Shown here: in pieces, positions 1-64,000 of the stretch
Position numbering within the stretch: the first letter of the stretch is position 1
Layout: every line of letters begins with the position of its first letter
NCBI RefSeq assembly: GCF_024505185.1
Contig: NZ_JANIBJ010000022.1
Span: 1-64,000 of the forward strand
DNA from: Methylomonas subterranea
Lineage (GTDB): Bacteria > Pseudomonadota > Gammaproteobacteria > Methylococcales > Methylomonadaceae
Direction: 5' to 3'
DNA length: 64,000 bases
The notes under the pieces: model-generated
What the model was told of the DNA's origin: nothing
The model's input: only the letters and a program-made list of their open reading frames with translations
The model's database searches: none
Position numbers and translations under genes: made by a program

Positions 1-12
1 ACCGGACAATAT

Positions 13-50
13 AAAAACGGCCGCATCGTTGGAAAGCGATGCGGCCTTTT
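13..50. terminator. Bidirectional Rho-independent terminator
   Basis: A perfect 10-bp inverted repeat (19-28 with 37-46, 8-nt loop) is followed by a T-run on both strands: positions 47-50 on the plus strand and the complement of 13-17 on the minus strand. It sits directly downstream of the minus-strand glucan synthase and would end that transcript. It could also stop transcription arriving from the left edge. Confidence 0.85.
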
Positions 51-71
51 GGTTTTTATGGCGCCGACAAT

Positions 72-2852
72 TTATACGTCGGTATCCAATTCCTCGGCGG
101 CCAGTTTTTTACCGGGCAGATAACTCGGCGCCACACTGATCAAAATGGTCAGAAAGGTGGCCAGATAAGGCACGGCCTGTACGGCCAATACCGCGACCCA
201 CAGGCGGCCGCTGGTGTTATCGAATTGCGGCTCCATGCGCATCGCCACGATGCCGGCAATCAGCAAACTCAGCAACAGAATCTCCTGCCAAATGACCAGC
301 AAGCCGGCAATCAACGGACCTTGGGCTTCGTATTTCGGCGTGCGCATGAAGGGCTTGCCGGAGGTGAATAGGCCCTGCAAGGTACCGCGCGCCACCGTGT
401 GGGTCAGGGACAAACCGGCCAAGGCCGCCCCCATGGCCTGCAAGGTCGAGCAGGCCACCCGCGCCTTATACAGCCAAAGTCCGCGGCCAACCTTAAACAC
501 AAACAAGCCTATGGTGGGCAATAGGAAGGCATTGATGGGCAATTCGCTGTGCAGCGGATTAAGTACCAACAAGGTTGTCAGAATCAAACTGGCGCCGGTA
601 AACAACAAGGCCAAGGCATCCGAAAACCAGGGCAGCCAGCCGGCCACGAAGTAGTAACGTTGCGCGGACGTTAGCGCGGATTTCTTATTGGGTAAAAAGT
701 GCCGCCAGTGCTTCTTGATGATTTGCATGGCGCCATATACCCAACGGAAGCGTTGCGTCATATAACCGGAGAAAGTATCCGGCATCAGGCCGCGGCCGAA
801 GGATTCCTTGCAATAGACCGAATCGTAGCCGGCTTCATAGAGGCGCAGCCCCAGTTCGCTATCCTCGCAGATACACCACTCGCCCCAGGCGCCCACCTTA
901 TCGAACGCCGATTTGCGCACCATGGTCATGGTGCCGTGCTGGATGATGGCGTTGTATTCGTTGCGCTGCACCATGCCGATATTGAAGAAACCGGCGTATT
1001 CCCAATAACAGATGTCCTTGAAGGTGCTCTGGTGAGCATCGCGGTAATCCTGCGGGGATTGCACGAAGCCGACGTTTTCCCGGTCGAAATAGGGCACCAT
1101 GGACTTCAGCCAATCAGGCGACAGGATGTAATCGCTATCGATGACGGCGATAATCTCGGCGTCTTCGGCGGTATTTTCCAGTGCATAGTTGATTGCGCCG
1201 GCCTTGAACCCCGGCCAATTATCCAAATGGAAAAACCTGAATTTGGCTCCCAACCGATCGCAGTCGGCCCGCACGGGCTGCCAAACGGACGGATCCTTGG
1301 TATTGTTATCCATCACCAGTACTTCATAATTCGGGTAGTCAACCTTGGCCAAGGCATTCAACGTCTTGCGCACCATTTCCGGCGGCTCGTTATGAATCGG
1401 CAGATGGATGGACACCTTGGGATATTTGAAGTCAGGCGAAGGCGTCAAGGGGGTAAAGGTGCGCCGCCCCTTGCGGTGCCAGAGCACTTCCGCCAGTTCC
1501 AGACTTTCCGTCAGCAGCACCAGAATCGCCATGGCCTGCATCATCAGCAATATGCCCCAAAACACCACCGAAAAACTGGTTTGGTACTGGGCCGCCGCAA
1601 TGGAGGCCGACCAGAACAGTACGGAAGCCGCCAGGTTCGCCACGATGCCGAACAAAAATTTGCCAGGCAATTTCAAACTTTTGCGGGTAAACAAAAAAGC
1701 CGCCATCAAGATGACGCTGAGTATCGCCGCGCCGCTGGCGAAATTGCGCCACATCGGATTGGCGACTACCTCGCCCTCCATCGGAAACTTGGGCTGGCGA
1801 TCGGCGTTGAACAAGCCCCAATAGGCGCCGGCGGTACCTTCGAGTTCGATTTTCCAGGGCTGATCGAATGCCTCGATCACATAATAGATGATGTTTTCCG
1901 CCGTGGCCCGATTCAGAAAAGCCCGCAAGAATTTGGCTTCGTTGACCAACGACGCGGTTGCGTTTCTTTGCGGCGGCCCGTCGGAAGGCCAGCCGGCTTC
2001 GGTAATCACGATGGGTTTGTTGGGATACTGTTGCTGCAATTCGTAATAACGCTTGAATACGTAATCGACGGCCCCAACACCTTCGGCCCCCTTGGGCAGG
2101 TCGACGGGCACTCCCTCCCAATAGGGCAGAATATGTACGCCGATATAGTCGACTTCCGCCACCAAGTCCGGGTTAGCCGCCCAAATATCCCAGGTTTCGG
2201 AGGTACTTACCGGCTTCCAGGTGCGTTTTTTGACTTCCCTGATGTACTCGATCAACTGCTTGGCTTTCTCGGCAACTTCGAGCTTTACTTGTTCTTCAAT
2301 TTTGTCCTTGAGCTCCCTATCGCTCAGTTGTCCGCCAAATTCCGCCCGAACTTGCGCGGCTACCCGCCCGGAAAGTTTGGAACGCGCCCGCAACAGCGAT
2401 TCGTTACCCACCAAGGTACGGACTATGGTTTTGGGGTACTGGTTGCTTAAATTGATCAGGCTTTCGATTTCGCGGCGATTTTTTTCCTCGATAGCCTGCT
2501 TGTCCGCTTCGGTGGTATTGTCGTCGAACAAGTCTATCCAGGCGCCCATCGCCAAATTGATGCCGGTTTTGGAAGCCAATTCCGGCACGACTTCCATACC
2601 TTCGGTAGAGGTATAGGTTCTGATGGAATGAACCTTGCCGGCAAAAAGCTCCAGATCCGCCTGCACTTGTTCGCGGGTCGGGTAGTTTTTCTTCTCCGGG
2701 TTGAAATCTCGCGGGGTACCGTTGTAGGTAACCCCCATCATGGTGCTGTTCCAGGACGGCAGTTGCAACGGGTTATTGATATAGGTCCAGATGGCATAGT
2801 TGCCGGCAACCAGAACTATCAACGTAAATAAGGTAGCTATTTTGGCTTTCAT
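72..2852 (-). CDS. ndvB: GH17-GT2 beta-glucan synthase/transglycosylase (NdvB-like)
   Basis: A 926-residue inner-membrane protein. After an N-terminal anchor helix (about residues 5-25) comes a glycoside hydrolase family 17-like domain with the two catalytic glutamates in place: GNE (E151, acid/base) and ITEAGWP (E285, nucleophile). Membrane helices at about 370-450 lead to a family 2 glycosyltransferase domain with DSD (D572-D574) and QRFRW (about 715), followed by further membrane helices. Family knowledge: Pseudomonas NdvB proteins have this architecture; the GT2 part polymerises beta-1,3-glucose from UDP-glucose and the periplasmic GH17 part transfers or branches the chain. The product here, a periplasmic or cyclic beta-glucan, is inferred. 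It is a single-gene unit with a strong terminator just downstream. The symbol is by architecture only; a cellulose-synthase-like role is less likely because no PilZ domain is seen. Confidence 0.85.
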   Translation of the reverse strand: MKAKIATLFTLIVLVAGNYAIWTYINNPLQLPSWNSTMMGVTYNGTPRDFNPEKKNYPTREQVQADLELFAGKVHSIRTYTSTEGMEVVPELASKTGINLAMGAWIDLFDDNTTEADKQAIEEKNRREIESLINLSNQYPKTIVRTLVGNESLLRARSKLSGRVAAQVRAEFGGQLSDRELKDKIEEQVKLEVAEKAKQLIEYIREVKKRTWKPVSTSETWDIWAANPDLVAEVDYIGVHILPYWEGVPVDLPKGAEGVGAVDYVFKRYYELQQQYPNKPIVITEAGWPSDGPPQRNATASLVNEAKFLRAFLNRATAENIIYYVIEAFDQPWKIELEGTAGAYWGLFNADRQPKFPMEGEVVANPMWRNFASGAAILSVILMAAFLFTRKSLKLPGKFLFGIVANLAASVLFWSASIAAAQYQTSFSVVFWGILLMMQAMAILVLLTESLELAEVLWHRKGRRTFTPLTPSPDFKYPKVSIHLPIHNEPPEMVRKTLNALAKVDYPNYEVLVMDNNTKDPSVWQPVRADCDRLGAKFRFFHLDNWPGFKAGAINYALENTAEDAEIIAVIDSDYILSPDWLKSMVPYFDRENVGFVQSPQDYRDAHQSTFKDICYWEYAGFFNIGMVQRNEYNAIIQHGTMTMVRKSAFDKVGAWGEWCICEDSELGLRLYEAGYDSVYCKESFGRGLMPDTFSGYMTQRFRWVYGAMQIIKKHWRHFLPNKKSALTSAQRYYFVAGWLPWFSDALALLFTGASLILTTLLVLNPLHSELPINAFLLPTIGLFVFKVGRGLWLYKARVACSTLQAMGAALAGLSLTHTVARGTLQGLFTSGKPFMRTPKYEAQGPLIAGLLVIWQEILLLSLLIAGIVAMRMEPQFDNTSGRLWVAVLAVQAVPYLATFLTILISVAPSYLPGKKLAAEELDTDV

Positions 2853-3009
2853 TTCGAGCGGAAAACTCCAAATCTAAAAAAAGGGACCGGTAAACTTTAA
2901 TTTGCGGAATGGATACGCGGACGGCTAAAAATCGTCATGCCTGTTTTAGCGCTTACAGTAGTGTAGTCCGGTTTCGGTCGGTATACAGAATTACCACGGA
3001 CATCCGCGC

Positions 3010-3111
3010 AAAAAAAACCCCGCAAAACCCGACCTAAGTAAAGCGTTCATCACTGCGGGCGAATGCCCCGCCAGTTTGATCGACGCTGCTTAGGCCAAGC
3101 TTAATGCGGGG
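3010..3111 (-). ncRNA. Nested-stem RNA / extended terminator candidate
   Basis: On the minus strand three nested pairings stack. The outer stem pairs 3105-3111 with 3018-3024 (7 bp); the middle stem pairs 3089-3094 with 3033-3038 and 3083-3087 with 3042-3046; the inner hairpin is 3055-3071. The outer stem is followed at once by an eight-T run (complement of 3010-3017). This looks like a roughly 95-nt structured RNA ending in an intrinsic terminator. It follows the stop codon of the winged-helix gene by about 12 nt, so it may simply be that gene's long terminator, or a 3'-UTR-derived small RNA. No known RNA family was recognised. Confidence 0.45.
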
Positions 3112-3123
3112 CCCGTGGGAATC

Positions 3124-3321
3124 TTATTTCAGAGACAGGGTTTCGGCGCGCCCTATGGTCTCGACATTCAATTTATCTTCTTTCAACAGCCAGCCAATCG
3201 CGCGCTGGACTTCATTTTTGCCCAAGCCGGTTTCCGTTGTAACTTTCGAGACACTGGCTTCACCATTTTCATTCAGATAGTGCCAAATTTTACCTGCCGC
3301 ATCACCAATTACATCTCTCAT
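3124..3321 (-). CDS. Small winged helix-turn-helix protein (DUF2582-type)
   Basis: A 65-residue protein with the compact winged-helix pattern of the DUF2582 family: an opening helix with GKIWHYL, a recognition-helix region VTTETGLGKNEVQRAIGWL, then a short beta wing ending LSLK. The full length matches the family, which consists of little more than the wHTH domain. The ribosome site GAGGTG lies 4-5 nt before the ATG. DNA binding is inferred from the fold; no target is known. It lies 80 bp downstream of minE on the same strand and may be co-transcribed. A hairpin with a GC stem just after minE could separate them. Confidence 0.75.
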   Translation of the reverse strand: MRDVIGDAAGKIWHYLNENGEASVSKVTTETGLGKNEVQRAIGWLLKEDKLNVETIGRAETLSLK

Positions 3322-3401
3322 TTCACCACCTCACATTTCAACAAAAAAACCATCTTTGGCCTTGCCCGAGCAATCCCGCGAAGCTTATCGCGGCGAAAAC
3401 A

Positions 3402-3656
3402 CTAGCGGTCGTCGGGTAACACAATATTCAATTCCAGGGTTTCTTGATTGCCATCCTGCTCAAAATTCACCGTAATGGCATCCTGGCCGACGTTGACATA
3501 TTTCCGGATGACCGCCAGCAATTCCTGCTGCAATTGAGGCAAATACGAAGGCTGGTTGCGCGAGGAACGTTCGTGGGCAACCAGAATCTGCAATCGCTCT
3601 TTCGCCAGCGAGGCGCTGCTCGGTTTCGACGATCTGAAATAATCCAAGAGACTCAT
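3402..3656 (-). CDS. minE: Cell division topological specificity factor MinE
   Basis: An 84-residue MinE of normal length. The N-terminus MSLLDYFRS is the membrane-targeting amphipathic segment, followed by the MinD-activating helix (AKERLQILVAHERS) and the C-terminal dimerisation domain. MinE stimulates the MinD ATPase and drives pole-to-pole Min oscillation so that FtsZ assembles only at mid-cell. Its ATG overlaps the minD stop codon in a TAATG arrangement at 3654-3658, so translation is probably coupled. It is the last of minC-minD-minE. Confidence 0.97.
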   Translation of the reverse strand: MSLLDYFRSSKPSSASLAKERLQILVAHERSSRNQPSYLPQLQQELLAVIRKYVNVGQDAITVNFEQDGNQETLELNIVLPDDR

Positions 3657-4468
3657 TACTTTCTCCCTAACAGCTTGCTGAACAAGCCTTTCTTCTCTTC
3701 CTCAATGAAACGATGGGGTTTGTCTTCCCCTAAATACCGGGCCACGATGTCCTGATAGGCTTGACCGGCGTCGCTTTGTTCGTCGAGGATGACGGGCGTG
3801 CCCGAGTTTGAAGCATTCAATACCGATTTCGATTCAGGAATCACACCCAACAAATGCAGCGACAGAATTTCCTGTACATCGTCCACGCTCAACATTTCGC
3901 CCAGTTTGACCCGATCCGGCGAATAACGCGACAGCAGCAGATATTCCCTGATGGGGTCCTCGCCTCTTTCCGCGCGACGCGACTTGCTGGACAAAATACC
4001 CAGCATGCGGTCGGAATCGCGCACCGAAGAGACTTCGGGATTGGTGACCACAAAGGCATCGTCGGCAAAGTACATGGCCAAGGTGGCCCCGCGTTCGATG
4101 CCGGCCGGCGAGTCGCAAACGATATATTTGAAATCCTTTGCCAGTTCTTCCAGAATCTTGCCCACGCCTTCGGTAGTCAAGGCATCCTTGTCGCGGGTTT
4201 GCGAGGCGGGCAAAATATAAAGCTGATCGCAACGTTTGTCCCGGATCAAGGCTTGATTCAGGGTGGCTTCATTGTTGATGACGTTGACCAGATCGTAAAC
4301 CACCCGGCGTTCGCAGCCCATGATCAAATCCAGATTGCGCAAACCCACGTCAAAATCGATAACCGCGGTTTTATGACCTCTTTTTGCCAAGCCCATTGCG
4401 ATAGCCGCACTGGTTGTGGTCTTGCCCACACCACCTTTTCCCGACGTGACGACGATAATTCTGGCCAA
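3656..4468 (-). CDS. minD: Septum site-determining ATPase MinD
   Basis: A 270-residue ParA/MinD-type ATPase. The deviant Walker A motif GKGGVGKT spans residues 10-17 with the signature lysine K11. The C-terminal end (KKGLFSKLLGRK) is the amphipathic membrane-targeting helix. ATP-bound MinD dimerises on the inner membrane, recruits MinC to block FtsZ, and is released by MinE. It is the middle gene of minCDE: minC ends 21 nt upstream and minE overlaps its stop codon. Confidence 0.97.
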   Translation of the reverse strand: MARIIVVTSGKGGVGKTTTSAAIAMGLAKRGHKTAVIDFDVGLRNLDLIMGCERRVVYDLVNVINNEATLNQALIRDKRCDQLYILPASQTRDKDALTTEGVGKILEELAKDFKYIVCDSPAGIERGATLAMYFADDAFVVTNPEVSSVRDSDRMLGILSSKSRRAERGEDPIREYLLLSRYSPDRVKLGEMLSVDDVQEILSLHLLGVIPESKSVLNASNSGTPVILDEQSDAGQAYQDIVARYLGEDKPHRFIEEEKKGLFSKLLGRK

Positions 4469-4489
4469 TGTAATTCCTCCGAGGAAAGC

Positions 4490-5233
4490 TTAAATATCTT
4501 TAATAATTAGGGTCTGATTGTCCAGACTGATCTGAACTGGCTTGTGCGCTGTTTCCGGACTTAAATCGTCGCTAAGCTGATAAATACCGGCAATGGAAAT
4601 CAATTCGGCCTGCAGGTCGGAGCAGAAAATCCGGCTGTTGATGTTGCCCGGCACGCCGGCCAGGGCTCGCCCGCGCAAGGTGCCGTAGACGTGAATATTG
4701 CCTTCCGCCATGATTTCGGCGCCGGCACTGACCGTCGCGGTCACGATCAGGTCGCCCTTGGCATATACCCGTTGGCCGGAACGCACCGGCTGGGTGATCA
4801 ATTTGTTTTCGAGGGTTTGTTCGGGCTGTTTGCTTGCTTCCACTTCCGACGACACGGCCAGGGTTTTTGCCGCCGGCTTATGCGTCGCGGCTGAATTGCC
4901 ACCGTGCAGTGAGTGCACCGGCAGGTTCATATCCAGCGCCGCGCGATTTTGCCTGTCGTTGCCGCCGCGAATGCCTATAGGCAAAAAACCCAAATCACGC
5001 ACCTGTTTAACCAGGGACTGTAAATCCATATCCAGCCCCTGGCCGTTCAATTTTTGCAAATCGATCAACAGGGGCGAGTGCTTGAAAAATTCGGGCGCCT
5101 GGGCGATTTTTTCCTGTAATTGCAGCTCGATATGCTTCTCGTCAATACTGGCCAGCAGCAGCACCGGCACCGTCAAAGAGGTGCTTTTGAATTCCAAGGC
5201 GGCTTTCTGTAGGGACGGGGAACTGGTCGACAT
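4490..5233 (-). CDS. minC: Septum formation inhibitor MinC
   Basis: A 247-residue protein with the MinC two-domain layout. The N-terminal domain (about 1-110) inhibits FtsZ polymerisation. A low-complexity linker (about 120-150) leads to a C-terminal right-handed beta-helix domain (about 150-225), recognisable by GQRVYAKGDLIVTATVSAGAEI and the following glycine-rich turns, which binds MinD and forms dimers. It is first in minCDE, with a 73-bp gap to the minus-strand mgtE upstream, so its promoter probably lies there. Confidence 0.95.
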   Translation of the reverse strand: MSTSSPSLQKAALEFKSTSLTVPVLLLASIDEKHIELQLQEKIAQAPEFFKHSPLLIDLQKLNGQGLDMDLQSLVKQVRDLGFLPIGIRGGNDRQNRAALDMNLPVHSLHGGNSAATHKPAAKTLAVSSEVEASKQPEQTLENKLITQPVRSGQRVYAKGDLIVTATVSAGAEIMAEGNIHVYGTLRGRALAGVPGNINSRIFCSDLQAELISIAGIYQLSDDLSPETAHKPVQISLDNQTLIIKDI

Positions 5234-5306
5234 CGAGTTTCCAAGGGGAATCAGCTATTTGTAAGGGAAATACTATCATTATCCATCGGAAAAAGCATAG
5301 CGGGAC

Positions 5307-6692
5307 TTAGAGCAGGAACAGGGTTGCCAAACCCAGGAATGCCATAAACCCCACCACATCGGTGACGGTGGTCAACAATACCCCGCCCGCCAAAGCCGGA
5401 TCAACGCCCAATCTATCCAACACTACCGGAATGGCCACTCCAGACAAGGCCGCGCAGACCAAATTTATCATCATTGCCGCCCCCAACAGCAAGCCCAGAT
5501 GCGGATCATGAAACCAGAAACCGGCCACTCCGGCCACTACCGCGGACCAAACCAAACCGTTGACCAAACCTACCGACACTTCCTTAAACAACAGACTGAT
5601 GGCGTTGCCGGCGGATACTTGCTGCAAGGCCAAGCCGCGAATTACCAGGGTCAGGGTCTGACTGCCGGCTATACCGCCCATGCTGGCCACGATCGGCATC
5701 AATACCGCCAAGGCCACAATTTGCTGAATGGTATCCTCGAACAAATCGATCACCCAGGCGGCCAAAAAGGCGGTCAACAGATTGATGCCCAGCCAGACCG
5801 CCCGCCGCTTGGCGCTGGTGACCACAGGCGCGAACATATCGTGTCCCTCGGTCAAGCCGGCCATGCCCATCAACGAATGATCCGCTTCCTCGCGAATGAC
5901 GCCGACGATATCGTCGATGGCGATGCGGCCCATGACCTTGCCGTCATCCGCCACCACCGGCAACGACAAAAGCTTACGCTGTTCGAATAAGCGCACCACG
6001 TCTCGGCTGGGTGTACTGTGAAGCACTGCAACACCGCGACTATCCATCACGTCGGCCACCTTGCTATGCGGGTCGCTGGCCAGAAACTGGCTTAGCGGCA
6101 ATATGCCCCGGAACTGCTCGGTGCGGTCGACCACAATCAGGCTCTCCGTGCCCGGCGGAATTTTACCGCGCTTTCTCAAATAACGCGCCACCACATCCAA
6201 GGTCACATCGGCGCGTACCGTCAACACTTCGCGGGACATCAGGCCGCCGGCGGTATGCTCGCCGTAACCCAAGGCGCTTTCGAAGCGACTGCGATTGCGC
6301 GCGCCTATGGTTTCAATGACTTGCGACAACAATGGCTCCGGCAGCACGTGCAACAGATCGACCATGCTATCGGAGCCCATGTTTTCACAGGCGGCGATCA
6401 AATCCTTGCGGTCGGTGATTTTCAAAAGACCGGCGCCGACTTCGACATTGACTTCGACCAATATCTCACCCATCACGCTGGGAGGAATAACCGCCCAAAT
6501 TTTGGCGCGATGCTCGGCTTCCAACGATTCCAGAATGTGCGCGGTTTCGGCGGGATATAAGGAATGCACCCAATTCCGTATATCCATTTGGGTTCCCGAC
6601 CGCAGGATCTCGGCGGTTCTGTCCAGCAGTTGTTTGCGGTTTTCCAGCGCTAATGATGACATGGTGAAAAATTGATATTGAACCGGCCGCAT
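5307..6692 (-). CDS. mgtE: Magnesium transporter MgtE
   Basis: A 461-residue MgtE-family Mg2+ channel. The cytoplasmic N domain (about 25-135) is followed by two CBS domains (about 140-265) that sense Mg2+ and gate the channel. The C-terminal membrane part has five helices and contains the family pore region PIVASMGGIAGSQTLTL. The length is usual. Two starts are possible: ATG at 6692 or ATG at 6662 (residue 11); neither has a strong ribosome site. The gene begins 6 nt after rapZ ends, so it is probably the tail of the rpoN-rapZ transcription unit. Confidence 0.93.
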   Translation of the reverse strand: MRPVQYQFFTMSSLALENRKQLLDRTAEILRSGTQMDIRNWVHSLYPAETAHILESLEAEHRAKIWAVIPPSVMGEILVEVNVEVGAGLLKITDRKDLIAACENMGSDSMVDLLHVLPEPLLSQVIETIGARNRSRFESALGYGEHTAGGLMSREVLTVRADVTLDVVARYLRKRGKIPPGTESLIVVDRTEQFRGILPLSQFLASDPHSKVADVMDSRGVAVLHSTPSRDVVRLFEQRKLLSLPVVADDGKVMGRIAIDDIVGVIREEADHSLMGMAGLTEGHDMFAPVVTSAKRRAVWLGINLLTAFLAAWVIDLFEDTIQQIVALAVLMPIVASMGGIAGSQTLTLVIRGLALQQVSAGNAISLLFKEVSVGLVNGLVWSAVVAGVAGFWFHDPHLGLLLGAAMMINLVCAALSGVAIPVVLDRLGVDPALAGGVLLTTVTDVVGFMAFLGLATLFLL

Positions 6693-6698
6693 TGTCCG

Positions 6699-7556
6699 TT
6701 ACCGCAGTTCGCGGTGTCTGACAATCACATTCGGAATTTTGTCTTTAAAATACCGGCTCAGCTCCTCGACCAGAAAAACCGAGCGGTGCTGTCCGCCGGT
6801 ACAACCGATGGCAATGGTCAGATAACTGCGGTTGTCGGACTCGAAGCGGGGCGCCCAGCGCTCGATGAATTGGCCGATATCCCGCAAAAACTCCCGCACC
6901 ACGGATTCGTTCTGCAAAAAATCGATTACCGGCTGGTCTTTGCCCGTACATCCCCGCAATTCCGCTACCCAATAAGGATTGGGCAGGCTGCGGGCGTCGA
7001 AGACGAAATCGGCATCCAGCGGAATACCGTATTTAAATCCAAACGATTGAAATAATATCGACAATCGGCTTTTGCCCTTCTCCCCCAGGCGGTTTTTCAG
7101 CAAATCCCGCAACTGGTGATAATGGGTATAACTGGTATCGACGGTAATGTCGGCATGCACGGCCAATGGCCGCAACACTTGCTGTTCAATTTCCAGCGCC
7201 TCGCGCAAGGGCCTGCTGGCGGTAGTAAGCGGGTGTCTGCGGCGGGTTTCGCTATAGCGCTTGAGGATGATATTTTCCTCCGCATGCATATAGACCACCT
7301 CGCACTCTATCCCCTTGTCGCGAATGAATTTTAATTTGTTGGGAAAATCCGCCAGACTTTCGGTTTGATTGCGAGCATCTATGCCTATGGCGGTTTTTTG
7401 ATAAATATCCCGGCCTTCCAGCATGACATGGTCAACAAAGTCCCGCAGCAAGGCAATCGGCAGATTGTCGATACAGTAATATCCGCAATCTTCCAGGGTA
7501 TCCAGTGCGATGCTTTTTCCCGAGCCCGACAAGCCGCTGATAATGACCAATTTCAT
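6699..7556 (-). CDS. rapZ: RNase adapter protein RapZ
   Basis: A 285-residue RapZ. The N-terminal P-loop GLSGSGKS (8-15) belongs to the kinase-like nucleotide-binding domain. The C-terminal domain carries the conserved GCTGGQHRSVF motif (about 253-263). In enterobacteria RapZ presents the small RNA GlmZ to RNase E and senses glucosamine-6-phosphate, controlling cell-wall precursor supply. Whether GlmY/GlmZ-type RNAs exist in this organism cannot be seen here. It stands in the classical position downstream of rpoN-hpf, separated from hpf by a strong hairpin (7567-7589); no ptsN gene lies between, unlike in E. coli. Confidence 0.95.
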   Translation of the reverse strand: MKLVIISGLSGSGKSIALDTLEDCGYYCIDNLPIALLRDFVDHVMLEGRDIYQKTAIGIDARNQTESLADFPNKLKFIRDKGIECEVVYMHAEENIILKRYSETRRRHPLTTASRPLREALEIEQQVLRPLAVHADITVDTSYTHYHQLRDLLKNRLGEKGKSRLSILFQSFGFKYGIPLDADFVFDARSLPNPYWVAELRGCTGKDQPVIDFLQNESVVREFLRDIGQFIERWAPRFESDNRSYLTIAIGCTGGQHRSVFLVEELSRYFKDKIPNVIVRHRELR

Positions 7557-7566
7557 AAACTGTAAC

Positions 7567-7589
7567 AGGGCGAAGCCGGGCTTCGCCCT
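7567..7589. promoter_or_regulatory. Perfect 10-bp hairpin between hpf and rapZ
   Basis: The arms 7567-7576 and 7580-7589 form a perfect GC-rich 10-bp stem with a 3-nt loop. The element lies in the 51-bp gap between hpf and rapZ and has no T-run on either side, so it is not a standard terminator. It may be a processing site or an mRNA stabiliser that sets different levels of hpf and rapZ, or a small REP-like element. Confidence 0.55.
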
Positions 7590-7607
7590 GCCCTGGTGGC
7601 TGGATGA

Positions 7608-7898
7608 TTAACGATGGTTTTGTAATTTTTCTTTGTGTTTGACGATTTGTCTGTCGAGTTTGTCGACCATGTTGTCGATCGCGACATACATATCTTCTTG
7701 CGTATCATCGGCGTACAGTTTGGCGCCGCTGACTTGCACGGTGGCTTCGGCTTTTTGCTCCAGTTTCTCGACGGTCAAAATAACGTGGACATCGACCACA
7801 TTATCGAAATGGCGCTTGATTTTGCTGATTTTGTCTTCCACATGGGCTTTTAATGCCTCGGTGACTTCTACGTGGTGACCTGTGATACTGACTTGCAT
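7608..7898 (-). CDS. hpf: Ribosome hibernation promoting factor, short form
   Basis: A 96-residue HPF/YfiA-family protein beginning MQVSITGHHVEVTEALKAHV and ending in a basic tail (RQIVKHKEKLQNH). The length corresponds to the short gammaproteobacterial form, which lacks the C-terminal dimerisation domain of long HPF. It binds the 30S decoding region and promotes 100S ribosome dimers in stationary phase. It lies 41 bp downstream of rpoN, as in many gammaproteobacteria. Confidence 0.95.
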   Translation of the reverse strand: MQVSITGHHVEVTEALKAHVEDKISKIKRHFDNVVDVHVILTVEKLEQKAEATVQVSGAKLYADDTQEDMYVAIDNMVDKLDRQIVKHKEKLQNHR

Positions 7899-7939
7899 GG
7901 AAATACTCCTGTTTATAAAAAATGTGCTTCCCGTTTGAT

Positions 7940-9376
7940 TTAAATGTGCCTCTTCCGCTGGCTGGTGGAAGGAATCGACATGGCTTCGCGGTATTTTGCA
8001 ATGGTACGCCGCGCCACATTGATACCCTTCTCGTTCAATAAGTCGGATATTTTACTATCGCTTAAGGGTTTGGCCGGATTTTCATTCCCCACCAACTCTT
8101 TTATCAGTGCTCTGATCGCCGTGGCGGAACACTCGCCTCCTCCCTCGGTACTGACGTGACTGGAGAAGAAGTATTTAAATTCGATCACTCCCTGCGGAGT
8201 GTGCATATATTTTTGCGTGGTGACCCTGGAAATGGTGGACTCATGCAGTTCCAGTTCCTCGGCGATATCGCGCAAGACCATGGCCTTCATGGCAATCGGT
8301 CCGTGTTCGAAAAATTCGCCCTGCTTTTCCACGATACTCTTGGCCACCCGCAATAACGTATCGTTGCGGCTATGCAGGCTTTTGATAAACCAACGCGCTT
8401 CCTGCATGTGGTTTTTCATGCTGACATTGTCCTGGCTGTTATCGGCCCGCTTGATCATGCCGGAATAGAACGGATTGATGCGCAGTTTGGGAGCGATATC
8501 CGGATTCAGCGTAACCAGCCATTGATCCTTGACCTTGTGCACGAACACATCGGGCACCACGTACTCCACATCGGCTTCCTGCAGGCGCGCGCCCGGCTTG
8601 GGATCCAGACTTCTGATCAAGGCCAGCACGCCCTTCAATTGTTCTTCGGTGAAGCCTACCCGTTTCATCAGCCGGGCTTGGTCGCAACTGGCCAACAACT
8701 CCAGGTGCCGGGTAACGAAATCCAACGTGTCGGCTTTGTACGGCGTATGCTCGGGCAACTGCTGCACTTGCAAGCGTAAGCAATCCGCCAAATCCAGGGC
8801 GCCCACGCCGACGGGATCGAAATTCTGGATCATGTGCAGCACGGCCTGCACCTCGTCCATCTCCAAATCGTCCAATTGTTCCAGCAGGCCTTGATAGATA
8901 TCGTTCAAATCGGTGGCCACATAACCGTCGTCATTTATGGCATCGATTATTCCCACCGCAATCGCGTAGTCGCGTTCGGAGACATGGGTCAATTCCAGTT
9001 GCCAGATCAAATGATCCTGCAAGGTTTGAGTTTTACCGCGAAAAGTTTCGAATTCCGCGCTATCCGACGAATCGTCACCCGCCGGCAAGGCACTCTCGTA
9101 GACGTCGTCCCAGCTGACATCGACCGGCAGTTCATCCGGCATGTCGGTTTGCGAACCTTCGCTGGTAATCTGATCGGTATTTTCGGATTTTTTATCCCTG
9201 TACTCCAGGGTAGGCAAATCATCCTCTTCAACCTCCAACATCATGTTGGATTCCAGCGCCTGCTGAATTTCCTGTTGCAGATCCAGGGTCGACATTTGCA
9301 ACAATTTGATCGCCTGTTGCAATTGCGGCGTCATTGTCAGGCTCTGACCAATTCTGAGCTGTAAAGATTGCTTCAT
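7940..9376 (-). CDS. rpoN: RNA polymerase sigma-54 factor RpoN
   Basis: A 478-residue sigma-54. Region I at the N-terminus (MKQSLQLRIGQSLTMTPQLQ) contacts activators, an acidic region II follows (about 50-110), then the core-binding domain, and near the end the RpoN box ARRTIAKYR that reads the -24 element. I chose the ATG at 9376, which matches the universal N-terminus; an upstream in-frame extension to 9469 overlaps lptB and has no sigma-54 similarity. RpoN serves enhancer-dependent genes, often nitrogen and flagellar functions. It starts 13 nt after lptB, within the kds-lpt-rpoN unit. Confidence 0.97.
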   Translation of the reverse strand: MKQSLQLRIGQSLTMTPQLQQAIKLLQMSTLDLQQEIQQALESNMMLEVEEDDLPTLEYRDKKSENTDQITSEGSQTDMPDELPVDVSWDDVYESALPAGDDSSDSAEFETFRGKTQTLQDHLIWQLELTHVSERDYAIAVGIIDAINDDGYVATDLNDIYQGLLEQLDDLEMDEVQAVLHMIQNFDPVGVGALDLADCLRLQVQQLPEHTPYKADTLDFVTRHLELLASCDQARLMKRVGFTEEQLKGVLALIRSLDPKPGARLQEADVEYVVPDVFVHKVKDQWLVTLNPDIAPKLRINPFYSGMIKRADNSQDNVSMKNHMQEARWFIKSLHSRNDTLLRVAKSIVEKQGEFFEHGPIAMKAMVLRDIAEELELHESTISRVTTQKYMHTPQGVIEFKYFFSSHVSTEGGGECSATAIRALIKELVGNENPAKPLSDSKISDLLNEKGINVARRTIAKYREAMSIPSTSQRKRHI

Positions 9377-9389
9377 GACTACTCGATCT

Positions 9390-10115
9390 CTATAAGCTAA
9401 ATGTGTCGCCCAAATATACGCGGCGGACTTCCTCGTTTTCAACCAATTGCCGCGAGGCTCCCTCGGCAATCACCTGCCCCGCATTCAGAATGTAGGCCCG
9501 GTCGCATATTTCAAGCGTTTCCCTAACCTTATGTTCGGTAATCAATATACCGATACCCCTTTCCTTCAGTTGGGCAATAATTTTTTGCAATTCCAGCACC
9601 GAAATCGGGTCGACGCCGGCAAACGGCTCGTCCAGCAGAATAAATTGCGGCTCCGAAGCCAGTGCCCTGGCGATTTCCACCCGCCGGCGTTCCCCGCCCG
9701 ACAGGCCCAGCGACTGTTGATTGCGTAAATGGCTGATGCCGAATTCGCCCAGCAACTCATCGATCATCAATTCGATCTGGCCATCGGTCAGATCGGCGCG
9801 TATCTGCAACACGGCCCGCAGGTTATCCGCCACGCTCAATTTACGGAACACCGAGGCTTCCTGAGCCAGATAGCCGATACCCAGCCGCGCCCGCCTATGC
9901 ATGGGATGATGCGTAATGCATTGATCGTCCAGATAAATCTGGCCGGCATCCGCCTTGACCAAACCCACCAGCATGTAAAAACTGGTGGTTTTGCCGGCGC
10001 CGTTGGGGCCCAATAAACCGACCACCTCGCTGGTATTGACCTCCAGACTGACCCCGTTAACGACGTTACGGCGGTTGTAGCTTTTGAAAATTTGTTCAGC
10101 TCTCAATCGCGCCAT
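9390..10115 (-). CDS. lptB: LPS export ABC transporter ATP-binding protein LptB
   Basis: A 241-residue ABC ATPase with Walker A GPNGAGKT (36-43), signature LSGGERRR, Walker B FILLDEP and switch histidine in TEHKV. LptB powers LptFG to extract LPS from the inner membrane and push it along LptC-LptA to the outer membrane. It follows lptA with a 1-nt gap. Identity rests on sequence and on the conserved position between lptA and rpoN. Confidence 0.97.
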   Translation of the reverse strand: MARLRAEQIFKSYNRRNVVNGVSLEVNTSEVVGLLGPNGAGKTTSFYMLVGLVKADAGQIYLDDQCITHHPMHRRARLGIGYLAQEASVFRKLSVADNLRAVLQIRADLTDGQIELMIDELLGEFGISHLRNQQSLGLSGGERRRVEIARALASEPQFILLDEPFAGVDPISVLELQKIIAQLKERGIGILITEHKVRETLEICDRAYILNAGQVIAEGASRQLVENEEVRRVYLGDTFSL

Positions 10116-10116
10116 G

Positions 10117-10617
10117 TCAGTTAGCCGGTTTCGCCTTGGGTTTGATGACGGAGTGGACCCGCTTGCCGTCCGAACTGGACTCGCCGGCCTTCAACAGAGA
10201 ATTTTTTGTATCATACTCGATACGATCGCTGGATTGTCGGGCATCGCCCTGCCAAACCGAAGCGTTCTTCATAAAAATCAACAGATTCTTGTCCGGATAA
10301 AATTCGTTGATCAGTCCTTCTCCGTACATCTTGTCTTTCCCCACGGCGGGCAACTGTTCGAACTTCGACGGGTTACCGGTCGCCACCAACTTGATAATGT
10401 CGCCGTCTTTCAGATAGACCACCAATTTATCGGCATCGATTCTGATACTGCCCTGTTTGGCCACCACCTTGCCGGTATAAGTACTGATTTGGGCCTTTTC
10501 GTCATAAACCGCGCTGTCCGAATCGATATAGACAGGCTGCTCGGAATCGCTTTCCAACCCCAAAGCCGGACCCACGCACAGCAATAGCCCCAAGCCGATC
10601 AACTTACTTAATTTCAT
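10117..10617 (-). CDS. lptA: LPS periplasmic bridge protein LptA
   Basis: A 166-residue periplasmic protein with a signal peptide of about 20 residues (MKLSKLIGLGLLLCVGPALG) and an OstA-type beta-jellyroll starting at PVYIDSDSAVYDEK. LptA monomers join LptC to LptD and form the hydrophobic groove through which LPS crosses the periplasm. Its start lies 14 nt inside the end of lptC, so translation is probably coupled. The C-terminus is basic (KPKAKPAN). Confidence 0.93.
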   Translation of the reverse strand: MKLSKLIGLGLLLCVGPALGLESDSEQPVYIDSDSAVYDEKAQISTYTGKVVAKQGSIRIDADKLVVYLKDGDIIKLVATGNPSKFEQLPAVGKDKMYGEGLINEFYPDKNLLIFMKNASVWQGDARQSSDRIEYDTKNSLLKAGESSSDGKRVHSVIKPKAKPAN

Positions 10618-11170
10618 AACGCCCTTTAACCTTGGACAATAATTTCAAGTGAATAGGACTCACAAAGGTTACTTCCATGCCGGTGCCCGATGTTTGATTG
10701 GGTGGGCTGACGATATCCGCCCAAGCCGCTGTTTCCGCATAGTGGGTTGACAATTTAACCCGCAAATCCGAAGTACTGATTTTCATGGCGGACGAACCCT
10801 TGGAGGCCTGGCGCTCTATCAAGGCCTTGCCGTTCAAGCGCAGATTGTCCCCGTCGGCCGCCATGATACCGCTATCGGATCGAATCACCCATGGCGCGGC
10901 ATTGGGGCTGTGCAAAACCATCATCGGCCTCTCCAGATGGGTGGAGCCATCCGCCTTGAAATGCCGCAACTTTTCCGCCGTCAACTCGCTCTTGGGCAAA
11001 CCGTCCAGATCCATTTCTTTTTTGTAATAACCGGAACTGAAAAAATCGGGGCTGTTTTCGGCCACTTTGATCTCGATGGCGCGCTGTTCGTACAACTGCT
11101 GCAACCACCAAGTCAACAAAGCGGCCCCGGCCACGTAAATGAACAGCTGGTATTTATCCCAAAAGTTCAT
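10604..11170 (-). CDS. lptC: LPS export protein LptC
   Basis: A 188-residue bitopic inner-membrane protein. One membrane helix lies at about residues 7-24, followed by a periplasmic LptC/YrbK jellyroll. It docks on LptBFG and hands LPS to LptA. It overlaps kdsC upstream by 4 nt (ATGA-type) and lptA downstream by 14 nt. The sequence is divergent, as usual for LptC, and the call leans partly on position. Confidence 0.9.
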   Translation of the reverse strand: MNFWDKYQLFIYVAGAALLTWWLQQLYEQRAIEIKVAENSPDFFSSGYYKKEMDLDGLPKSELTAEKLRHFKADGSTHLERPMMVLHSPNAAPWVIRSDSGIMAADGDNLRLNGKALIERQASKGSSAMKISTSDLRVKLSTHYAETAAWADIVSPPNQTSGTGMEVTFVSPIHLKLLSKVKGRYEIK

Positions 11171-11700
11171 AAATAGTTCCGCAACATCGCGTCAAAACTA
11201 CCCTGCACCTGCATGATCAGGTCGCACACCTCGCGCACGGCTCCCATGCCGCCCGGCGTTTGCGTGCACCAATCCGCCCGCTGTTTGACCGCAAAGTTGG
11301 CATCGGCAACCGCCACCGCGAAACCGGCTTGCAACATAATCGGCAAATCCAGCACATCGTCGCCGACGTGGGCAGCTTGCCCGGGACGCAAGTTCAGGTT
11401 TTGCAGGATCTCGGCAAAGGCCGCCCGCTTGTTTTCATGCCCTTGGTACACCAAATCGACGCCGAGAGTCTGCATGCGCAACGTCACGGAATTCGATTTG
11501 CGCCCGGAAATCACCGCCACCTCGACGCCGGATTGCCGCAATAGTTTAATACCGTGGCCGTCGCGGGCATGAAAGCATTTGTATTCCTGGCCGTGGTCGT
11601 CGAAGAAAAGACGTCCGTCGGTCAACACGCCGTCGACATCCAGTATCAACAATTTCAGCCGTTTGATTTTATCCTGTTGCTCCCGCGACAAATTCAGCAT
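11167..11700 (-). CDS. kdsC: 3-deoxy-D-manno-octulosonate 8-phosphate phosphatase KdsC
   Basis: A 177-residue HAD-superfamily phosphatase without a large cap domain. The nucleophile motif is LDVDGVLTDG (about 18-27), motif II is VISGRKS, and motif III is HVGDDVLDLPIM. It converts Kdo-8-phosphate to Kdo for LPS inner core. It follows kdsD with a 9-nt gap, so two successive steps of Kdo synthesis are encoded together and upstream of the LPS export genes. Confidence 0.95.
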   Translation of the reverse strand: MLNLSREQQDKIKRLKLLILDVDGVLTDGRLFFDDHGQEYKCFHARDGHGIKLLRQSGVEVAVISGRKSNSVTLRMQTLGVDLVYQGHENKRAAFAEILQNLNLRPGQAAHVGDDVLDLPIMLQAGFAVAVADANFAVKQRADWCTQTPGGMGAVREVCDLIMQVQGSFDAMLRNYL

Positions 11701-11709
11701 GCCCCCTCC

Positions 11710-12684
11710 TCAAACAATGCCGGCCCGCAACAAATCGTGCATATTCAATGCACCGTGCAGATGTTTATCTTCATCGACCACCAGCAGGGCGTTGATCTTT
11801 TTGCTTTCCATGATTTGCATGGCTTCGGCGGCCAGGATGTCCTGTTTGATCACCGCGCAAGGCCGCGTCATAACCTCCGCAACCCGGGTACCGCGCACAT
11901 CGAGATTCTTTTCCAGCATGCGCCGCAAATCGCCGTCGGTAAATATGCCCGCCACCTGCCCATCCTCATCGACCACCGCCGTCATGCCCAGCTTCTTTTC
12001 CGTCATCTCCAGCAAAGCTTTACTGACCGTCACCGAATCGGCAACCATCGGCACTTCGACGCCTCTGTGCATAATGTCGCCGACCTGCAGCAACAAGCGC
12101 TTGCCCAAACTGCCGCCCGGATGCGACAAGGCAAAATCATCGCGGGTAAAGCCCTTGCTTTGCAACAACGACACAGCCAGCGCATCGCCCATCACCAAGG
12201 CCGCCGTGGTGCTGGAGGTCGGCGCCAAACCCAATGGACAAGCCTCTTGTTCGACAGCCACATCGATATGCACGCTGGCCAGCTTGGCCAAGGCCGATCC
12301 GGCGTTGCCCGTCATGGCAATCAAAGGCACGCCCAGCCTCTTAATGATAGGCAAGATCGTCAAAATTTCCTCGGTTTCGCCGGAATTGGACAAGGCCAAC
12401 ACGACATCCTGCCGGGTTATCATGCCAAGGTCGCCGTGACTGGCCTCGCCCGGATGCACAAAAAAAGCCGGAGTACCGGTGCTGGCCAGGGTAGCGGCGA
12501 TTTTGCCGGCGATATGGCCGGATTTACCCATCCCCGTCACCACCACCCGGCCCTTACAGGCCAGAAGCAAATGGCAAGCCCGGATAAATTGTTCGTCTAT
12601 GCGCTCCGCCAACATGGCAACGGCTTTGGTTTCGGTTTGAATAACCGCCACAGCCAAGGCCTGAATATCCTGATCGCACACCAA
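11710..12684 (-). CDS. kdsD: D-arabinose 5-phosphate isomerase (KdsD/KpsF family)
   Basis: A 324-residue sugar-phosphate isomerase: an SIS domain (about 35-180, with VVVTGMGKSG and ALSNSGETEE) followed by two CBS domains (about 205-324). It interconverts ribulose-5-phosphate and arabinose-5-phosphate, the first committed step to Kdo. Length and domain order match KdsD. It heads the minus-strand kds-lpt-rpoN unit; the 141-bp gap to the divergent mlaF probably holds both promoters. Confidence 0.95.
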   Translation of the reverse strand: MVCDQDIQALAVAVIQTETKAVAMLAERIDEQFIRACHLLLACKGRVVVTGMGKSGHIAGKIAATLASTGTPAFFVHPGEASHGDLGMITRQDVVLALSNSGETEEILTILPIIKRLGVPLIAMTGNAGSALAKLASVHIDVAVEQEACPLGLAPTSSTTAALVMGDALAVSLLQSKGFTRDDFALSHPGGSLGKRLLLQVGDIMHRGVEVPMVADSVTVSKALLEMTEKKLGMTAVVDEDGQVAGIFTDGDLRRMLEKNLDVRGTRVAEVMTRPCAVIKQDILAAEAMQIMESKKINALLVVDEDKHLHGALNMHDLLRAGIV

Positions 12685-12825
12685 ACCAATCCCCCACCAA
12701 AAACGCTAAAAAAGGAACCATTATTGCATGTTATTGCCGACCTTTTCATCCCGAGTCATTGACTTATTATTGACCCCTCATACAAAATAGCCCACTTCAC
12801 TCCCCAAATTATGTAATTCCGGCAG

Positions 12826-13644
12826 ATGCCCACTAGCGCAAGCTCGACAAATCATATCGTTAGCGTCGAAAACCTCAGCTTTTCCCGCGGCACGAGAAAA
12901 ATTTTTGACGATGTCAGCCTGAACATACCGCGCGGCAAGGTCACCGCCATCATGGGCCCCAGCGGAACCGGTAAAACCACGCTGCTGAAATTGATTGGCG
13001 GGCAGTTGTATCCCAACGCCGGCCGAATACTGGTGGACGGGCAAAACGTGCATCAGCTAAAGACCAGGGAGCTATATAACTTGCGCAAGCGCATGGGCAT
13101 GTTGTTTCAAAGCGGCGCCCTGCTGACCGATATGAATGTCTACGACAACGTGGCCTTTCCATTGCGGGAACACACGCATTTGCCGGAATCCATGATCCGC
13201 ACGCTGGTGCTGATGAAGTTGCAGGCCGTCGGTTTGCGCGGAGCCCATCAATTGATGCCTAACGAACTGTCCGGCGGCATGGCCCGGCGGGTGGCGCTGG
13301 CCCGTGCCATCGCCCTCGATCCGATGATGATCATGTATGACGAGCCGTTCACCGGACAGGACCCTATTTCGATGGGAGCCTTGGTACATCTGATAAAGTC
13401 TCTGAATACCACCCTGGGCCTGACCAGCATCATCGTCTCGCACGACGTGCATGAAACGGCCGCCATCGCCGACTATATCTACGTACTCTCCGAAGGCAGA
13501 ATCGTCGGCCAGGGCACGCCCCAGCAACTGGCAAGCTCGGATTCGGCCTGGGTACAACAATTCATGAACGGCGACGCCGACGGCCCAGTGCATTTTCATT
13601 ACCCGGCCAGGGATTACCTCGACGATCTGCTGACCGCCAAATAA
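12826..13644 (+). CDS. mlaF: Phospholipid transport ATP-binding protein MlaF
   Basis: A 272-residue ABC ATPase with Walker A GPSGTGKT (about 44-51), signature LSGGMARRVALARA and Walker B MIMYDEPFTGQD. The GQDP context after Walker B and the GGM signature variant are typical of MlaF. It drives the inner-membrane MlaFEDB complex that moves phospholipids between the inner and outer membranes to maintain lipid asymmetry. It is first in the plus-strand mla-murA-his run, divergent from kdsD. Confidence 0.95.
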   Translation: MPTSASSTNHIVSVENLSFSRGTRKIFDDVSLNIPRGKVTAIMGPSGTGKTTLLKLIGGQLYPNAGRILVDGQNVHQLKTRELYNLRKRMGMLFQSGALLTDMNVYDNVAFPLREHTHLPESMIRTLVLMKLQAVGLRGAHQLMPNELSGGMARRVALARAIALDPMMIMYDEPFTGQDPISMGALVHLIKSLNTTLGLTSIIVSHDVHETAAIADYIYVLSEGRIVGQGTPQQLASSDSAWVQQFMNGDADGPVHFHYPARDYLDDLLTAK

Positions 13645-13656
13645 CCCGGACTCGCG

Positions 13657-14439
13657 ATGCTTGAATTTTTAGAACTTCTGGGAAAGACCGCCCGCGGCAG
13701 TTTCGCCAAACTGGGCCGGGCCACCTTTTTCCTGATGCATGTGCTGGCGGGCATACGCGAAGTATTACCGCGCCCCAACCTGTTGAACAAACAACTGTAC
13801 TCGGTGGGCGTGCTGTCGTTTCTGATCATCGCCATTTCCGGCCTGTTCGTCGGCATGGTGCTGGGCCTGCAGGGCTATTATATTTTGTCGGATTTCGGCG
13901 CCGACGAATCCCTGGGCCTGATGGTGGCGGCTTCGCTGGTGCGCGAACTGGGGCCGGTGGTTTCAGCGTTGCTGTTCGCCGGCAGGGCCGGGTCGGCGCT
14001 GACGGCGGAAATCGGCCTGATGAAAGCCACCGAACAATTGTCCGGCATGGAAATGATGGCGGTGGACCCGATCAACCGCATCATCACCCCGCGTTTTCTG
14101 GCCGGCCTGATTTCCACCCCGCTACTGGCGGCCATTTTCAGTTCGATAGGCGTCATGGGTGGACACTTGGTTGGCGTCGGCATGCTAGGCGTCGACGACG
14201 GCGCCTTCTGGGCCCAAATGCAAAACGGCATAGACTTTAACGAAGACATCATCAACGGCGTCATCAAAAGCGTGGTGTTCGGATTCGTGGTGTCCTGGAT
14301 CGCCTTGTTCGAAGGCTACGACAGCGTACCCACCTCCGAAGGCGTCAGCCGCGCCACCACCCGCACCGTGGTCAATTCCGCCTTTTCGATTCTGGGACTC
14401 GATTTCATTTTAACCGCTCTGATGTTTGGAGACATTTGA
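13657..14439 (+). CDS. mlaE: Phospholipid transport permease MlaE
   Basis: A 260-residue MlaE-family permease with about five or six membrane helices and the conserved core [20 protein letters not shown]. It forms the membrane dimer of MlaFEDB, on which the MlaD hexamer sits. It starts 12 nt after mlaF and ends one base before mlaD, so the three are co-translated. Confidence 0.95.
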
Positions 14440-14440
14440 C

Positions 14441-14904
14441 ATGCAGCACTCAAAAACGCAGGACACCCTGGTCGGCATGTTTGTCGCCGTCGGTATTGCC
14501 GCCCTGTTTTACATGGCCCTGCAAATCAGCAACCTGGGCTCCTACAGTAACGGAGACAGCTACACCGTCAGCGCCCGCTTTCAGAACTCCGGCGGCCTGA
14601 AGATCAAATCGCCGGTATCGCTTGCCGGGGTAAAAATCGGCCGCGTCTCGTCCATCACGCTGGACAAGAGCTCGCACGAAGCCGTGGTGGAAATGCGTAT
14701 CGACAGCCAATACGACAATCTGCCCGACGATTCCAGCGCCAGCATTTATACCGCCGGCCTGTTGGGCGAACAATACATCAGCATAGACCCCGGTTCGTCC
14801 GAGGATTATTTGAAAGACAAAAGCCGCCTGGACATCACCAGCTCGGCCATCGTGCTGGAAGAAATGATAGGCAAGTTCATGATGAACAAAGCGGAAGGCA
14901 AATA

Positions 14905-14905
<1 letters not shown>
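14441..14905 (+). CDS. mlaD: Phospholipid-binding MCE protein MlaD
   Basis: A 154-residue MCE-domain protein. One N-terminal membrane anchor (about 10-28) is followed by the MCE domain (about 37-115) with NSGGLKIKSPVSLAGVKIG. I chose ATG 14441 because GGAGA sits at 14428-14432; an earlier in-frame ATG (14426) lies inside mlaE. MlaD hexamers form the lipid channel on MlaE. In most relatives the next gene is mlaC, the periplasmic shuttle; here mlaB follows directly, with overlapping TAATG. Confidence 0.94.
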
Positions 14906-16510
<1,605 letters not shown>

Positions 16511-16525
16511 TAGACGACTGAAATC

Positions 16526-17152
16526 ATGTTGACCATAGCCGTATCCAAGGGCCGCATTTACGAAGAAGCCCTGCCGTTTTTGCAGCAAGCCGGCATCACG
16601 CCGGTTGACGACCCCGACAAAAGCCGCAAGCTGATCTTGCAAACCACCCGCCCGGACGTGCAACTGGTGATCATCCGCGCCACCGACGTGCCGACCTTCG
16701 TCGAATACGGCGCGGCCGATATGGGGATTGCCGGCAAGGACGTGCTGCTGGAACACGGCGCCGAAAGCCTTTACGAGCCGCTGGATCTCGGCATAGCCGG
16801 CTGCCGGCTTATGACCGCCGGCCCGGTCAATGCGCCGGAAGTCAAGGGCCGTTTGCGTGTCGCCACCAAATACGTCAAAACCGCGCAACGCTATTACGCC
16901 GACCTGGGCATACAGGCCGAAATCATCAAACTCTACGGCTCGATGGAACTGGCGCCGCTGGTCGGCTTGGCCGATTGCATCGTCGATTTGGTTGACACCG
17001 GCAACACCCTGAAAGCCAACGGCCTGGAACCGCGCGAATTGATCGCCAACATCACCTCCCGGCTGGTGGTCAACAAGGCGGCGATGAAAATGAAGCACCA
17101 AGCCATCCAGGCGTTGATAGACCAGTTCGAAACTACTTTGGCACAACGGTAA
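16526..17152 (+). CDS. hisG: ATP phosphoribosyltransferase catalytic subunit, short form HisG
   Basis: A 208-residue HisG, ending without the C-terminal regulatory domain of the about 300-residue long form. Short HisG proteins need the HisZ regulatory subunit, a histidyl-tRNA-synthetase paralogue, which is not in this window. The motif [14 protein letters not shown] is the PRPP-binding region. It catalyses the first step of histidine synthesis, condensing ATP with PRPP. It lies 15 bp after murA and 5 bp before hisD. Confidence 0.97.
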
Positions 17153-17157
17153 TCACC

Positions 17158-18459
17158 ATGACAGCAATCCAAATGTTGCGCCTCGACAGCGCCGACCCTC
17201 ACTTTGCCGATGCGTTAACGCAAAGACTGGCCTGGGATGCCAGCGACGACTTGGAGATACACCAACGGGTATTGGAGATCATCGCCAACGTGCGCAAACA
17301 CGGCGACCAAGCCTTGCTCGACTACACCAACCGCTTCGACCGCACCAACTTTAAAGCCGCCGCTGAATTGGAATTGGGTCAAGCCGCCTTGAAGCAAGCC
17401 TGGGACAGCCTGCCGACGGATCAAGCCCAAGCCCTGCAAATCGCCGCCGAGCGCGTCCGCGCTTATGCCGAGCATCAAAAACTGCAATCCTGGCAATTTA
17501 CCGAAGCCGATGGCACGCTGCTGGGGCAAAAAGTCACCCCGCTGGATAAAGCCGGATTGTATGTACCGGGCGGCAAAGCCGCCTATCCATCCTCGGTATT
17601 GATGAATGCAATTCCGGCCAAGGTTGCCGGGGTCGGCGAATTGATTATGGTTGTACCCACACCCGGCGGGGAAACCAATGCCATGGTACTGGCGGCCGCC
17701 TATATCGCCGGCGTCGACCGGGTTTTCACGATAGGCGGCGCCCAAGCCGTAGCGGCGCTGGCTTACGGCAGCGAAACCGTGCCGGCGGTGGACAAGATCG
17801 TCGGCCCCGGCAACATCTACGTCGCCACCGCCAAAAAACTGGTATTCGGCCAGGTCGGCATCGACATGATTGCCGGCCCGTCGGAAATTTTGATCATCTG
17901 TGACGGCCAAACCGATCCCGACTGGATCGCCATGGACCTGTTCTCGCAAGCCGAACACGACGAAAACGCCCAGTCGATTTTGATCAGCGACAACGCCGAA
18001 TTTCTGGACCGGGTCGAGGCCAGCATCAACAAACTGCTGCCGGAAATGGAACGGGCCGAGATCATTCGCGCATCGATGACCGGGCGCGGCGCTTTCATCA
18101 AGGTCAACGATTTGACCGAAGCCGCCGAAGTCGCCAACCGCATCGCCCCGGAACACTTGGAATTATCGGTCGCCGACCCGGAAACCCTGGCCGCGCAAAT
18201 CCGCAACGCCGGCGCTATCTTCATGGGCCGCTACACAGCCGAAGCCTTGGGCGATTATTGCGCCGGCCCCAACCACGTACTACCGACTTCCAGCACCGCC
18301 CGCTACTCTTCACCGCTGGGTGTGTACGACTTCCAAAAACGCAGCAGTTTGATCAATTGTTCGGCTGCCGGCGCTTCCGAGCTTGGCAAGATTGCTTCGG
18401 TGTTGGCGCGGGGGGAGAGTTTGACTGCTCACGCGCGGTCGGCGGAATATCGGATTTAA
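17158..18459 (+). CDS. hisD: Histidinol dehydrogenase HisD
   Basis: A 433-residue zinc- and NAD-dependent enzyme of usual length that oxidises L-histidinol to L-histidine in two steps. Recognisable segments are [22 protein letters not shown], split by the normal NAD-site glycines, [16 protein letters not shown], and [12 protein letters not shown]. It closes the mla-murA-hisGD run; hisC, often next in relatives, is absent. A repeat-type stem-loop follows at once and the accessory island starts there. Confidence 0.97.
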
Positions 18460-18468
18460 GAACTATTC

Positions 18469-18488
18469 CCTCTCCCGCCGGGAGAGGG
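18469..18488. repeat. REP-like stem-loop after hisD
   Basis: An 8-bp inverted repeat (18469-18476 with 18481-18488, 4-nt loop) is followed by a G-rich tail to about 18502. The same stem and tail recur at 37155-37189, so this is a dispersed REP-type element, not a unique terminator. It has no T-run, but may still act in 3'-end protection of the hisD mRNA. Confidence 0.75.
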
Positions 18489-18514
18489 TTAGGGTGAGGG
18501 GAGTTTTAAATTTG

Positions 18515-18775
18515 TGTCGCTGCCGCGACAGTCATTTAGAAGTCGGTTCGCGGACCGACAGCCGCGATACTTTCTTTTGCGTCGCCAAAAGAAAGTATCC
18601 AAAGAAAAGGCGACCCGAATCCCGCGTTAATCCTGCGCTCCTCAGGTTTGAGCGGGGTTTCCCGAAGGGGCCTCCAAGCCCCCGCGGAAAACGCGATGCA
18701 TCCCTGCATCGCCCCTAGCGGGCTAGTCCGCCCAAACCCTCCGGTGCTCGGCGCGGCATAACGGGAACAAAACCA
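18515..18775 (-). repeat. Long dispersed repeat, copy A (left arm of an inverted pair)
   Basis: This stretch is the near-identical reverse complement of 22190-22450, including the segments around the GAAAGTATC blocks, the GATGCATCC block and the CCGGTGCTCGG block. A 43-bp end piece recurs at 21530-21571 and a degenerate copy lies at 23325-23535. Small open frames inside it are by-products of the repeat, not supported genes. With copy B it brackets the two-gene module and the intron remnant. Confidence 0.8.
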
Positions 18776-18906
18776 ATCCGTAATTTAAAGAAAACCAATA
18801 CGATATATACAGTTCCAAAATGTAAGAAGTGGCAATAACAAAAGCCAGTCAATCGAGAATAATATCATTCTCACGCTACTTAACAAGCTCTAACGGCTAA
18901 CCTGTA
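18776..18906. other. AT-rich gene-free stretch at the 3' end of the module
   Basis: Composition changes sharply from the GC-rich repeat to AT-rich DNA here. The only structure I see is a short inverted repeat GAGAAT/ATTCTC (18855-18860 with 18867-18872). On the minus strand it is followed about 10 nt later by a T-rich run, so it could be a weak terminator for the membrane-protein gene that ends at 18907. No gene is visible. Confidence 0.4.
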
Positions 18907-20370
18907 CTAATAATAACGAAAAAAGTAAGTGATAAAATTAATGACATTTTTTATTAATAGAGAAATCAATTCATTAGCTTTAGACAAGAAGCAATCTAAG
19001 CATATTAAATCCAGTTCATTAAAAAACTGCATTATCAAAATACAAATAACACCCAATACAACAAAATGGGTTCGTCTTTCGGTTTTCCTATAAGCGCTAA
19101 TAGAATCATTCAACGGCTTTTTTGCTAAAGATTGATAGTCATTGTCATCTAGAAACGCATAGAGCTTCGTACGCCACGATTCTCTTGATATTTCAATAAT
19201 CCGCAAGAAATTATTATTCGTTGTAATAGTAATCCAGTATGAAATTCCAATATACATAGCTATCAAAATAAAAATCCCCGCATAAGCAACTGATATTTCA
19301 GTAACTTTGCCATTTGGCATAGAATAACGCACAGCAACTGCACCAATGGCAATAGCGACATCACGCCAAACGGAACCTGATAAATCTTTTGATTGCTGTA
19401 AAAGTTTCTGAATTTCTTCCGCTAGCGTTTTTCTCAGGTCAGCTAGCGACTTTAAAGTCTCTTTGCTACTGGTTCTTAAATGCGCCTTATAAACGAGCCG
19501 AGCTGAATCAAGTGCACCTGGTAATCGTAAAGCCAAACCTTCACAAAACGAAACATCAGAGCTCCAAGAACGAGCTAATTCAGAGGTTAAAAAGGTATGC
19601 CTTACCTCAACATCCTCACCTTCTAAGTAGACCCAATTTGCGGAGTCTTGAAGTATTTGAAATGGAATTTCTTCTGCCAAAAAACAACCGAAATCGATTA
19701 TTTTTGGAGGCTGTCCTGATAAATTAAGCTTAAAACTGTCGCCTTCTGTATAAAGCTCATTTGGCAGCGATTTAGCCAACATCTCTGACGCCACTTCTTG
19801 CCATATAGCAAACGCAGGGCAATCATCCGGAGCTGATCCGTTTAAAAGCCATGGTTTAATAGACACTGGAGCCATCAGCTCAGACGATTGACATCTGACA
19901 TATTTTCTTGGCCCAACAAAAGGTTTTGATTTGAAGTCATCAAGGGCGTAACCCTGTGGAGCATTAACCCATGGCTCGACCATAAAGGCTTTTGACTCGA
20001 ATCCATTCTGAATAAAAGCCAGCTTGATAGCGTTAGCCGATATTAGCTTTTCTTCACTACGAAGTAATGCTTTCCATCCTTCTAATGAAAAAAGATGCGG
20101 AACGTTAATTGGGCATTCAAATGTCAGGTCTAACCGAAACTTATCTCCTTCATTTCCAGCTTCTGGATAAATAGAATCACCTGTCTCATCCTTGCATACT
20201 AAAGTTAACCAAGGGATACTCTCATCAACAACAGCTTGCCAAGCTGTTAGAGTCGCGCCGTTTAGCCTTCCACCTACCCAAAGATGGCCTGGATCTTCGG
20301 ATATTCTGAAATCAGCAGAACTTCGGCTAAGTTCAACAGCCTTAAGAACCCTTTCCAATATCGATGTCAT
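18907..20370 (-). CDS. Unknown protein with C-terminal membrane domain (module partner)
   Basis: I do not recognise this 487-residue protein. The first about 310 residues look soluble and mixed alpha/beta. About 310-335 is a Lys/Glu-rich helix (ETLKSLADLRKTLAEEIQKLL) likely to form a coiled coil. The C-terminal third holds hydrophobic segments at about 362-385 (AYAGIFILIAMYIGISYWI), about 436-458 and the last 20 residues, ending in FFRYY. Its ATG lies 29 nt inside the preceding NA37-like gene, so the two are co-translated. Codon use and base composition are AT-rich, unlike the flanking housekeeping genes, a sign of transfer. A soluble sensor plus membrane effector layout would suit a defence protein, but that is inference. 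Confidence 0.8.
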   Translation of the reverse strand: MTSILERVLKAVELSRSSADFRISEDPGHLWVGGRLNGATLTAWQAVVDESIPWLTLVCKDETGDSIYPEAGNEGDKFRLDLTFECPINVPHLFSLEGWKALLRSEEKLISANAIKLAFIQNGFESKAFMVEPWVNAPQGYALDDFKSKPFVGPRKYVRCQSSELMAPVSIKPWLLNGSAPDDCPAFAIWQEVASEMLAKSLPNELYTEGDSFKLNLSGQPPKIIDFGCFLAEEIPFQILQDSANWVYLEGEDVEVRHTFLTSELARSWSSDVSFCEGLALRLPGALDSARLVYKAHLRTSSKETLKSLADLRKTLAEEIQKLLQQSKDLSGSVWRDVAIAIGAVAVRYSMPNGKVTEISVAYAGIFILIAMYIGISYWITITTNNNFLRIIEISRESWRTKLYAFLDDNDYQSLAKKPLNDSISAYRKTERRTHFVVLGVICILIMQFFNELDLICLDCFLSKANELISLLIKNVINFITYFFRYY

Positions 20371-21388
20371 CGGTAGTTATTTCGGTAGTAACGATCACTA
20401 TTTTCGTCCTGACTCCATCTTCATGAGGTATTCGCTCAGGGGCATGCTCCTCATCGTAAATAACTTGTGTCCCTTCCACAGTTTCCAATCGCCGGCGAGG
20501 AGGCTTCTGAATACTTTCCGGAATGATCTCAAATGACTCTTCAGCGATACCCAAATCTTTTAAATTCTTAGATAACGTATTTCGAATAGGCGAGTTTTCA
20601 TCTACAGCTCCAAAAATAGCAGATATCAATGGTTCATAATTTTCAGCATCAAATTGCTGTCCATTTTGGCGTAAGACAGCATAAATATGGCTAACACCGC
20701 TCCGTTGAATTTCGATTGGCAATGAAGTTCTATGCTTTTTAAATGTATTTTTGAAAGCATCCACTAATTTACTACTCATCTTTTCAGGTGAGTTTACTCG
20801 GCGAACTTCCAAAAAACTCTGAAAATAATCTGAGATATGAGTTGGCTTACTTCTATCTTTTACGATTACTTTGCCTCCTTGATCATCTTGAAGACGTACT
20901 AGGGCAATTTTTTGCATAGCCTCCGCTTTACGCACAAAGGTTTCCCGAAACCTCTCCAATTGAGGCACTATCTCTGTTCCATTCTGATTTAAGATATAAC
21001 GAACAACATCCTCGTTATCATATTTTATGAGAGCATAAATTGTATTATCTTGCCCCGCCATCAATTCAAAAACAAAGAAAACACCTTCACTTGTATTACC
21101 ACCAGAATGAAGTCTTTGAAAATCGCGCGCTAATGCCTTAGTAGAGTTGGAAAAGTTATTTTCATTTTCTCCTATCGAACGCAGTGTGGCTTCCGTCGGA
21201 GAATGCAGCTTGAATTCAAAGAGATTCCCTTTTAATGCGGACTTGACGCGCTCTAAGAAGAAGTCCGTAAATTGTGGTGGCTCAATTTCTTCAAGCAAGA
21301 TCGGCTCTTCGAGAGATTTCCCAACAACATGAAAAATCATTCGACTAATAGAGAGCATCTGTTTTTCTGCATCAGTCAAAAAGCTCAT
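20342..21388 (-). CDS. NA37/YejK-like nucleoid-associated protein (module first gene)
   Basis: A 348-residue protein whose pattern resembles the 37-kDa nucleoid-associated family (YejK/NdpA, NA37). An N-terminal beta-rich half includes FKLHSPTEATLRSI, then a helix with NNFSNSTKALARDFQRL and strands GVFFVFEL, comparable to the YejK stretch ending GGFVLF. A central SDYFQSFLEVRR segment resembles the YejK ADFFMDFLG region. The assignment is from pattern, not alignment, and is moderate. The protein is predicted soluble and may bind DNA. It has an AGGA ribosome site 6 nt before the ATG, a sigma-70-like promoter upstream, and a 29-nt overlap with the membrane-protein gene. Confidence 0.7.
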   Translation of the reverse strand: MSFLTDAEKQMLSISRMIFHVVGKSLEEPILLEEIEPPQFTDFFLERVKSALKGNLFEFKLHSPTEATLRSIGENENNFSNSTKALARDFQRLHSGGNTSEGVFFVFELMAGQDNTIYALIKYDNEDVVRYILNQNGTEIVPQLERFRETFVRKAEAMQKIALVRLQDDQGGKVIVKDRSKPTHISDYFQSFLEVRRVNSPEKMSSKLVDAFKNTFKKHRTSLPIEIQRSGVSHIYAVLRQNGQQFDAENYEPLISAIFGAVDENSPIRNTLSKNLKDLGIAEESFEIIPESIQKPPRRRLETVEGTQVIYDEEHAPERIPHEDGVRTKIVIVTTEITTDDIDIGKGS

Positions 21389-21409
21389 TGAATTTCCTTA
21401 ACTCAATCA

Positions 21410-21449
21410 ATTATCCAAAAACAAAGAAATAAGTCGCAACCTAGGGTTG
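21410..21449 (-). promoter_or_regulatory. Sigma-70-type promoter with overlapping palindrome for the two-gene module
   Basis: On the minus strand a -35 TTGCGA (complement of 21434-21439) and a -10 GATAAT (complement of 21410-21415) are separated by 18 bp. A 5-bp perfect inverted repeat CAACC-TAG-GGTTG at 21437-21449 overlaps the -35 box, a position suited to a repressor site. The first gene starts 22 bp downstream of the -10 box. Confidence 0.5.
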
Positions 21450-21529
21450 TTAAAAAGGCATAGCAATTAGGGGGTGCACACGATACCTACTAAATATTAA
21501 ACGATTTCAAGTTTCGCTACGGGGTTTTT

Positions 21530-21571
21530 CCCGTTATGCCGCGCCGAGCACCGGAGGGTTTGGGCGGATTA
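21530..21571 (+). repeat. Truncated end of the long dispersed repeat
   Basis: These 42 bp match the first 42 bp of copy B (from about 22196) and the far end of copy A. The homology breaks at 21571, where a copy of the second repeat family begins. It marks the right-hand side of the AT-rich module, so the module is closely flanked by inverted copies of the same repeat end. Confidence 0.75.
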
Positions 21572-21659
21572 AGGCCGTAAGGTGCAATCGTAGGGCGTCA
21601 ATAGGCGCAGCCGTATTGCGCCGTATGTTAGCCTTCAAGCATTCGGCGCATTACGCTAT
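21571..21659 (+). repeat. Palindrome-ended repeat, copy 1 (interrupted by the intron)
   Basis: About 88 bp identical to 22043-22130 and, apart from a 10-bp indel, to 23185-23263. In the intact copies the unit ends in a palindrome with arms GGCGCATTA and TAATGCGCC. Here it stops in the palindrome centre and the group II intron 3' end begins. Confidence 0.8.
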
Positions 21660-21727
21660 ATCGGGTCAGAGGGAGCCGCAGCTCCCGTCTGCCCACAGAA
21701 CCGTGCGTACGGGTCCGTACACGGCTC
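21660..21727 (-). ncRNA. Group II intron domains V and VI (3' end of a truncated intron)
   Basis: Read on the minus strand, 21727-21697 folds as domain V: an 8-bp lower stem GAGCCGTG/CACGGTTC with the catalytic AGC triad, a 2-nt bulge CG on the 3' side, and an upper stem TACG/CGTA. Next, 21694-21663 folds as domain VI, with stem GGG-CAGA/TCTG-A-CCC and a single bulged A (complement of 21666), the branch-point nucleotide. The bulged A is 6-7 nt from the apparent 3' end at 21659-21660, the usual distance. Domains I to III are missing, so the element cannot splice on its own. Confidence 0.85.
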
Positions 21728-21728
21728 C

Positions 21729-22040
21729 TCACGCAAGACGAATCCACTGAGAAACATCAAACCAATGTGCCAATTGTCGGTCGGATCGTATTTCCTGGCC
21801 CATCAGGTTGATAAACCAACTATTCGGATAGGCTCTTGTCACCGCACGGGTGACTGAAAGCGCCCATCGTTTCTGGTTGGAAAAGACCGTTTGGGCGGCT
21901 TGCTTTCGCGGTACACCTCGTTTGACCAGATGTCGATACAGATACGGCTTTCGCTTCTGTTGGCTCACCAGTCTCGCCCGCAAACGCCTTCGAATGTGGG
22001 CTTCGATCTTCCTCAATTGGGACGGGTACTGAGTCAGACT
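21729..22040 (-). pseudogene. ltrA: C-terminal fragment of group II intron reverse transcriptase/maturase
   Basis: About 104 residues of the maturase X/thumb region remain, with RRRLRARLVSQQKRKPYLYRHL, a Trp-containing SNQKRWALS segment (position of the GIIM domain), and the ending WFDVSQWIRL. The stop codon is one base before domain V, as expected for a domain-IV-encoded ORF. The reverse transcriptase palm and fingers are absent; upstream the reading frame runs into a copy of the repeat at 22043, so the fragment was truncated by deletion or recombination there. It is not expected to be functional. Confidence 0.85.
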
Positions 22041-22042
22041 AT

Positions 22043-22165
22043 AAGGCCGTAAGGTGCAATCGTAGGGCGTCAATAGGCGCAGCCGTATTGCGCCGTATGT
22101 TAGCCTTCAAGCATTCGGCGCATTACGCTATCGCTAATGCGCCCTACAAACTTCCAAAATAGTAA
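22043..22165 (+). repeat. Palindrome-ended repeat, copy 2 (intact)
   Basis: Contains the unit also present at 21571 and 23185, followed by the complete palindrome (arms 22117-22125 and 22135-22143) and a tail through about 22165 that is shared with copy 3. It abuts the broken end of the maturase fragment. Confidence 0.8.
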
Positions 22166-22189
22166 ACGATTTCAAATTTCGTAATGGGT

Positions 22190-22450
22190 TTGCTCCCGTT
22201 ATGCCGCGCCGAGCACCGGAGGGTTTGGGCGGATTAGCCCGTTAGGGGCGATGCAGGGATGCATCGCGTTTTCCGCAGGGGCTGGGATGCCCCTTCGGAA
22301 AACCCCGCTCAAATCCTTCGGCGCGCAGGATCAACGCGGCATCCGGGCCGCCTTTTCTTTGGATACTTTCTTTTGGCGACACAAAAGAAAGTATCTCGGC
22401 TGTCGGGCCGAGACCCGACTTCCAAACATCCGTCGCGATAGCGACACCTT
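22190..22450 (+). repeat. Long dispersed repeat, copy B (right arm of the inverted pair)
   Basis: Near-identical in reverse orientation to 18515-18775. Contains a 12-bp direct/inverted pairing around ACTTTCTTTTG and CAAAAGAAAGT that forms a strong hairpin (about 22367-22393). No gene is supported inside it. It lies between the intron remnant and vapC. Confidence 0.8.
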
Positions 22451-22478
22451 AAAAAGCCGGAGCTTGGGAGCCAGAAAG

Positions 22479-22880
22479 CTACCCCAACCAATTCTCCATC
22501 AACAACCCCGGCACCCTCTCAAATTCCCGCAAATTATTGCTCACCAAAATCAAACCATGACTACGTGCATGCGCGGCAATGTGCAAATCGTTAACAATTA
22601 TCGTTTGACCAATGCGTTCCAACGCGGCGCGTATGCTGCCGTAATGCGTGGCGGCGTTATCTTTGTATGGCAACACCTGCAAACGGCTGCAAAAATCTTC
22701 TACCACTGCCAGATTACGCTCGGGAACTTGGCTTTTTTCCGCGCCATGAATCAACTCGGCCAACGTTATAGCGGAAATCGCCATGCGTCCATGATGCCGA
22801 TTGAAGGTTGCCAACACCTCAATTGGGCGCTGTTTGATTACGTATATAACGATGTTGGTATCGAGCAGATATTTCAACAT
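22479..22880 (-). CDS. vapC: VapC-type PIN-domain ribonuclease toxin
   Basis: A 133-residue PIN-domain protein. The acidic active-site residues are visible: LDTNI (D7), a conserved glutamate in TLAELIHG (about E42), and NDLHIAAHA (about D98), with a final acidic position near SNNLREFERV. VapC toxins cleave tRNA or rRNA; this group (E. coli-type VapC with VagC-like antitoxin) often cuts initiator tRNA, but the target here is unknown. It follows vapB by 6 nt and is neutralised by it. Confidence 0.93.
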   Translation of the reverse strand: MLKYLLDTNIVIYVIKQRPIEVLATFNRHHGRMAISAITLAELIHGAEKSQVPERNLAVVEDFCSRLQVLPYKDNAATHYGSIRAALERIGQTIIVNDLHIAAHARSHGLILVSNNLREFERVPGLLMENWLG

Positions 22881-22886
22881 ATGAAA

Positions 22887-23120
22887 CTACAAACTGTCGC
22901 GTTCGTTCTGCTGCTGACTGGCCCGCTCGCTTAAAAAATCGTCGCTGACAGTCGGACCGTTGACGAAAAAACTGTCCCAGGCAGAATCCGCTGGGGCAAT
23001 AATGCGTTCCGCGCCGACAGCCCTGACTTCCACTTTTTTGACGCTCTCCGGAAAACGCATGTCGGCGGGCAGGCGCACGGCCTGGCTACGATTGTTGGTA
23101 AAAACGGTACTTGCTGTCAT
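22887..23120 (-). CDS. vapB: VapB/VagC-type antitoxin
   Basis: A 77-residue antitoxin with an N-terminal AbrB/MazE-like swapped-hairpin DNA-binding domain (VFTNNRSQAVRLPADMRFP) and an acidic C-terminus that would wrap VapC. GGAGG lies 6 nt before the ATG. It is the first gene of the pair, preceded by a strong promoter and palindromic operator, as expected for autoregulation by the VapBC complex. Confidence 0.92.
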   Translation of the reverse strand: MTASTVFTNNRSQAVRLPADMRFPESVKKVEVRAVGAERIIAPADSAWDSFFVNGPTVSDDFLSERASQQQNERDSL

Positions 23121-23138
23121 AGACGCCCTCCAAAATGC

Positions 23139-23178
23139 TATATACCAGCAATATATCCCTGGACAGTGCTTGCGTCAA
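23139..23178 (-). promoter_or_regulatory. vapBC promoter and operator
   Basis: On the minus strand a -35 TTGACG (complement of 23173-23178) and -10 TATATT (complement of 23150-23155) are spaced by the optimal 17 bp. An inverted repeat ATATA-N7-TATAT (23140-23144 with 23152-23156) overlaps the -10 box, well placed for repression by the antitoxin complex. The vapB ATG is about 30 bp downstream of the -10 box. Confidence 0.7.
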
Positions 23179-23184
23179 TTCGCT

Positions 23185-23290
23185 AAGGCCGTAAGGTGCA
23201 ATCGTAGGGCGTCAATAGGCGCAGCCGTATGTTAGCCTTCAAGCATTCGGCGCATTACGCTAGCGCTAATGCGCCCTACAAACTTCCAAA
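23185..23290 (+). repeat. Palindrome-ended repeat, copy 3
   Basis: Same unit as 21571 and 22043, but 10 bp shorter: one of two CCGTAT-bounded segments has been lost, which looks like slippage between short direct repeats. The terminal palindrome and its tail are intact. It abuts the vapBC promoter. Confidence 0.8.
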
Positions 23291-23324
23291 ATTTCAAACG
23301 ATTTCAAATTTCGCAGTGGTTTTC

Positions 23325-23535
23325 TCCCTTAATGCCGCGCCGGGCACCGGAGGGTTTGAGCGGACAAATCGGCAGGGTTGCCGGTTTGCATGCGTAGCAG
23401 CCGAAGGGCGAGGTACAAGGAAGTACCGAGTGATTTGCCCGTTCGGGGCGATGCAGGGAGGCAGCGTGTTTTCCGCAGGGGCGGAGATGCCGCTGCGGAA
23501 CCGGCATTAAATTATCGTCGCGACAGCGGCACGAA
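23325..23535 (+). repeat. Degenerate copy of the long dispersed repeat
   Basis: The start (to about 23365) and the section 23440-23500 resemble copy B, with an unrelated insertion of about 70 bp between them. The gene-free region 23121-23657 therefore consists of the vapBC promoter, repeat copy 3, this degenerate repeat, and about 120 bp with no recognised feature before the aldolase gene. Confidence 0.6.
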
Positions 23536-23657
23536 AAAAGCTAAGGTCGCGTAGGTAGTTGAAACAATTACCCCACAACACTGGATGCGCAATCCCGGCC
23601 ATCCACCGCTATACTGGCGGCATTGCAATCAACACTTTCACGGATATACCACCACTT

Positions 23658-25915
<2,258 letters not shown>

Positions 25916-25916
25916 G

Positions 25917-26306
25917 ATGCGACTCAAGGTAATGCTCCCCAACGAGGTATTGCTGGATGTCGCCGTGACTAAAATTATCGCCGAAGCCGAAAACGGCTGG
26001 TTCTGCCTTGAGCCGCGCCACGTCGATTTTGTCTCCGCCCTGGCACCCGGATTGCTGCGCTATGTGACGCCCGAAGGCGTTGAGATGTTTCTCGGCATCG
26101 ACGAAGGCATCTTGGTCAAATGCGGCGATTTGGTGCGGGTGTCCACCCCCGACGCGGTAACGGACAGCGACCCGGAGACACTGAAGCGACGCATGCAAGG
26201 CCGCCTCGATGCCGCCGATGAGCATAACCGCCATGCCCGCGGCGTGCTGGCCCGACTGGAAGCCGGCCTGGCGAAGCGTTTTACGGACATGCAAAAACGG
26301 CGCTGA
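25917..26306 (+). CDS. atpC: N-type ATPase epsilon subunit
   Basis: A 130-residue F1 epsilon subunit: an N-terminal beta-sandwich (MRLKVMLPNEVLLDVAVTKI, with the family G-x-FC-LEPRHVDFVSAL segment) and a C-terminal helical hairpin (about 85-130). It forms the central stalk with gamma and regulates ATP hydrolysis. The start follows the atpD stop by one base. Confidence 0.92.
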   Translation: MRLKVMLPNEVLLDVAVTKIIAEAENGWFCLEPRHVDFVSALAPGLLRYVTPEGVEMFLGIDEGILVKCGDLVRVSTPDAVTDSDPETLKRRMQGRLDAADEHNRHARGVLARLEAGLAKRFTDMQKRR

Positions 26307-26307
26307 C

Positions 26308-26619
26308 ATGGCTAAGCCAGGCAAATTCCGCAAGCTACCACTTGCCGACCGCATCGGCGGCAAGGCAGACCGCCACCGACGGGCGCGCATAAGGCCCAAG
26401 CGCAGCCTGTGGTTCGGCCTGGGCATGTTCGGCTTGGTGGGGTGGGCGGTTATCGTGCCAACCCTGCTGGGTATCGCCGCCGGCATCTGGCTGGACCGTC
26501 TGTGGCCCGGCCGGGTATCGTGGACCTTGACGCTGCTGTTCGGCGGTGTGATATTGGGCTGCAGGAATGCCTGGTATTGGCTGGAACGTGAACGACAGGA
26601 CAAGCATCATGACCAATAA
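26308..26619 (+). CDS. atpQ: N-ATPase AtpQ (AtpI/AtpZ-like membrane protein)
   Basis: A 103-residue protein with a basic N-terminus and two membrane helices (about 33-56 and 63-82) of the AtpI/AtpZ type, with GIAAGIWLD between them. In N-ATPase operons this position is atpQ, thought to help c-ring assembly or Mg2+/ion handling. It follows atpC by one base and overlaps atpR by 11 nt. The call rests on position and the helix pattern. Confidence 0.85.
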   Translation: MAKPGKFRKLPLADRIGGKADRHRRARIRPKRSLWFGLGMFGLVGWAVIVPTLLGIAAGIWLDRLWPGRVSWTLTLLFGGVILGCRNAWYWLERERQDKHHDQ

Positions 26620-26902
26620 TCTCGCCATCGCCGCCGACTGGCTGATGGCCGCAAGCGTGGGCGTATTACTGGGCTGCGTGTATTTCGGCGGTCTGTGGCT
26701 GACCATTCGCCGGCTAGCGCATGCCCGGCAACCCGGTTTGCACATGCTGGCCAGCCTGCTGCTGCGCCTGGCCTTGCTGGCCTGGGGGCTTTACCTGCTG
26801 ACCGACGGCCATTGGCAACGCTTTGCGGCCGCGCTGGCCGGTTTATTGCTCGCCCGCTGGTGGTGGATACGCCGCATTGCTCCCACCGGAGCCGAACGAT
26901 GA
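26609..26902 (+). CDS. atpR: N-ATPase AtpR membrane protein
   Basis: A 97-residue protein with three membrane helices. The second helix region carries arginines (LLLRLALLAWG), and helix-adjacent Arg residues facing the membrane are a noted trait of AtpR, proposed to interact with the carboxylates of the c subunit. The start ATG overlaps atpQ by 11 nt and the stop overlaps atpB in ATGA. AtpR occurs only in N-type operons, so it is diagnostic. Confidence 0.88.
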   Translation: MTNNLAIAADWLMAASVGVLLGCVYFGGLWLTIRRLAHARQPGLHMLASLLLRLALLAWGLYLLTDGHWQRFAAALAGLLLARWWWIRRIAPTGAER

Positions 26903-27597
26903 AGCTGAGCAGCGACGGCACCATCCTGGCCTGGTTCGGCCCGTGGCCGATCAATGCCACCCTAGCCTACACCTGGCTGGTCATGGCCGTTTTGGTGCTG
27001 ACATCCTTTCTGGTCACCCGGCGTTTGCAAGACGAGCCGAACATGAGCCGCTGGCAAAATCTGCTGGAAATACTGGTCGACGGCCTACGCGAGCAGATTC
27101 GCCAAACCAGTTGCCAGGATCCCGGCCCCTATCTGCCTTTCGTCGGCACGCTGTTTCTGTTCATCGCCGTGTCCAATCTATTGGCCATCGTACCCGGTTA
27201 CGCGCCGCCGACCGCCTCCTTGTCCACCACCGTGGCGTTGGCCCTGGCGGTTTTCGCCGCCGTGCCGATTTACGGCATCGCCCAGCGCGGCGTACGCTCC
27301 TATCTGGCCGACTATCTGAAGCCCTCGTTTTTTTTGCTGCCGCTCAACATCCTGAGCGAAGTTTCCCGCACCCTGGCCTTGGCCGTGCGCCTATACGGCA
27401 ACATGATGAGCGGCACTATCATCGGCGGCATCCTGCTGGGCATCGTGCCGCTATTTTTCCCCGTGGTGTTGCAGTTCCTCGGGCTGATCACCGGACTGGT
27501 GCAGGCCTACATCTTTGCCGTGCTGGCGATGGTATTTATTGCCTCGGCGCAAGCCGCCCGGGATGAACGCAAGCCTACTCAAACCTTTGGAGATTGA
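26899..27597 (+). CDS. atpB: N-type ATPase subunit a
   Basis: A 232-residue F0 subunit a with about five or six membrane helices. The essential stator arginine is R164 in LALAVRLYGNMMSG. The length is short compared with housekeeping AtpB (about 270). Together with the c ring it forms the ion half-channels. It overlaps atpR by four bases and ends one base before the c-subunit start. Confidence 0.95.
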   Translation: MKLSSDGTILAWFGPWPINATLAYTWLVMAVLVLTSFLVTRRLQDEPNMSRWQNLLEILVDGLREQIRQTSCQDPGPYLPFVGTLFLFIAVSNLLAIVPGYAPPTASLSTTVALALAVFAAVPIYGIAQRGVRSYLADYLKPSFFLLPLNILSEVSRTLALAVRLYGNMMSGTIIGGILLGIVPLFFPVVLQFLGLITGLVQAYIFAVLAMVFIASAQAARDERKPTQTFGD

Positions 27598-27598
27598 T

Positions 27599-27886
27599 AT
27601 GTCCGAACTCGGTCCCGACCTCATCATAGGCGCCGTATCCATTTTCACCGCCGGCATCACCATGGCCATCGGCAGCATTGCGCCGGCCCTGGGCGAAGGC
27701 AAGGCGGTTGCGGAAGCCTTGAACGCCATCGCCCAACAACCGGATGAAGCCCCGACCCTGACCCGCACGCTGTTCGTCGGCATGGCGATGGTCGAATCGA
27801 CCGCCATTTATTGTCTGGTGGTCAGCATGATTTTGATTTTCGCCAATCCGTTCTGGGAGTATTTCATCGGCAAGGCCGGAGGCTGA
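27599..27886 (+). CDS. atpE: N-type ATPase c subunit with two carboxylates
   Basis: A 95-residue two-helix proteolipid. Helix 1 carries GEG with E33 at the position that is Gln in the Na+ c subunit of Ilyobacter (Q32). Helix 2 has VESTAIY with E66, S67, T68 and Y71, matching the known Na+ ligand set. Paired carboxylates occur in the Na+ rotor of Fusobacterium and in some N-type rotors, one of which is reported as H+-selective, so the coupling ion here is open. A GGAG ribosome site lies 6 nt before the ATG at 27599. Confidence 0.95.
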   Translation: MSELGPDLIIGAVSIFTAGITMAIGSIAPALGEGKAVAEALNAIAQQPDEAPTLTRTLFVGMAMVESTAIYCLVVSMILIFANPFWEYFIGKAGG

Positions 27887-27889
27887 GCC

Positions 27890-28705
27890 GTGCGGATCGA
27901 CTGGCTGACGGTCGGCGCCCAATGGATCAATTTTCTGCTCCTGATGTGGCTGCTGCGGCGTTATTTGTATCAACCCATCCTGCGGGCCATGGATAAGCGC
28001 CAGCAGACCATTGCGGCCCGCTCGGCGGCGGCGGCCGAAAAATCCGCGCGGGCCGAACAGCTGGCTCGCGACTATCTCGACAAACTAGCCGAGCTGGATG
28101 CGCGACGGGCAGAACTGCTGCTTGCGGCCAGGGCAGCCGCCGATGCCGAGCGGACCAAGCTGATGGAACAGGCCCGGGCCGATGCCAAGGCCGAGTCGGA
28201 CCAATGGCGGCGCGATCTCGCGCGGGAAAAAACCGACTTCCAGCGCCAAATCAACCGCCAACTTGGCGGCCTGATAACCGCCACCGCCCGTAAAGCCGTG
28301 CAAGAGTTGTGCAGCAAGCCTTTGGAGCAAGCCCTGTGCGACCGGTTTCTGGAACGCTTGCAACAGTTGCCGGCCGAGGAAAAGCGCCTGTTTACCGAAC
28401 CGCACCCTGGAGAACTGCTGCTGGCCAGCAGTTTTGAACTCGATGCCGCGCAGCGGAACCGCTTCGAGTCCGCGCTGCGCGACATCCTGGCCAACGATGT
28501 ATCGCTGCGTTTCGAAACGCTGCGGAATAGCAGTTTTGGCGTAGTGTTGAGCAGCGCCGACCACACGCTGGAATGGCAACTGGAACGCTATTTCGCCGAA
28601 CTGCAAGCCGAACTGGACGCCACGCTGACTCAAACCGAACGAAAGCCGCCGGCAGATGCCGAACCCGGCCTGAACCTTGAATTTCCTCAAGCGTTACCGG
28701 AATGA
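27890..28705 (+). CDS. atpF: N-type ATPase b subunit fused to a delta-like domain
   Basis: A 271-residue protein starting at GTG 27890. One N-terminal membrane helix (about 10-28) is followed by a long Ala/Glu/Arg coiled coil (about 35-150) of subunit b. The C-terminal about 90 residues (ELLLASSFELDAAQRNRFES onward) resemble the C-terminal domain of F1 delta/OSCP. No separate delta gene exists in the operon, so this fusion would attach the stalk to F1. Such b-delta fusions are typical of N-ATPases. Confidence 0.9.
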   Translation: MRIDWLTVGAQWINFLLLMWLLRRYLYQPILRAMDKRQQTIAARSAAAAEKSARAEQLARDYLDKLAELDARRAELLLAARAAADAERTKLMEQARADAKAESDQWRRDLAREKTDFQRQINRQLGGLITATARKAVQELCSKPLEQALCDRFLERLQQLPAEEKRLFTEPHPGELLLASSFELDAAQRNRFESALRDILANDVSLRFETLRNSSFGVVLSSADHTLEWQLERYFAELQAELDATLTQTERKPPADAEPGLNLEFPQALPE

Positions 28706-28720
28706 AGGCCAGGAAAGCAC

Positions 28721-30244
28721 ATGTTGAATGAAGCCATGGCCAGCACCACCGCCGCGCTGACACAACTGTTGGCAAAGCATCGGGCCGAATTATCGGCACG
28801 GGAAACCGGCAGCGTCCTCCAGATAAGCCACGGCGTGGCGCTAGTGGACGGTTTGCCCGGCGTACAGGCCATGGAATTGGTCGAATTCGAGGCCGGCCTG
28901 TTCGGTTTGGCCTTCGACCTGGATCCCGAACAAATCGGCGTCGTGTTATTGGACGCCGGCGCGGCTATCGTCGCCGGCAGCCGAGTGCGGCGTAGCGGCC
29001 GGGTAGCTGACGTGCCGGTGGGCACGGCCTTGCTGGGCCGGGTCGTCAACGCCCTGGGCCAGCCGCTGGACGAACAAGGACCGTTGACCACATGCGAACG
29101 CAGCCCCATCGAACGGGAGGCCCCCGCGATACTGGAGCGTGCGCCCGTCACCGAACCCTTGCAAACCGGCATCAAAGTCATAGACGCCGCCATCCCCATC
29201 GGCCGCGGCCAACGCCAACTCATCGTCGGCGACCGCCAGACCGGCAAGACCGCCATTGCCTTGGCCACCCTGGTCAATCAGCGCCATAGCGATGTGGTCT
29301 GCGTCTATTGCGCTATCGGCCAGCGCGGCGATGCGGTGGCGCGCGCCATCGAAACCTTGCGTACCGAACAGATAATCCGGCAAACCGTTGTCGTGGTGGC
29401 GGCCGCCGAAGACCCGCCCGGCCTGCAGTTCATCACACCCTACGCCGCCACCAGTATCGCCGAATATTTCATGCGGCTGGGCCGCGACGTGGTGATCGTC
29501 TACGACGACCTGACCCATCACGCCCTGGCCTACCGGGAACTTTCCCTGCTGCTACGGCGTCCGCCCGGCCGCGAGGCCTACCCCGGCGATATTTTCCATA
29601 TTCACGCCCGCTTGCTGGAACGCGCCACCCGCCTGGCGGCCGGCGGTTCGCTGACGGCCATGCCCATCATGGAAATCGAAGCCGAAAATCTGGCCGCCTA
29701 CATCGCCACCAATCTGATTTCCATTACCGACGGCCAGATTTACTTGTCGCCGGAGCTGTTTCACAAAGGCTTGTTGCCGGCCGTGGATGTCGGCAAGTCC
29801 GTGTCCCGGGTCGGCGGCAAGGCGCAATTGCCGGCTTACCGGCTGGTGGCCGGCGTCTTGAAACTGTATTACGCCCAATTCGAGGAATTGGAAATGTTCG
29901 CCCGCTTCGGCACCCGGCTGGATAAAAGTACCCGGCAAATTCTGGATCGCGGCCAGCGGGTACGCGAAATCCTTAAGCAACCGGAGCGGGCAGCCTTGAG
30001 CCCTTTCGAGCAAATCCTGGTGCTGCTGGCCGTAACCGAAGGCTTGTTCGATGCCGTCCCCTTGCACGACGTCGCCCAGGCCGAATTGATGCTGAGAGCT
30101 GTCGCCACCCGCCAGTTGGCCGCTCTCGGACAGCGCGTTCAGCGTGGCGAAACCTTGACCGGCGACGATCGCGCGGCACTGCTTGGCGCGGCACAACAAG
30201 CGCTGGCGACGAGAGAGGCGGATGGAAACCGAACAAACCCTTAG
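28721..30244 (+). CDS. atpA: N-type ATPase alpha subunit
   Basis: A 507-residue F1 alpha subunit with Walker A GDRQTGKT (170-177) and the arginine-finger region [10 protein letters not shown]. Alpha alternates with beta in the F1 hexamer and binds nucleotide at non-catalytic sites. AGGA lies 6 nt before the ATG. Its 3' end overlaps atpG by 23 nt. Confidence 0.96.
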
Positions 30245-31094
30245 ACACCGCATCGGCACGGTTCGCGACCTGCACGCCATCGTCCGCACCCTGAAAGCCC
30301 TGGCCGCCGTCAACGTCCGCCAATGCGACGCAGCGTTGAACGCCCTGCGCGACTACACCCAAACCGTGGAACTGGGTCTACGGGCCGTGCTGAGATACAA
30401 CGCCGTCAAAACACCAGATACAATCCGTCCGCCGGCGCGGCTGGCGGCGTTGATCTTTGGTTCGGATGTAGGCTTGTGCGGGCGCTTCAACGAAGAACTG
30501 GCCGCCTTTTCGCTGGCGCAAATGCGGGATTTGCCAAGCCAGCCGGCCGAGCGCGCGGTCCTGGCGATTGGCTCGCGCATCCAGACCCGACTGATAGAGC
30601 TTGGCCATCCGGTGGCGGATACGCTGCCCACACCCGGCTCCGCGTCCGCCATCGGCGCAACTGTCCGGCTGTTGCTGGAAAAAGTCGAGGCATGGCGGGA
30701 ACAAGGCATGCAGCGGGTGCTGCTGTTCTATAGCCAGTCCGGCTCGCCAACCCTGCTGCAATTGATCCCTGTCGATCTGAACCGATTCGGCCGCCCGAAC
30801 CGGACGCCCTGGCCCAGCCGGACCCTGCCCCGCCACACGCTGGATGACGAGCCCTTGTTGGCGGCCTTGATTCGGCAACATCTGTTCATTTGCCTGTTTC
30901 GCGCCTGCGCGGAATCCTCGGCTTCGGAACATCAAATGCGCCTGCGTACCACCCAGGCAGCGGAAAAAAATATACAGGAAACACTAGACGCACTGGAGGC
31001 TGAATTCCGCATGCGCCGCCAGGACAGCATCGATGCGGAATTGCTGGAAATCGGCGCCGGCTTCGAAGCGGTTAAAAACGACCGGAATGGCTGA
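30222..31094 (+). CDS. atpG: N-type ATPase gamma subunit
   Basis: A 290-residue gamma subunit: an N-terminal helix ([20 protein letters not shown]), a central Rossmann-like domain, and a long C-terminal helix (about 230-290) that turns inside the alpha/beta hexamer. It is more divergent than housekeeping gamma, as usual in N-ATPases. ATG 30222 was chosen because the rotor helix begins there. It is the last gene of the operon. Confidence 0.92.
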
Positions 31095-31232
31095 GTTTTC
31101 CCTGAGGTCTTGCGGCCCCGTAATGCTTGCGATTGCCGATCGACTCGGCCAAATTGCGGCTGGACCGATTCGACACCGCTTTCAGGGGACCGCCGGAGAT
31201 ATTGGCATGCGGCGCATGTTGTTGAGCTCAAG

Positions 31233-31320
31233 ACCGTAAGGCGGATTCGAAGCGGTAACGACAATCCGCCAAAACCTCGAAACCACCCGGCGTTTTGCTA
31301 GCGCGAAAACGCCCTACGGT
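31233..31320. repeat. Three-stem palindromic element after the N-ATPase operon
   Basis: Outer arms ACCGTA (31233-31238) and TACGGT (31315-31320) enclose two hairpins: 31240-31247 with 31263-31270, and 31289-31296 with 31306-31313, each 8 bp. The layout is that of a small non-autonomous or REP/MITE-like element. The rest of the 363-bp gap (31095-31232 and 31321-31457) shows nothing recognisable. Confidence 0.6.
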
Positions 31321-31457
31321 CCTTCATGGCAATATATTGCGTTATCGCCTAAACTTCACGGACTGCCGCTGCAGCATCCTATTTGTTACCGCTATCAGGC
31401 TGGCATTTATAGGTTCAATTTGCGTCGAAGGCCTGCCGAATCCCGGGAAATTTAATT

Positions 31458-32513
31458 ATGTTTAAAAACAGCCGTATTTTGATTGTCGACGATGTGGTCG
31501 ACAATATCAGGGTAGCCATGAATATCCTGAAGGAAGGCAATTACGAATTTTCCTTTGCCAATAACGGTACCGAAGCGCTACGGCTGGTTATCGACGAACC
31601 CAAGGGTTTCGATCTGATCCTGCTGGACATCATGATGCCCAGCCTCAACGGCTTTGAAGTCTGCCAGCTATTGAAAGCCAACCCGGTCACCAGGGACATA
31701 CCGGTGATATTTTTAACCGCCAAGGTCGATGTGGACTCGGTCAGCAAGGGCTTCGAACTGGGCGGAGTGGATTACATCACCAAGCCGTTTCATGCCAGCG
31801 AACTGCTGGCCAGGGTCAAGACTCATCTGGAACTCTATCAGGCCAAACAAACGCTGATAAAACACAATCTCGATCTCACAACCAAGGCCAGCTTCGAAAA
31901 GGTGCGCCTGTTGAGCGAACTGGAAGACAGCCAGAAGGAAATGATTTTCATCCTGGCCGAATTGATGGAATCCACTTCCGACGAAACCGGCAAGCACATC
32001 AAACGGGTGGCGGAAAACTCGGCCTTGCTGGCCAAATACCATCCCTGTCTGAACGAAGAAGATATGGAAATTCTCTACCACGCCTCGCCGATGCACGACA
32101 TCGGCAAAATGACCATTCCGCTGGAGATTCTGCACAAGGCCGGCCGCTATACCGAGGAGGAATTCGTGCTCATGAAGCAACACACCTCCAACGCCCACCA
32201 ATTGCTATCGCATTCCAACCGCAAGCTGATCAAGGCCGCCGCCATCATCGCCCACGAACATCATGAAAAATGGAACGGCAACGGTTATCCGCGCGGCCTG
32301 AAGGGCGCGGAGATTCATATTTACGGCCGCATCGTGGCGCTGGCCGACGTATTCGACGCCCTGACTCATAAACGCCACTACAAGGACGCCTGGGACATCG
32401 ATACAGCGGTCAACTACATTGTCGAGCACCGGGAAACCCAGTTCGACCCTGAACTGGTGGATATTTTTCAAGCCCATCTGGACGAGTTCATCGCCATCGC
32501 CCGATCCAAATAA
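31458..32513 (+). CDS. Response regulator with HD-GYP c-di-GMP phosphodiesterase domain
   Basis: A 351-residue RpfG-like protein. The receiver domain (about 5-125) has phospho-acceptor D57 in LILLDIMMP and conserved K109. The HD-GYP domain (about 165-350) retains H213-D214, HHE (268-270) and GYP (276-278), so it should hydrolyse c-di-GMP to pGpG/GMP. It lies 32 bp upstream of a giant hybrid histidine kinase on the same strand, its likely phosphodonor. Output is expected to lower c-di-GMP and favour motility. Confidence 0.95.
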   Translation: MFKNSRILIVDDVVDNIRVAMNILKEGNYEFSFANNGTEALRLVIDEPKGFDLILLDIMMPSLNGFEVCQLLKANPVTRDIPVIFLTAKVDVDSVSKGFELGGVDYITKPFHASELLARVKTHLELYQAKQTLIKHNLDLTTKASFEKVRLLSELEDSQKEMIFILAELMESTSDETGKHIKRVAENSALLAKYHPCLNEEDMEILYHASPMHDIGKMTIPLEILHKAGRYTEEEFVLMKQHTSNAHQLLSHSNRKLIKAAAIIAHEHHEKWNGNGYPRGLKGAEIHIYGRIVALADVFDALTHKRHYKDAWDIDTAVNYIVEHRETQFDPELVDIFQAHLDEFIAIARSK

Positions 32514-32545
32514 CCCAGCAGCATCCGACGGCATTGGAGTCCCAG

Positions 32546-35500
32546 TTGCATATCCGCTCCTTCGCCAAGCGCTGTTTCCCATCACTGATGCGCTTGCCGC
32601 TAGTGGCTTGGCTATTGTTTGCCTGCTGGCCGGCCGCCGCCGAACTCGACAAAGTCAGCATCCAACTCAAATGGCAACACAGCTTTCAATTCGCCGGCTA
32701 TTACGCCGCCATCGAGCAAGGTTATTACCGCGAGGAAGGCCTGGACGTCAGCCTGAAGGAAATCGATTTTAAGCAGGATTTTGTCGAGCAGGTATTGCGC
32801 GGCGATTCCGAATACGGGGTGTCCGACAGCACCCTGTTGATATACCGCTTGAAAGGCGCCCCGGTAGTGCTGGTAAACCAGTTTTTTCAGCACTCTCCGC
32901 TGGTTTTCCTGTCCCGCCGCGAGTCCGGCATCGTCAGTCCGTATGAGATGGCCGGTAAAAAACTGGCCTTCAATACCACCAATCAGGGCGACGCCTCATT
33001 AAACGCACTGCTGCTGAAAACCCTGGGCGACTTGCAAAAAGTCAAGGAAGTCGACTTCAACGACAACGTGTACCGGGATTTTGCCGCCGGCAAAATCGAC
33101 GTGGTCTCCGCCTACTCGACCTCGCAGCCTTTTCTGCTGAGACAGCAAGGCATAGAGGTCAACATCATAGACCCGCAAAACTACGGTATCGACTTTTACG
33201 GCGACAATTTTTTTACCACCCAAAAAGAACTGACCGAACATCCGGCCCGGGTCGCCGCCATGAGCCGGGCCACCGTCAAGGGCTGGCAATATGCCTTGGA
33301 GCATCCCGAGCGCATCATCGAATTGATCGGCAAACGCTACAACACCGATCTGTCTCCGGCGCATTTGAAATACGAGGCGGATGCCACCCGCCAGATGATC
33401 ATTCCGGAATGGGTGCCGCTCGGCGCCATAGACCCCGGCCGTTATCGCATGAGCGCGGAGTATTACCGCAGACTGGGGTTTACCGAAACCAATAATGTAG
33501 ACAACGATTTTTTCTATCGCCCCAATCTGCTGGAAGCCGCCGCATCGCTGCCCTTGAGCGCGGAAGAAAAAGCCTGGATTCGCGAGCATCCCGTGGTGAT
33601 ATACGGCGCGGAAAGGGATTGGCCGCCCTACGATTTTGTCGACGACCAAGGCAAACACAGCGGATTGAGCGCGGACCTGTTGCAACTGATAAGCCAATAC
33701 AGCGGCTTGGTATTTCAGGCCAAAATCGGCGACTGGGAATCATTGCTGAGCCAGGCCAAGACAGGCGAAATCGACCTACTGCCGGCGCTGTTTCATAACG
33801 CAGAACGCGCGGCTTACCTGGACTTTTCCAAGCCTTACCAGCAAATTCTGGCCTATTTTTTTATTCACGAGTCGGTACTGGCCCTCAATCTGGAAGATTT
33901 GAACGGCAGGATCATCGCCATCCCCAAGGGATTTGCCCAAATCGACGAGGTGAAACAACGTTTTCCCCGGCTAAAGATCTTGGAAACCGAAAACCTGATG
34001 GCGGCGATTCAGGCGGTGCTGGAAAGAAAGGCCGACGTGTTGCTGGAGACCTACCCGGTCATGAACTATTTGCTGCGGCAAAACAGCATCGGTTCCATCC
34101 GCCCCTTCAAGCCGCTGCCGTCCGGCGAAAGCCGCCAACTGCACATGGCCGCCAACCGCGAACGGCCGTTGTTGTTGTCCATCGTGCAAAAAGCCCTGGA
34201 GGCGATTCCGCCCACGGAACTGCAGAACCTGAGCAACCGTTGGCTGGGTTACACGGAATCTCCCCGCGACGATTTCGCACTGACCGCCGCCGAGCGGCAG
34301 TGGCTGGCGGAACATCCGCTGATCCGCTTCAGCGGCGATCCCAACTGGCTGCCTTATGAAGCGTTCGACAGCAACGGCCGCTATATAGGCATCGTTTCGG
34401 AATATTTACAGTTGATAGAACGCAAACTCGGCATTCAATTCGACATCGTGCCGGTCGGCAGCTGGCGCGAAGCTGTCGACATGGCCAAGCGCGGCGACAT
34501 CGACGTACTGTCGGAAACGGTGGACTCCGATTTACGCTCCCAGCTCAGCTTTACCCAGGCTTACTTAAGCAGCCCGGTGGTGATCGTGATGCGCGATAAC
34601 GAGGAATATGTCGATACGATTGCCCAGATCAAACAGCGCCGGCTGGCCGTCATCAAGGACTACGGCTACAACCCAGCCATTTTCCAGGCCTATCCCGATA
34701 TCCGCTTCGAAACGGTCGACACCGTTCAAGCCGGTTTGACGGCGGTTTCGACCGGTCAAATCGATGCCTTGCTCTGCACGCTGGCCCAGGCCAGCTATCA
34801 TATCGGCGATCAAGGCATCAACAATGTCCGCATCGTCGGCAAAACCGAGTTCACCACCCAATTGGGCTTCGGCATCCGTAAGGACTACGCTCCGCTGGTG
34901 GAATTGTTCAACCGGGCCCTGAATGCCATCAGCCAGGGCGAGCGGCAACGGATAGGCGACCATTGGGGCAAGGAACGCTTCGCCGCCCGCACCGACTATT
35001 GGTTACTGGCGAAAATCGTCGGCGCGTTTCTGATTGCCCTGCTGTTGATTGCGGCCTGGAATCGCAAGCTCAGCCGCGAAGTGGCCCGCCGCAAACGCAG
35101 CGAACAACAGGTGCGCCTGTTGAACCAACGTTTCGAACTGGCGGCCGGGGTGGTTTCGCTGGGAGTCTGGGAGCTGGATTTGACTGTGCCCAAACGCTTG
35201 ATTTTCGACGCCAAAATGTTCGAACTGTACGGCATGTCAGCGCAACAGCCGCCGAAATTGGAGAATTGGTTGCAATACCTGCATCAGGAGGATAGACCCT
35301 TGCTGCTGCGCAGCATCGAAAAACTGCAACAAAGCCGGTGCGAAGACCATATCGAGTTCCGTATCGTCCGCCCCGACGGCGAAACCCGCACTCTTTACTG
35401 CGGCGCCCGTAGCGTGGAAGCGGACAATGAGCCGGTCAAAATTACCGGCGTGAATTGGGACATTAGCCAACGTAAACAGATCGAAGCCGCCCTGCACAAA

Positions 35501-36961
35501 GCCAAGCAGCAAGCCGAAAACGCCAACCGGGCCAAATCGCAGTTCCTGGCCAACATGAGCCACGAAATCCGCACGCCGTTGAATGCCATCATAGGCTTTA
35601 CCGAATTGCTCAACGAGCAGATCAAGGAAGATCGGCTGAAATCCTTCGTCAAAACCATCCAAAGCGCCGGCCAGAACCTGCTGGCGTTGATCAACGACAT
35701 TCTGGATTTGTCCAAAATAGAGGCCGGTAAACTGCGCATCGATAAAAGCGCCTGCAATCCTCACAGTTTATTCAGCGAACTGGGACAGATTTTCATGATG
35801 AAAATGCGCGAACGCAATCTGGACTTTATGCTGGACATAGACCCGCGCATCCCGGAAAACCTGCTGCTGGACGCCACCCGCCTGCGGCAAATTCTGTTGA
35901 ACCTGATAGGCAATGCCGTCAAATTTACCGAGCAGGGCCATATTTGCCTGCGGGCCCGCGTCGGCAACGAAGATTCCATCCGCAGCAAGCTGGATTTGTT
36001 TATCGATGTCGAGGACAGCGGTATCGGCATATCGGCGGATCAGCAACAGCAAATTTTTCAGGAATTCGAGCAACTGGAAGGTCAGGACGTGCGCAAATAC
36101 GGCGGTACCGGCCTGGGCTTGGCGATCAGCAAGCGCCTGACCGAAATGATGGGCGGCGAAATCTCCCTGGTCAGCGAAGTCGGCAAGGGCTCGACCTTTA
36201 CCCTGCATCTGAAGGGAGTGGATATATCCTCGCTGGTGCCGGAAGCGGAAACCGCCCCGTCCGCCGGCAACATCCGCTTTCATCCGGCCAGCGTCCTGGT
36301 GGTGGACGATATCGCGGACAATCGCGGCCTGCTGCGGGAATGTTTTGCCGGCGGCCCGCTGTCGGTATCCGAAGCGGAAAACGGCCTGCAAGCCGTGGAA
36401 AAGGTTGAACAAGGCGGCATCGATCTGGTGCTGATGGATATCCGCATGCCGGTGCTGGACGGTTACCAGGCGGCGGAACGCATCAAGGCATTTTCCGCCA
36501 TCCCCGTGATCGCCCTGACCGCTTCGGTGATGCAGGACGAATACGAACGCGCCAAAAGCCTGCATTTCGACGGTTATTTGAGAAAGCCGGTGTTAAAAGC
36601 CGATTTAATCGCCGAACTGAAACGCTTTCTGCCCTACGAGATTATTGAAGAAACCGCGGAGGCGGACGACGCCCTGAGCCTGTCGCCGGCAGAATTACAG
36701 GCCTTGCCGCTGGCGCTTGCCGCGCTGGAAAAACTGGCCGAGCGCTGCGAACGGATTGCCAAAAACAACAACATGACCGAAATCGAGGCTTTCGCCGCCG
36801 ACCTGCTGGCGCTTGGCCGGCAATATGCCATCGCCGCCGTCGAGGAATTCGCCGCCCGCCTGGGCAGCGAGATCGATTGTTTCGACATCAGCGCCATCAA
36901 ACAATCCTTGCGCGCCTACCCGGAACTGCTGTCGCGCCTGTCCGCCCAAAGCGGCCGATAA
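32546..36961 (+). CDS. Hybrid sensor histidine kinase with NMT1 and two SBP_bac_3 sensor modules
   Basis: About 1471 residues from TTG 32546, preceded by GGAG with 6-nt spacing; TTG 32534 and ATG 32588 are alternatives. A signal peptide ends AAA. The periplasmic part holds an NMT1/THI5-like binding domain (about 30-300) and two family-3 solute-binding domains (about 325-565 and 575-805). One membrane helix (about 815-838) leads to a PAS domain (about 855-970), HisKA with H1006 in ANMSHEIRTP, an HATPase domain, and a C-terminal receiver with D1298 in LMDIRMP. The extra tail after the receiver (about 1370-1471) is helical, Hpt-like in place but without a clear Hpt motif. It is the likely partner of the HD-GYP regulator. 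Confidence 0.93.
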   Translation: MHIRSFAKRCFPSLMRLPLVAWLLFACWPAAAELDKVSIQLKWQHSFQFAGYYAAIEQGYYREEGLDVSLKEIDFKQDFVEQVLRGDSEYGVSDSTLLIYRLKGAPVVLVNQFFQHSPLVFLSRRESGIVSPYEMAGKKLAFNTTNQGDASLNALLLKTLGDLQKVKEVDFNDNVYRDFAAGKIDVVSAYSTSQPFLLRQQGIEVNIIDPQNYGIDFYGDNFFTTQKELTEHPARVAAMSRATVKGWQYALEHPERIIELIGKRYNTDLSPAHLKYEADATRQMIIPEWVPLGAIDPGRYRMSAEYYRRLGFTETNNVDNDFFYRPNLLEAAASLPLSAEEKAWIREHPVVIYGAERDWPPYDFVDDQGKHSGLSADLLQLISQYSGLVFQAKIGDWESLLSQAKTGEIDLLPALFHNAERAAYLDFSKPYQQILAYFFIHESVLALNLEDLNGRIIAIPKGFAQIDEVKQRFPRLKILETENLMAAIQAVLERKADVLLETYPVMNYLLRQNSIGSIRPFKPLPSGESRQLHMAANRERPLLLSIVQKALEAIPPTELQNLSNRWLGYTESPRDDFALTAAERQWLAEHPLIRFSGDPNWLPYEAFDSNGRYIGIVSEYLQLIERKLGIQFDIVPVGSWREAVDMAKRGDIDVLSETVDSDLRSQLSFTQAYLSSPVVIVMRDNEEYVDTIAQIKQRRLAVIKDYGYNPAIFQAYPDIRFETVDTVQAGLTAVSTGQIDALLCTLAQASYHIGDQGINNVRIVGKTEFTTQLGFGIRKDYAPLVELFNRALNAISQGERQRIGDHWGKERFAARTDYWLLAKIVGAFLIALLLIAAWNRKLSREVARRKRSEQQVRLLNQRFELAAGVVSLGVWELDLTVPKRLIFDAKMFELYGMSAQQPPKLENWLQYLHQEDRPLLLRSIEKLQQSRCEDHIEFRIVRPDGETRTLYCGARSVEADNEPVKITGVNWDISQRKQIEAALHKAKQQAENANRAKSQFLANMSHEIRTPLNAIIGFTELLNEQIKEDRLKSFVKTIQSAGQNLLALINDILDLSKIEAGKLRIDKSACNPHSLFSELGQIFMMKMRERNLDFMLDIDPRIPENLLLDATRLRQILLNLIGNAVKFTEQGHICLRARVGNEDSIRSKLDLFIDVEDSGIGISADQQQQIFQEFEQLEGQDVRKYGGTGLGLAISKRLTEMMGGEISLVSEVGKGSTFTLHLKGVDISSLVPEAETAPSAGNIRFHPASVLVVDDIADNRGLLRECFAGGPLSVSEAENGLQAVEKVEQGGIDLVLMDIRMPVLDGYQAAERIKAFSAIPVIALTASVMQDEYERAKSLHFDGYLRKPVLKADLIAELKRFLPYEIIEETAEADDALSLSPAELQALPLALAALEKLAERCERIAKNNNMTEIEAFAADLLALGRQYAIAAVEEFAARLGSEIDCFDISAIKQSLRAYPELLSRLSAQSGR

Positions 36962-37017
36962 ACGCCTAACGATCATGAGACCGGTGATCGCCCCGGCAAA
37001 TGAAAGACAGTCCCGTA

Positions 37018-37072
37018 GGAGCGACGCACAGTCGTGATTCGCAAGGCCATCATCGCGACTGCGCGTCGCTCC
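37018..37072. repeat. REP-type imperfect palindrome
   Basis: The arms GGAGCGACGC (37018-37027) and GCGTCGCTCC (37063-37072) are perfect, with further partial pairing inside (CAGTCG with CGACTG). The form is that of intergenic REP elements found in many gammaproteobacteria. It lies between the convergent histidine kinase and pcm genes and may also limit read-through. Confidence 0.75.
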
Positions 37073-37154
37073 CACCATGACGTTAAGAGTAGGGATTCCG
37101 CCCGGAATAATTTCCGCATTCCGTTCCCTCTCTCCGGAGGCTGTCGCAAAAGCT

Positions 37155-37189
37155 CCCTCTCCTTGCGGGAGAGGGTTGGGGTGTGGGGT
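37155..37189. repeat. REP-like stem-loop with G-rich tail, second copy
   Basis: CCCTCTCC (37155-37162) pairs with GGAGAGGG (37168-37175), followed by a G/T tail, almost the same as the element after hisD at 18469-18502. A dispersed repeat family located near convergent gene ends. Confidence 0.75.
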
Positions 37190-37225
37190 ATAAATAGGGA
37201 AGTTATAGGGCCGGGATCCTAACCG

Positions 37226-37888
37226 TTACTGGCTGACACCCGATAAGAACGGCACGAAAATGACCGGCTCGAGAATTTCGTCTTCAAAGCCGTTTTCGGT
37301 GCGGGTGATGCGGTGCAGGTCCTGCCGGCCTTCCCGGCCGACCGGTATCACCATCACGCCGCCGACGGCCAGTTGTTCCAACAGCGCATCCGGTATTTCG
37401 GCCGGCGCGGCGGCGGCCAGGATGCCGTCGAACGGCGCGTGTTCCGGCCAGCCCCAGCCGCCGTCGCTATGCTTGAACCCGACTGTCTTGATATCCAGCT
37501 CCCACAGCAAATCGCGGGCTTTTTTCATCAGGGGGGCGATACGTTCCACCGAATACAATTGATCGACCAACTTGGCCAATATGGCGGTCTGGTAGCCGCA
37601 GCCGGTGCCGATTTCCAAGACCTTGCTTCGCGGACCCTTTTCCAGCAACAGCTCGGTCATTCTGGCCACGATATAGGGCTGGGAAATGGTTTGATTGTGG
37701 CCTATCGGCAAGGCGGTGTCTTCGTAGGCACGGCTTTCCAGCGCTTCATCCACAAACACGTGGCGGGGAGTTTCGGCCATCGCCGCCAACACCTTGCCGT
37801 TGACGATGCCTTGCGCCCGCAGCCGCGCTACCATGCGTTCGCGGGTGCGCCGCGAGGTCATGCCGGTACCTTGCAAACGTTGCTTCAT
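37226..37888 (-). CDS. pcm: Protein-L-isoaspartate O-methyltransferase
   Basis: A 220-residue SAM-dependent enzyme that methylates isoaspartyl residues for protein repair. Family motifs are visible: [19 protein letters not shown] near residue 60 and the SAM-binding [14 protein letters not shown] chose ATG 37888, preceded by GAGGC, rather than an upstream GTG at 37912 inside surE. The gene follows surE by 2 bp. In many relatives nlpD and rpoS come next; here the operon ends and repeats follow. Confidence 0.95.
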
Positions 37889-37890
37889 GC

Positions 37891-38640
37891 TTATGCCTCT
37901 GTTGTCAGCCACTCGCGCAGCCCTTCCAAACGGTCGAACCGGGTCAAATCCAATTGTAACGGGGTGACGGACACATAGCCGTTACGAATCGCATCGAAAT
38001 CGGTGCCCGGTCCGGCATCCTGCTCGCTGCCCGGCGGCCCCACCCAGTAAATAGTCTGCCCGCGCGGATCGCTGGAGCGGATCACCGCTTCGGCCTTATG
38101 TCTTTGCCCCAGCCGGGTGCACTGGAAACCCTTGAGCCTATCGAAGGGCAGGTCGGGCACGTTCACATTCAGCAAGGTGTCGTCCGGCAAGGGATGGTTG
38201 CGGATTTTCTTTAACAGCACCACGGCCACTTGCGCGGCGGTATCGAAATGCTTGGGGTCGCTGCCGACCAGGGAAATCGCCACCGCCGGCAAGCCCAGAA
38301 AACGGCCCTCGGTGGCGGCGGCCACGGTGCCGGAATACAGCACGTCGTCGCCCAGGTTGGCGCCGTGATTGATGCCGGCAAACACCATATCCGGTTCGCG
38401 CTCCAGCAAGCCGGTAATCGCCAGATGCACGCAGTCGGTAGGCGTGCCGTCCACCCGCACGAAGCCGTTATCGCAGGGCACGGCCCGTAACGGCATATCC
38501 AGCGTCAACGAATTGCTGGCGGCGCTGCGGTTTTTATCCGGCGCCACCACCGAAACATCGGCGTAATCCCGCAAGGCGGCCGCCAAGGCGTTGATGCCTT
38601 GCGCCAAATATCCATCGTCGTTGCTGATCAGAATGTGCAT
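37891..38640 (-). CDS. surE: 5'/3'-nucleotidase SurE
   Basis: A 249-residue SurE of normal length. The N-terminal [12 protein letters not shown] holds the metal-binding DD pair (about D8-D9); later conserved segments are [10 protein letters not shown] and [10 protein letters not shown]. It dephosphorylates nucleoside 5'- and 3'-monophosphates and polyphosphate in stress survival. It forms an operon with pcm and is divergent from smrB. Confidence 0.96.
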
Positions 38641-38703
38641 GCTGCCGGGAATAGCTTAAAATGCCGGCATATTAGCAAAAAAACCGCAAAACCAGCAGCT
38701 TAC

Positions 38704-39273
38704 GTGACAAAAAAAACCACTCATACAGACGATGGCGCCCTGTTCAGGGACGCCGTCGGCAAAGTCAGGCCGGTGGACACCAATACGGTGATTCTGAAAC
38801 CCGCCAAAAAACCCCGCCCGCTGCCCACCGTAAAAGTGCTGGAGCAGGCCGATCCGCTGCAAAACGAGGTGGTCGACGGCCTGGAAACCCTGTACCAGGA
38901 AGACAAGGTGGGCTTCATTGCCCCCGGCCTGCAAAAAAACGTGCTGAAAAAGCTGCGCAAGGGCTACTACGGCGTGGACGCGGAAATGGATCTACACGGC
39001 ATGAGCAGCCGCGACGCCCAACGGGAACTGTTGCGCTTTCTGCATTTTTGCGTGGAAGACGGCTGCCGCTGCGTGCAGATTATCCACGGCAAGGGTTATA
39101 ACTCGCCGGACAACCAGCCGGTACTGAAAAACGATATCAACCTTTGGCTGCGCCAGCACAAGGACGTGCTGGCGTTTTGCTCCACACCGCCCAAGGCCGG
39201 CGGCACCGGCGCGCTGTATGTGCTGTTGCGCCTGTCGGATAAATTCGGCCAAGCGGAAGATGGGCTGGAATAA
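38704..39273 (+). CDS. smrB: Ribosome rescue endonuclease SmrB
   Basis: A 189-residue Smr-domain protein starting at GTG 38704. The N-terminal hook includes GALFRDAVGKVRPV, as in E. coli SmrB (YfcN). The Smr domain has DLHG (about 101-104) and the IIHGKG motif. In E. coli SmrB binds collided ribosomes and cleaves the mRNA between them to start rescue. The upstream frame to 38599 overlaps surE and has no family similarity. It is followed 8 bp later by the deoxyinosine glycosylase gene. Confidence 0.88.
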   Translation: MTKKTTHTDDGALFRDAVGKVRPVDTNTVILKPAKKPRPLPTVKVLEQADPLQNEVVDGLETLYQEDKVGFIAPGLQKNVLKKLRKGYYGVDAEMDLHGMSSRDAQRELLRFLHFCVEDGCRCVQIIHGKGYNSPDNQPVLKNDINLWLRQHKDVLAFCSTPPKAGGTGALYVLLRLSDKFGQAEDGLE

Positions 39274-39281
39274 CCCGGTTT

Positions 39282-39803
39282 ATGTCGGATATCCGAAGCT
39301 TTCCGCCCATTGCCGGTAAAAATGCCCGCATCCTGATTTTGGGCAGCATCCCCGGCAAAGCCTCGTTGGAAGCCGGCCAATATTACGCCCATCCGCGCAA
39401 CCAGTTCTGGACTATCATGGCCGAATTGCTGGCTTGCGGCCCGTTGTCGGACTACCCAGGCAAAACCCAAGCTCTGCTCGATGCCAACATCGCCTTGTGG
39501 GATGTGATGCAATCCTGCTATCGGCCCGGCAGCCTGGATGCGGCTATCGATAAAAGCTCGGTGGTCGCCAACGACTTTAAAAGCTTCCTGGCCGACCATC
39601 CGCATATCCGGCAGATATTCTTCAACGGCGCCACCGCCGAGCAGGCGTTCCGGCGTCTGGTACGGCCGGATTTGCTTAAACCCGATCTACATTTACAGCG
39701 CCTGCCCTCGACCAGCCCGGCCCACGCCGCACTGAATTTTCAACAGAAGCTGGAATGCTGGCGGGTGATTGCAAGCGGTTTAAATTCGGTTGCGAATCAC
39801 TGA
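39282..39803 (+). CDS. DNA-deoxyinosine glycosylase (UDG superfamily)
   Basis: A 173-residue protein of the family 6 UDG/hypoxanthine-DNA glycosylase type. The active-site segment is LILGSIPGKASLEAGQYYAHP, split here by normal family spacing, with the NQFW that follows; the second motif is LPSTSPAHA. It should excise hypoxanthine, formed by adenine deamination, from DNA. A MUG-type activity on mismatched uracil is a weaker alternative. It lies 8 bp after smrB and probably shares its transcript. Confidence 0.88.
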   Translation: MSDIRSFPPIAGKNARILILGSIPGKASLEAGQYYAHPRNQFWTIMAELLACGPLSDYPGKTQALLDANIALWDVMQSCYRPGSLDAAIDKSSVVANDFKSFLADHPHIRQIFFNGATAEQAFRRLVRPDLLKPDLHLQRLPSTSPAHAALNFQQKLECWRVIASGLNSVANH

Positions 39804-39887
39804 TCCTGTTGCCGGTATTGAATCTATCGCGAAAGATATACGGAAACTTGGCTCAGCCAAATTTTCTCTATATTTTCTGGAGTCCTC

Positions 39888-40529
39888 ATGGGTGCAAAAA
39901 CTTGGATGCTGGTTTATTCCGATGGCGACGCCTCGGAAAAATTTAGGAACAATCCAGTCTTGGATCGCACCTCTACCGACAATCTAGTGAACAAACTTTT
40001 TCCTAACGAAAAGTTGGCGACCATTGACGACGGTAACCTATCGTACACATGCCCTCCGGGCAATGTAATTTACGCCGGTTGCTTTGCCGGCGTTTCCGTT
40101 ATTGCGGCAAAGGAGTTTGCGGGCGACTATCCGTCCAAACTCGACGACAGGTTTATAGCGCATGCACATAGTCAATTCATATATCTGCATGCCATGCATA
40201 GCGTGGTGGATTGGTTTGCCTTTGCGAAGTGGGAAAAAGGCAAAATACTAAGGTCGCTCAGCCTTTCACCCGATAGCGGCGTATTGGAGGATTTGGGCAC
40301 CAAACTCTCTTTCGAAAAAGCGTATTGGGAAGGCATGTACCCTGCAACCGAGCCAGATGATGAGAACGGTTATCCGTTCCCGTTTCACCCGTTGGAATTA
40401 GGCGAAGAGGTGCTAAAAGCCTTTTTCGGCTATCAGCTGGAAGGCGCTATCGACGCTGGCTTATTAGAACCGGAAAAAATTCCTTTGGTTGGCTATAAGC
40501 GCAAAAAACCTTGGTGGAAAATTTGGTAA
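39888..40529 (+). CDS. Unknown protein, DUF6928-like
   Basis: A 213-residue protein starting MGAKTWMLVYSDGDASEKF and containing a GNVIYAGCFAGVSVI segment, a pattern I associate with DUF6928 proteins of unknown function. No signal peptide, membrane helix or catalytic motif is evident. The C-terminus is basic and Trp-rich (KRKKPWWKIW). GGAG lies 8 nt before the ATG. It stands alone between two convergent/same-strand genes, with slightly lower GC than its neighbours, which may indicate transfer. Confidence 0.75.
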   Translation: MGAKTWMLVYSDGDASEKFRNNPVLDRTSTDNLVNKLFPNEKLATIDDGNLSYTCPPGNVIYAGCFAGVSVIAAKEFAGDYPSKLDDRFIAHAHSQFIYLHAMHSVVDWFAFAKWEKGKILRSLSLSPDSGVLEDLGTKLSFEKAYWEGMYPATEPDDENGYPFPFHPLELGEEVLKAFFGYQLEGAIDAGLLEPEKIPLVGYKRKKPWWKIW

Positions 40530-40601
40530 AACTCAAGCGGCTTGCCGAAATAGCTCTCCCGACAACCTTTCAACTTCATTCCAAGCCGGAAGACCGTGTC
40601 T

Positions 40602-41444
40602 CTACCACGAAACCTCCACCTCGTATCCGCTAAACTTGCGGATATTGATCACGCCGCTGTCCAATAGCAGATATTGGCCCTTGATACCGTGCAGCAGGCC
40701 TGACACCTCGGGGTCTTTGTCCAGGTTGAAGGACTTGACCTTGGCCGGGTATTGCAGCACCGGATACTGAATATCCAGCATTTCGGCATCGGCCAAAAAC
40801 CTTATCGCCTCACTGCCGAATTGCTCGGTAATGGCCGCCAGCTCGGCGCTGCATTTTGCCAGCAACTCATCCCGCAGCACCGGCAAATCCAGCGGCTTGA
40901 CGTTGTTTTTCAACATCTGCTGCCAGCTGGTTTTGTCGCTGACATGAGCGGCCAAGGCGACTTCGATCAAGCCCGAAATATGCCGGGAGGCGACCTGGAA
41001 CACCGGCATGGCCTGCACCGCGCCTTGATCAATCCAGCGGGTCGGGGTTTGCGAGCGACGGGTGATGCCTACCTTGATGCCGGACGAATTGGCCAGATAA
41101 ACGATGTGAGGTTGAAAACAGAATTCCTCGCCCCAGGCGGGTTCGCGGCAGGTGCCGGCGGCGTAGTGGCAGGTTTCCGGCTTCATGATGCACATGTCGC
41201 ATTGCGCCAGCTTGATGAAACAGGGATAGCAATAACCTTGATTGAAGCTTTTGGCGGTCTTTTTTTGACAATGCACGCAAAATATCCGCCCGCTATGGCG
41301 TAGCCGGATGGATTGCCCCAGTAGCGGATTCAAATCCAATTCGGCGTCGCCCACCGGCAACTTATAGCTGACACCGTCCGCCAATTGCGCGGTCATTTTT
41401 TGTAAACTGCCCAACACGGTATTTACCTCGTCTCGTCGATTCAA
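40602..41444 (-). CDS. DUF2797 zinc-binding protein
   Basis: A 280-residue DUF2797-family protein of unknown function. A cysteine-rich cluster (CVHC, CYPC, CDMC, MKPETCHYAAGTC, about residues 56-102) suggests zinc binding. It is followed by a GIY-YIG-nuclease-like segment HIVYLANSSGIKVGITR (about 112-128), where the tyrosine, GI and arginine are conserved. Nuclease activity is not established for the family. It has its own 72-bp gap from the convergent DUF6928 gene. Confidence 0.88.
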   Translation of the reverse strand: MNRRDEVNTVLGSLQKMTAQLADGVSYKLPVGDAELDLNPLLGQSIRLRHSGRIFCVHCQKKTAKSFNQGYCYPCFIKLAQCDMCIMKPETCHYAAGTCREPAWGEEFCFQPHIVYLANSSGIKVGITRRSQTPTRWIDQGAVQAMPVFQVASRHISGLIEVALAAHVSDKTSWQQMLKNNVKPLDLPVLRDELLAKCSAELAAITEQFGSEAIRFLADAEMLDIQYPVLQYPAKVKSFNLDKDPEVSGLLHGIKGQYLLLDSGVINIRKFSGYEVEVSW

Positions 41445-41561
41445 TTGGCTATAATGACAGCGTTTTCGATTTGTACAAGGCTGCCGTCAGAATGGTTAAC
41501 CCCTTAACGTCCATGCCTGTTATTTCAGCCTCGCTCCCGCCGCCAAACACCCAAGCTTCCA

Positions 41562-42677
41562 GTGGCCATTAGTCCGAAACCCGCCGTTTCCCGCCCAAGA
41601 CCGGCCACCGGCAAGCCGAATAAAGCCCCGGCTTCCGCCGGCAAAAAGCCGGGCAAACCGCGCAAAACAACGGTGCGCAAACCACGCCGGCAAGCCGAGT
41701 TCTGGAGCCGGCGGAATCTGTTGCTGTTGAGCCTGGAATGGTCCGGATTGGCAATTTGCGCCGTTCTGGGAACCATGCTGATTTTGGGTTCCTCGGCCAG
41801 TTCATTTTCCGGCTCGGGCTTTTTCGGCAGCCTGCTACCCTTCGCGGCGGGAGTAGCGTTGTGGGTGGTTTTTTGCGCCGCGGCCCTGTTGGTTTGGCTG
41901 CAATGGCGCGGCCGGATGAAGGCCGCAATGGCGGCCTTGCCCGCCGGACTGGCTATTAGCATGGCCATCGGCTTGCTGTGGTTTGTGCTTCACGACGGCT
42001 ATATTCCGGTGTTCAGCCATTTTCGCGGCTTGGTGGGCGGTAAACAACAAGCTGCGCGGGCGACTTTGGCGCATCAGGTCTATGCGGCTTATCGCCGCCA
42101 CAATCAGGCGCAATTATTGAAAATGATCCAGCGCGCCGAACCGTTCGCGGCCGATATTGCGCGGGCCGCTAAAGCGTTTGCGGTGGACGAACATCTGTTG
42201 TACGGCATCGCCGCCACCGAGTCCTCTTTTCAACCGCGCACCAGTCGGGACGGCGGCCAGGGCTTGTTTCAAATCACCGCCGTACCGAAAGCCATTTTGC
42301 GGCAAGCCGAGGAAAAACTGGACGTCAAACAGCTGGATTTGGCCAATCCGCGCCACAATGCCTTCATTGCCGCCGCCACGCTGAAACATTATCTGGCGGA
42401 AATGAAAGGCGACTTGTTCATGGGGTTGCTGGCTTACAACATCGGCCCGCATAACGGCGGCCCGCGCTTCATCATGCAACAATACGGTGCCAGCGACTTT
42501 GTCACCATGCAGCCCTACATCCAGCAACTGCCGCGCGATTACCCGATTCGGGTGTTGGCTTACGCCCTGGCTTTCAAACTATGGCAACGGGAGGGCGGAC
42601 TGTTGGCCTATGAAGAAGCCGATAATGCGGCGCGGATACAGAAACTGGGCATCCCCGGCCTGTTGCAGGATTTTTAA
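41562..42677 (+). CDS. Membrane-anchored lytic transglycosylase (SLT domain)
   Basis: A 371-residue protein starting at GTG. A basic, Pro/Lys-rich cytoplasmic N-terminus (about 1-50) is followed by three membrane helices (about 52-75, 87-110, 124-145) and a C-terminal SLT domain. The catalytic glutamate lies in GIAATESSF (about E226), followed by GGQGLFQITA and AYNIGP, all normal family positions. It cleaves peptidoglycan glycan strands to 1,6-anhydro-MurNAc ends. The multi-helix anchor is unusual for a lytic transglycosylase. Its last four bases overlap the end of the convergent GGDEF-EAL gene. Confidence 0.9.
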   Translation: MAISPKPAVSRPRPATGKPNKAPASAGKKPGKPRKTTVRKPRRQAEFWSRRNLLLLSLEWSGLAICAVLGTMLILGSSASSFSGSGFFGSLLPFAAGVALWVVFCAAALLVWLQWRGRMKAAMAALPAGLAISMAIGLLWFVLHDGYIPVFSHFRGLVGGKQQAARATLAHQVYAAYRRHNQAQLLKMIQRAEPFAADIARAAKAFAVDEHLLYGIAATESSFQPRTSRDGGQGLFQITAVPKAILRQAEEKLDVKQLDLANPRHNAFIAAATLKHYLAEMKGDLFMGLLAYNIGPHNGGPRFIMQQYGASDFVTMQPYIQQLPRDYPIRVLAYALAFKLWQREGGLLAYEEADNAARIQKLGIPGLLQDF

Positions 42678-45600
42678 AGGCTAAATTTAAACGCATCGGC
42701 GGGAACCGGCCGGCCGTAGTAGTAGCCCTGATAAAACGAACAGCCCTTGGCTTTTAAGAAGTCTATCTGCGCCTGCTCTTCCACCCCTTCGGCGATCACA
42801 TTTAAACCCAGGCTTTTGGTCATCATGATGATGGTTTCGACGATAACCGCCGCATTCGGATCATTGATGTGGCGAACAAAGCTTTGATCGATCTTTAACT
42901 GGCTCAGCGGCAGGCTTTTCAGGTAAGACAGCGAGGAATAACCCACCCCGAAATCATCGATGGATATCCTAACTCCCATGGCCTGCAAGGCGTGCATTTT
43001 GGCTATGGTGTCGTCGATGTGTTCGATCACGCAACCCTCGGTCAACTCGATGACCAAGCGTTTGGCGTTGACGCCGGTATCCAGCAGGGCCTGCCTGACC
43101 TGTTGCACAAAACCGGCCTGGCGGAATTGCCGGGAACTGACATTCACGGCCACATGGTCGATTTTATGTCCTTGCTCGTCCCAGGCCTTGATCTGCCTGC
43201 AGGTTTCATGCAGCACCCAGGCGCCTATCGGTAAAATCAGATGGGTATCTTCCGCCAGCGGGATGAATTCGGCCGGCGAAATCATGCCTTTTTCCGGATG
43301 CTGCCAGCGAATCAAGGCTTCGGCGCTTACCACCCGCGGCTCGTCGTTGACCTGCGGCTGATAATGCAGCACGAACTGTTGCTCCTGCAAGGCTCGGCGC
43401 ATTTCTTTTTCCAGCGTCAATCGCCTGTCCGCCGCCGCCTGCATGGCCGGCTTGAAAAAGCTGATACTGTTGCGCCCGCTTTCCTTGGCCCGATACATGG
43501 CGGTGTCGGCCTGCTGAATGATGTCTTCGGGCTGATCGGCGGTTTCCGGATACAAGGTCACCCCGATACTGGTGGAGAAATGGTGCTCGCTGCCTTGCAC
43601 CTCAAAGGGATGATTGATGGCCAGTAAAATCTTCTCGGCCAGCATGGCGGCGTGATTGGTGGCCTGTTGCAGGCTCAAAAAGCGGCCGGGCACCATGACG
43701 ATGAACTCGTCGCCGCCCAGGCGGCAGGCCGTGTCCTCTTCGCGGATGATTGACTGCAAGCGCCGCGCCACTTGAATCAACAACTCGTCCCCCACCTGAT
43801 GACCGCGGGAGTCGTTGAGTTTTTTGAAATGATCCAGATCCAGAAAGAACAACGCTCCATAGCGCAATTGGCGCTTGGCGGCGGCGATTTCCTGTTGCAG
43901 CCTGTCCAGCAACAAGCGGCGATTCGGCAGGTTGGTCAAGGGATCGTAAAAGGCCAGATTATGAATTTCCTGTTCGGCGGCTTTTTTATCGCTGACATCG
44001 GAAAATATCGCCACGTAATGCGTCAATTGATTTTGCTCGTCCCGCACCCCGGTTACCGTCAACAGTTCGGGAAACACGGTGCCGTTTTTGCGCCGGTTCC
44101 AGATTTCGCCCTTCCACTGATTGTTTTTGCTCAGCTGTTTATACATTTGCCGGTAAAACTCGTGATCGTGATAACCGGACGACAATAGGCGCGGGTTTTG
44201 CCCCACGGCTTCCGCCGCGCTGTAACCGGTGATTTCGCTAAAGGCCCGGTTCACCCGCAAAATCGTGCCCGCGGCGTCGGTAACTGCAATCGCTTCGTGC
44301 GATTCAAAGGTGGTTGCGGCCACCCGCAATTCGTGTTCCTGCCGACGGCGAATGGCAATTTCCTGATTCAGGGCCTCATTGCTGCGCAACAGATCCTCGG
44401 TGCGTTTTTCGACGATCTCCTCCACGCGCGCCGTGCGCCCCGTCAACAACAGCAAACCGAAACCGGTCAAACCGCACAATAAAAAGCCGCCTAGAATTAA
44501 CCAGTTAAAGCGCAAGGACTGCTGCTGATCGAAAAAATTGGCGGCGGGCAGGTAATCCACTCGCCACTGCCGGCCGGCAAAATCGATTTGCTGGCTAAGG
44601 CCCAAGTCGGAAAACTGCAGGGTACGGTGAAAATCGGCCGGCAGATTGCTGTAAATCAATTCATCGCCGTCGTGAATGGTCAGCAACAGCTGCAATTCCC
44701 TGTCGCCCAACTTCTCGAATATCAATTGAATATCCAGATCGATCCGAAAGACGCCGGCGACGAAACCCAGGAAGGCATGTTTGCGCGCTTGCGGGGTCTG
44801 CAAGGCTTTCGAGCGGTATACCGGCGAGTAAATCACCACGCCCTGCCGGCCGACATTATCCTGGACCAGCCGGATCGGCCCGGTAGCCAGCGTATTGCCG
44901 CTTTCGAGGCTTTGAAAAATTTGAGGCGCTACCTTGGGGTTGCTTGAAATATCGAAGCCCAGAGCCATTTCATTGCCGGACAAGGGAACCAGGAAGGTGA
45001 CCGGAAAATATTCGGCCTTGGGCCTTGCCGGCTCCAGCCCGCCTTCCCCGGTCAACTCGCGAATCATGGCTTGATGCCGACTTTCCCAGTCCGCGCGCTC
45101 CGCGCCAGCCACCCGTGGCGTCCACTCCAGAATGCTGCTGCGCCTATCATGAATCGACTCGGCGAAAAGCTTAAAGTTTTCCCTATCGACCTGTTTGGAA
45201 CTGTCGAACAGCGCCTTAAGCGCCGAATTGGTCGCCAAATGGTCGTGCAAATGCTCTTGTATCGTGGCGTGCAACAAGTCGACCTGCCTCTGAAACTGGC
45301 TGGCCAGACGTTGATGTTCCTGGCGCATGCTGAGTTCGAAGGCGGCAACCACCAGTAAAATCACGATCAACAGCGGCAGCAAGACAAAGTTGCGCCGGGC
45401 GCGCCAGAGCGGCCTGGGCCGCCCGATAAATATCAGGCTCATAGGGGCAAAAACCACCGCGCCTATCGTGTCTCCCACCCACCAGGTCGCCCAACTGCTG
45501 GCGACATTCGACAGGCCTATCACACCGCGAAAAGTCAAATACGTCACCCCCACCGTGGCCGACACCAGACAACTGGCGGCAATCAAGAAAAAAAAACGCA

Positions 45601-45967
45601 GTATTTTTTTATCTTCGATCAGGGGATCGTGCCGGCCCACGTAACGGTTAACCAACCACATACCCAGCCAGGCCTGGGCACAGCAACCGATAGCCACCAG
45701 CGAGCCCACCCATGCCGATTCCAACAACTTGGCGGGAGAGGACAATTCCAGAAAGGCATAAAACTGCGCAAACAATGCGCCCAAAAAAATCCCGGGCAAC
45801 ACGATTTCGCCGTATACCAGCATCAACGCCAAAGCCACGCCCGCCGCCGGCCAAATCGGGCTGGCGTTGCTCGGCGGAGTAGCCAACAAGGTACCGAACC
45901 AGCCGGCCACCAAGTAAGCCGCCGCCGCCGCCATATTCAGCACAATTTTATGTTTTAAGGTTTGCAT
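42674..45967 (-). CDS. MASE1-CHASE-PAS-GGDEF-EAL c-di-GMP enzyme
   Basis: A 1097-residue membrane protein. An N-terminal MASE1 domain has about eight helices (1-215), a periplasmic CHASE domain follows (about 235-480, with ILEWTPRV), another helix at about 490-510, a PAS domain (about 545-665), a GGDEF domain with intact RLGGDEF (about 755) and an EAL domain with EALIRW (about 870). Both active sites look complete, so it may make or degrade c-di-GMP depending on the signal. It convergently overlaps the lytic transglycosylase gene by 4 bp. Confidence 0.93.
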   Translation of the reverse strand: MQTLKHKIVLNMAAAAAYLVAGWFGTLLATPPSNASPIWPAAGVALALMLVYGEIVLPGIFLGALFAQFYAFLELSSPAKLLESAWVGSLVAIGCCAQAWLGMWLVNRYVGRHDPLIEDKKILRFFFLIAASCLVSATVGVTYLTFRGVIGLSNVASSWATWWVGDTIGAVVFAPMSLIFIGRPRPLWRARRNFVLLPLLIVILLVVAAFELSMRQEHQRLASQFQRQVDLLHATIQEHLHDHLATNSALKALFDSSKQVDRENFKLFAESIHDRRSSILEWTPRVAGAERADWESRHQAMIRELTGEGGLEPARPKAEYFPVTFLVPLSGNEMALGFDISSNPKVAPQIFQSLESGNTLATGPIRLVQDNVGRQGVVIYSPVYRSKALQTPQARKHAFLGFVAGVFRIDLDIQLIFEKLGDRELQLLLTIHDGDELIYSNLPADFHRTLQFSDLGLSQQIDFAGRQWRVDYLPAANFFDQQQSLRFNWLILGGFLLCGLTGFGLLLLTGRTARVEEIVEKRTEDLLRSNEALNQEIAIRRRQEHELRVAATTFESHEAIAVTDAAGTILRVNRAFSEITGYSAAEAVGQNPRLLSSGYHDHEFYRQMYKQLSKNNQWKGEIWNRRKNGTVFPELLTVTGVRDEQNQLTHYVAIFSDVSDKKAAEQEIHNLAFYDPLTNLPNRRLLLDRLQQEIAAAKRQLRYGALFFLDLDHFKKLNDSRGHQVGDELLIQVARRLQSIIREEDTACRLGGDEFIVMVPGRFLSLQQATNHAAMLAEKILLAINHPFEVQGSEHHFSTSIGVTLYPETADQPEDIIQQADTAMYRAKESGRNSISFFKPAMQAAADRRLTLEKEMRRALQEQQFVLHYQPQVNDEPRVVSAEALIRWQHPEKGMISPAEFIPLAEDTHLILPIGAWVLHETCRQIKAWDEQGHKIDHVAVNVSSRQFRQAGFVQQVRQALLDTGVNAKRLVIELTEGCVIEHIDDTIAKMHALQAMGVRISIDDFGVGYSSLSYLKSLPLSQLKIDQSFVRHINDPNAAVIVETIIMMTKSLGLNVIAEGVEEQAQIDFLKAKGCSFYQGYYYGRPVPADAFKFSL

Positions 45968-46023
45968 AATCCTTTAAAAAGTTTAACGCCAGACTCACAC
46001 GGTTTATGGAGAAACGGGCATGG

Positions 46024-46497
46024 CTACAGCAAACGCCCCTTGCCGTCGACGCTGAAGGCTTTGCCGAACCCGGCCACAAACCGCCCCTGCTCGGGTTGCA
46101 ACAACAGCAGATGAAAGTCCGGCAGGCTACGCAAAACCGCTACGATTTCCCCGAATTTTGCCGCCATGGCATCCAGCTTCAATGCATGACGCTCGTCGTG
46201 CTTGCCGATTTCCACCACCCGGCAAGCAAAGGTCAGGCGCCGGCGGGCGAACGGGTTGCCGGCATCGGCCTCCGGTTCCATGAACAAAATGGACGCCCGG
46301 GGGCGGGCAAGCAGATTTTGGGTATGCGAGGCCAATGCACTGACAAAAATATAAAACCCGGCATCGTCGCGTATAAAAGGCGCATAGCTGATGGCGGCTT
46401 CCCCGGCAACGGAACTACTCGCCAACAACAGGCTGTTCGATCGGGCGATCAATGCATCGCAGCCGGTTTGTAGACTATCCGGTTCCGAGTCGGTCAT
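46024..46497 (-). CDS. Pyridoxamine 5'-phosphate oxidase-fold protein (HugZ-like)
   Basis: A 157-residue split-barrel flavin- or heme-binding-fold protein: ISYAPFIRDDAGFYIFVSAL and LLARPRASILFME are typical of the HugZ/PPOX-like family. The C-terminal DUF2470 domain of full HugZ is absent. Substrate and cofactor are unknown. I chose ATG 46497, which overlaps the tag stop codon in ATGA; an in-frame ATG lies two codons upstream. It is last of moaA-yajD-tag-PPOX, all closely spaced. Confidence 0.82.
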   Translation of the reverse strand: MTDSEPDSLQTGCDALIARSNSLLLASSSVAGEAAISYAPFIRDDAGFYIFVSALASHTQNLLARPRASILFMEPEADAGNPFARRRLTFACRVVEIGKHDERHALKLDAMAAKFGEIVAVLRSLPDFHLLLLQPEQGRFVAGFGKAFSVDGKGRLL

Positions 46498-47069
46498 GTC
46501 CATTCCGCCGTGGCCAATTGCGCGTGACGGAAACAATCGATAGTGTGATCGTTCACCATGCCCACCGCCTGCATGTAGGCGTAACAGATGGTTTTACCAA
46601 CAAATTTGAAGCCGCGTTTTTGCAGATCCCGGCTCATGGCGGCGGACTCTGCACTGAAAGCCGGGATTTGGCCGTGCGTCCGCCAGGCATTTTGTTTAGG
46701 TTCGCCGTCGACAAAGCCCCAAATATAGGCATCGAAACTGCCGTGGGCCCGCCGCACCGCCAAGAACGCCCTGGCATTGGCCACGGCGGCCTGAATTTTC
46801 AAGCGATTGCGCACGATACCGGGATCGGCCAGCAAGGCATCGAGTTTGTCTTGGCCGTAGGCGGCAATTTTTTCCGCATCGAAACGGTCGAATGCCCGCC
46901 GGTAGGCTTCGCGCTTGTTCAAAATGGTACGCCAGCTCAGGCCGGCCTGGGCGCCTTCCAATACCAGAAATTCGAACAGTTGCCGGTCGTCATGCAGCGG
47001 CACGCCCCATTCATGGTCGTGGTAATGCTCTTCGGAGCTGCTGGCCAAGGCCCATTTGCATTTGTTCAT
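46494..47069 (-). CDS. tag: DNA-3-methyladenine glycosylase I
   Basis: A 191-residue Tag of normal length, with CKWA at the start, the EWGVPLHDDRQLFEFL block, GLSWRTILNKREAYR, and a C-terminal His/Cys zinc-site region (FKFVGKTICYAYMQAVGMVNDH). It removes 3-methyladenine from alkylated DNA. It overlaps the yajD end by four bases and the following PPOX gene by four. Confidence 0.95.
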   Translation of the reverse strand: MNKCKWALASSSEEHYHDHEWGVPLHDDRQLFEFLVLEGAQAGLSWRTILNKREAYRRAFDRFDAEKIAAYGQDKLDALLADPGIVRNRLKIQAAVANARAFLAVRRAHGSFDAYIWGFVDGEPKQNAWRTHGQIPAFSAESAAMSRDLQKRGFKFVGKTICYAYMQAVGMVNDHTIDCFRHAQLATAEWT

Positions 47070-47428
47070 TTGTTATTTTGCAACATGCTCTTCAAATCGG
47101 CAAACGGACTAAAGGTGGCTTGCGGCCCCTTGGCTTCCGTGCCGCCCTTGCCGCCGTACCGGCTTTGTTCTTCGTAGCGTTGATGCTCGTTATCGTGGCA
47201 ATACAAACACAATAGCTCCCAATTGCTGCCGTCGGCGGGATTGTTGTCATGATTATGATCGGTATGATGCACGGTCAATTCGCGCAGGTTTTTATGGTCG
47301 AATTCGCGCGCGCAGCGGCCGCAAATCCAGGGAAACAGTCTTAACGCCTGCTCCCGATAACCTTTCTCGCGTTCTTCTTTGTTGCGCCGGGCTTCGGCAA
47401 CGATTTGATGGGCTTTGTTGTGCGACAT
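47066..47428 (-). CDS. yajD: YajD-like HNH nuclease
   Basis: A 120-residue HNH-family protein. CGRC and CLYC cysteine pairs probably bind zinc, and the HHTDHNHDNNPADGSNWELLC stretch, in its usual order, holds the HNH residues. I chose ATG 47428, which has GGAG 6 nt upstream; the longer frame overlaps moaA. The function of YajD is unclear in E. coli. Here it sits between moaA and tag. Confidence 0.88.
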   Translation of the reverse strand: MSHNKAHQIVAEARRNKEEREKGYREQALRLFPWICGRCAREFDHKNLRELTVHHTDHNHDNNPADGSNWELLCLYCHDNEHQRYEEQSRYGGKGGTEAKGPQATFSPFADLKSMLQNNK

Positions 47429-47445
47429 GGCTTTCTCCGCTTGCG

Positions 47446-48453
47446 TCAACCGCCGGTAGCGCTCATATGACGCAGAATGACCGGCTGTTCATGGATATTG
47501 AATTCGTGTTTTTCGGGCTTGATCCGCATGGCATCAATGATAGCCTGCTTCAATGCGGGCATGTCTCCCGGGTATTGCCTGACCACGGCTTTTAAATCGA
47601 CCGAATGCTCGTTACCCAGACAAAGCAGCAAACGGCCTTCCGCCGTCAGGCGCACCCGATTGCAACTGGCGCAGAAATTGGCGCTGTGCGGCGAAATGAA
47701 ACCCACATTGGTTTCGCTGCCCACTACCCGAAAATAATCCGACGGGCCACCGGTTTTGTGGGGTACGGCTTGCAAGCCAAAACGTCGCTGTAAATCCTGC
47801 TTGATAGACTGGCTGGGGTAATAGGCTTCGGCCCGATTGTGGCTATCCACAGCGCCCAAGGGCATTTCTTCGATAAAGCTGATATCCAAACCCCTGTCAA
47901 CGGCAAACCGCACCAAATCGGTCGCCTCGTGATGGTTGCGATTTTTCAGTATCACCGCATTCAGCTTGATGCGCTGAAAACCCGCATCGCGAGCCACGTT
48001 GATACCCTTGAGCACATTTTCCAGATCGCCGGTACGGGTCAAGACTTTAAATAGCGCCGGATCCAGGGTATCCAGACTGATGTTGAGGCGTTTTACGCCG
48101 GCTGCCCTTAAATCGTGCGCCATATGCGCCAATTTTGAGCCGTTGCTGGTCATCACCAGCTCATTCAGATTCGGCAACGTTCCCAGTTGCCGCAACAAGT
48201 CCAGCGCACCCTTTCTTACCAAGGGCTCGCCACCGGTAACCCGTATCTTGCCCACCCCCAACTCGGTAAAGGCGCGACAGATAAACTGAATTTCCTCCAG
48301 CGTCAAAATATGTCTGCGCGGCAAAAACACCATGTCTTCCGACATGCAGTAGACACAACGAAAATCGCAGCGATCGGTAATGGAAACCCGTAAGTAATTG
48401 ACGACACGGCCAAATCGATCGACTAGCTTGGCGGGGTGGTTGGAATCATTCAT
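47446..48453 (-). CDS. moaA: GTP 3',8-cyclase MoaA
   Basis: A 335-residue radical SAM enzyme. The N-terminal 4Fe-4S motif CDFRCVYC (CxxxCxxC) and VTGGEPL are present. The second cluster is in FCASCNRVRLTAEGRLLLCLG, and the protein ends in the GG dipeptide needed for activity. It converts GTP to 3',8-cyclo-H2GTP with MoaC in molybdenum cofactor synthesis. ATG 48453 was chosen by homology; an upstream extension to 48516 has none. It heads a four-gene minus-strand run. Confidence 0.96.
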   Translation of the reverse strand: MNDSNHPAKLVDRFGRVVNYLRVSITDRCDFRCVYCMSEDMVFLPRRHILTLEEIQFICRAFTELGVGKIRVTGGEPLVRKGALDLLRQLGTLPNLNELVMTSNGSKLAHMAHDLRAAGVKRLNISLDTLDPALFKVLTRTGDLENVLKGINVARDAGFQRIKLNAVILKNRNHHEATDLVRFAVDRGLDISFIEEMPLGAVDSHNRAEAYYPSQSIKQDLQRRFGLQAVPHKTGGPSDYFRVVGSETNVGFISPHSANFCASCNRVRLTAEGRLLLCLGNEHSVDLKAVVRQYPGDMPALKQAIIDAMRIKPEKHEFNIHEQPVILRHMSATGG

Positions 48454-48757
48454 GGCTATGCTGTAAATGTAGACTTGCAAATGGTAACACAGGCTGGCAA
48501 CGCTGATTATTTCCAAGCTTTCCGGCCTAAAGCCCAGGTTTTTTTACCTGCTCCGCAGCTTGTGGCGGATTGCGCAAACGGAAATATATATCGATGCCGG
48601 CCGAGCAGTTTTTAACTTACGGATCAGACAGCCAAGTCGGCAACTGGTTGCAAAGACGGCTTTCACCTGGAAGAAAATCAAATGGCGCTGAAATTTGCAA
48701 TTTTGGGTTTATCGGCTAAACCTATTGCATAAGAAGAGTTTTTACAGGAGAAAAATC
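48454..48757. other. Divergent intergenic region between moaA and a secreted-protein gene
   Basis: This 304-bp gap should hold both promoters. I see a T7 run near 48542, an AT-rich stretch at 48587-48597 and a short inverted repeat CAAGTCGGCAACTGG/… near 48632-48650, but no convincing promoter pair. I compared it with the Moco and GEMM riboswitch patterns, and neither consensus is met. Confidence 0.35.
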
Positions 48758-49105
48758 ATGAAGACCGTTGATTTTTTTTGCCTAGACCACCGTTTGATTA
48801 AGCCCCTAATACTTGGTTCTTTACTGAGTCATGCCCTGGCCGCCGCTGCCGAACCCCCGACCCCGGCCGACTTTGCCAAAGCAGACAAACTGGTACTGAC
48901 CTTATCGGACAAATGGCTGGACCCCAATGCGCAAAACCAACCGCGCGCCGGAAATTCAAACCCCGCCAATAAACCCTTGTCGGAACCGGCCAAACTCCAG
49001 GACACCCCCATAGGCTGCGACATGGACGTTACCCCCCTGGAAAGCAGCGATAGTTCATTTGCCAATCGGGTAGTGGGAAAGTGTAAGCTCACGCTACGTT
49101 ATTGA
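48758..49105 (+). CDS. Small secreted protein of unknown function
   Basis: A 115-residue protein with AGGAG 8 nt before ATG 48758. The N-terminal about 33 residues form a signal peptide (hydrophobic LIKPLILGSLLSHALAAAA). The mature part is about 80 residues, Pro/Asn-rich and likely flexible, with two cysteines (in PIGCDMD and GKCKLTL) that could form a disulfide. I do not recognise a family. It stands alone, divergent from moaA. Confidence 0.7.
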   Translation: MKTVDFFCLDHRLIKPLILGSLLSHALAAAAEPPTPADFAKADKLVLTLSDKWLDPNAQNQPRAGNSNPANKPLSEPAKLQDTPIGCDMDVTPLESSDSSFANRVVGKCKLTLRY

Positions 49106-49287
49106 GGCCACGCCCATCGGTCATCGGGGTTCGTGGGAATCGTTCCCAAGCGGCTTATGCCCCGTCGGTACCGAACGCATGTTTTCGGAGCAAAACATCA
49201 AGCCTATTCAGCCCGGAAACATTCTCCGATTGCCCTTGCCTGCGTTAAAATTGCCGCTCGCTTAAATCAAACCGGTCGGGTTTTACG

Positions 49288-50253
49288 ATGACATCCAAAA
49301 TTCTGTTGTTTGCGTTTTTCACCTTGTTCTCCAACCTCGCCAGCGGCGCGGAACCAACGAGCATACGCCTGGGCGTGCTGGCATCGGGCACCTTGGCCTG
49401 GGAATTGGCGGCGATGCGAAATCAAAACCTGCTGGAAAATGCCGGCTTCAAGTTGGAAACTGTCGAACTTGCCAATCAGCAAGCCGGCAAAGTAGCCTTG
49501 CAGGCGGGTAGCGTGGACATGATAGTTTCCGATTGGATCTGGGTGTCCGCCATGCGCGCGCAAGGCGGCGACTTCACCTTTTACCCTTATTCCACCAGTG
49601 CCGGCGGTTTGCTGGTGGCCGCCGACAGCGGCATCAAAACCCTGGCCGATTTGCAAGGCAAAAAACTCGGCATCGCCGGCGGCGAGCTGGACAAAAACTG
49701 GTCCTTGCTGCAGGCCCTGGGCTTACAACATGGCCTGGACTTGAATAAATCCGTGGAAAAAGTCTATGCGGCGCCACCCTTGTTGAACCAGCAATTATCC
49801 AGCGGGCGCATAGACGCTTTGTTGACGTATTGGCAATTTGCCGCCCGCCTGGAAGCGCGGGGTTACCGGCAATTACTGAGCGGCGAAGACATCATTCGCC
49901 AACTGGGCATAACGGAAGCCGTTCCCAGCTTGGGCTATGTCTTCAGACGGAACTGGGCGGATCAGCATAGAGCCGACCTGCAACAATTCATGCAAGCGGC
50001 GCAAACCGCCAAACGCAGTTTGTGCGACTCGGACAACGCTTGGCGGCAAATCGCCAACCTGACCGAAACCGACGATACCAACACCCAAAACCAACTGAGA
50101 AACCGCTATTGCCAAGGCCACATTAAACAATGGGGCGATGCCGGGCATAAGGCCGCCGAGCAGATTTATCGCCTCTTGCATCAATTAAGCGACAACAAAC
50201 TCACCGGCAAAAGCGAACAATTGCAACCCGGCACCTTCTGGTCCGCTGATTGA
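49288..50253 (+). CDS. NMT1-type ABC transporter substrate-binding protein
   Basis: A 321-residue periplasmic binding protein with a signal peptide (about 1-21, ending ASG-AE). The SSRLGVLASGTLAWEL-like opening, SVDMIVSDWIWVS and LQGKKLGIAGG match the NMT1/nitrate-sulfonate-taurine binding family. The ligand is not known; aliphatic sulfonate, nitrate or a pyrimidine precursor are family options. It overlaps the permease gene by four bases. Confidence 0.88.
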   Translation: MTSKILLFAFFTLFSNLASGAEPTSIRLGVLASGTLAWELAAMRNQNLLENAGFKLETVELANQQAGKVALQAGSVDMIVSDWIWVSAMRAQGGDFTFYPYSTSAGGLLVAADSGIKTLADLQGKKLGIAGGELDKNWSLLQALGLQHGLDLNKSVEKVYAAPPLLNQQLSSGRIDALLTYWQFAARLEARGYRQLLSGEDIIRQLGITEAVPSLGYVFRRNWADQHRADLQQFMQAAQTAKRSLCDSDNAWRQIANLTETDDTNTQNQLRNRYCQGHIKQWGDAGHKAAEQIYRLLHQLSDNKLTGKSEQLQPGTFWSAD

Positions 50254-51011
50254 TGCCTTCTAAGGAAAGCCGACGTAACAAAATACTGGCCGTTGCATCG
50301 ATAGCATTATTACTGGCAGTCTGGCATCTTCTGGCGCTGACGCTGCACAGTCCGACGCTGCCAGGCCCCGCCTTGGTGGCCGCAACTTTCTGGCGAGCCA
50401 CTCTTTCCGGCGAACTGCCCTATCATCTCGGCATAACCCTGCTACGCTTGCTGGGCAGTTTTGGCGTGGCGATGTTGCTGGGTTGCGCGATAGGCATCGT
50501 CCTGGGCAAAAACAAGACATTGGACGCGTTCTTCGATAACTGGTTGGTGATTTTTCTGAACATCCCGGCCCTGGTCACTATCATTCTGTGTTATGTCTGG
50601 TTCGGACTGGTCGAATCGGCGGCAATACTGGCGGTGGTGATCAATAAAATACCCAACGTCATCGTCACCATCCGCGAGGGCGCGCGCGCCCTGGACAAGG
50701 ATTTGCTGGAAATGGCGCAAAGCTACCGCTTCGGTAAGGGCAAAATCTTTAAATATGTGATTTGGCCGCAGTTGCATCCCTTCGTGATGGCCGCCACCCG
50801 TTCGGGTCTGGCCTTGATCTGGAAAATCATTCTAGTGGTGGAGCTTTTGGGCCGTAGCAACGGCATGGGCTATCAATTGCATATTTTTTTCCAGCTGTTC
50901 GATGTAGCCAGCCTGTTGGCGTATAGCTTCGCTTTCGTGGCGGTAATCCAGCTGATGGAAGTGGGTTTCTTGAAACCGCTGGACAGAAGAAGCCAACGGT
51001 GGCGGCGATGA
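50250..51011 (+). CDS. ABC transporter permease (SsuC/TauC/NrtB type)
   Basis: A 253-residue BPD-type permease with about six membrane helices. The EAA-loop sequence DKDLLEMAQSYRFGKGKIFKYV in usual position marks the ATPase contact. It pairs with the binding protein before it and the ATPase after it, both by ATGA-type overlaps. Confidence 0.92.
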   Translation: MMPSKESRRNKILAVASIALLLAVWHLLALTLHSPTLPGPALVAATFWRATLSGELPYHLGITLLRLLGSFGVAMLLGCAIGIVLGKNKTLDAFFDNWLVIFLNIPALVTIILCYVWFGLVESAAILAVVINKIPNVIVTIREGARALDKDLLEMAQSYRFGKGKIFKYVIWPQLHPFVMAATRSGLALIWKIILVVELLGRSNGMGYQLHIFFQLFDVASLLAYSFAFVAVIQLMEVGFLKPLDRRSQRWRR

Positions 51012-51751
51012 GCGACATCCGTATCCGCATCGACAACAAAACCTTTGCGTTGCCGAACGCTGCCGACCAACGCCACCATGCCATTGCCGAACTGGAGCTT
51101 GTGGTCCATCCCCACCAGTTCGTTTGTCTGGTGGGTCCGTCGGGCTGCGGCAAAACCACGCTGTTGAACATGATCGCCGGCCTGGACCGGCATTACGATG
51201 GCCGGATCGACATGGGTACGGCCGGCAAGAATCCGTCCATCGGTTACGTATTTCAAAATCCGCGCCTGCTACCTTGGCTCAGCGTCAGACAAAATATCGA
51301 AGTGGTTTTTCAGCAGGCTCCGCCGGCCGCCTTGATAGACAGCCTGTTGGACAGCATGCAACTGCTGGATGCCCAACATCAATATCCAGAGCGTTTATCC
51401 CTGGGCATGCAGCGCCGGGTCGCCATCATCCGCGCCTTCGCCATAGACCCCGACATTTTGTTGATGGACGAACCCTTCGTGTCCCTGGACGCGCCCACGG
51501 CGCGCCAAGTCAGGAGTCTGCTGTATTCATTGTGGCTCAAGCGACCGCATACGGTTTTATTCGTCACCCATGATTTGCGCGAAGCCATCGCCCTGGCCGA
51601 TCGGCTGATTTTCCTATCGCCTTCGCCAATGCGCGTGATCAGCGACATTGAAGTGCCTATCGCCCGCGACCGGCGCCACGATGAAGCCTTCACCGAGAGT
51701 TTTCGCCAACAATTGCTGCAAAATCACCCGGAAATCGGCGGACTGCTATAA
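51008..51751 (+). CDS. ABC transporter ATP-binding protein (SsuB/TauB type)
   Basis: A 247-residue ATPase with Walker A GPSGCGKTT (about 44-52), Walker B ILLMDEPFVSLD and switch His in THDL. The signature motif reads LSLGM instead of LSGGQ, the second glycine being a leucine; this is a noticeable but tolerated change. ATG 51008 overlaps the permease stop. It completes a three-gene importer. Confidence 0.93.
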   Translation: MSDIRIRIDNKTFALPNAADQRHHAIAELELVVHPHQFVCLVGPSGCGKTTLLNMIAGLDRHYDGRIDMGTAGKNPSIGYVFQNPRLLPWLSVRQNIEVVFQQAPPAALIDSLLDSMQLLDAQHQYPERLSLGMQRRVAIIRAFAIDPDILLMDEPFVSLDAPTARQVRSLLYSLWLKRPHTVLFVTHDLREAIALADRLIFLSPSPMRVISDIEVPIARDRRHDEAFTESFRQQLLQNHPEIGGLL

Positions 51752-51752
51752 G

Positions 51753-52313
51753 GTGAAAATCGTCGTCAAACCTTGCGAATGCGAGGAAATCATCAAGAAA
51801 TCCCGTTTCATCGGCACGATCAGTCCTTGCCAATCCGAAGCCGAGGCCTTGGCACAGTTAAAAAACCTGCATGCGCAACATCCCAATGCTAGTCATATTG
51901 TCTATGCCTACCGGATTAAAACACCGGATGGCCTGGTCTGCCGCTTTTACGATGCCGGCGAACCCAGCGGCACCGCCGGCAAGCCCATTTTTCAACATTT
52001 GGAAGGAAAACAATTGATCAACCTGTGCGTCGCGGTAATCCGTTATTTCGGCGGGGTAAAGCTGGGAGCGGGCGGTCTGACGCGAGCATACGGCAATATC
52101 GCCAAGCAAGTCATCGAGTCCGCCGAAATTGTCGACCATGTGGAACGGGTGGTTTTACAGCTGAATTTGCCATACAGCCAGCTGCAAATGCTGGAATATC
52201 AATTAAAAAAACTGGACGGCGAAATCATTCAACAAGATTTCGCCGCGGAAATTCGGCTTCGGGTTCAACTCCCAAAACACCAACTGGAGGCTTTTCGGCT
52301 TATATTTCAATAA
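51753..52313 (+). CDS. IMPACT-family protein (YigZ/UPF0029)
   Basis: A 186-residue protein starting at GTG 51753. The IMPACT N-terminal domain contains KKSRFIGTISP, CRFYDAGEPSGTAGKPIF and RYFGGVKLGAGGLTRAY, all family hallmarks; a C-terminal ferredoxin-like UPF0029 domain follows. YigZ proteins are linked to translation and nutrient response but have no firm function in bacteria. It starts 1 nt after the ABC ATPase and probably lies at the end of that operon. Confidence 0.92.
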   Translation: MKIVVKPCECEEIIKKSRFIGTISPCQSEAEALAQLKNLHAQHPNASHIVYAYRIKTPDGLVCRFYDAGEPSGTAGKPIFQHLEGKQLINLCVAVIRYFGGVKLGAGGLTRAYGNIAKQVIESAEIVDHVERVVLQLNLPYSQLQMLEYQLKKLDGEIIQQDFAAEIRLRVQLPKHQLEAFRLIFQ

Positions 52314-52470
52314 CCTAGTAATTTACTCAAGAAATATGACGAGAATATGACTTATTGTTTCATTTTAAGGAACAAACCATGCACGAGGCACCATATTGTA
52401 AATAAAAAAATAGCCGTTATAGTTAAGTCGTCTTCATTGCATCGACTGAAATTCAGTCTAGGAGCTTCAA

Positions 52471-52632
52471 ATGAGCAAATCCAGCAATCTGTATAAAGAT
52501 ATTTTAACCGGCGTATTTTTTACCGTTGGCGTGTTCGGCTTCATGTCCGGCGAGTTCATGCTCTCCACACTGTTGTTCGGCGCGGCCACTATTGCTAGTA
52601 ATCTCGATTTTTCCGGCTCGTTCCGAGCATAA
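52471..52632 (+). CDS. 53-residue small membrane protein
   Basis: ATG 52471 has an excellent AGGAG site 6 nt upstream (52460-52464). The product starts MSKSSNLYKDILTGVFF and contains a hydrophobic stretch of about 30 residues (14-42) that could span the membrane once or twice, ending polar (SGSFRA). A canonical terminator follows 58 bp later. I do not recognise a family. Strong ribosome site plus terminator argue for a real short gene. Confidence 0.65.
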   Translation: MSKSSNLYKDILTGVFFTVGVFGFMSGEFMLSTLLFGAATIASNLDFSGSFRA

Positions 52633-52689
52633 GTTTTGTTGTACCTCCCTCGTTGTACCCTGACAGTCATAGTCCTGTTAACTCCTTAG

Positions 52690-52715
52690 CCCCGCCCCTC
52701 GGCGGGGTTTTTTTT
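52690..52715 (+). terminator. Rho-independent terminator
   Basis: A perfect 7-bp GC stem (52690-52696 with 52701-52707, loop CCTC) is followed by eight T residues. It ends the small membrane-protein transcript on the plus strand, just before the convergent msbA gene. Confidence 0.93.
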
Positions 52716-52724
52716 GCCTTTCGC

Positions 52725-54494
52725 TTAACTGTCCCGCCGCACGGGTTTGGGTTCCCTGCTATCCGAAACACCGCCGGCTTCAAACTGCAACTTATGCAGC
52801 TTGGCGTAAGCCCCGTCCAATTTCAGAAGTTCGTTGTGGGAACCTCGTTCGATTATCCGCCCCTTGTCCATCACCAAAATCACATCCGCGCCCTCGATAG
52901 TGGACAAGCGATGCGCAACCACGAATGTGGTGCGTCCTTGCATGACACGGCTTAACGCGGCCTGAATATAGCGTTCCGATTCGGTGTCCAGGGCGGAGGT
53001 TGCTTCATCCAGAATCAAGATCGGCGCGTCTTTCAACAAGGCTCGCGCCAATGCCAGCCGCTGCCTCTGACCGCCGGACAATTTGACGCCGTTTTCGCCG
53101 ATTTCGGTATCCAGGCCTTGCGGCATTTTGTTGATAAAATCCATCGCATAAGCATCGCTTGCGGCCCGCTCTATCTGACTGCGCCGCGCTCCCTGCAAAG
53201 TACCATAGGCTATATTATTGGCCACGCTGGTATTGAACAGCGTGACATTCTGATTCACCAACGCAATTTGCCCGCGCAAACAAGCCAAGGAATAGCGTTT
53301 TAACTCGACCCCGTCGATCAGAATCTCTCCCCGCGCGTAATCGTAAAAACGCGGCAATAGATTGATCAAGCTGCTCTTCCCGCCTCCGGAGGCGCCTACC
53401 AGGGCGACAGTCTGGCCCGGCTCGACCACCAAGTCGATATTCGACAAGGCCGGCGCTTCGCTCCCCGGATAACTGAAACTGAGGTTTTTGAATTCTATCC
53501 GTCCCCGCACGCGATCGGTTTGATAATCGCCGCTATCTACCTCTACGGGTTCGTCCAGTACCTCAAACAGGGTTTCGGCCGCCGCGATGCCGCGCAATAT
53601 CTCGGCATTGGCATCGCTTAAATTGCGGATCGGCTTGGGCAACAGGAATGCCGCCGTGAAAAAACCGACGAATTCACCGGCGCTCGAGGATTCCATCATG
53701 ATAAGCGCCAAGTACATCATGCCGGCCAGGGCAAAGGAAATCAGCAGTTGCATCAAGGGATTGTTCAGCGATACCGTCATGATCAACTTGCGGTATTGCT
53801 TGCGGTTTTCCAGGCTGCAATCCTTGAAGCGCCGCCGCTCGTAATCCTCGCCGCCGAAGCTTTTGACGATGCGGTTGGCGGACACCATTTCCGAGGTGAT
53901 GTGGGTTAAATCACCGACCGTATCCTGCATGTTGCGACTCAAGCGCTTCAAGCGCTTGCCCACATATCGCACCATCACCGCGACAACGGGTGCAATCGCC
54001 AAAAACACCAGCGACAGCTGCCAGTTGGTATAGGTCAGATACCAGAGCAATCCGAGCGCGGTAAAACCCTCTCGCACGTAAGACCTGACGGAATCGGAGG
54101 TGGCTCGGGTAACCTCGCCGATATTGTTGGTGATCCGCGAAATCATGTAGCCGCTGTTATGGCTATCGAAATACTGCACGGATAAGCGGGTATAATGATC
54201 GAAGATGGCGCAGCGTAATTTGTGAATCACATTGCCCGAGATACGCGCCAGATAATAATTACCCAAAAAGGCGCCGATGCCGCGGATCAGGAACAACACG
54301 ATAAAAAGCAGCGGCAAATACTGAATATTGCTTCTGTCCGGACTGCTGAAACTGTCAATGATGCGCTGAATAATCATCACCACCGCCGGCTCCGTGGCGG
54401 CATAAATCGCAAATCCGACGGCGCTAACGATAAACATGCGCCAATACGGCAACACAAAACGCATCAAACGCTTGTAGACTTGGCTATCCGTCAT
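52725..54494 (-). CDS. msbA: Lipid A export ABC transporter MsbA
   Basis: A 589-residue half-transporter: six membrane helices (about 15-310) and an ATPase domain with Walker A GASGGGKSS (about 378-386), signature LSGGQRQRLALARALL and Walker B ILILDEATSALD. MsbA flips lipid A-core across the inner membrane. ATG 54494 is preferred over an in-frame TTG at 54524. It is divergent from the LPS glycosyltransferase genes, which supports the lipid A role rather than a drug exporter. Confidence 0.93.
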   Translation of the reverse strand: MTDSQVYKRLMRFVLPYWRMFIVSAVGFAIYAATEPAVVMIIQRIIDSFSSPDRSNIQYLPLLFIVLFLIRGIGAFLGNYYLARISGNVIHKLRCAIFDHYTRLSVQYFDSHNSGYMISRITNNIGEVTRATSDSVRSYVREGFTALGLLWYLTYTNWQLSLVFLAIAPVVAVMVRYVGKRLKRLSRNMQDTVGDLTHITSEMVSANRIVKSFGGEDYERRRFKDCSLENRKQYRKLIMTVSLNNPLMQLLISFALAGMMYLALIMMESSSAGEFVGFFTAAFLLPKPIRNLSDANAEILRGIAAAETLFEVLDEPVEVDSGDYQTDRVRGRIEFKNLSFSYPGSEAPALSNIDLVVEPGQTVALVGASGGGKSSLINLLPRFYDYARGEILIDGVELKRYSLACLRGQIALVNQNVTLFNTSVANNIAYGTLQGARRSQIERAASDAYAMDFINKMPQGLDTEIGENGVKLSGGQRQRLALARALLKDAPILILDEATSALDTESERYIQAALSRVMQGRTTFVVAHRLSTIEGADVILVMDKGRIIERGSHNELLKLDGAYAKLHKLQFEAGGVSDSREPKPVRRDS

Positions 54495-54574
54495 GCTTTT
54501 GTTTGAATTTTCCAACCTGTTCAATAGTTTTTACCCTTAAAATTGACCTTCGCATCCAGCTACACATTTCTTTA

Positions 54575-55666
54575 ATGCCCGCAGCCGAACTTATCAATAT
54601 ACAGCCTAAACGCGTTTTGGTGATAACCCTGCGCTTTTTGGGCGACACCTTATTAACGACGCCACTGATCAGCTCATTGAAACAGACCTACCCGGACGCG
54701 GGTATCGACGTGCTGTTGCCGGCCGGCAATACAGCCATGCTGGAAGGCAATCCCGACATCAAGCAATTGATCCCACTGCCGAAAAAAATCAGCGTACCGG
54801 CATTTGCAAAATTACTGTGCAAATTGTACCGGCGTTATGATTTGGCTATTTCAACCCAGGCCGGCGACCGGCCAGTATTATGTGCCGTTTTGGCGGGCAA
54901 GATCAGCCTGGGCTTTGTACCGGACGATCCCGGCAAAGCCTGGTGGAAAAAATGGCTTTTGAGCCGTTGGCTGATATTCCGCAAGGACTATGACCATGCC
55001 GTACTCGAGAATCTGCGTTTTTGCCCATTGCTGGGCATCGCGCCCCGCTACCGGCTAACGCCGCCCCGCGCCGACAAGATTTCCTATTCGCCGCCGACAC
55101 AGCCCTACGCGGTACTGCACATCATGCCGCAATGGCGCTATAAACAATGGCATGCGAAAGGCTGGCTGCAACTGATGGCGTTTTTGAACCAACGCGGCCT
55201 AGCCATCGTGTTGACCGGCAGCGGGGAAAGCGACGAATTAAACCGCTTGCGGCAATTTCAGCAACAGCTGCCGGCCGAGACGATGAATCTGGCCGGCAAA
55301 TTAAGCTTGGCGGAATTGACTGCATTGATAAGCGACGCCGAATTGTTCGTCGGCCCAGATACCGGCATCACGCATTTGGCCGCCGCGACCGGAACCATGA
55401 CTTACGCGCTATTCGGCCCGACCGATCCGAAAAAATGGGCGCCGTGGCCACGAGATTATGCGGCGGATGCAGCGCCCTTCGCCTCGGCTGGCACGCAACG
55501 GGTGGGCAACGTTTATCTGATTCAGGGTCAAAACGAGCTGGGCTGCGTGCCCTGTCAACTGGAAGGCTGCGAAAGAAATAGAAACAGCCACAGCGCATGT
55601 CTAGATACTCTCAAGGCGGCTCGGGTCGTCAACATCATAGCCGGATCATTGCCTGGCATGTCTTAA
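54575..55666 (+). CDS. LPS heptosyltransferase-type glycosyltransferase (GT9)
   Basis: A 363-residue GT9 protein. The N-terminal RVLVITLRFLGDTLLTTPLI is the family start, and the C-terminal FVGPDTGITHLAAATGT binds ADP-heptose. The HIMPQWRYKQWHAKGW stretch, in usual position, resembles RfaQ/WaaQ (heptosyltransferase III). Acceptor specificity cannot be read from sequence. It begins the core/ligase cluster. Confidence 0.88.
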   Translation: MPAAELINIQPKRVLVITLRFLGDTLLTTPLISSLKQTYPDAGIDVLLPAGNTAMLEGNPDIKQLIPLPKKISVPAFAKLLCKLYRRYDLAISTQAGDRPVLCAVLAGKISLGFVPDDPGKAWWKKWLLSRWLIFRKDYDHAVLENLRFCPLLGIAPRYRLTPPRADKISYSPPTQPYAVLHIMPQWRYKQWHAKGWLQLMAFLNQRGLAIVLTGSGESDELNRLRQFQQQLPAETMNLAGKLSLAELTALISDAELFVGPDTGITHLAAATGTMTYALFGPTDPKKWAPWPRDYAADAAPFASAGTQRVGNVYLIQGQNELGCVPCQLEGCERNRNSHSACLDTLKAARVVNIIAGSLPGMS

Positions 55667-55689
55667 ACCCCATTCCAACCAACAAAAAC

Positions 55690-57018
55690 ATGCCGCTTTT
55701 CAGCCACCCCAAGCAACTACAAACTCAGGCATTGTCGATCGGTGAAAAAACCCTGCCTGTTTTGATCGTCGCCATTCATTTTTCAACCGCCCTCACGCTT
55801 GTGGTATCGATTTTGATATTCCTGTTATGGCTGACAGCCGGCTGCTACAAAAACGCCGCCGCTATCGTCAAACATAACCAAGCCACATTTTTTGCCCTGT
55901 TATTGTTCAGCGCACTGATACTCAGCGCCAGCTATTCCTCGGCCCCATTTCCAAAAGCCTTGGCAATGATATCCAAATATCGAATACTGCTGCTTTTGCT
56001 GATATTGCCCGCTTTCCTTTCCACGCAACAGCGGCAAAAACTTTGCGAAAAGTTTTTGCTTGCCGCCCTGATAAGCAGCTTGGCTTTTTCCTTGCTGGGT
56101 TACTTTGATTTGTTATCGCCCGAATGGGTTGACCGTTTCCTTAAAAGCCGTATCACCCACAGCCTGTTCATGGCATTTTTAGGTTTTTTCAGCATGCACA
56201 GACTTTACCGAAATGACGCATCCCGCTTACTCTGGGCGACGGTATTACTGCTGGTGGGTTTCGATCTTTTTGTCGCCACCGACGGCAGAACGGGCCAACT
56301 AACTTTTCTGTTGCTGACCGCCTTATTTTTTTTGCAGGTTTTCAGTTTTAGAACGGCTCTTTTATTGGGCATGGCTACCGTGGCCTTGTTTTGCGTATTT
56401 ATGTTTTTCTCCCCTTATTCGGCGCGCTTTTTTGAGGGCATAGAAGAATCGATAAATTTTTATCAACGAGACCCGAGTGTTGAGCATACCTCCATGGGCT
56501 TACGCCTGGGATTTTGGCGAGATACCTTAACCATCATCGGACAATCTCCCTGGCTGGGCGAAGGTGCCGGCGGCATCCCGTATAAATTTCAACAGCTGTT
56601 CCCAGGCCACCCCATTTTGATCAACCCGCATAACGAATATTTATTGATGGCAGCACAATTGGGTATACCGGGCTTGCTGCTGTTCCTGGCATTTTTGGCG
56701 GCGGTTCTGCGTTCAACGGCCGGTTTGCCGCAAGCGCAACGCTGGCTGCCGCAAGGCGTTTGGCTTAGCCTGCTTACGAGCTGTCTTTTCAACTCATCTC
56801 TGATGGATCACACGGAAGGCCATTGGTTTATGTTTTTGCTGGCGCTCTACTTGACACCGCAGTCATCCCCGCAAGGCGAAGCGCAGCGAATATCGGATCA
56901 GACACCCAACGCTCGTAATTTCGCAACATCATCACCCAGCGGAGAAACGCCGCTAAGGATGTCGCCCAAAATCACTTCCGCATTTGTGTCACTTATGTCT
57001 GCTCACAAGTTGCCTTGA
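55690..57018 (+). CDS. waaL: O-antigen ligase family protein (WaaL-like)
   Basis: A 442-residue polytopic protein with about ten or eleven membrane helices and a large periplasmic loop before NPHNEYLLMAAQLGIPG, the Wzy_C/WaaL motif with the conserved histidine. It would join O-antigen or another glycan to the lipid A-core. The last about 45 residues (after LALYLTPQ) are polar and low-complexity, rich in Ser/Pro, and look like a recent extension by read-through into repeat-like DNA. Polymerase (Wzy) is the alternative call. Confidence 0.82.
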   Translation: MPLFSHPKQLQTQALSIGEKTLPVLIVAIHFSTALTLVVSILIFLLWLTAGCYKNAAAIVKHNQATFFALLLFSALILSASYSSAPFPKALAMISKYRILLLLLILPAFLSTQQRQKLCEKFLLAALISSLAFSLLGYFDLLSPEWVDRFLKSRITHSLFMAFLGFFSMHRLYRNDASRLLWATVLLLVGFDLFVATDGRTGQLTFLLLTALFFLQVFSFRTALLLGMATVALFCVFMFFSPYSARFFEGIEESINFYQRDPSVEHTSMGLRLGFWRDTLTIIGQSPWLGEGAGGIPYKFQQLFPGHPILINPHNEYLLMAAQLGIPGLLLFLAFLAAVLRSTAGLPQAQRWLPQGVWLSLLTSCLFNSSLMDHTEGHWFMFLLALYLTPQSSPQGEAQRISDQTPNARNFATSSPSGETPLRMSPKITSAFVSLMSAHKLP

Positions 57019-57095
57019 GCCAAAAAATTGTCACTTTCAGAGCAAATGAAGACAGAACACTTATCCCTCCGCCGAATTAATTTAGGATTTGCCGC

Positions 57096-57908
57096 ATGAC
57101 CAACCCCATATCCCCCGACCCGGCAATACAGTGCCCCAAACTCAGCGTCTACATCATCGCTTACAACGAGGCCGACAAAATCGCCGATGCGATTCAAAGC
57201 GCGCAATGGGCCGATGAAGTGCTGGTGCTTGATTCCAACAGTAGCGACGATACCGCGAAAATTGCGCAAGACCTAGGCGCTACCGTTAAGCAAATCCCGT
57301 TTACCACCTTCGGTAAATTGCGCAACGATGCCATAGCTTCATGCTCGCATGAGTGGATTTTCAGCCTGGATGCGGATGAGCGCTGTACCCCGGAAGCCAA
57401 GGCCGAAATCTTGAGCATACTTGCGAACCCCACGGCGGACGCCTATTATGTGCCCCGGCGCAATTGGTTCATGGGACGCTGGATCGGGTATTGCGGCTGG
57501 TATCCGGATTACCGCCAGCCGCAACTGTTCCGCAAACAGGCCTTGATATTCGATGACGCGGCTGAAGTGCACGAAGGATATAAAGTCAACGGCACGGTAG
57601 GCTACTTTAAATCCTCGATCATTCAGATTCCGTTTCAAAACCTGGAACAGTTGCTGCACAAAATGCAGCGCTATTCCACTCTCGGCGCCCGCAAATTGGA
57701 GCGCAACGCCAAACCGGTCAGCATGGGCAGGGCGCTGGGCCATGGTTTATGGGCGTTTTTTCGGATTTACGTTTTGAAACTGGGTTTTCTGGATGGCTGG
57801 GCCGGTTTTGTGTTGGCGTTAGGCAATTTCGAAGGCACATTCTACCGTTACGCCAAGGCAGCCACGGCCAAGCTTAGTTGGCAGCCACTGGACAACGAAA
57901 CGCACTAG
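57096..57908 (+). CDS. Family 2 glycosyltransferase, LPS core type (WaaE/KdtX-like)
   Basis: A 270-residue GT2 enzyme. The nucleotide-binding LSVYIIAYNEADKI starts at about 16, and FSLDADERCTPE has the metal-binding DAD (about 92). The ordering VPRRNWFMGRWIGYCGWYPDYRQP, in its normal place, is typical of the WaaE/LpsC group that adds a glucose or heptose-linked sugar to LPS inner core. It follows waaL and precedes a second GT2 by 4 bp. Confidence 0.85.
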   Translation: MTNPISPDPAIQCPKLSVYIIAYNEADKIADAIQSAQWADEVLVLDSNSSDDTAKIAQDLGATVKQIPFTTFGKLRNDAIASCSHEWIFSLDADERCTPEAKAEILSILANPTADAYYVPRRNWFMGRWIGYCGWYPDYRQPQLFRKQALIFDDAAEVHEGYKVNGTVGYFKSSIIQIPFQNLEQLLHKMQRYSTLGARKLERNAKPVSMGRALGHGLWAFFRIYVLKLGFLDGWAGFVLALGNFEGTFYRYAKAATAKLSWQPLDNETH

Positions 57909-57912
57909 TCTT

Positions 57913-58743
57913 ATGCCCGGCTTGATCTCGGTTATTGTGACCACCTATAACTGGCCCGAAGCACTCTCGGCCTGCATAATCAGTTTACTGAATCAGCAAG
58001 ACAGGCATTTTGAAATCGTCATTGCCGACGACGGCTCGGGCGCCACGACCCAACAGTTAATCGCCGGCTTTCAACGACACAGCCCGATTCCGATACAACA
58101 TATCCATCACCATGACAACGGCTTTCGGGCCGGTACCATCCGCAACAAGGCGGTCGCGATCAGCCGCGGCGATTATCTGCTGTTCATGGACGGGGACTGT
58201 ATCGCTTTACCCAATTTCATTTCGCGCCACCGGCTTCTGGCGGAATTGGGTTATTTCGTCCCAGGCAACCGCGTGCTGCTAAGCCAAACTTATACCGAGC
58301 GGGTCCTGGCGCATCAGCTAACCCTGCACCGGGAATCACTGGCCTTTTTTATCGGCCTGTGGCTGCAACGGCGCATTAACCGGTTTTTACCGTTGATAGC
58401 ACTACCGTTCCATTCCTGGCGTTATCGGCAACCCCAGTTTTGGCAAAAAGCCATGACCTGTAATTTGGCCATTTGGAAAAGCGACTTTTTGGCGGTCAAC
58501 GGTTTTGACGAAGTTTTCCAAGGCTGGGGGTATGAGGATTCCGATTTAGTGATACGCTTGATCCACTTGGGAGTTAAACGCAAGGAAGGCCGCTTCGCCG
58601 TGCCGGTTTTACATCTATGGCATCGGCAAAACGACCGTAGCAGACATGATCAAAATTATCGGCGCCTATTGGACAGGCTGGAACAGAAAGCTTTGATTCG
58701 GGCCAAAGTGGGAGTCGATCAATATTTGCCCGCGCATACCTAA
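57913..58743 (+). CDS. Family 2 glycosyltransferase with GT7 C-terminal motif
   Basis: A 276-residue GT2 enzyme: ISVIVTTYNWPEAL start, FMDGDC metal site (about 92-97), and a C-terminal GFDEVFQGWGYEDSDLVIRL of the glyco_transf_7C type. A role in LPS core or O-antigen assembly is inferred from its place at the end of the cluster. It begins 4 bp after the preceding GT2. Donor and acceptor are unknown. Confidence 0.85.
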   Translation: MPGLISVIVTTYNWPEALSACIISLLNQQDRHFEIVIADDGSGATTQQLIAGFQRHSPIPIQHIHHHDNGFRAGTIRNKAVAISRGDYLLFMDGDCIALPNFISRHRLLAELGYFVPGNRVLLSQTYTERVLAHQLTLHRESLAFFIGLWLQRRINRFLPLIALPFHSWRYRQPQFWQKAMTCNLAIWKSDFLAVNGFDEVFQGWGYEDSDLVIRLIHLGVKRKEGRFAVPVLHLWHRQNDRSRHDQNYRRLLDRLEQKALIRAKVGVDQYLPAHT

Positions 58744-58756
58744 TACGAAAGAAACA

Positions 58757-59176
58757 TTAATGCGCCCCGTGTAAACGCATCAACAACACGGCTTCGTCGC
58801 GGGTTAATCCGCAGTTTTTCACCAATTCGTCCAGGCTGGCCCCAAGGCGAATTTTTTCTATGGCCGCTGCGTAACCGCCTTCGCTGACCTCCTCCTCGGC
58901 AACTTCAAACTCGTCCGGCATGGGTTGAGGTGAACTCAAGCTATCGAGCATGCGATAGAGGTGGGATTCGTTTTCCGACAAGCGCTTGTCGACCGCAATG
59001 GCCGCCGCGCAGAGCCCGGCCACGTCGTCGCTGCTGCGCTGCAGTTGCTTATGCAACAACTGATATTCTTGCGCGAGCCTTTTTTGTTGGCGCCAAACCG
59101 AAATCAGACCCACGGCCATCAGTGCGAACAAAACCAATGCAAGGCCGGCAATTGCCCATATAACAGACTCATTCAT
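58757..59176 (-). CDS. DUF2802 protein of the chemotaxis operon
   Basis: A 139-residue protein: an N-terminal membrane helix (about 5-27), a coiled-coil (about 30-80), an acidic linker (EVAEEEVSEGG) and a C-terminal helix-turn-helix-like part (LDELVKNCGLTRDEAVLLMRL). DUF2802 genes occur next to cheW in polar-flagellar chemotaxis operons; function is unknown. It shares TAATG with the small upstream ORF and ends 13 bp from the convergent GT2 gene. Confidence 0.85.
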   Translation of the reverse strand: MNESVIWAIAGLALVLFALMAVGLISVWRQQKRLAQEYQLLHKQLQRSSDDVAGLCAAAIAVDKRLSENESHLYRMLDSLSSPQPMPDEFEVAEEEVSEGGYAAAIEKIRLGASLDELVKNCGLTRDEAVLLMRLHGAH

Positions 59177-59352
59177 TAGACAATTTCATCGATATGTTGC
59201 TCGGCTTGCTCATCGGACGGCGATGGCGGTTTTTTCCCCGATCCTTCCTCGGATTTCCGCCGCCCCTTGTCCCTGCCCAGCCCTTTTTCGCGTTCAAGCT
59301 TATGCACGGCCGGCAATACCGGACTCGGCGATAAGGGAGGAATTTCCGTCAT
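59176..59352 (-). CDS. 58-residue basic-acidic protein between cheW and DUF2802
   Basis: ATG at 59352 (complement of 59350-59352), stop TAA at 59176-59178 overlapping the DUF2802 ATG. The protein begins MTEIPPLSPSPVLPAV, has a highly charged centre (about 20 to 45, rich in Lys, Arg, Gly) and an acidic end (DEQAEQHIDEIV). It lies exactly between cheW (25 bp gap) and DUF2802, in operon phase, which argues for a real gene. I cannot assign a function. Confidence 0.65.
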   Translation of the reverse strand: MTEIPPLSPSPVLPAVHKLEREKGLGRDKGRRKSEEGSGKKPPSPSDEQAEQHIDEIV

Positions 59353-59377
59353 GGCTGTACAGCAAAATTAGAAGGGC

Positions 59378-59851
59378 CTAGAACATATCCAACTCAGCTT
59401 TTTCGTCTTCGCTGAGGAATCTGTTCAAATCCACCAAAATCAACAGTTTATTGTCGCGACTGGTCACGCCCTGTATGTATTTCGAACTTTCCTCGTTACC
59501 GACATTCGGCGCGGTCTCTATTTCGGAGGCCCGCATTTCCACAACCTCCGCCACGCTGTCCACCAAAATACCGATGATATGCTTTTCGGTTTCTATGATC
59601 ACCACCCGGGCGGCATCATCTGGCTCCTTGGAAGGCAAGCCGAATCGATTGCGGGTATCGATGACCGTAACGACATTGCCGCGCAGGTTGATGATGCCCA
59701 GCACGTAAGACGGCGCACCGGGCACGGGGGCGATTTCGGTAATACGCAAGACTTCCTGCACCTGCATCACATTGATACCGTATTTTTCATCGCCCAGGCA
59801 AAAAGTCACCCATTGCATGATGGGGTCGCTTTGTTTTCTATCTTCGCTCAT
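59378..59851 (-). CDS. cheW: Chemotaxis coupling protein CheW
   Basis: A 157-residue CheW of normal length with the core MQVQEVLRITEIAPVPGAPS and NLRGNVVTVIDTRNRFG segments. It links chemoreceptors to CheA. It follows parP by 18 bp in the cheA-mot-par-cheW operon. Confidence 0.96.
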   Translation of the reverse strand: MSEDRKQSDPIMQWVTFCLGDEKYGINVMQVQEVLRITEIAPVPGAPSYVLGIINLRGNVVTVIDTRNRFGLPSKEPDDAARVVIIETEKHIIGILVDSVAEVVEMRASEIETAPNVGNEESSKYIQGVTSRDNKLLILVDLNRFLSEDEKAELDMF

Positions 59852-59869
59852 GTCGTTTATCCAAAAGGG

Positions 59870-60574
59870 TTAGGTTTTTCTTTTTCGGTGCGGTACCAAT
59901 TCTTGCAAATCGATGATAGCGGTTAATTCTTCTATCACCGTGCCAATCAGCCAGGGCTTTCTTTGCCGACTGGTGCGCCAGCGCACTTTATCCGGCATTA
60001 ACTTGCCTATCGACAAAATTTCGTCGCACGCCAGCCCCCAGCGTTTATCCCGAGTAATCAGGATACTTTTAAAGGGATTGGTTTCCAAGTCCCGCTGACT
60101 GCCGCGCAGTTTACCGAAAAGCAACTGTCCGGTGTCCAACACGCCGATCCGGCTATCGTTCTCATCCAGCAAGCCCATGAACCACGACGGTTGACCGGGT
60201 ATTTTGCCGGGCTTGCGATCGATTTTAATGGTTCTGGACAATTCGGTTAACGGTGTGGCCAAAATCAAATGTTCAACTTTAAAAAACAAGGCTTGAAACT
60301 CATGCTGCGCCCATTCCGGCATGATAGACAGCGGTTGCGACTTAGCCGGCTTTTCGAGCGCTACCAATTCGTTTTGCAACGGGCGCAACAACGGCTGCTC
60401 GACGATAAGCCTTTGCACGGGTGCCTCAAGCGGCTTATCCGCCGGCTTTGCGACCGGCTTCCGTTTCTCCTCCACCTCCACCGTTTCGGGAATTTCATCC
60501 AGCAGGGTACTCAGATAAGTATCCAGGGCCAGACTTTGCTGGACGATACGCTGCGGTGGTTTGGTTTCTCTCAT
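59870..60574 (-). CDS. parP: ParP-type CheW-domain polar localisation protein
   Basis: A 234-residue protein. A variable N-terminus (about 1-85, charged, Pro-rich) precedes a CheW-like domain (about 90-230, with FFKVEHLILATPLTELSRTI and MGLLDENDSRIGVLDTGQLLFG). In Vibrio and Pseudomonas, ParP binds ParC and CheA and keeps the chemosensory array at the pole. It overlaps the ParC gene by ATGA, as in those organisms. Confidence 0.85.
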   Translation of the reverse strand: MRETKPPQRIVQQSLALDTYLSTLLDEIPETVEVEEKRKPVAKPADKPLEAPVQRLIVEQPLLRPLQNELVALEKPAKSQPLSIMPEWAQHEFQALFFKVEHLILATPLTELSRTIKIDRKPGKIPGQPSWFMGLLDENDSRIGVLDTGQLLFGKLRGSQRDLETNPFKSILITRDKRWGLACDEILSIGKLMPDKVRWRTSRQRKPWLIGTVIEELTAIIDLQELVPHRKRKT

Positions 60575-61374
60575 GACCGATTCGCCAATGGTTTGTCTAC
60601 CGCTTTCTCAAGCAATAATAATTCCAATAACGACGAATAGGCTTCGACTGCCTTGGCGGTCTTGTCGAAAATCGGCAGCGGCACACCTTCCCGACTGGCA
60701 TCCCTTACCTTGGTATCGACCGGAATCACCGACTCCCAAGCGTTATGCGGGTATTGCTGATGCAAAGCCACCAAGCTTTCCCTGGCGGCCTTGGTCCGTT
60801 TGTCGAACATGGTCGGCACGATGGTAAATTTGGGCGCTGTTTTGCGGGAATGAAACACCATGTTGATGGTATGCACCATCCTATCCAAACCCTTCAGGGC
60901 CAGAAATTCCGCCAAAACCGGAATAATCAAATGATCGCAGGCCGCCAAGGCATTGATCATCAGGACACCCAGCATCGGCGGGCTGTCAATAATGACATAG
61001 TCGTAGCGGTCTTTTAACTTTCCCAGCGCGGTGGACACCACCAAGCCCATTCCGCCCATCTGCGCTACCTGCCTGTCCAGGGTGGCAATGGCGGTTGAAG
61101 CCGGCAACACGGCCAAGCCGTCAAATTCGGTTTGGGCTATGTATACGGCCGGATCGACATCCTTTTTTTTCTCGCTGGCATCCCGGAACAGATTGTAGAC
61201 ACCCCATTCGACTTCGTCGGGATTCATTTTGAAATAGCTGGTCAAAGATCCGTGCGGATCCAAGTCGACCAATAGGGTCTTGAAGCCCCAGGACGATAAC
61301 AGGCCGCCCAGCGTCACCACGGAAGTGGTTTTACCTACTCCGCCTTTTTGATTGGAAACAGACCATATTTTCAT
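60571..61374 (-). CDS. parC: ParA-like ATPase ParC for chemosensory array positioning
   Basis: A 267-residue ParA/MinD-family ATPase with deviant Walker A QKGGVGKTT (about 9-17), a VIIDSPP switch II motif and a C-terminal helix. There is no adjacent parB or centromere, and the next gene is parP, so this is the ParC that positions polar chemosensory arrays, not a plasmid partition protein. Confidence 0.88.
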   Translation of the reverse strand: MKIWSVSNQKGGVGKTTSVVTLGGLLSSWGFKTLLVDLDPHGSLTSYFKMNPDEVEWGVYNLFRDASEKKKDVDPAVYIAQTEFDGLAVLPASTAIATLDRQVAQMGGMGLVVSTALGKLKDRYDYVIIDSPPMLGVLMINALAACDHLIIPVLAEFLALKGLDRMVHTINMVFHSRKTAPKFTIVPTMFDKRTKAARESLVALHQQYPHNAWESVIPVDTKVRDASREGVPLPIFDKTAKAVEAYSSLLELLLLEKAVDKPLANRS

Positions 61375-61407
61375 AATTGAGCCGAAATTTAAGCCGCCCT
61401 GCAGTGC

Positions 61408-62283
61408 TTAGGGTAAAAGTGGCGGGGCGGACACGGGATCAACCGCATCGTCCTCGGTTTGAGGCGCTAATTTCAATGCCTTGGCCCTTTGAACATCCGT
61501 CATGCCGTAGCGGGCAAACGCCTGCGACATCAACACCAAAACAACGCGGCGATTCTTGAATCGCCCTTCCTCGGTAGTGTTATCGGCAACGGGGTGAAAT
61601 TCTCCATAGCCGACCGCCGATAAGCGGGTCGGCGGAATATTGTTTTTAATCAACTCCTTGACCACGCTGGTGGCGCGCGCCGAGGACAAATCCCAATTGG
61701 ACGGATAAATGCCGGTCGATATCGGTACATCGTCCGTGTAGCCCTCTATATTGATGACGTTGGGCACGCCACGCACGACCTCGGCCACTTTCTCCAGTAC
61801 CGGAATGGCCTTGGGGGATAATTCGGCCTTGCCGCTGGCAAACAGCAATTCGCTGTTCATTTCCAGTTCCACCCAGAAATCGTGCTTTTTGATACCCACC
61901 AACTCACTTTCGACAAAAGGCCGCAGAGCTCTTTGAAACTCATCGGACGCTTCGTTTAGCCGGCGCTTTTCCTCCATGATTTCTTCGCTGAGCTGGTGTT
62001 CCTCTTCCGTTACCGTGACAAGGTTAGGTAATTCAATGGGTTGTATACGGGTCGGTATACTGCCGGTCTGAATCGGATCAGCCACCTTTTGCACTTTTTC
62101 GTTGTGAAACAGGGCCTGATCGAGCGACTCGGAAAACGTTTCGTACTTACCCTTGTTGACCGAGGAAATCGAATACATCACCACGAAAAACGCAAACAGC
62201 AGGGTAATGAAGTCGGCAAAGGATACCATCCAGCGATCCGGGTGCTCCCCTTCATCGATCAATCTTTTTCTGCGGCGGATCAT
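61408..62283 (-). CDS. motD: Flagellar motor protein MotD
   Basis: A 291-residue MotB-family stator. The N-terminus RWMVSFADFITLLFAFFVVMYS carries the conserved aspartate D24 in the single membrane helix, which takes part in proton flow. The OmpA-like domain (about 130-255) contains INIEGYTDDVPIS and SSARATSVV for peptidoglycan binding. It follows motC by 13 bp. Confidence 0.94.
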   Translation of the reverse strand: MIRRRKRLIDEGEHPDRWMVSFADFITLLFAFFVVMYSISSVNKGKYETFSESLDQALFHNEKVQKVADPIQTGSIPTRIQPIELPNLVTVTEEEHQLSEEIMEEKRRLNEASDEFQRALRPFVESELVGIKKHDFWVELEMNSELLFASGKAELSPKAIPVLEKVAEVVRGVPNVINIEGYTDDVPISTGIYPSNWDLSSARATSVVKELIKNNIPPTRLSAVGYGEFHPVADNTTEEGRFKNRRVVLVLMSQAFARYGMTDVQRAKALKLAPQTEDDAVDPVSAPPLLP

Positions 62284-62296
62284 TAGGGTTGCCGGG

Positions 62297-63043
62297 TTAA
62301 TTTTCCAGCAAAAAACCGGACAGCTTTAATTCGATATTGCGCGGGTTTTCGCCCTCGGCAATCGAGGAAATTCCTTCTATCAACATTTCGCGCGCTTGAG
62401 AGGCTCTAAAAATATGCGACTTTAATTTATTTGCGATGGGAATAAACAATAGATTGGCCAAGCCGACACCGTAAATCGTCGCCACAAAAGCCGTGGCAAT
62501 GCCGCTACCGAGCAATTCCGGCTTGGCCAGATTCTGCATGACATGAATCAAGCCTATCACTGCACCGATAATGCCTATGGTCGGCGAGTACCCCCCCATG
62601 GCGTCAAACACTTTCGCTGCCTGCATGTCCAAATGCTCCTTGGTGGTCAATTCCACTTCCAGGCTGTCTCTAATCACTTCCGGTTCGTTGCCGTCGACCA
62701 AGAGCTGCAAGCCCTTTTTGGCGAAGCGGTCTTTTTCGCTTTCAATCAGCGTTTCCAAGCCCAGGAGACCTTCTTTTCTGGCCATTGAGCTCCAACGCAC
62801 GATCTTCTGAATCTGATTTTGCATTTGCAGTTTTTCCGGAATCAATATCCAGACGCTGATTCGTAAGCCGCGCAAAAAGACCTTGGGTGGGAATTGCAGC
62901 ATGGTCGCCCCCAATGTTCCGCCAATTACAATCACAAAGGCGTGAAAATTGACCAGGGAACCCAATTCGCCACCGGCCAGCTGATTGCCGCCGATAATCG
63001 CGGAAAACCCGACCAGAACTCCGATGATGCTTAAAATATCCAT
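62297..63043 (-). CDS. motC: Flagellar motor protein MotC (MotA family)
   Basis: A 248-residue MotA/PomA-type protein with four membrane helices. The cytoplasmic loop with KDRFAKKGLQLLVDG carries the charged residues that touch FliG. The PTIGIIGAVIGLIHVMQNL helix is the pore-lining family signature. With MotD it forms the stator. It is a second-type stator in Pseudomonas; whether MotAB also exists here is not visible. Confidence 0.94.
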   Translation of the reverse strand: MDILSIIGVLVGFSAIIGGNQLAGGELGSLVNFHAFVIVIGGTLGATMLQFPPKVFLRGLRISVWILIPEKLQMQNQIQKIVRWSSMARKEGLLGLETLIESEKDRFAKKGLQLLVDGNEPEVIRDSLEVELTTKEHLDMQAAKVFDAMGGYSPTIGIIGAVIGLIHVMQNLAKPELLGSGIATAFVATIYGVGLANLLFIPIANKLKSHIFRASQAREMLIEGISSIAEGENPRNIELKLSGFLLEN

Positions 63044-63246
63044 CCACTCAACATTATTAAATACCCGGTCACTTTATCCAGGCGCCAACATTTTGCCGGA
63101 ATCATCTCCAACAAAACCGTACCCGGGACTCTTCCTTCGATAGCGTCGCGCCCTATCGCTGTATGGCGGATGTTTGCGCTTGACAACACATCGAGCCATG
63201 CCGGCGGCGAACAGAATGATCAATACCGCTCAAGAGCCAGGGGCGA
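63044..63246. other. Gap between cheA and motC
   Basis: A 203-bp gap without a gene, where cheB lies in the Pseudomonas and Vibrio operons. A scan for CheB remnants and for a sigma-28 promoter was negative; only imperfect TCAAG...GCGATA elements with wrong spacing were seen. Confidence 0.5.
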
Positions 63247-64000
63247 TTAGCCGGCGTATTTTTTCATCAAGCCCGGCACGTCGAGAATCAGGGCTATTTT
63301 ACCGTCACCGGTAATCGTTGCCCCCGCCAAACCTTCCATGCCTTGCAATTTGGCGCCCAAGGCCTTGATGACGACTTCTTCCTGACCAATCAGTTGATCG
63401 ACCACGAAACCGACTTGCCGGCCGCCGGCATTGACGACGACGACGTGGCTGCTGGTAGCCTGTTTGTCTATCGTATAATTAGGATCGTTAACCAGCCACT
63501 CGCTCAGATAAAACAACGGCAGCGCCTTGTTTCTGACCATGACCACCAATTGATTATCGACTTTATTGGTTTTACTCAGGTCCAAATCCAGGATTTCCAA
63601 CACGCTTGCCAACGGCAGCGCGAAGGCCTGCCCGCTCAGTTTGACCATCAACGTCGGCATGATGGCCAGCGTCAAAGGTACTTTGATGATGATGGTACTA
63701 CCCTTGCCTTCCGTGGAATTGATTTCCACCACGCCGTTCATTTGCGCGATGCGGGTTTTCACCACATCCATACCCACGCCACGGCCGGAAACGTCCGAAA
63801 TCTCGACCTTGGTGGAAAAGCCCGGCAGGAAAATCAGGTTGTAACATTCCTTGTCATCCAGTCTCGCCGCGCTTTCCTCGTCCATCAAACCTTTTTCGAC
63901 TACCTTGGCGCGCAGCACATCGGGATTCATGCCCTTGCCGTCATCCTGAATGGACAGCTGAATATGGTCGCCTTCCTGGGAGGCCTTCAGTATCACCACG
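63247..64000 (-). CDS. cheA: Chemotaxis histidine kinase CheA (C-terminal part)
   Basis: The C-terminal about 250 residues of CheA, cut by the window edge. Seen are the ATP-binding boxes (IQDDGKGMN, LPGFSTKVEISDVSGRGVGMDVVKTRI, split into usual motifs), and the CheW-like regulatory domain (about 120-250) ending in GLMKKYAG. Histidine-containing P1, P2 and dimerisation domains lie outside. It phosphorylates CheY in response to receptor signals. Confidence 0.96.
   Translation of the reverse strand, partial: VVILKASQEGDHIQLSIQDDGKGMNPDVLRAKVVEKGLMDEESAARLDDKECYNLIFLPGFSTKVEISDVSGRGVGMDVVKTRIAQMNGVVEINSTEGKGSTIIIKVPLTLAIMPTLMVKLSGQAFALPLASVLEILDLDLSKTNKVDNQLVVMVRNKALPLFYLSEWLVNDPNYTIDKQATSSHVVVVNAGGRQVGFVVDQLIGQEEVVIKALGAKLQGMEGLAGATITGDGKIALILDVPGLMKKYAG

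Follow-up and report, generated by a model that had tools for sequence, protein, structure and literature searches.

We analysed a 64,000-nt stretch of a Methylomonas subterranea contig, referred to here as the window, and found on its minus strand, at positions 21660-22041, the 3'-terminal ~382 nt of a group II intron, which we class as group IIC below. The intron 3' end lies at 21660. The Rfam model RF00029 matches 21660-21729 (-) over all 77 of its positions with a score of 48.5 bits (cut-off 40, E 1.8e-6), far above background, and this is the sole RNA match at gathering level in the 64-kb window. Domain V, matched by RF00029 and placed by eye at 21698-21727 (-), is a 30-nt hairpin (GAGCCGTG/CACGGTTC) with an 8-bp lower helix that carries the AGC triad, a 2-nt CG bulge, a 4-bp terminal helix, and a GACC loop. 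Domain VI occupies 21663-21694 (-) and, as read by eye, bulges a branch-point A at 21666, 7 nt before the intron 3' end, which reads ...CCCGAT. Group II introns end in AY as a rule. These domains had been predicted from the sequence, together with a maturase C-terminus, and the observation is confirmed on each of the three counts.

The domain assignments were compared with those of relatives in a set of 15 sequences that includes the window. The hand-drawn structure of domains V and VI has pairing in 97.6% of 374 cells, and slid controls of the same structure have pairing in 24-48% of cells. Four pairs have changed on both sides, all of them in domain VI. Domain V is near-invariant, with 10 of its 12 pairs never varying, so covariation backs domain VI and it is the RF00029 model score that backs domain V. 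The usual domain V loop is a GNRA tetraloop; in the window and the 14 relatives, a short 4-bp upper helix is closed by GACC or GATC (by a 3-nt loop in one locus, L016).

Upstream of domain V, the C-terminal ~103 codons of the intron-encoded maturase lie at 21732-22041 (-), identified by tblastn and blastn to relatives and from the list of open reading frames. The listed frame runs on to 22073, with its start inside the neighbouring repeat, and the homology ends near 22041. The tail is 94% identical in amino acids to an intron protein of Methylobacter marinus over residues 11-113. Against the Pfam model GIIM it scores 13.9 bits, below the cut-off of 23, so the identification as a maturase rests on these relatives. 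At the DNA level, alignment of the relic with the full-length introns at loci L059, L060, L061, and L079 shows 88.5-89% identity across 377-384 nt of their 3' ends; this is the range for the introns of genomes G210, G178, and G258, and the other full-length introns compared are 72-81% identical to the relic. The GUGYG 5' end and domains I-IV are absent, so the element is a relic rather than an intron, and the window copy, which has no domains I-IV, no reverse transcriptase core, and no 5' splice site, is dead. The absence of everything upstream, which the original prediction had also described, extends beyond the locus: the first 1660 nt of a relative intron have no match at E<=0.01 in the draft genome (4.41 Mb, 104 contigs).

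The 3' exon of the relic, at 21570-21659 (-), consists of 90 nt of a repeat element and starts with the 3' half of a hairpin, ATAGCGTAATGCGCC. This half-palindrome is exact: 21570-21659 is identical to 22042-22131 at 90 of 90 positions. An intact 105-bp copy of the element (AAGGCCGTAAGG...CTAC) occupies 22043-22147 (+) and abuts the broken 5' end of the relic; its ends match those of copies in other genomes of the genus, where most matches have common start and end points. Within it, at 22117-22143, lies the intact palindrome GGCGCATTACGCTATCGCTAATGCGCC, which we take as the model of the empty site, and its 9-bp stem spans the presumed junction, a stem reached by 0.8% of 3000 random positions. 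With its GTAG foot the palindrome extends over 22117-22147 (full form GTAGGGCGCATTAGCGATAGCGTAATGCGCC). A third copy of 95 bp, with an internal deletion, lies at 23185-23279 (+); its palindrome arms are intact at 23249-23275, one loop base is changed in the hairpin at 23249-23279, and the junction there reads GCG|C instead of GCG|A. The two whole hairpins are thus 0.46 and 1.6 kb from the 3' end of the relic, and the claim that the intron ends in the middle of a palindrome that two nearby copies retain with both arms is borne out.

The target repeat is a multicopy, GTAG-footed imperfect palindrome (GTAGGGCGCATTAGCG...GCGTAATGCGCC), and the ~105-bp element that contains it, with its GTAG feet and inward hairpins, is REP/BIME-like. 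Matches to the element at E<=1e-8 occur in 30 of 37 genomes from the genus and number as many as 18 in a single genome; this genome has three near-complete copies, all of which lie inside the window. The nine copies examined in other genomes hold no intron. A second repeat, X, is present at 21485-21571 (+) and 22150-22236 (+), the two copies being 87% identical; In several of the element copies compared, X comes directly after the element, and in L136 it separates two tandem elements with a sequence that matches both window copies of X. The genome has 11 matches to the Pfam model Y1_Tnp, several of them no more than a few hundred bases from a GTAG motif, and the contig of the window has none.

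The surroundings are also rich in repeats. Inverted copies at 18514-18789 and 22171-22447, 85-92% complementary, flank a 3.4-kb segment that could be repeat-bounded cargo and that contains two minus-strand genes, one (20342-21388) for an NA37-like nucleoid-associated protein and one (18907-20370) with no Pfam match. Between two of the element copies, 22479-23120 (-) encodes a PIN-domain protein (Pfam E 5.2e-21), and the frame that precedes it resembles, in our estimation, a VapB-type antitoxin, making a VapBC pair probable. Just downstream of the repeats, at 24392-30244 (+), is a row of reading frames that by eye are F-type ATPase-like and that we presume to be of the N-ATPase type.

A search for domains V and VI across the genome gave two matches, the window relic and a second relic on another contig (C18:44022-44091, plus a maturase C-terminus), and the two are equal at 224 of 225 bases over their common part. 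Because their 3' flanks differ, they are either separate insertions or a single insertion plus a rearranged duplicate of it. The broken end of the second relic lies at or a few nt from a copy of a REP-type element (GCGTAAGG...), with a TTTT overlap read by eye, so that both relics of this genome have their broken 5' end at or a few nt from the end of such an element. The second relic lies within ~1 kb of a Y1_Tnp gene (C18:45003-45356), surrounded by four copies of a GTAAGG-type repeat (locus L005, G000:C18:41000-48000).

Full-length relatives allow the parent to be characterized. At E<=1e-60 the full-length protein has matches in 47 of 301 genomes of the order, mostly distant (35-51% identity). 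Full-length close relatives, with at least 76% identity, occur in ten of the genomes, none of which is this one. These introns are 2024-2051 nt long (2.02-2.05 kb), start with GTGYGAC, and end with CCCGAT. The two motifs doubled as search terms in one locus search; independent of that search, the 3' end CCCGAT is present in 12 of 13 loci (the exception is L017). A full-length intron with the same 3' end, suggested as a check to be made in the same genome, is therefore present in other genomes and absent from this one. The reverse transcriptase of the relatives (P0001) is 437 aa long and passes TIGR04416, and its Pfam matches are RVT_1 and GIIM only, with no endonuclease model. Compared with the PDB, it is closest to GsI-IIC (342 bits), followed by 7uim (298 bits); the top four matches score 342-253 bits and LtrA scores 139 bits. 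We take these four to be group IIC proteins, GsI-IIC by its name. Given an endonuclease-free 437-aa reverse transcriptase whose best PDB match is GsI-IIC, we class the parent as a putative group IIC (class C) intron, the class of the reverse transcriptase being assigned by best matches rather than by a tree. A class-wide search of 369 genomes at E<=1e-130 gave no match; close relatives score better than this threshold, so the sample contained none of them and the result shows little. In a plasmid search, the one record with at least 80% of the intron is the plasmid of L019/L071.

To define where this family inserts, we used 19 sites at which both exons are kept, 13 of them in the relic's own clade. 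Left out were L067 (the same as L007 and L033), where the contig starts 4 nt upstream; L078, which has the 5' exon of L071 and lacks its 3' end; L064, L072, L077, and L068 (the same as L011 and L034), where one end was not found; the partial copies L080, L084, L086, and L087; all loci with a 3' end only; and L131 and L133, copies found later in genome G014. The loci L088-L091 belong to an intron family ~42% identical and were outside the analysis. Two of the counted sites, L061 and L083, have common flanks and may represent one duplicated event. In the close clade, the 5' exon ends in GYG at 13 of 13 sites and position +1 of the 3' exon is a purine at 12 of 13. The resulting GYG|R pattern occurs at 2.0% of window positions, and the GCG|A of the reconstructed empty site in the window fits it. 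Group IIC introns typically have an EBS1-IBS1 pairing of 3-4 bp and a one-base IBS3, and lack IBS2. A candidate EBS1 loop in domain I, selected by eye for its fit to IBS1, reads CCCGCG in the relic's clade, CCTTGGA in L009 (exon CCAA), and CCGTGAG in G014 (exon CGC, with one U-G wobble), and it fits L071 poorly (exon AAAAC). In three of the four lineages, the comparison suggests, the candidate EBS1 changes together with IBS1; L071 is the misfit. One palindromic repeat holds an intron at the same base in L070 and L061, which belong to two genera.

The sites are enriched in hairpins. Plain folding energy was too blunt a measure, not separating the sites from background (p 0.07 for fused exons, 0.085 for the 5' exon), and was dropped in favour of a junction-centred stem search, in which a stem of score at least 7 had to enclose the junction or end at most 9 nt upstream of it. 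Such a stem is present at 14 of 19 sites and at 15% of 3000 random window positions (rank test p 2e-7). Repeating the null gave 557 of 4000 positions in the whole window and 712 of 4000 (18%) outside open reading frames of at least 100 codons, and relative to positions outside these long frames the rank test p is 6e-7. Stems that strictly span the junction are mildly enriched (p 0.019) and stems that end at it, with the junction at their foot, more strongly (p 0.0008). At the remaining five sites (L062, L066, L069, L071, and L081), the junction stem scores below 7. The original prediction would have been undermined by relatives at unrelated, non-palindromic sites; most sites are palindromic and these five are of the other kind.

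At 8 of the 19 sites the junction lies within a hairpin with GTAG or GTAAG feet, under a test whose limits were rewritten after the sites had been seen, an earlier version having scored 1 of 19 despite GTAG hairpins that were plain by eye. The same test is passed by 96 of 20000 positions in the whole window (0.5%) and by 274 of 20000 outside open reading frames of at least 100 codons (1.4%). Compared with the latter null, 8 of 19 gives p 8e-11, which, like the other p-values, is rough, given partly dependent sites, nulls drawn from a single genome, and the revision of the GTAG test. Merging like sites leaves 7 of 16 GTAG-footed. The L060 match in this test is an attC-like stem, and the stem returned for L079 is not its REP stem; with L060 removed, the close clade has GTAG hairpins at 2 of 12 sites (p 0.0016). 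By genome, GTAG or GTAAG hairpins hold 2 of the 5 counted sites in G210 (L079 and L085) and 4 of the 4 in G014.

The position within the hairpin varies. The junction is in the loop or at its edge in L060, L061, L083, L070, L065, and L079 (REP stem read by eye), as it would be in the window, and L061 and L070 also have a weaker stem that ends at the junction. It is at the 3' foot of the hairpin in L059, L063, L009, and all four counted G014 copies, and inside the left arm of a REP in L085. The G014 sites are at GTAG or GTAAG hairpins with Y1_Tnp or RAYT-like genes near: Pfam Y1_Tnp matches adjoin L073, L074 (below cut-off), and L131 (with a stop), and RAYT-like fragments, seen by eye only, lie beside L075 and L076 (L130). 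The proposal that the ancestor of the relic inserted at the tip of a hairpin is supported, GCG|A fitting the rule of the clade, with the qualification that the family uses other positions besides the tip.

Short sequence matches could in principle explain this distribution, with sites chosen by IBS1 and IBS3 only and hairpins struck because REP-rich intergenic DNA tolerates insertions. We regard this explanation as unlikely. It gains from the brevity of IBS1 (3 nt), from the five sites without a good stem, from the rise of the GTAG-hairpin null from 0.5% to 1.4% outside long frames, which lowers the enrichment, and from the origin of both nulls in one genome that is not the relatives' own. However, the enrichment persists under the stricter null, and the REP pattern is sparse in the relatives' genomes, with 134 instances in the 4.8 Mb of G210 and 9 in the 5.1 Mb of G014, yet six counted sites in those genomes, given above, lie in GTAG or GTAAG hairpins, the four in G014 sharing one position, the 3' foot. 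REP hairpins look like an under-described target of group IIC introns.

For the window itself, we consider it probable that the group IIC 3' end descends from an ancestor that reverse-spliced into the loop of a REP/BIME-like hairpin, and that the 5' part was lost later or from the outset. A full-length intron would have entered the minus strand at GCG|A, in the loop of the hairpin that ends the ~105-bp element (reconstructed site GCGCATTAGCG|ATAGCG). Recognition would combine 3 bp of pairing between EBS1 and IBS1 (CGC in the intron, GYG in the exon) with an IBS3 purine and the DNA hairpin, and the target was presumably single-stranded DNA. The intron would have lost its first ~1.66 kb, and the hairpin its other arm, either later or in the course of a 5'-truncated insertion, which would leave the intact element copy abutting the broken end. 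Because the 5' half of the original site is gone, the tip position is read from the neighbouring copy. This leaves some room for an intron that was never in a hairpin loop and a later recombination between repeats that placed the fragment beside half an element, the tip position being accidental: a single junction of the original insertion survives, and the region is a mosaic of the inverted repeats and direct X copies described above. Such an accident is improbable, as the repeat stops exactly at the intron 3' end, which is the CCCGAT conserved in the relatives, and the reconstructed empty site obeys a rule satisfied at few window positions.

How the 5' part was lost is less clear-cut. Read along the plus strand, X1 is followed by a 90-nt block B, the relic, an identical copy of B, a hairpin arm, and X2. 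Two routes could give this arrangement: deletion of the intron's 5' part, together with one arm and one X, from an array of two elements, or duplication of B by a truncated insertion. In the second scheme, target-primed reverse transcription would have aborted and a 90-bp stretch of 3' exon would have been duplicated, as in LINE-like insertion, with no later deletion. The identity of the 90-bp copies, which end exactly at the ends of the relic and are flanked by X copies only 87% alike, speaks for this scheme, as does its minimal ancestor, X-element-X, which is the order seen in L136. A 3-nt TTA overlap at the 5' junction, read from alignments, is in line with it and fits the deletion route as well. 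The left end of the duplication is, however, the usual left end of the element (AAGGCC), which is unexpected for a random break, and a deletion that reaches a second element is just as compatible with the tandem elements, which are spaced 193-196 bp apart. We therefore hold primary truncation to be possible, though on the unlikely side. The coincidence of the 5' junction with the element's usual left end is explained by neither route alone. The repeat-relic-repeat structure may also be a misassembly of the draft. With these qualifications, insertion into the hairpin, as first proposed, remains the supported interpretation.

Insertion of group IIC introns at DNA hairpins is already established (PMC10190682, PMC4424553, and PMC7923331), and these introns read both the shape and the sequence of target DNA, as described in the cryo-EM study of the E.r. 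IIC ribonucleoprotein on a DNA stem-loop target (PMC10190682). The parent resembles E.r. IIC in its reverse transcriptase class, the lack of an endonuclease, a DNA hairpin target, and, as predicted from the sites and the candidate EBS1, a short EBS1-IBS1 pairing and a one-base IBS3. For E.r. IIC a short spacer separates the site from a stem-loop on its 5' side (PMC10190682), whereas the window site would be in the loop or at its edge, and the L060, L065, L079, L061, and L070 sites can be read likewise. PMC7923331 and PMC4424553 describe IIC-attC introns, whose insertions, like those of this family, lie in an imperfect palindrome belonging to a mobile element or just after it. Those introns mostly use TTGT/T on the bottom strand of attC, in contrast to GYG|R in the relic's clade, where IBS1 is GYG at 13 of 13 sites. 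The same papers, between them, report replication as the route of endonuclease-free introns and give the known specificities of group II introns in bacteria as homing sites, terminators, and attC. IS elements that target REPs are known, and for a group II intron of Pseudomonas putida a table in the excerpt of PMC1525189 places 2 of 9 copies at REPs. That entry, a mobile element in REP palindromes as here, is a prior hint for group II introns and, within the excerpt, comes without intron class, site rule, or position in the hairpin. Among the listed matches of a search of the full-text literature, judged by title and start of abstract and with subscription papers mostly outside its coverage, none describes REP targeting by group IIC introns. 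The relic is an ordinary dead member of its family, and what is new is the REP habit of its lineage.

The GTAG-footed hairpins and the 11 Y1_Tnp matches liken the genome to REP/BIME systems with RAYT (Y1_Tnp) genes, unlike which the window's contig has no Y1_Tnp match. We tentatively suggest, with rather less than even confidence, that REP/BIME hairpins, chiefly those near RAYT genes, form a third natural class of group IIC targets beside terminators and attC, that sister lineages read different points of them (the loop, with EBS1 CGC, or the 3' foot, with EBS1 GUG), and that the introns are in turn broken by hairpin elements. Such a lineage, inserting at REP hairpins, offers a natural experiment on shape and sequence in target choice, in which the 3-nt pairing seems to differ with hairpin position between sister clades, and RAYT/REP elements and group IIC introns, both thought to use single-stranded DNA, would meet at one site.

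Some of the palindromes also recall attC sites. In L059, L060, and L065, which are attC-like by eye only, the palindromes have attC-like end boxes (e.g. GCCTAAC, GTTAGGC, and GTTGGAC) and the insertion is not at TTGT/T. Two later-found G014 copies on contig C1 lie between paired REPs: L131 comprises a full-length intron frame and a RAYT-like frame, and L133 a group IIC intron frame broken by other insertions.
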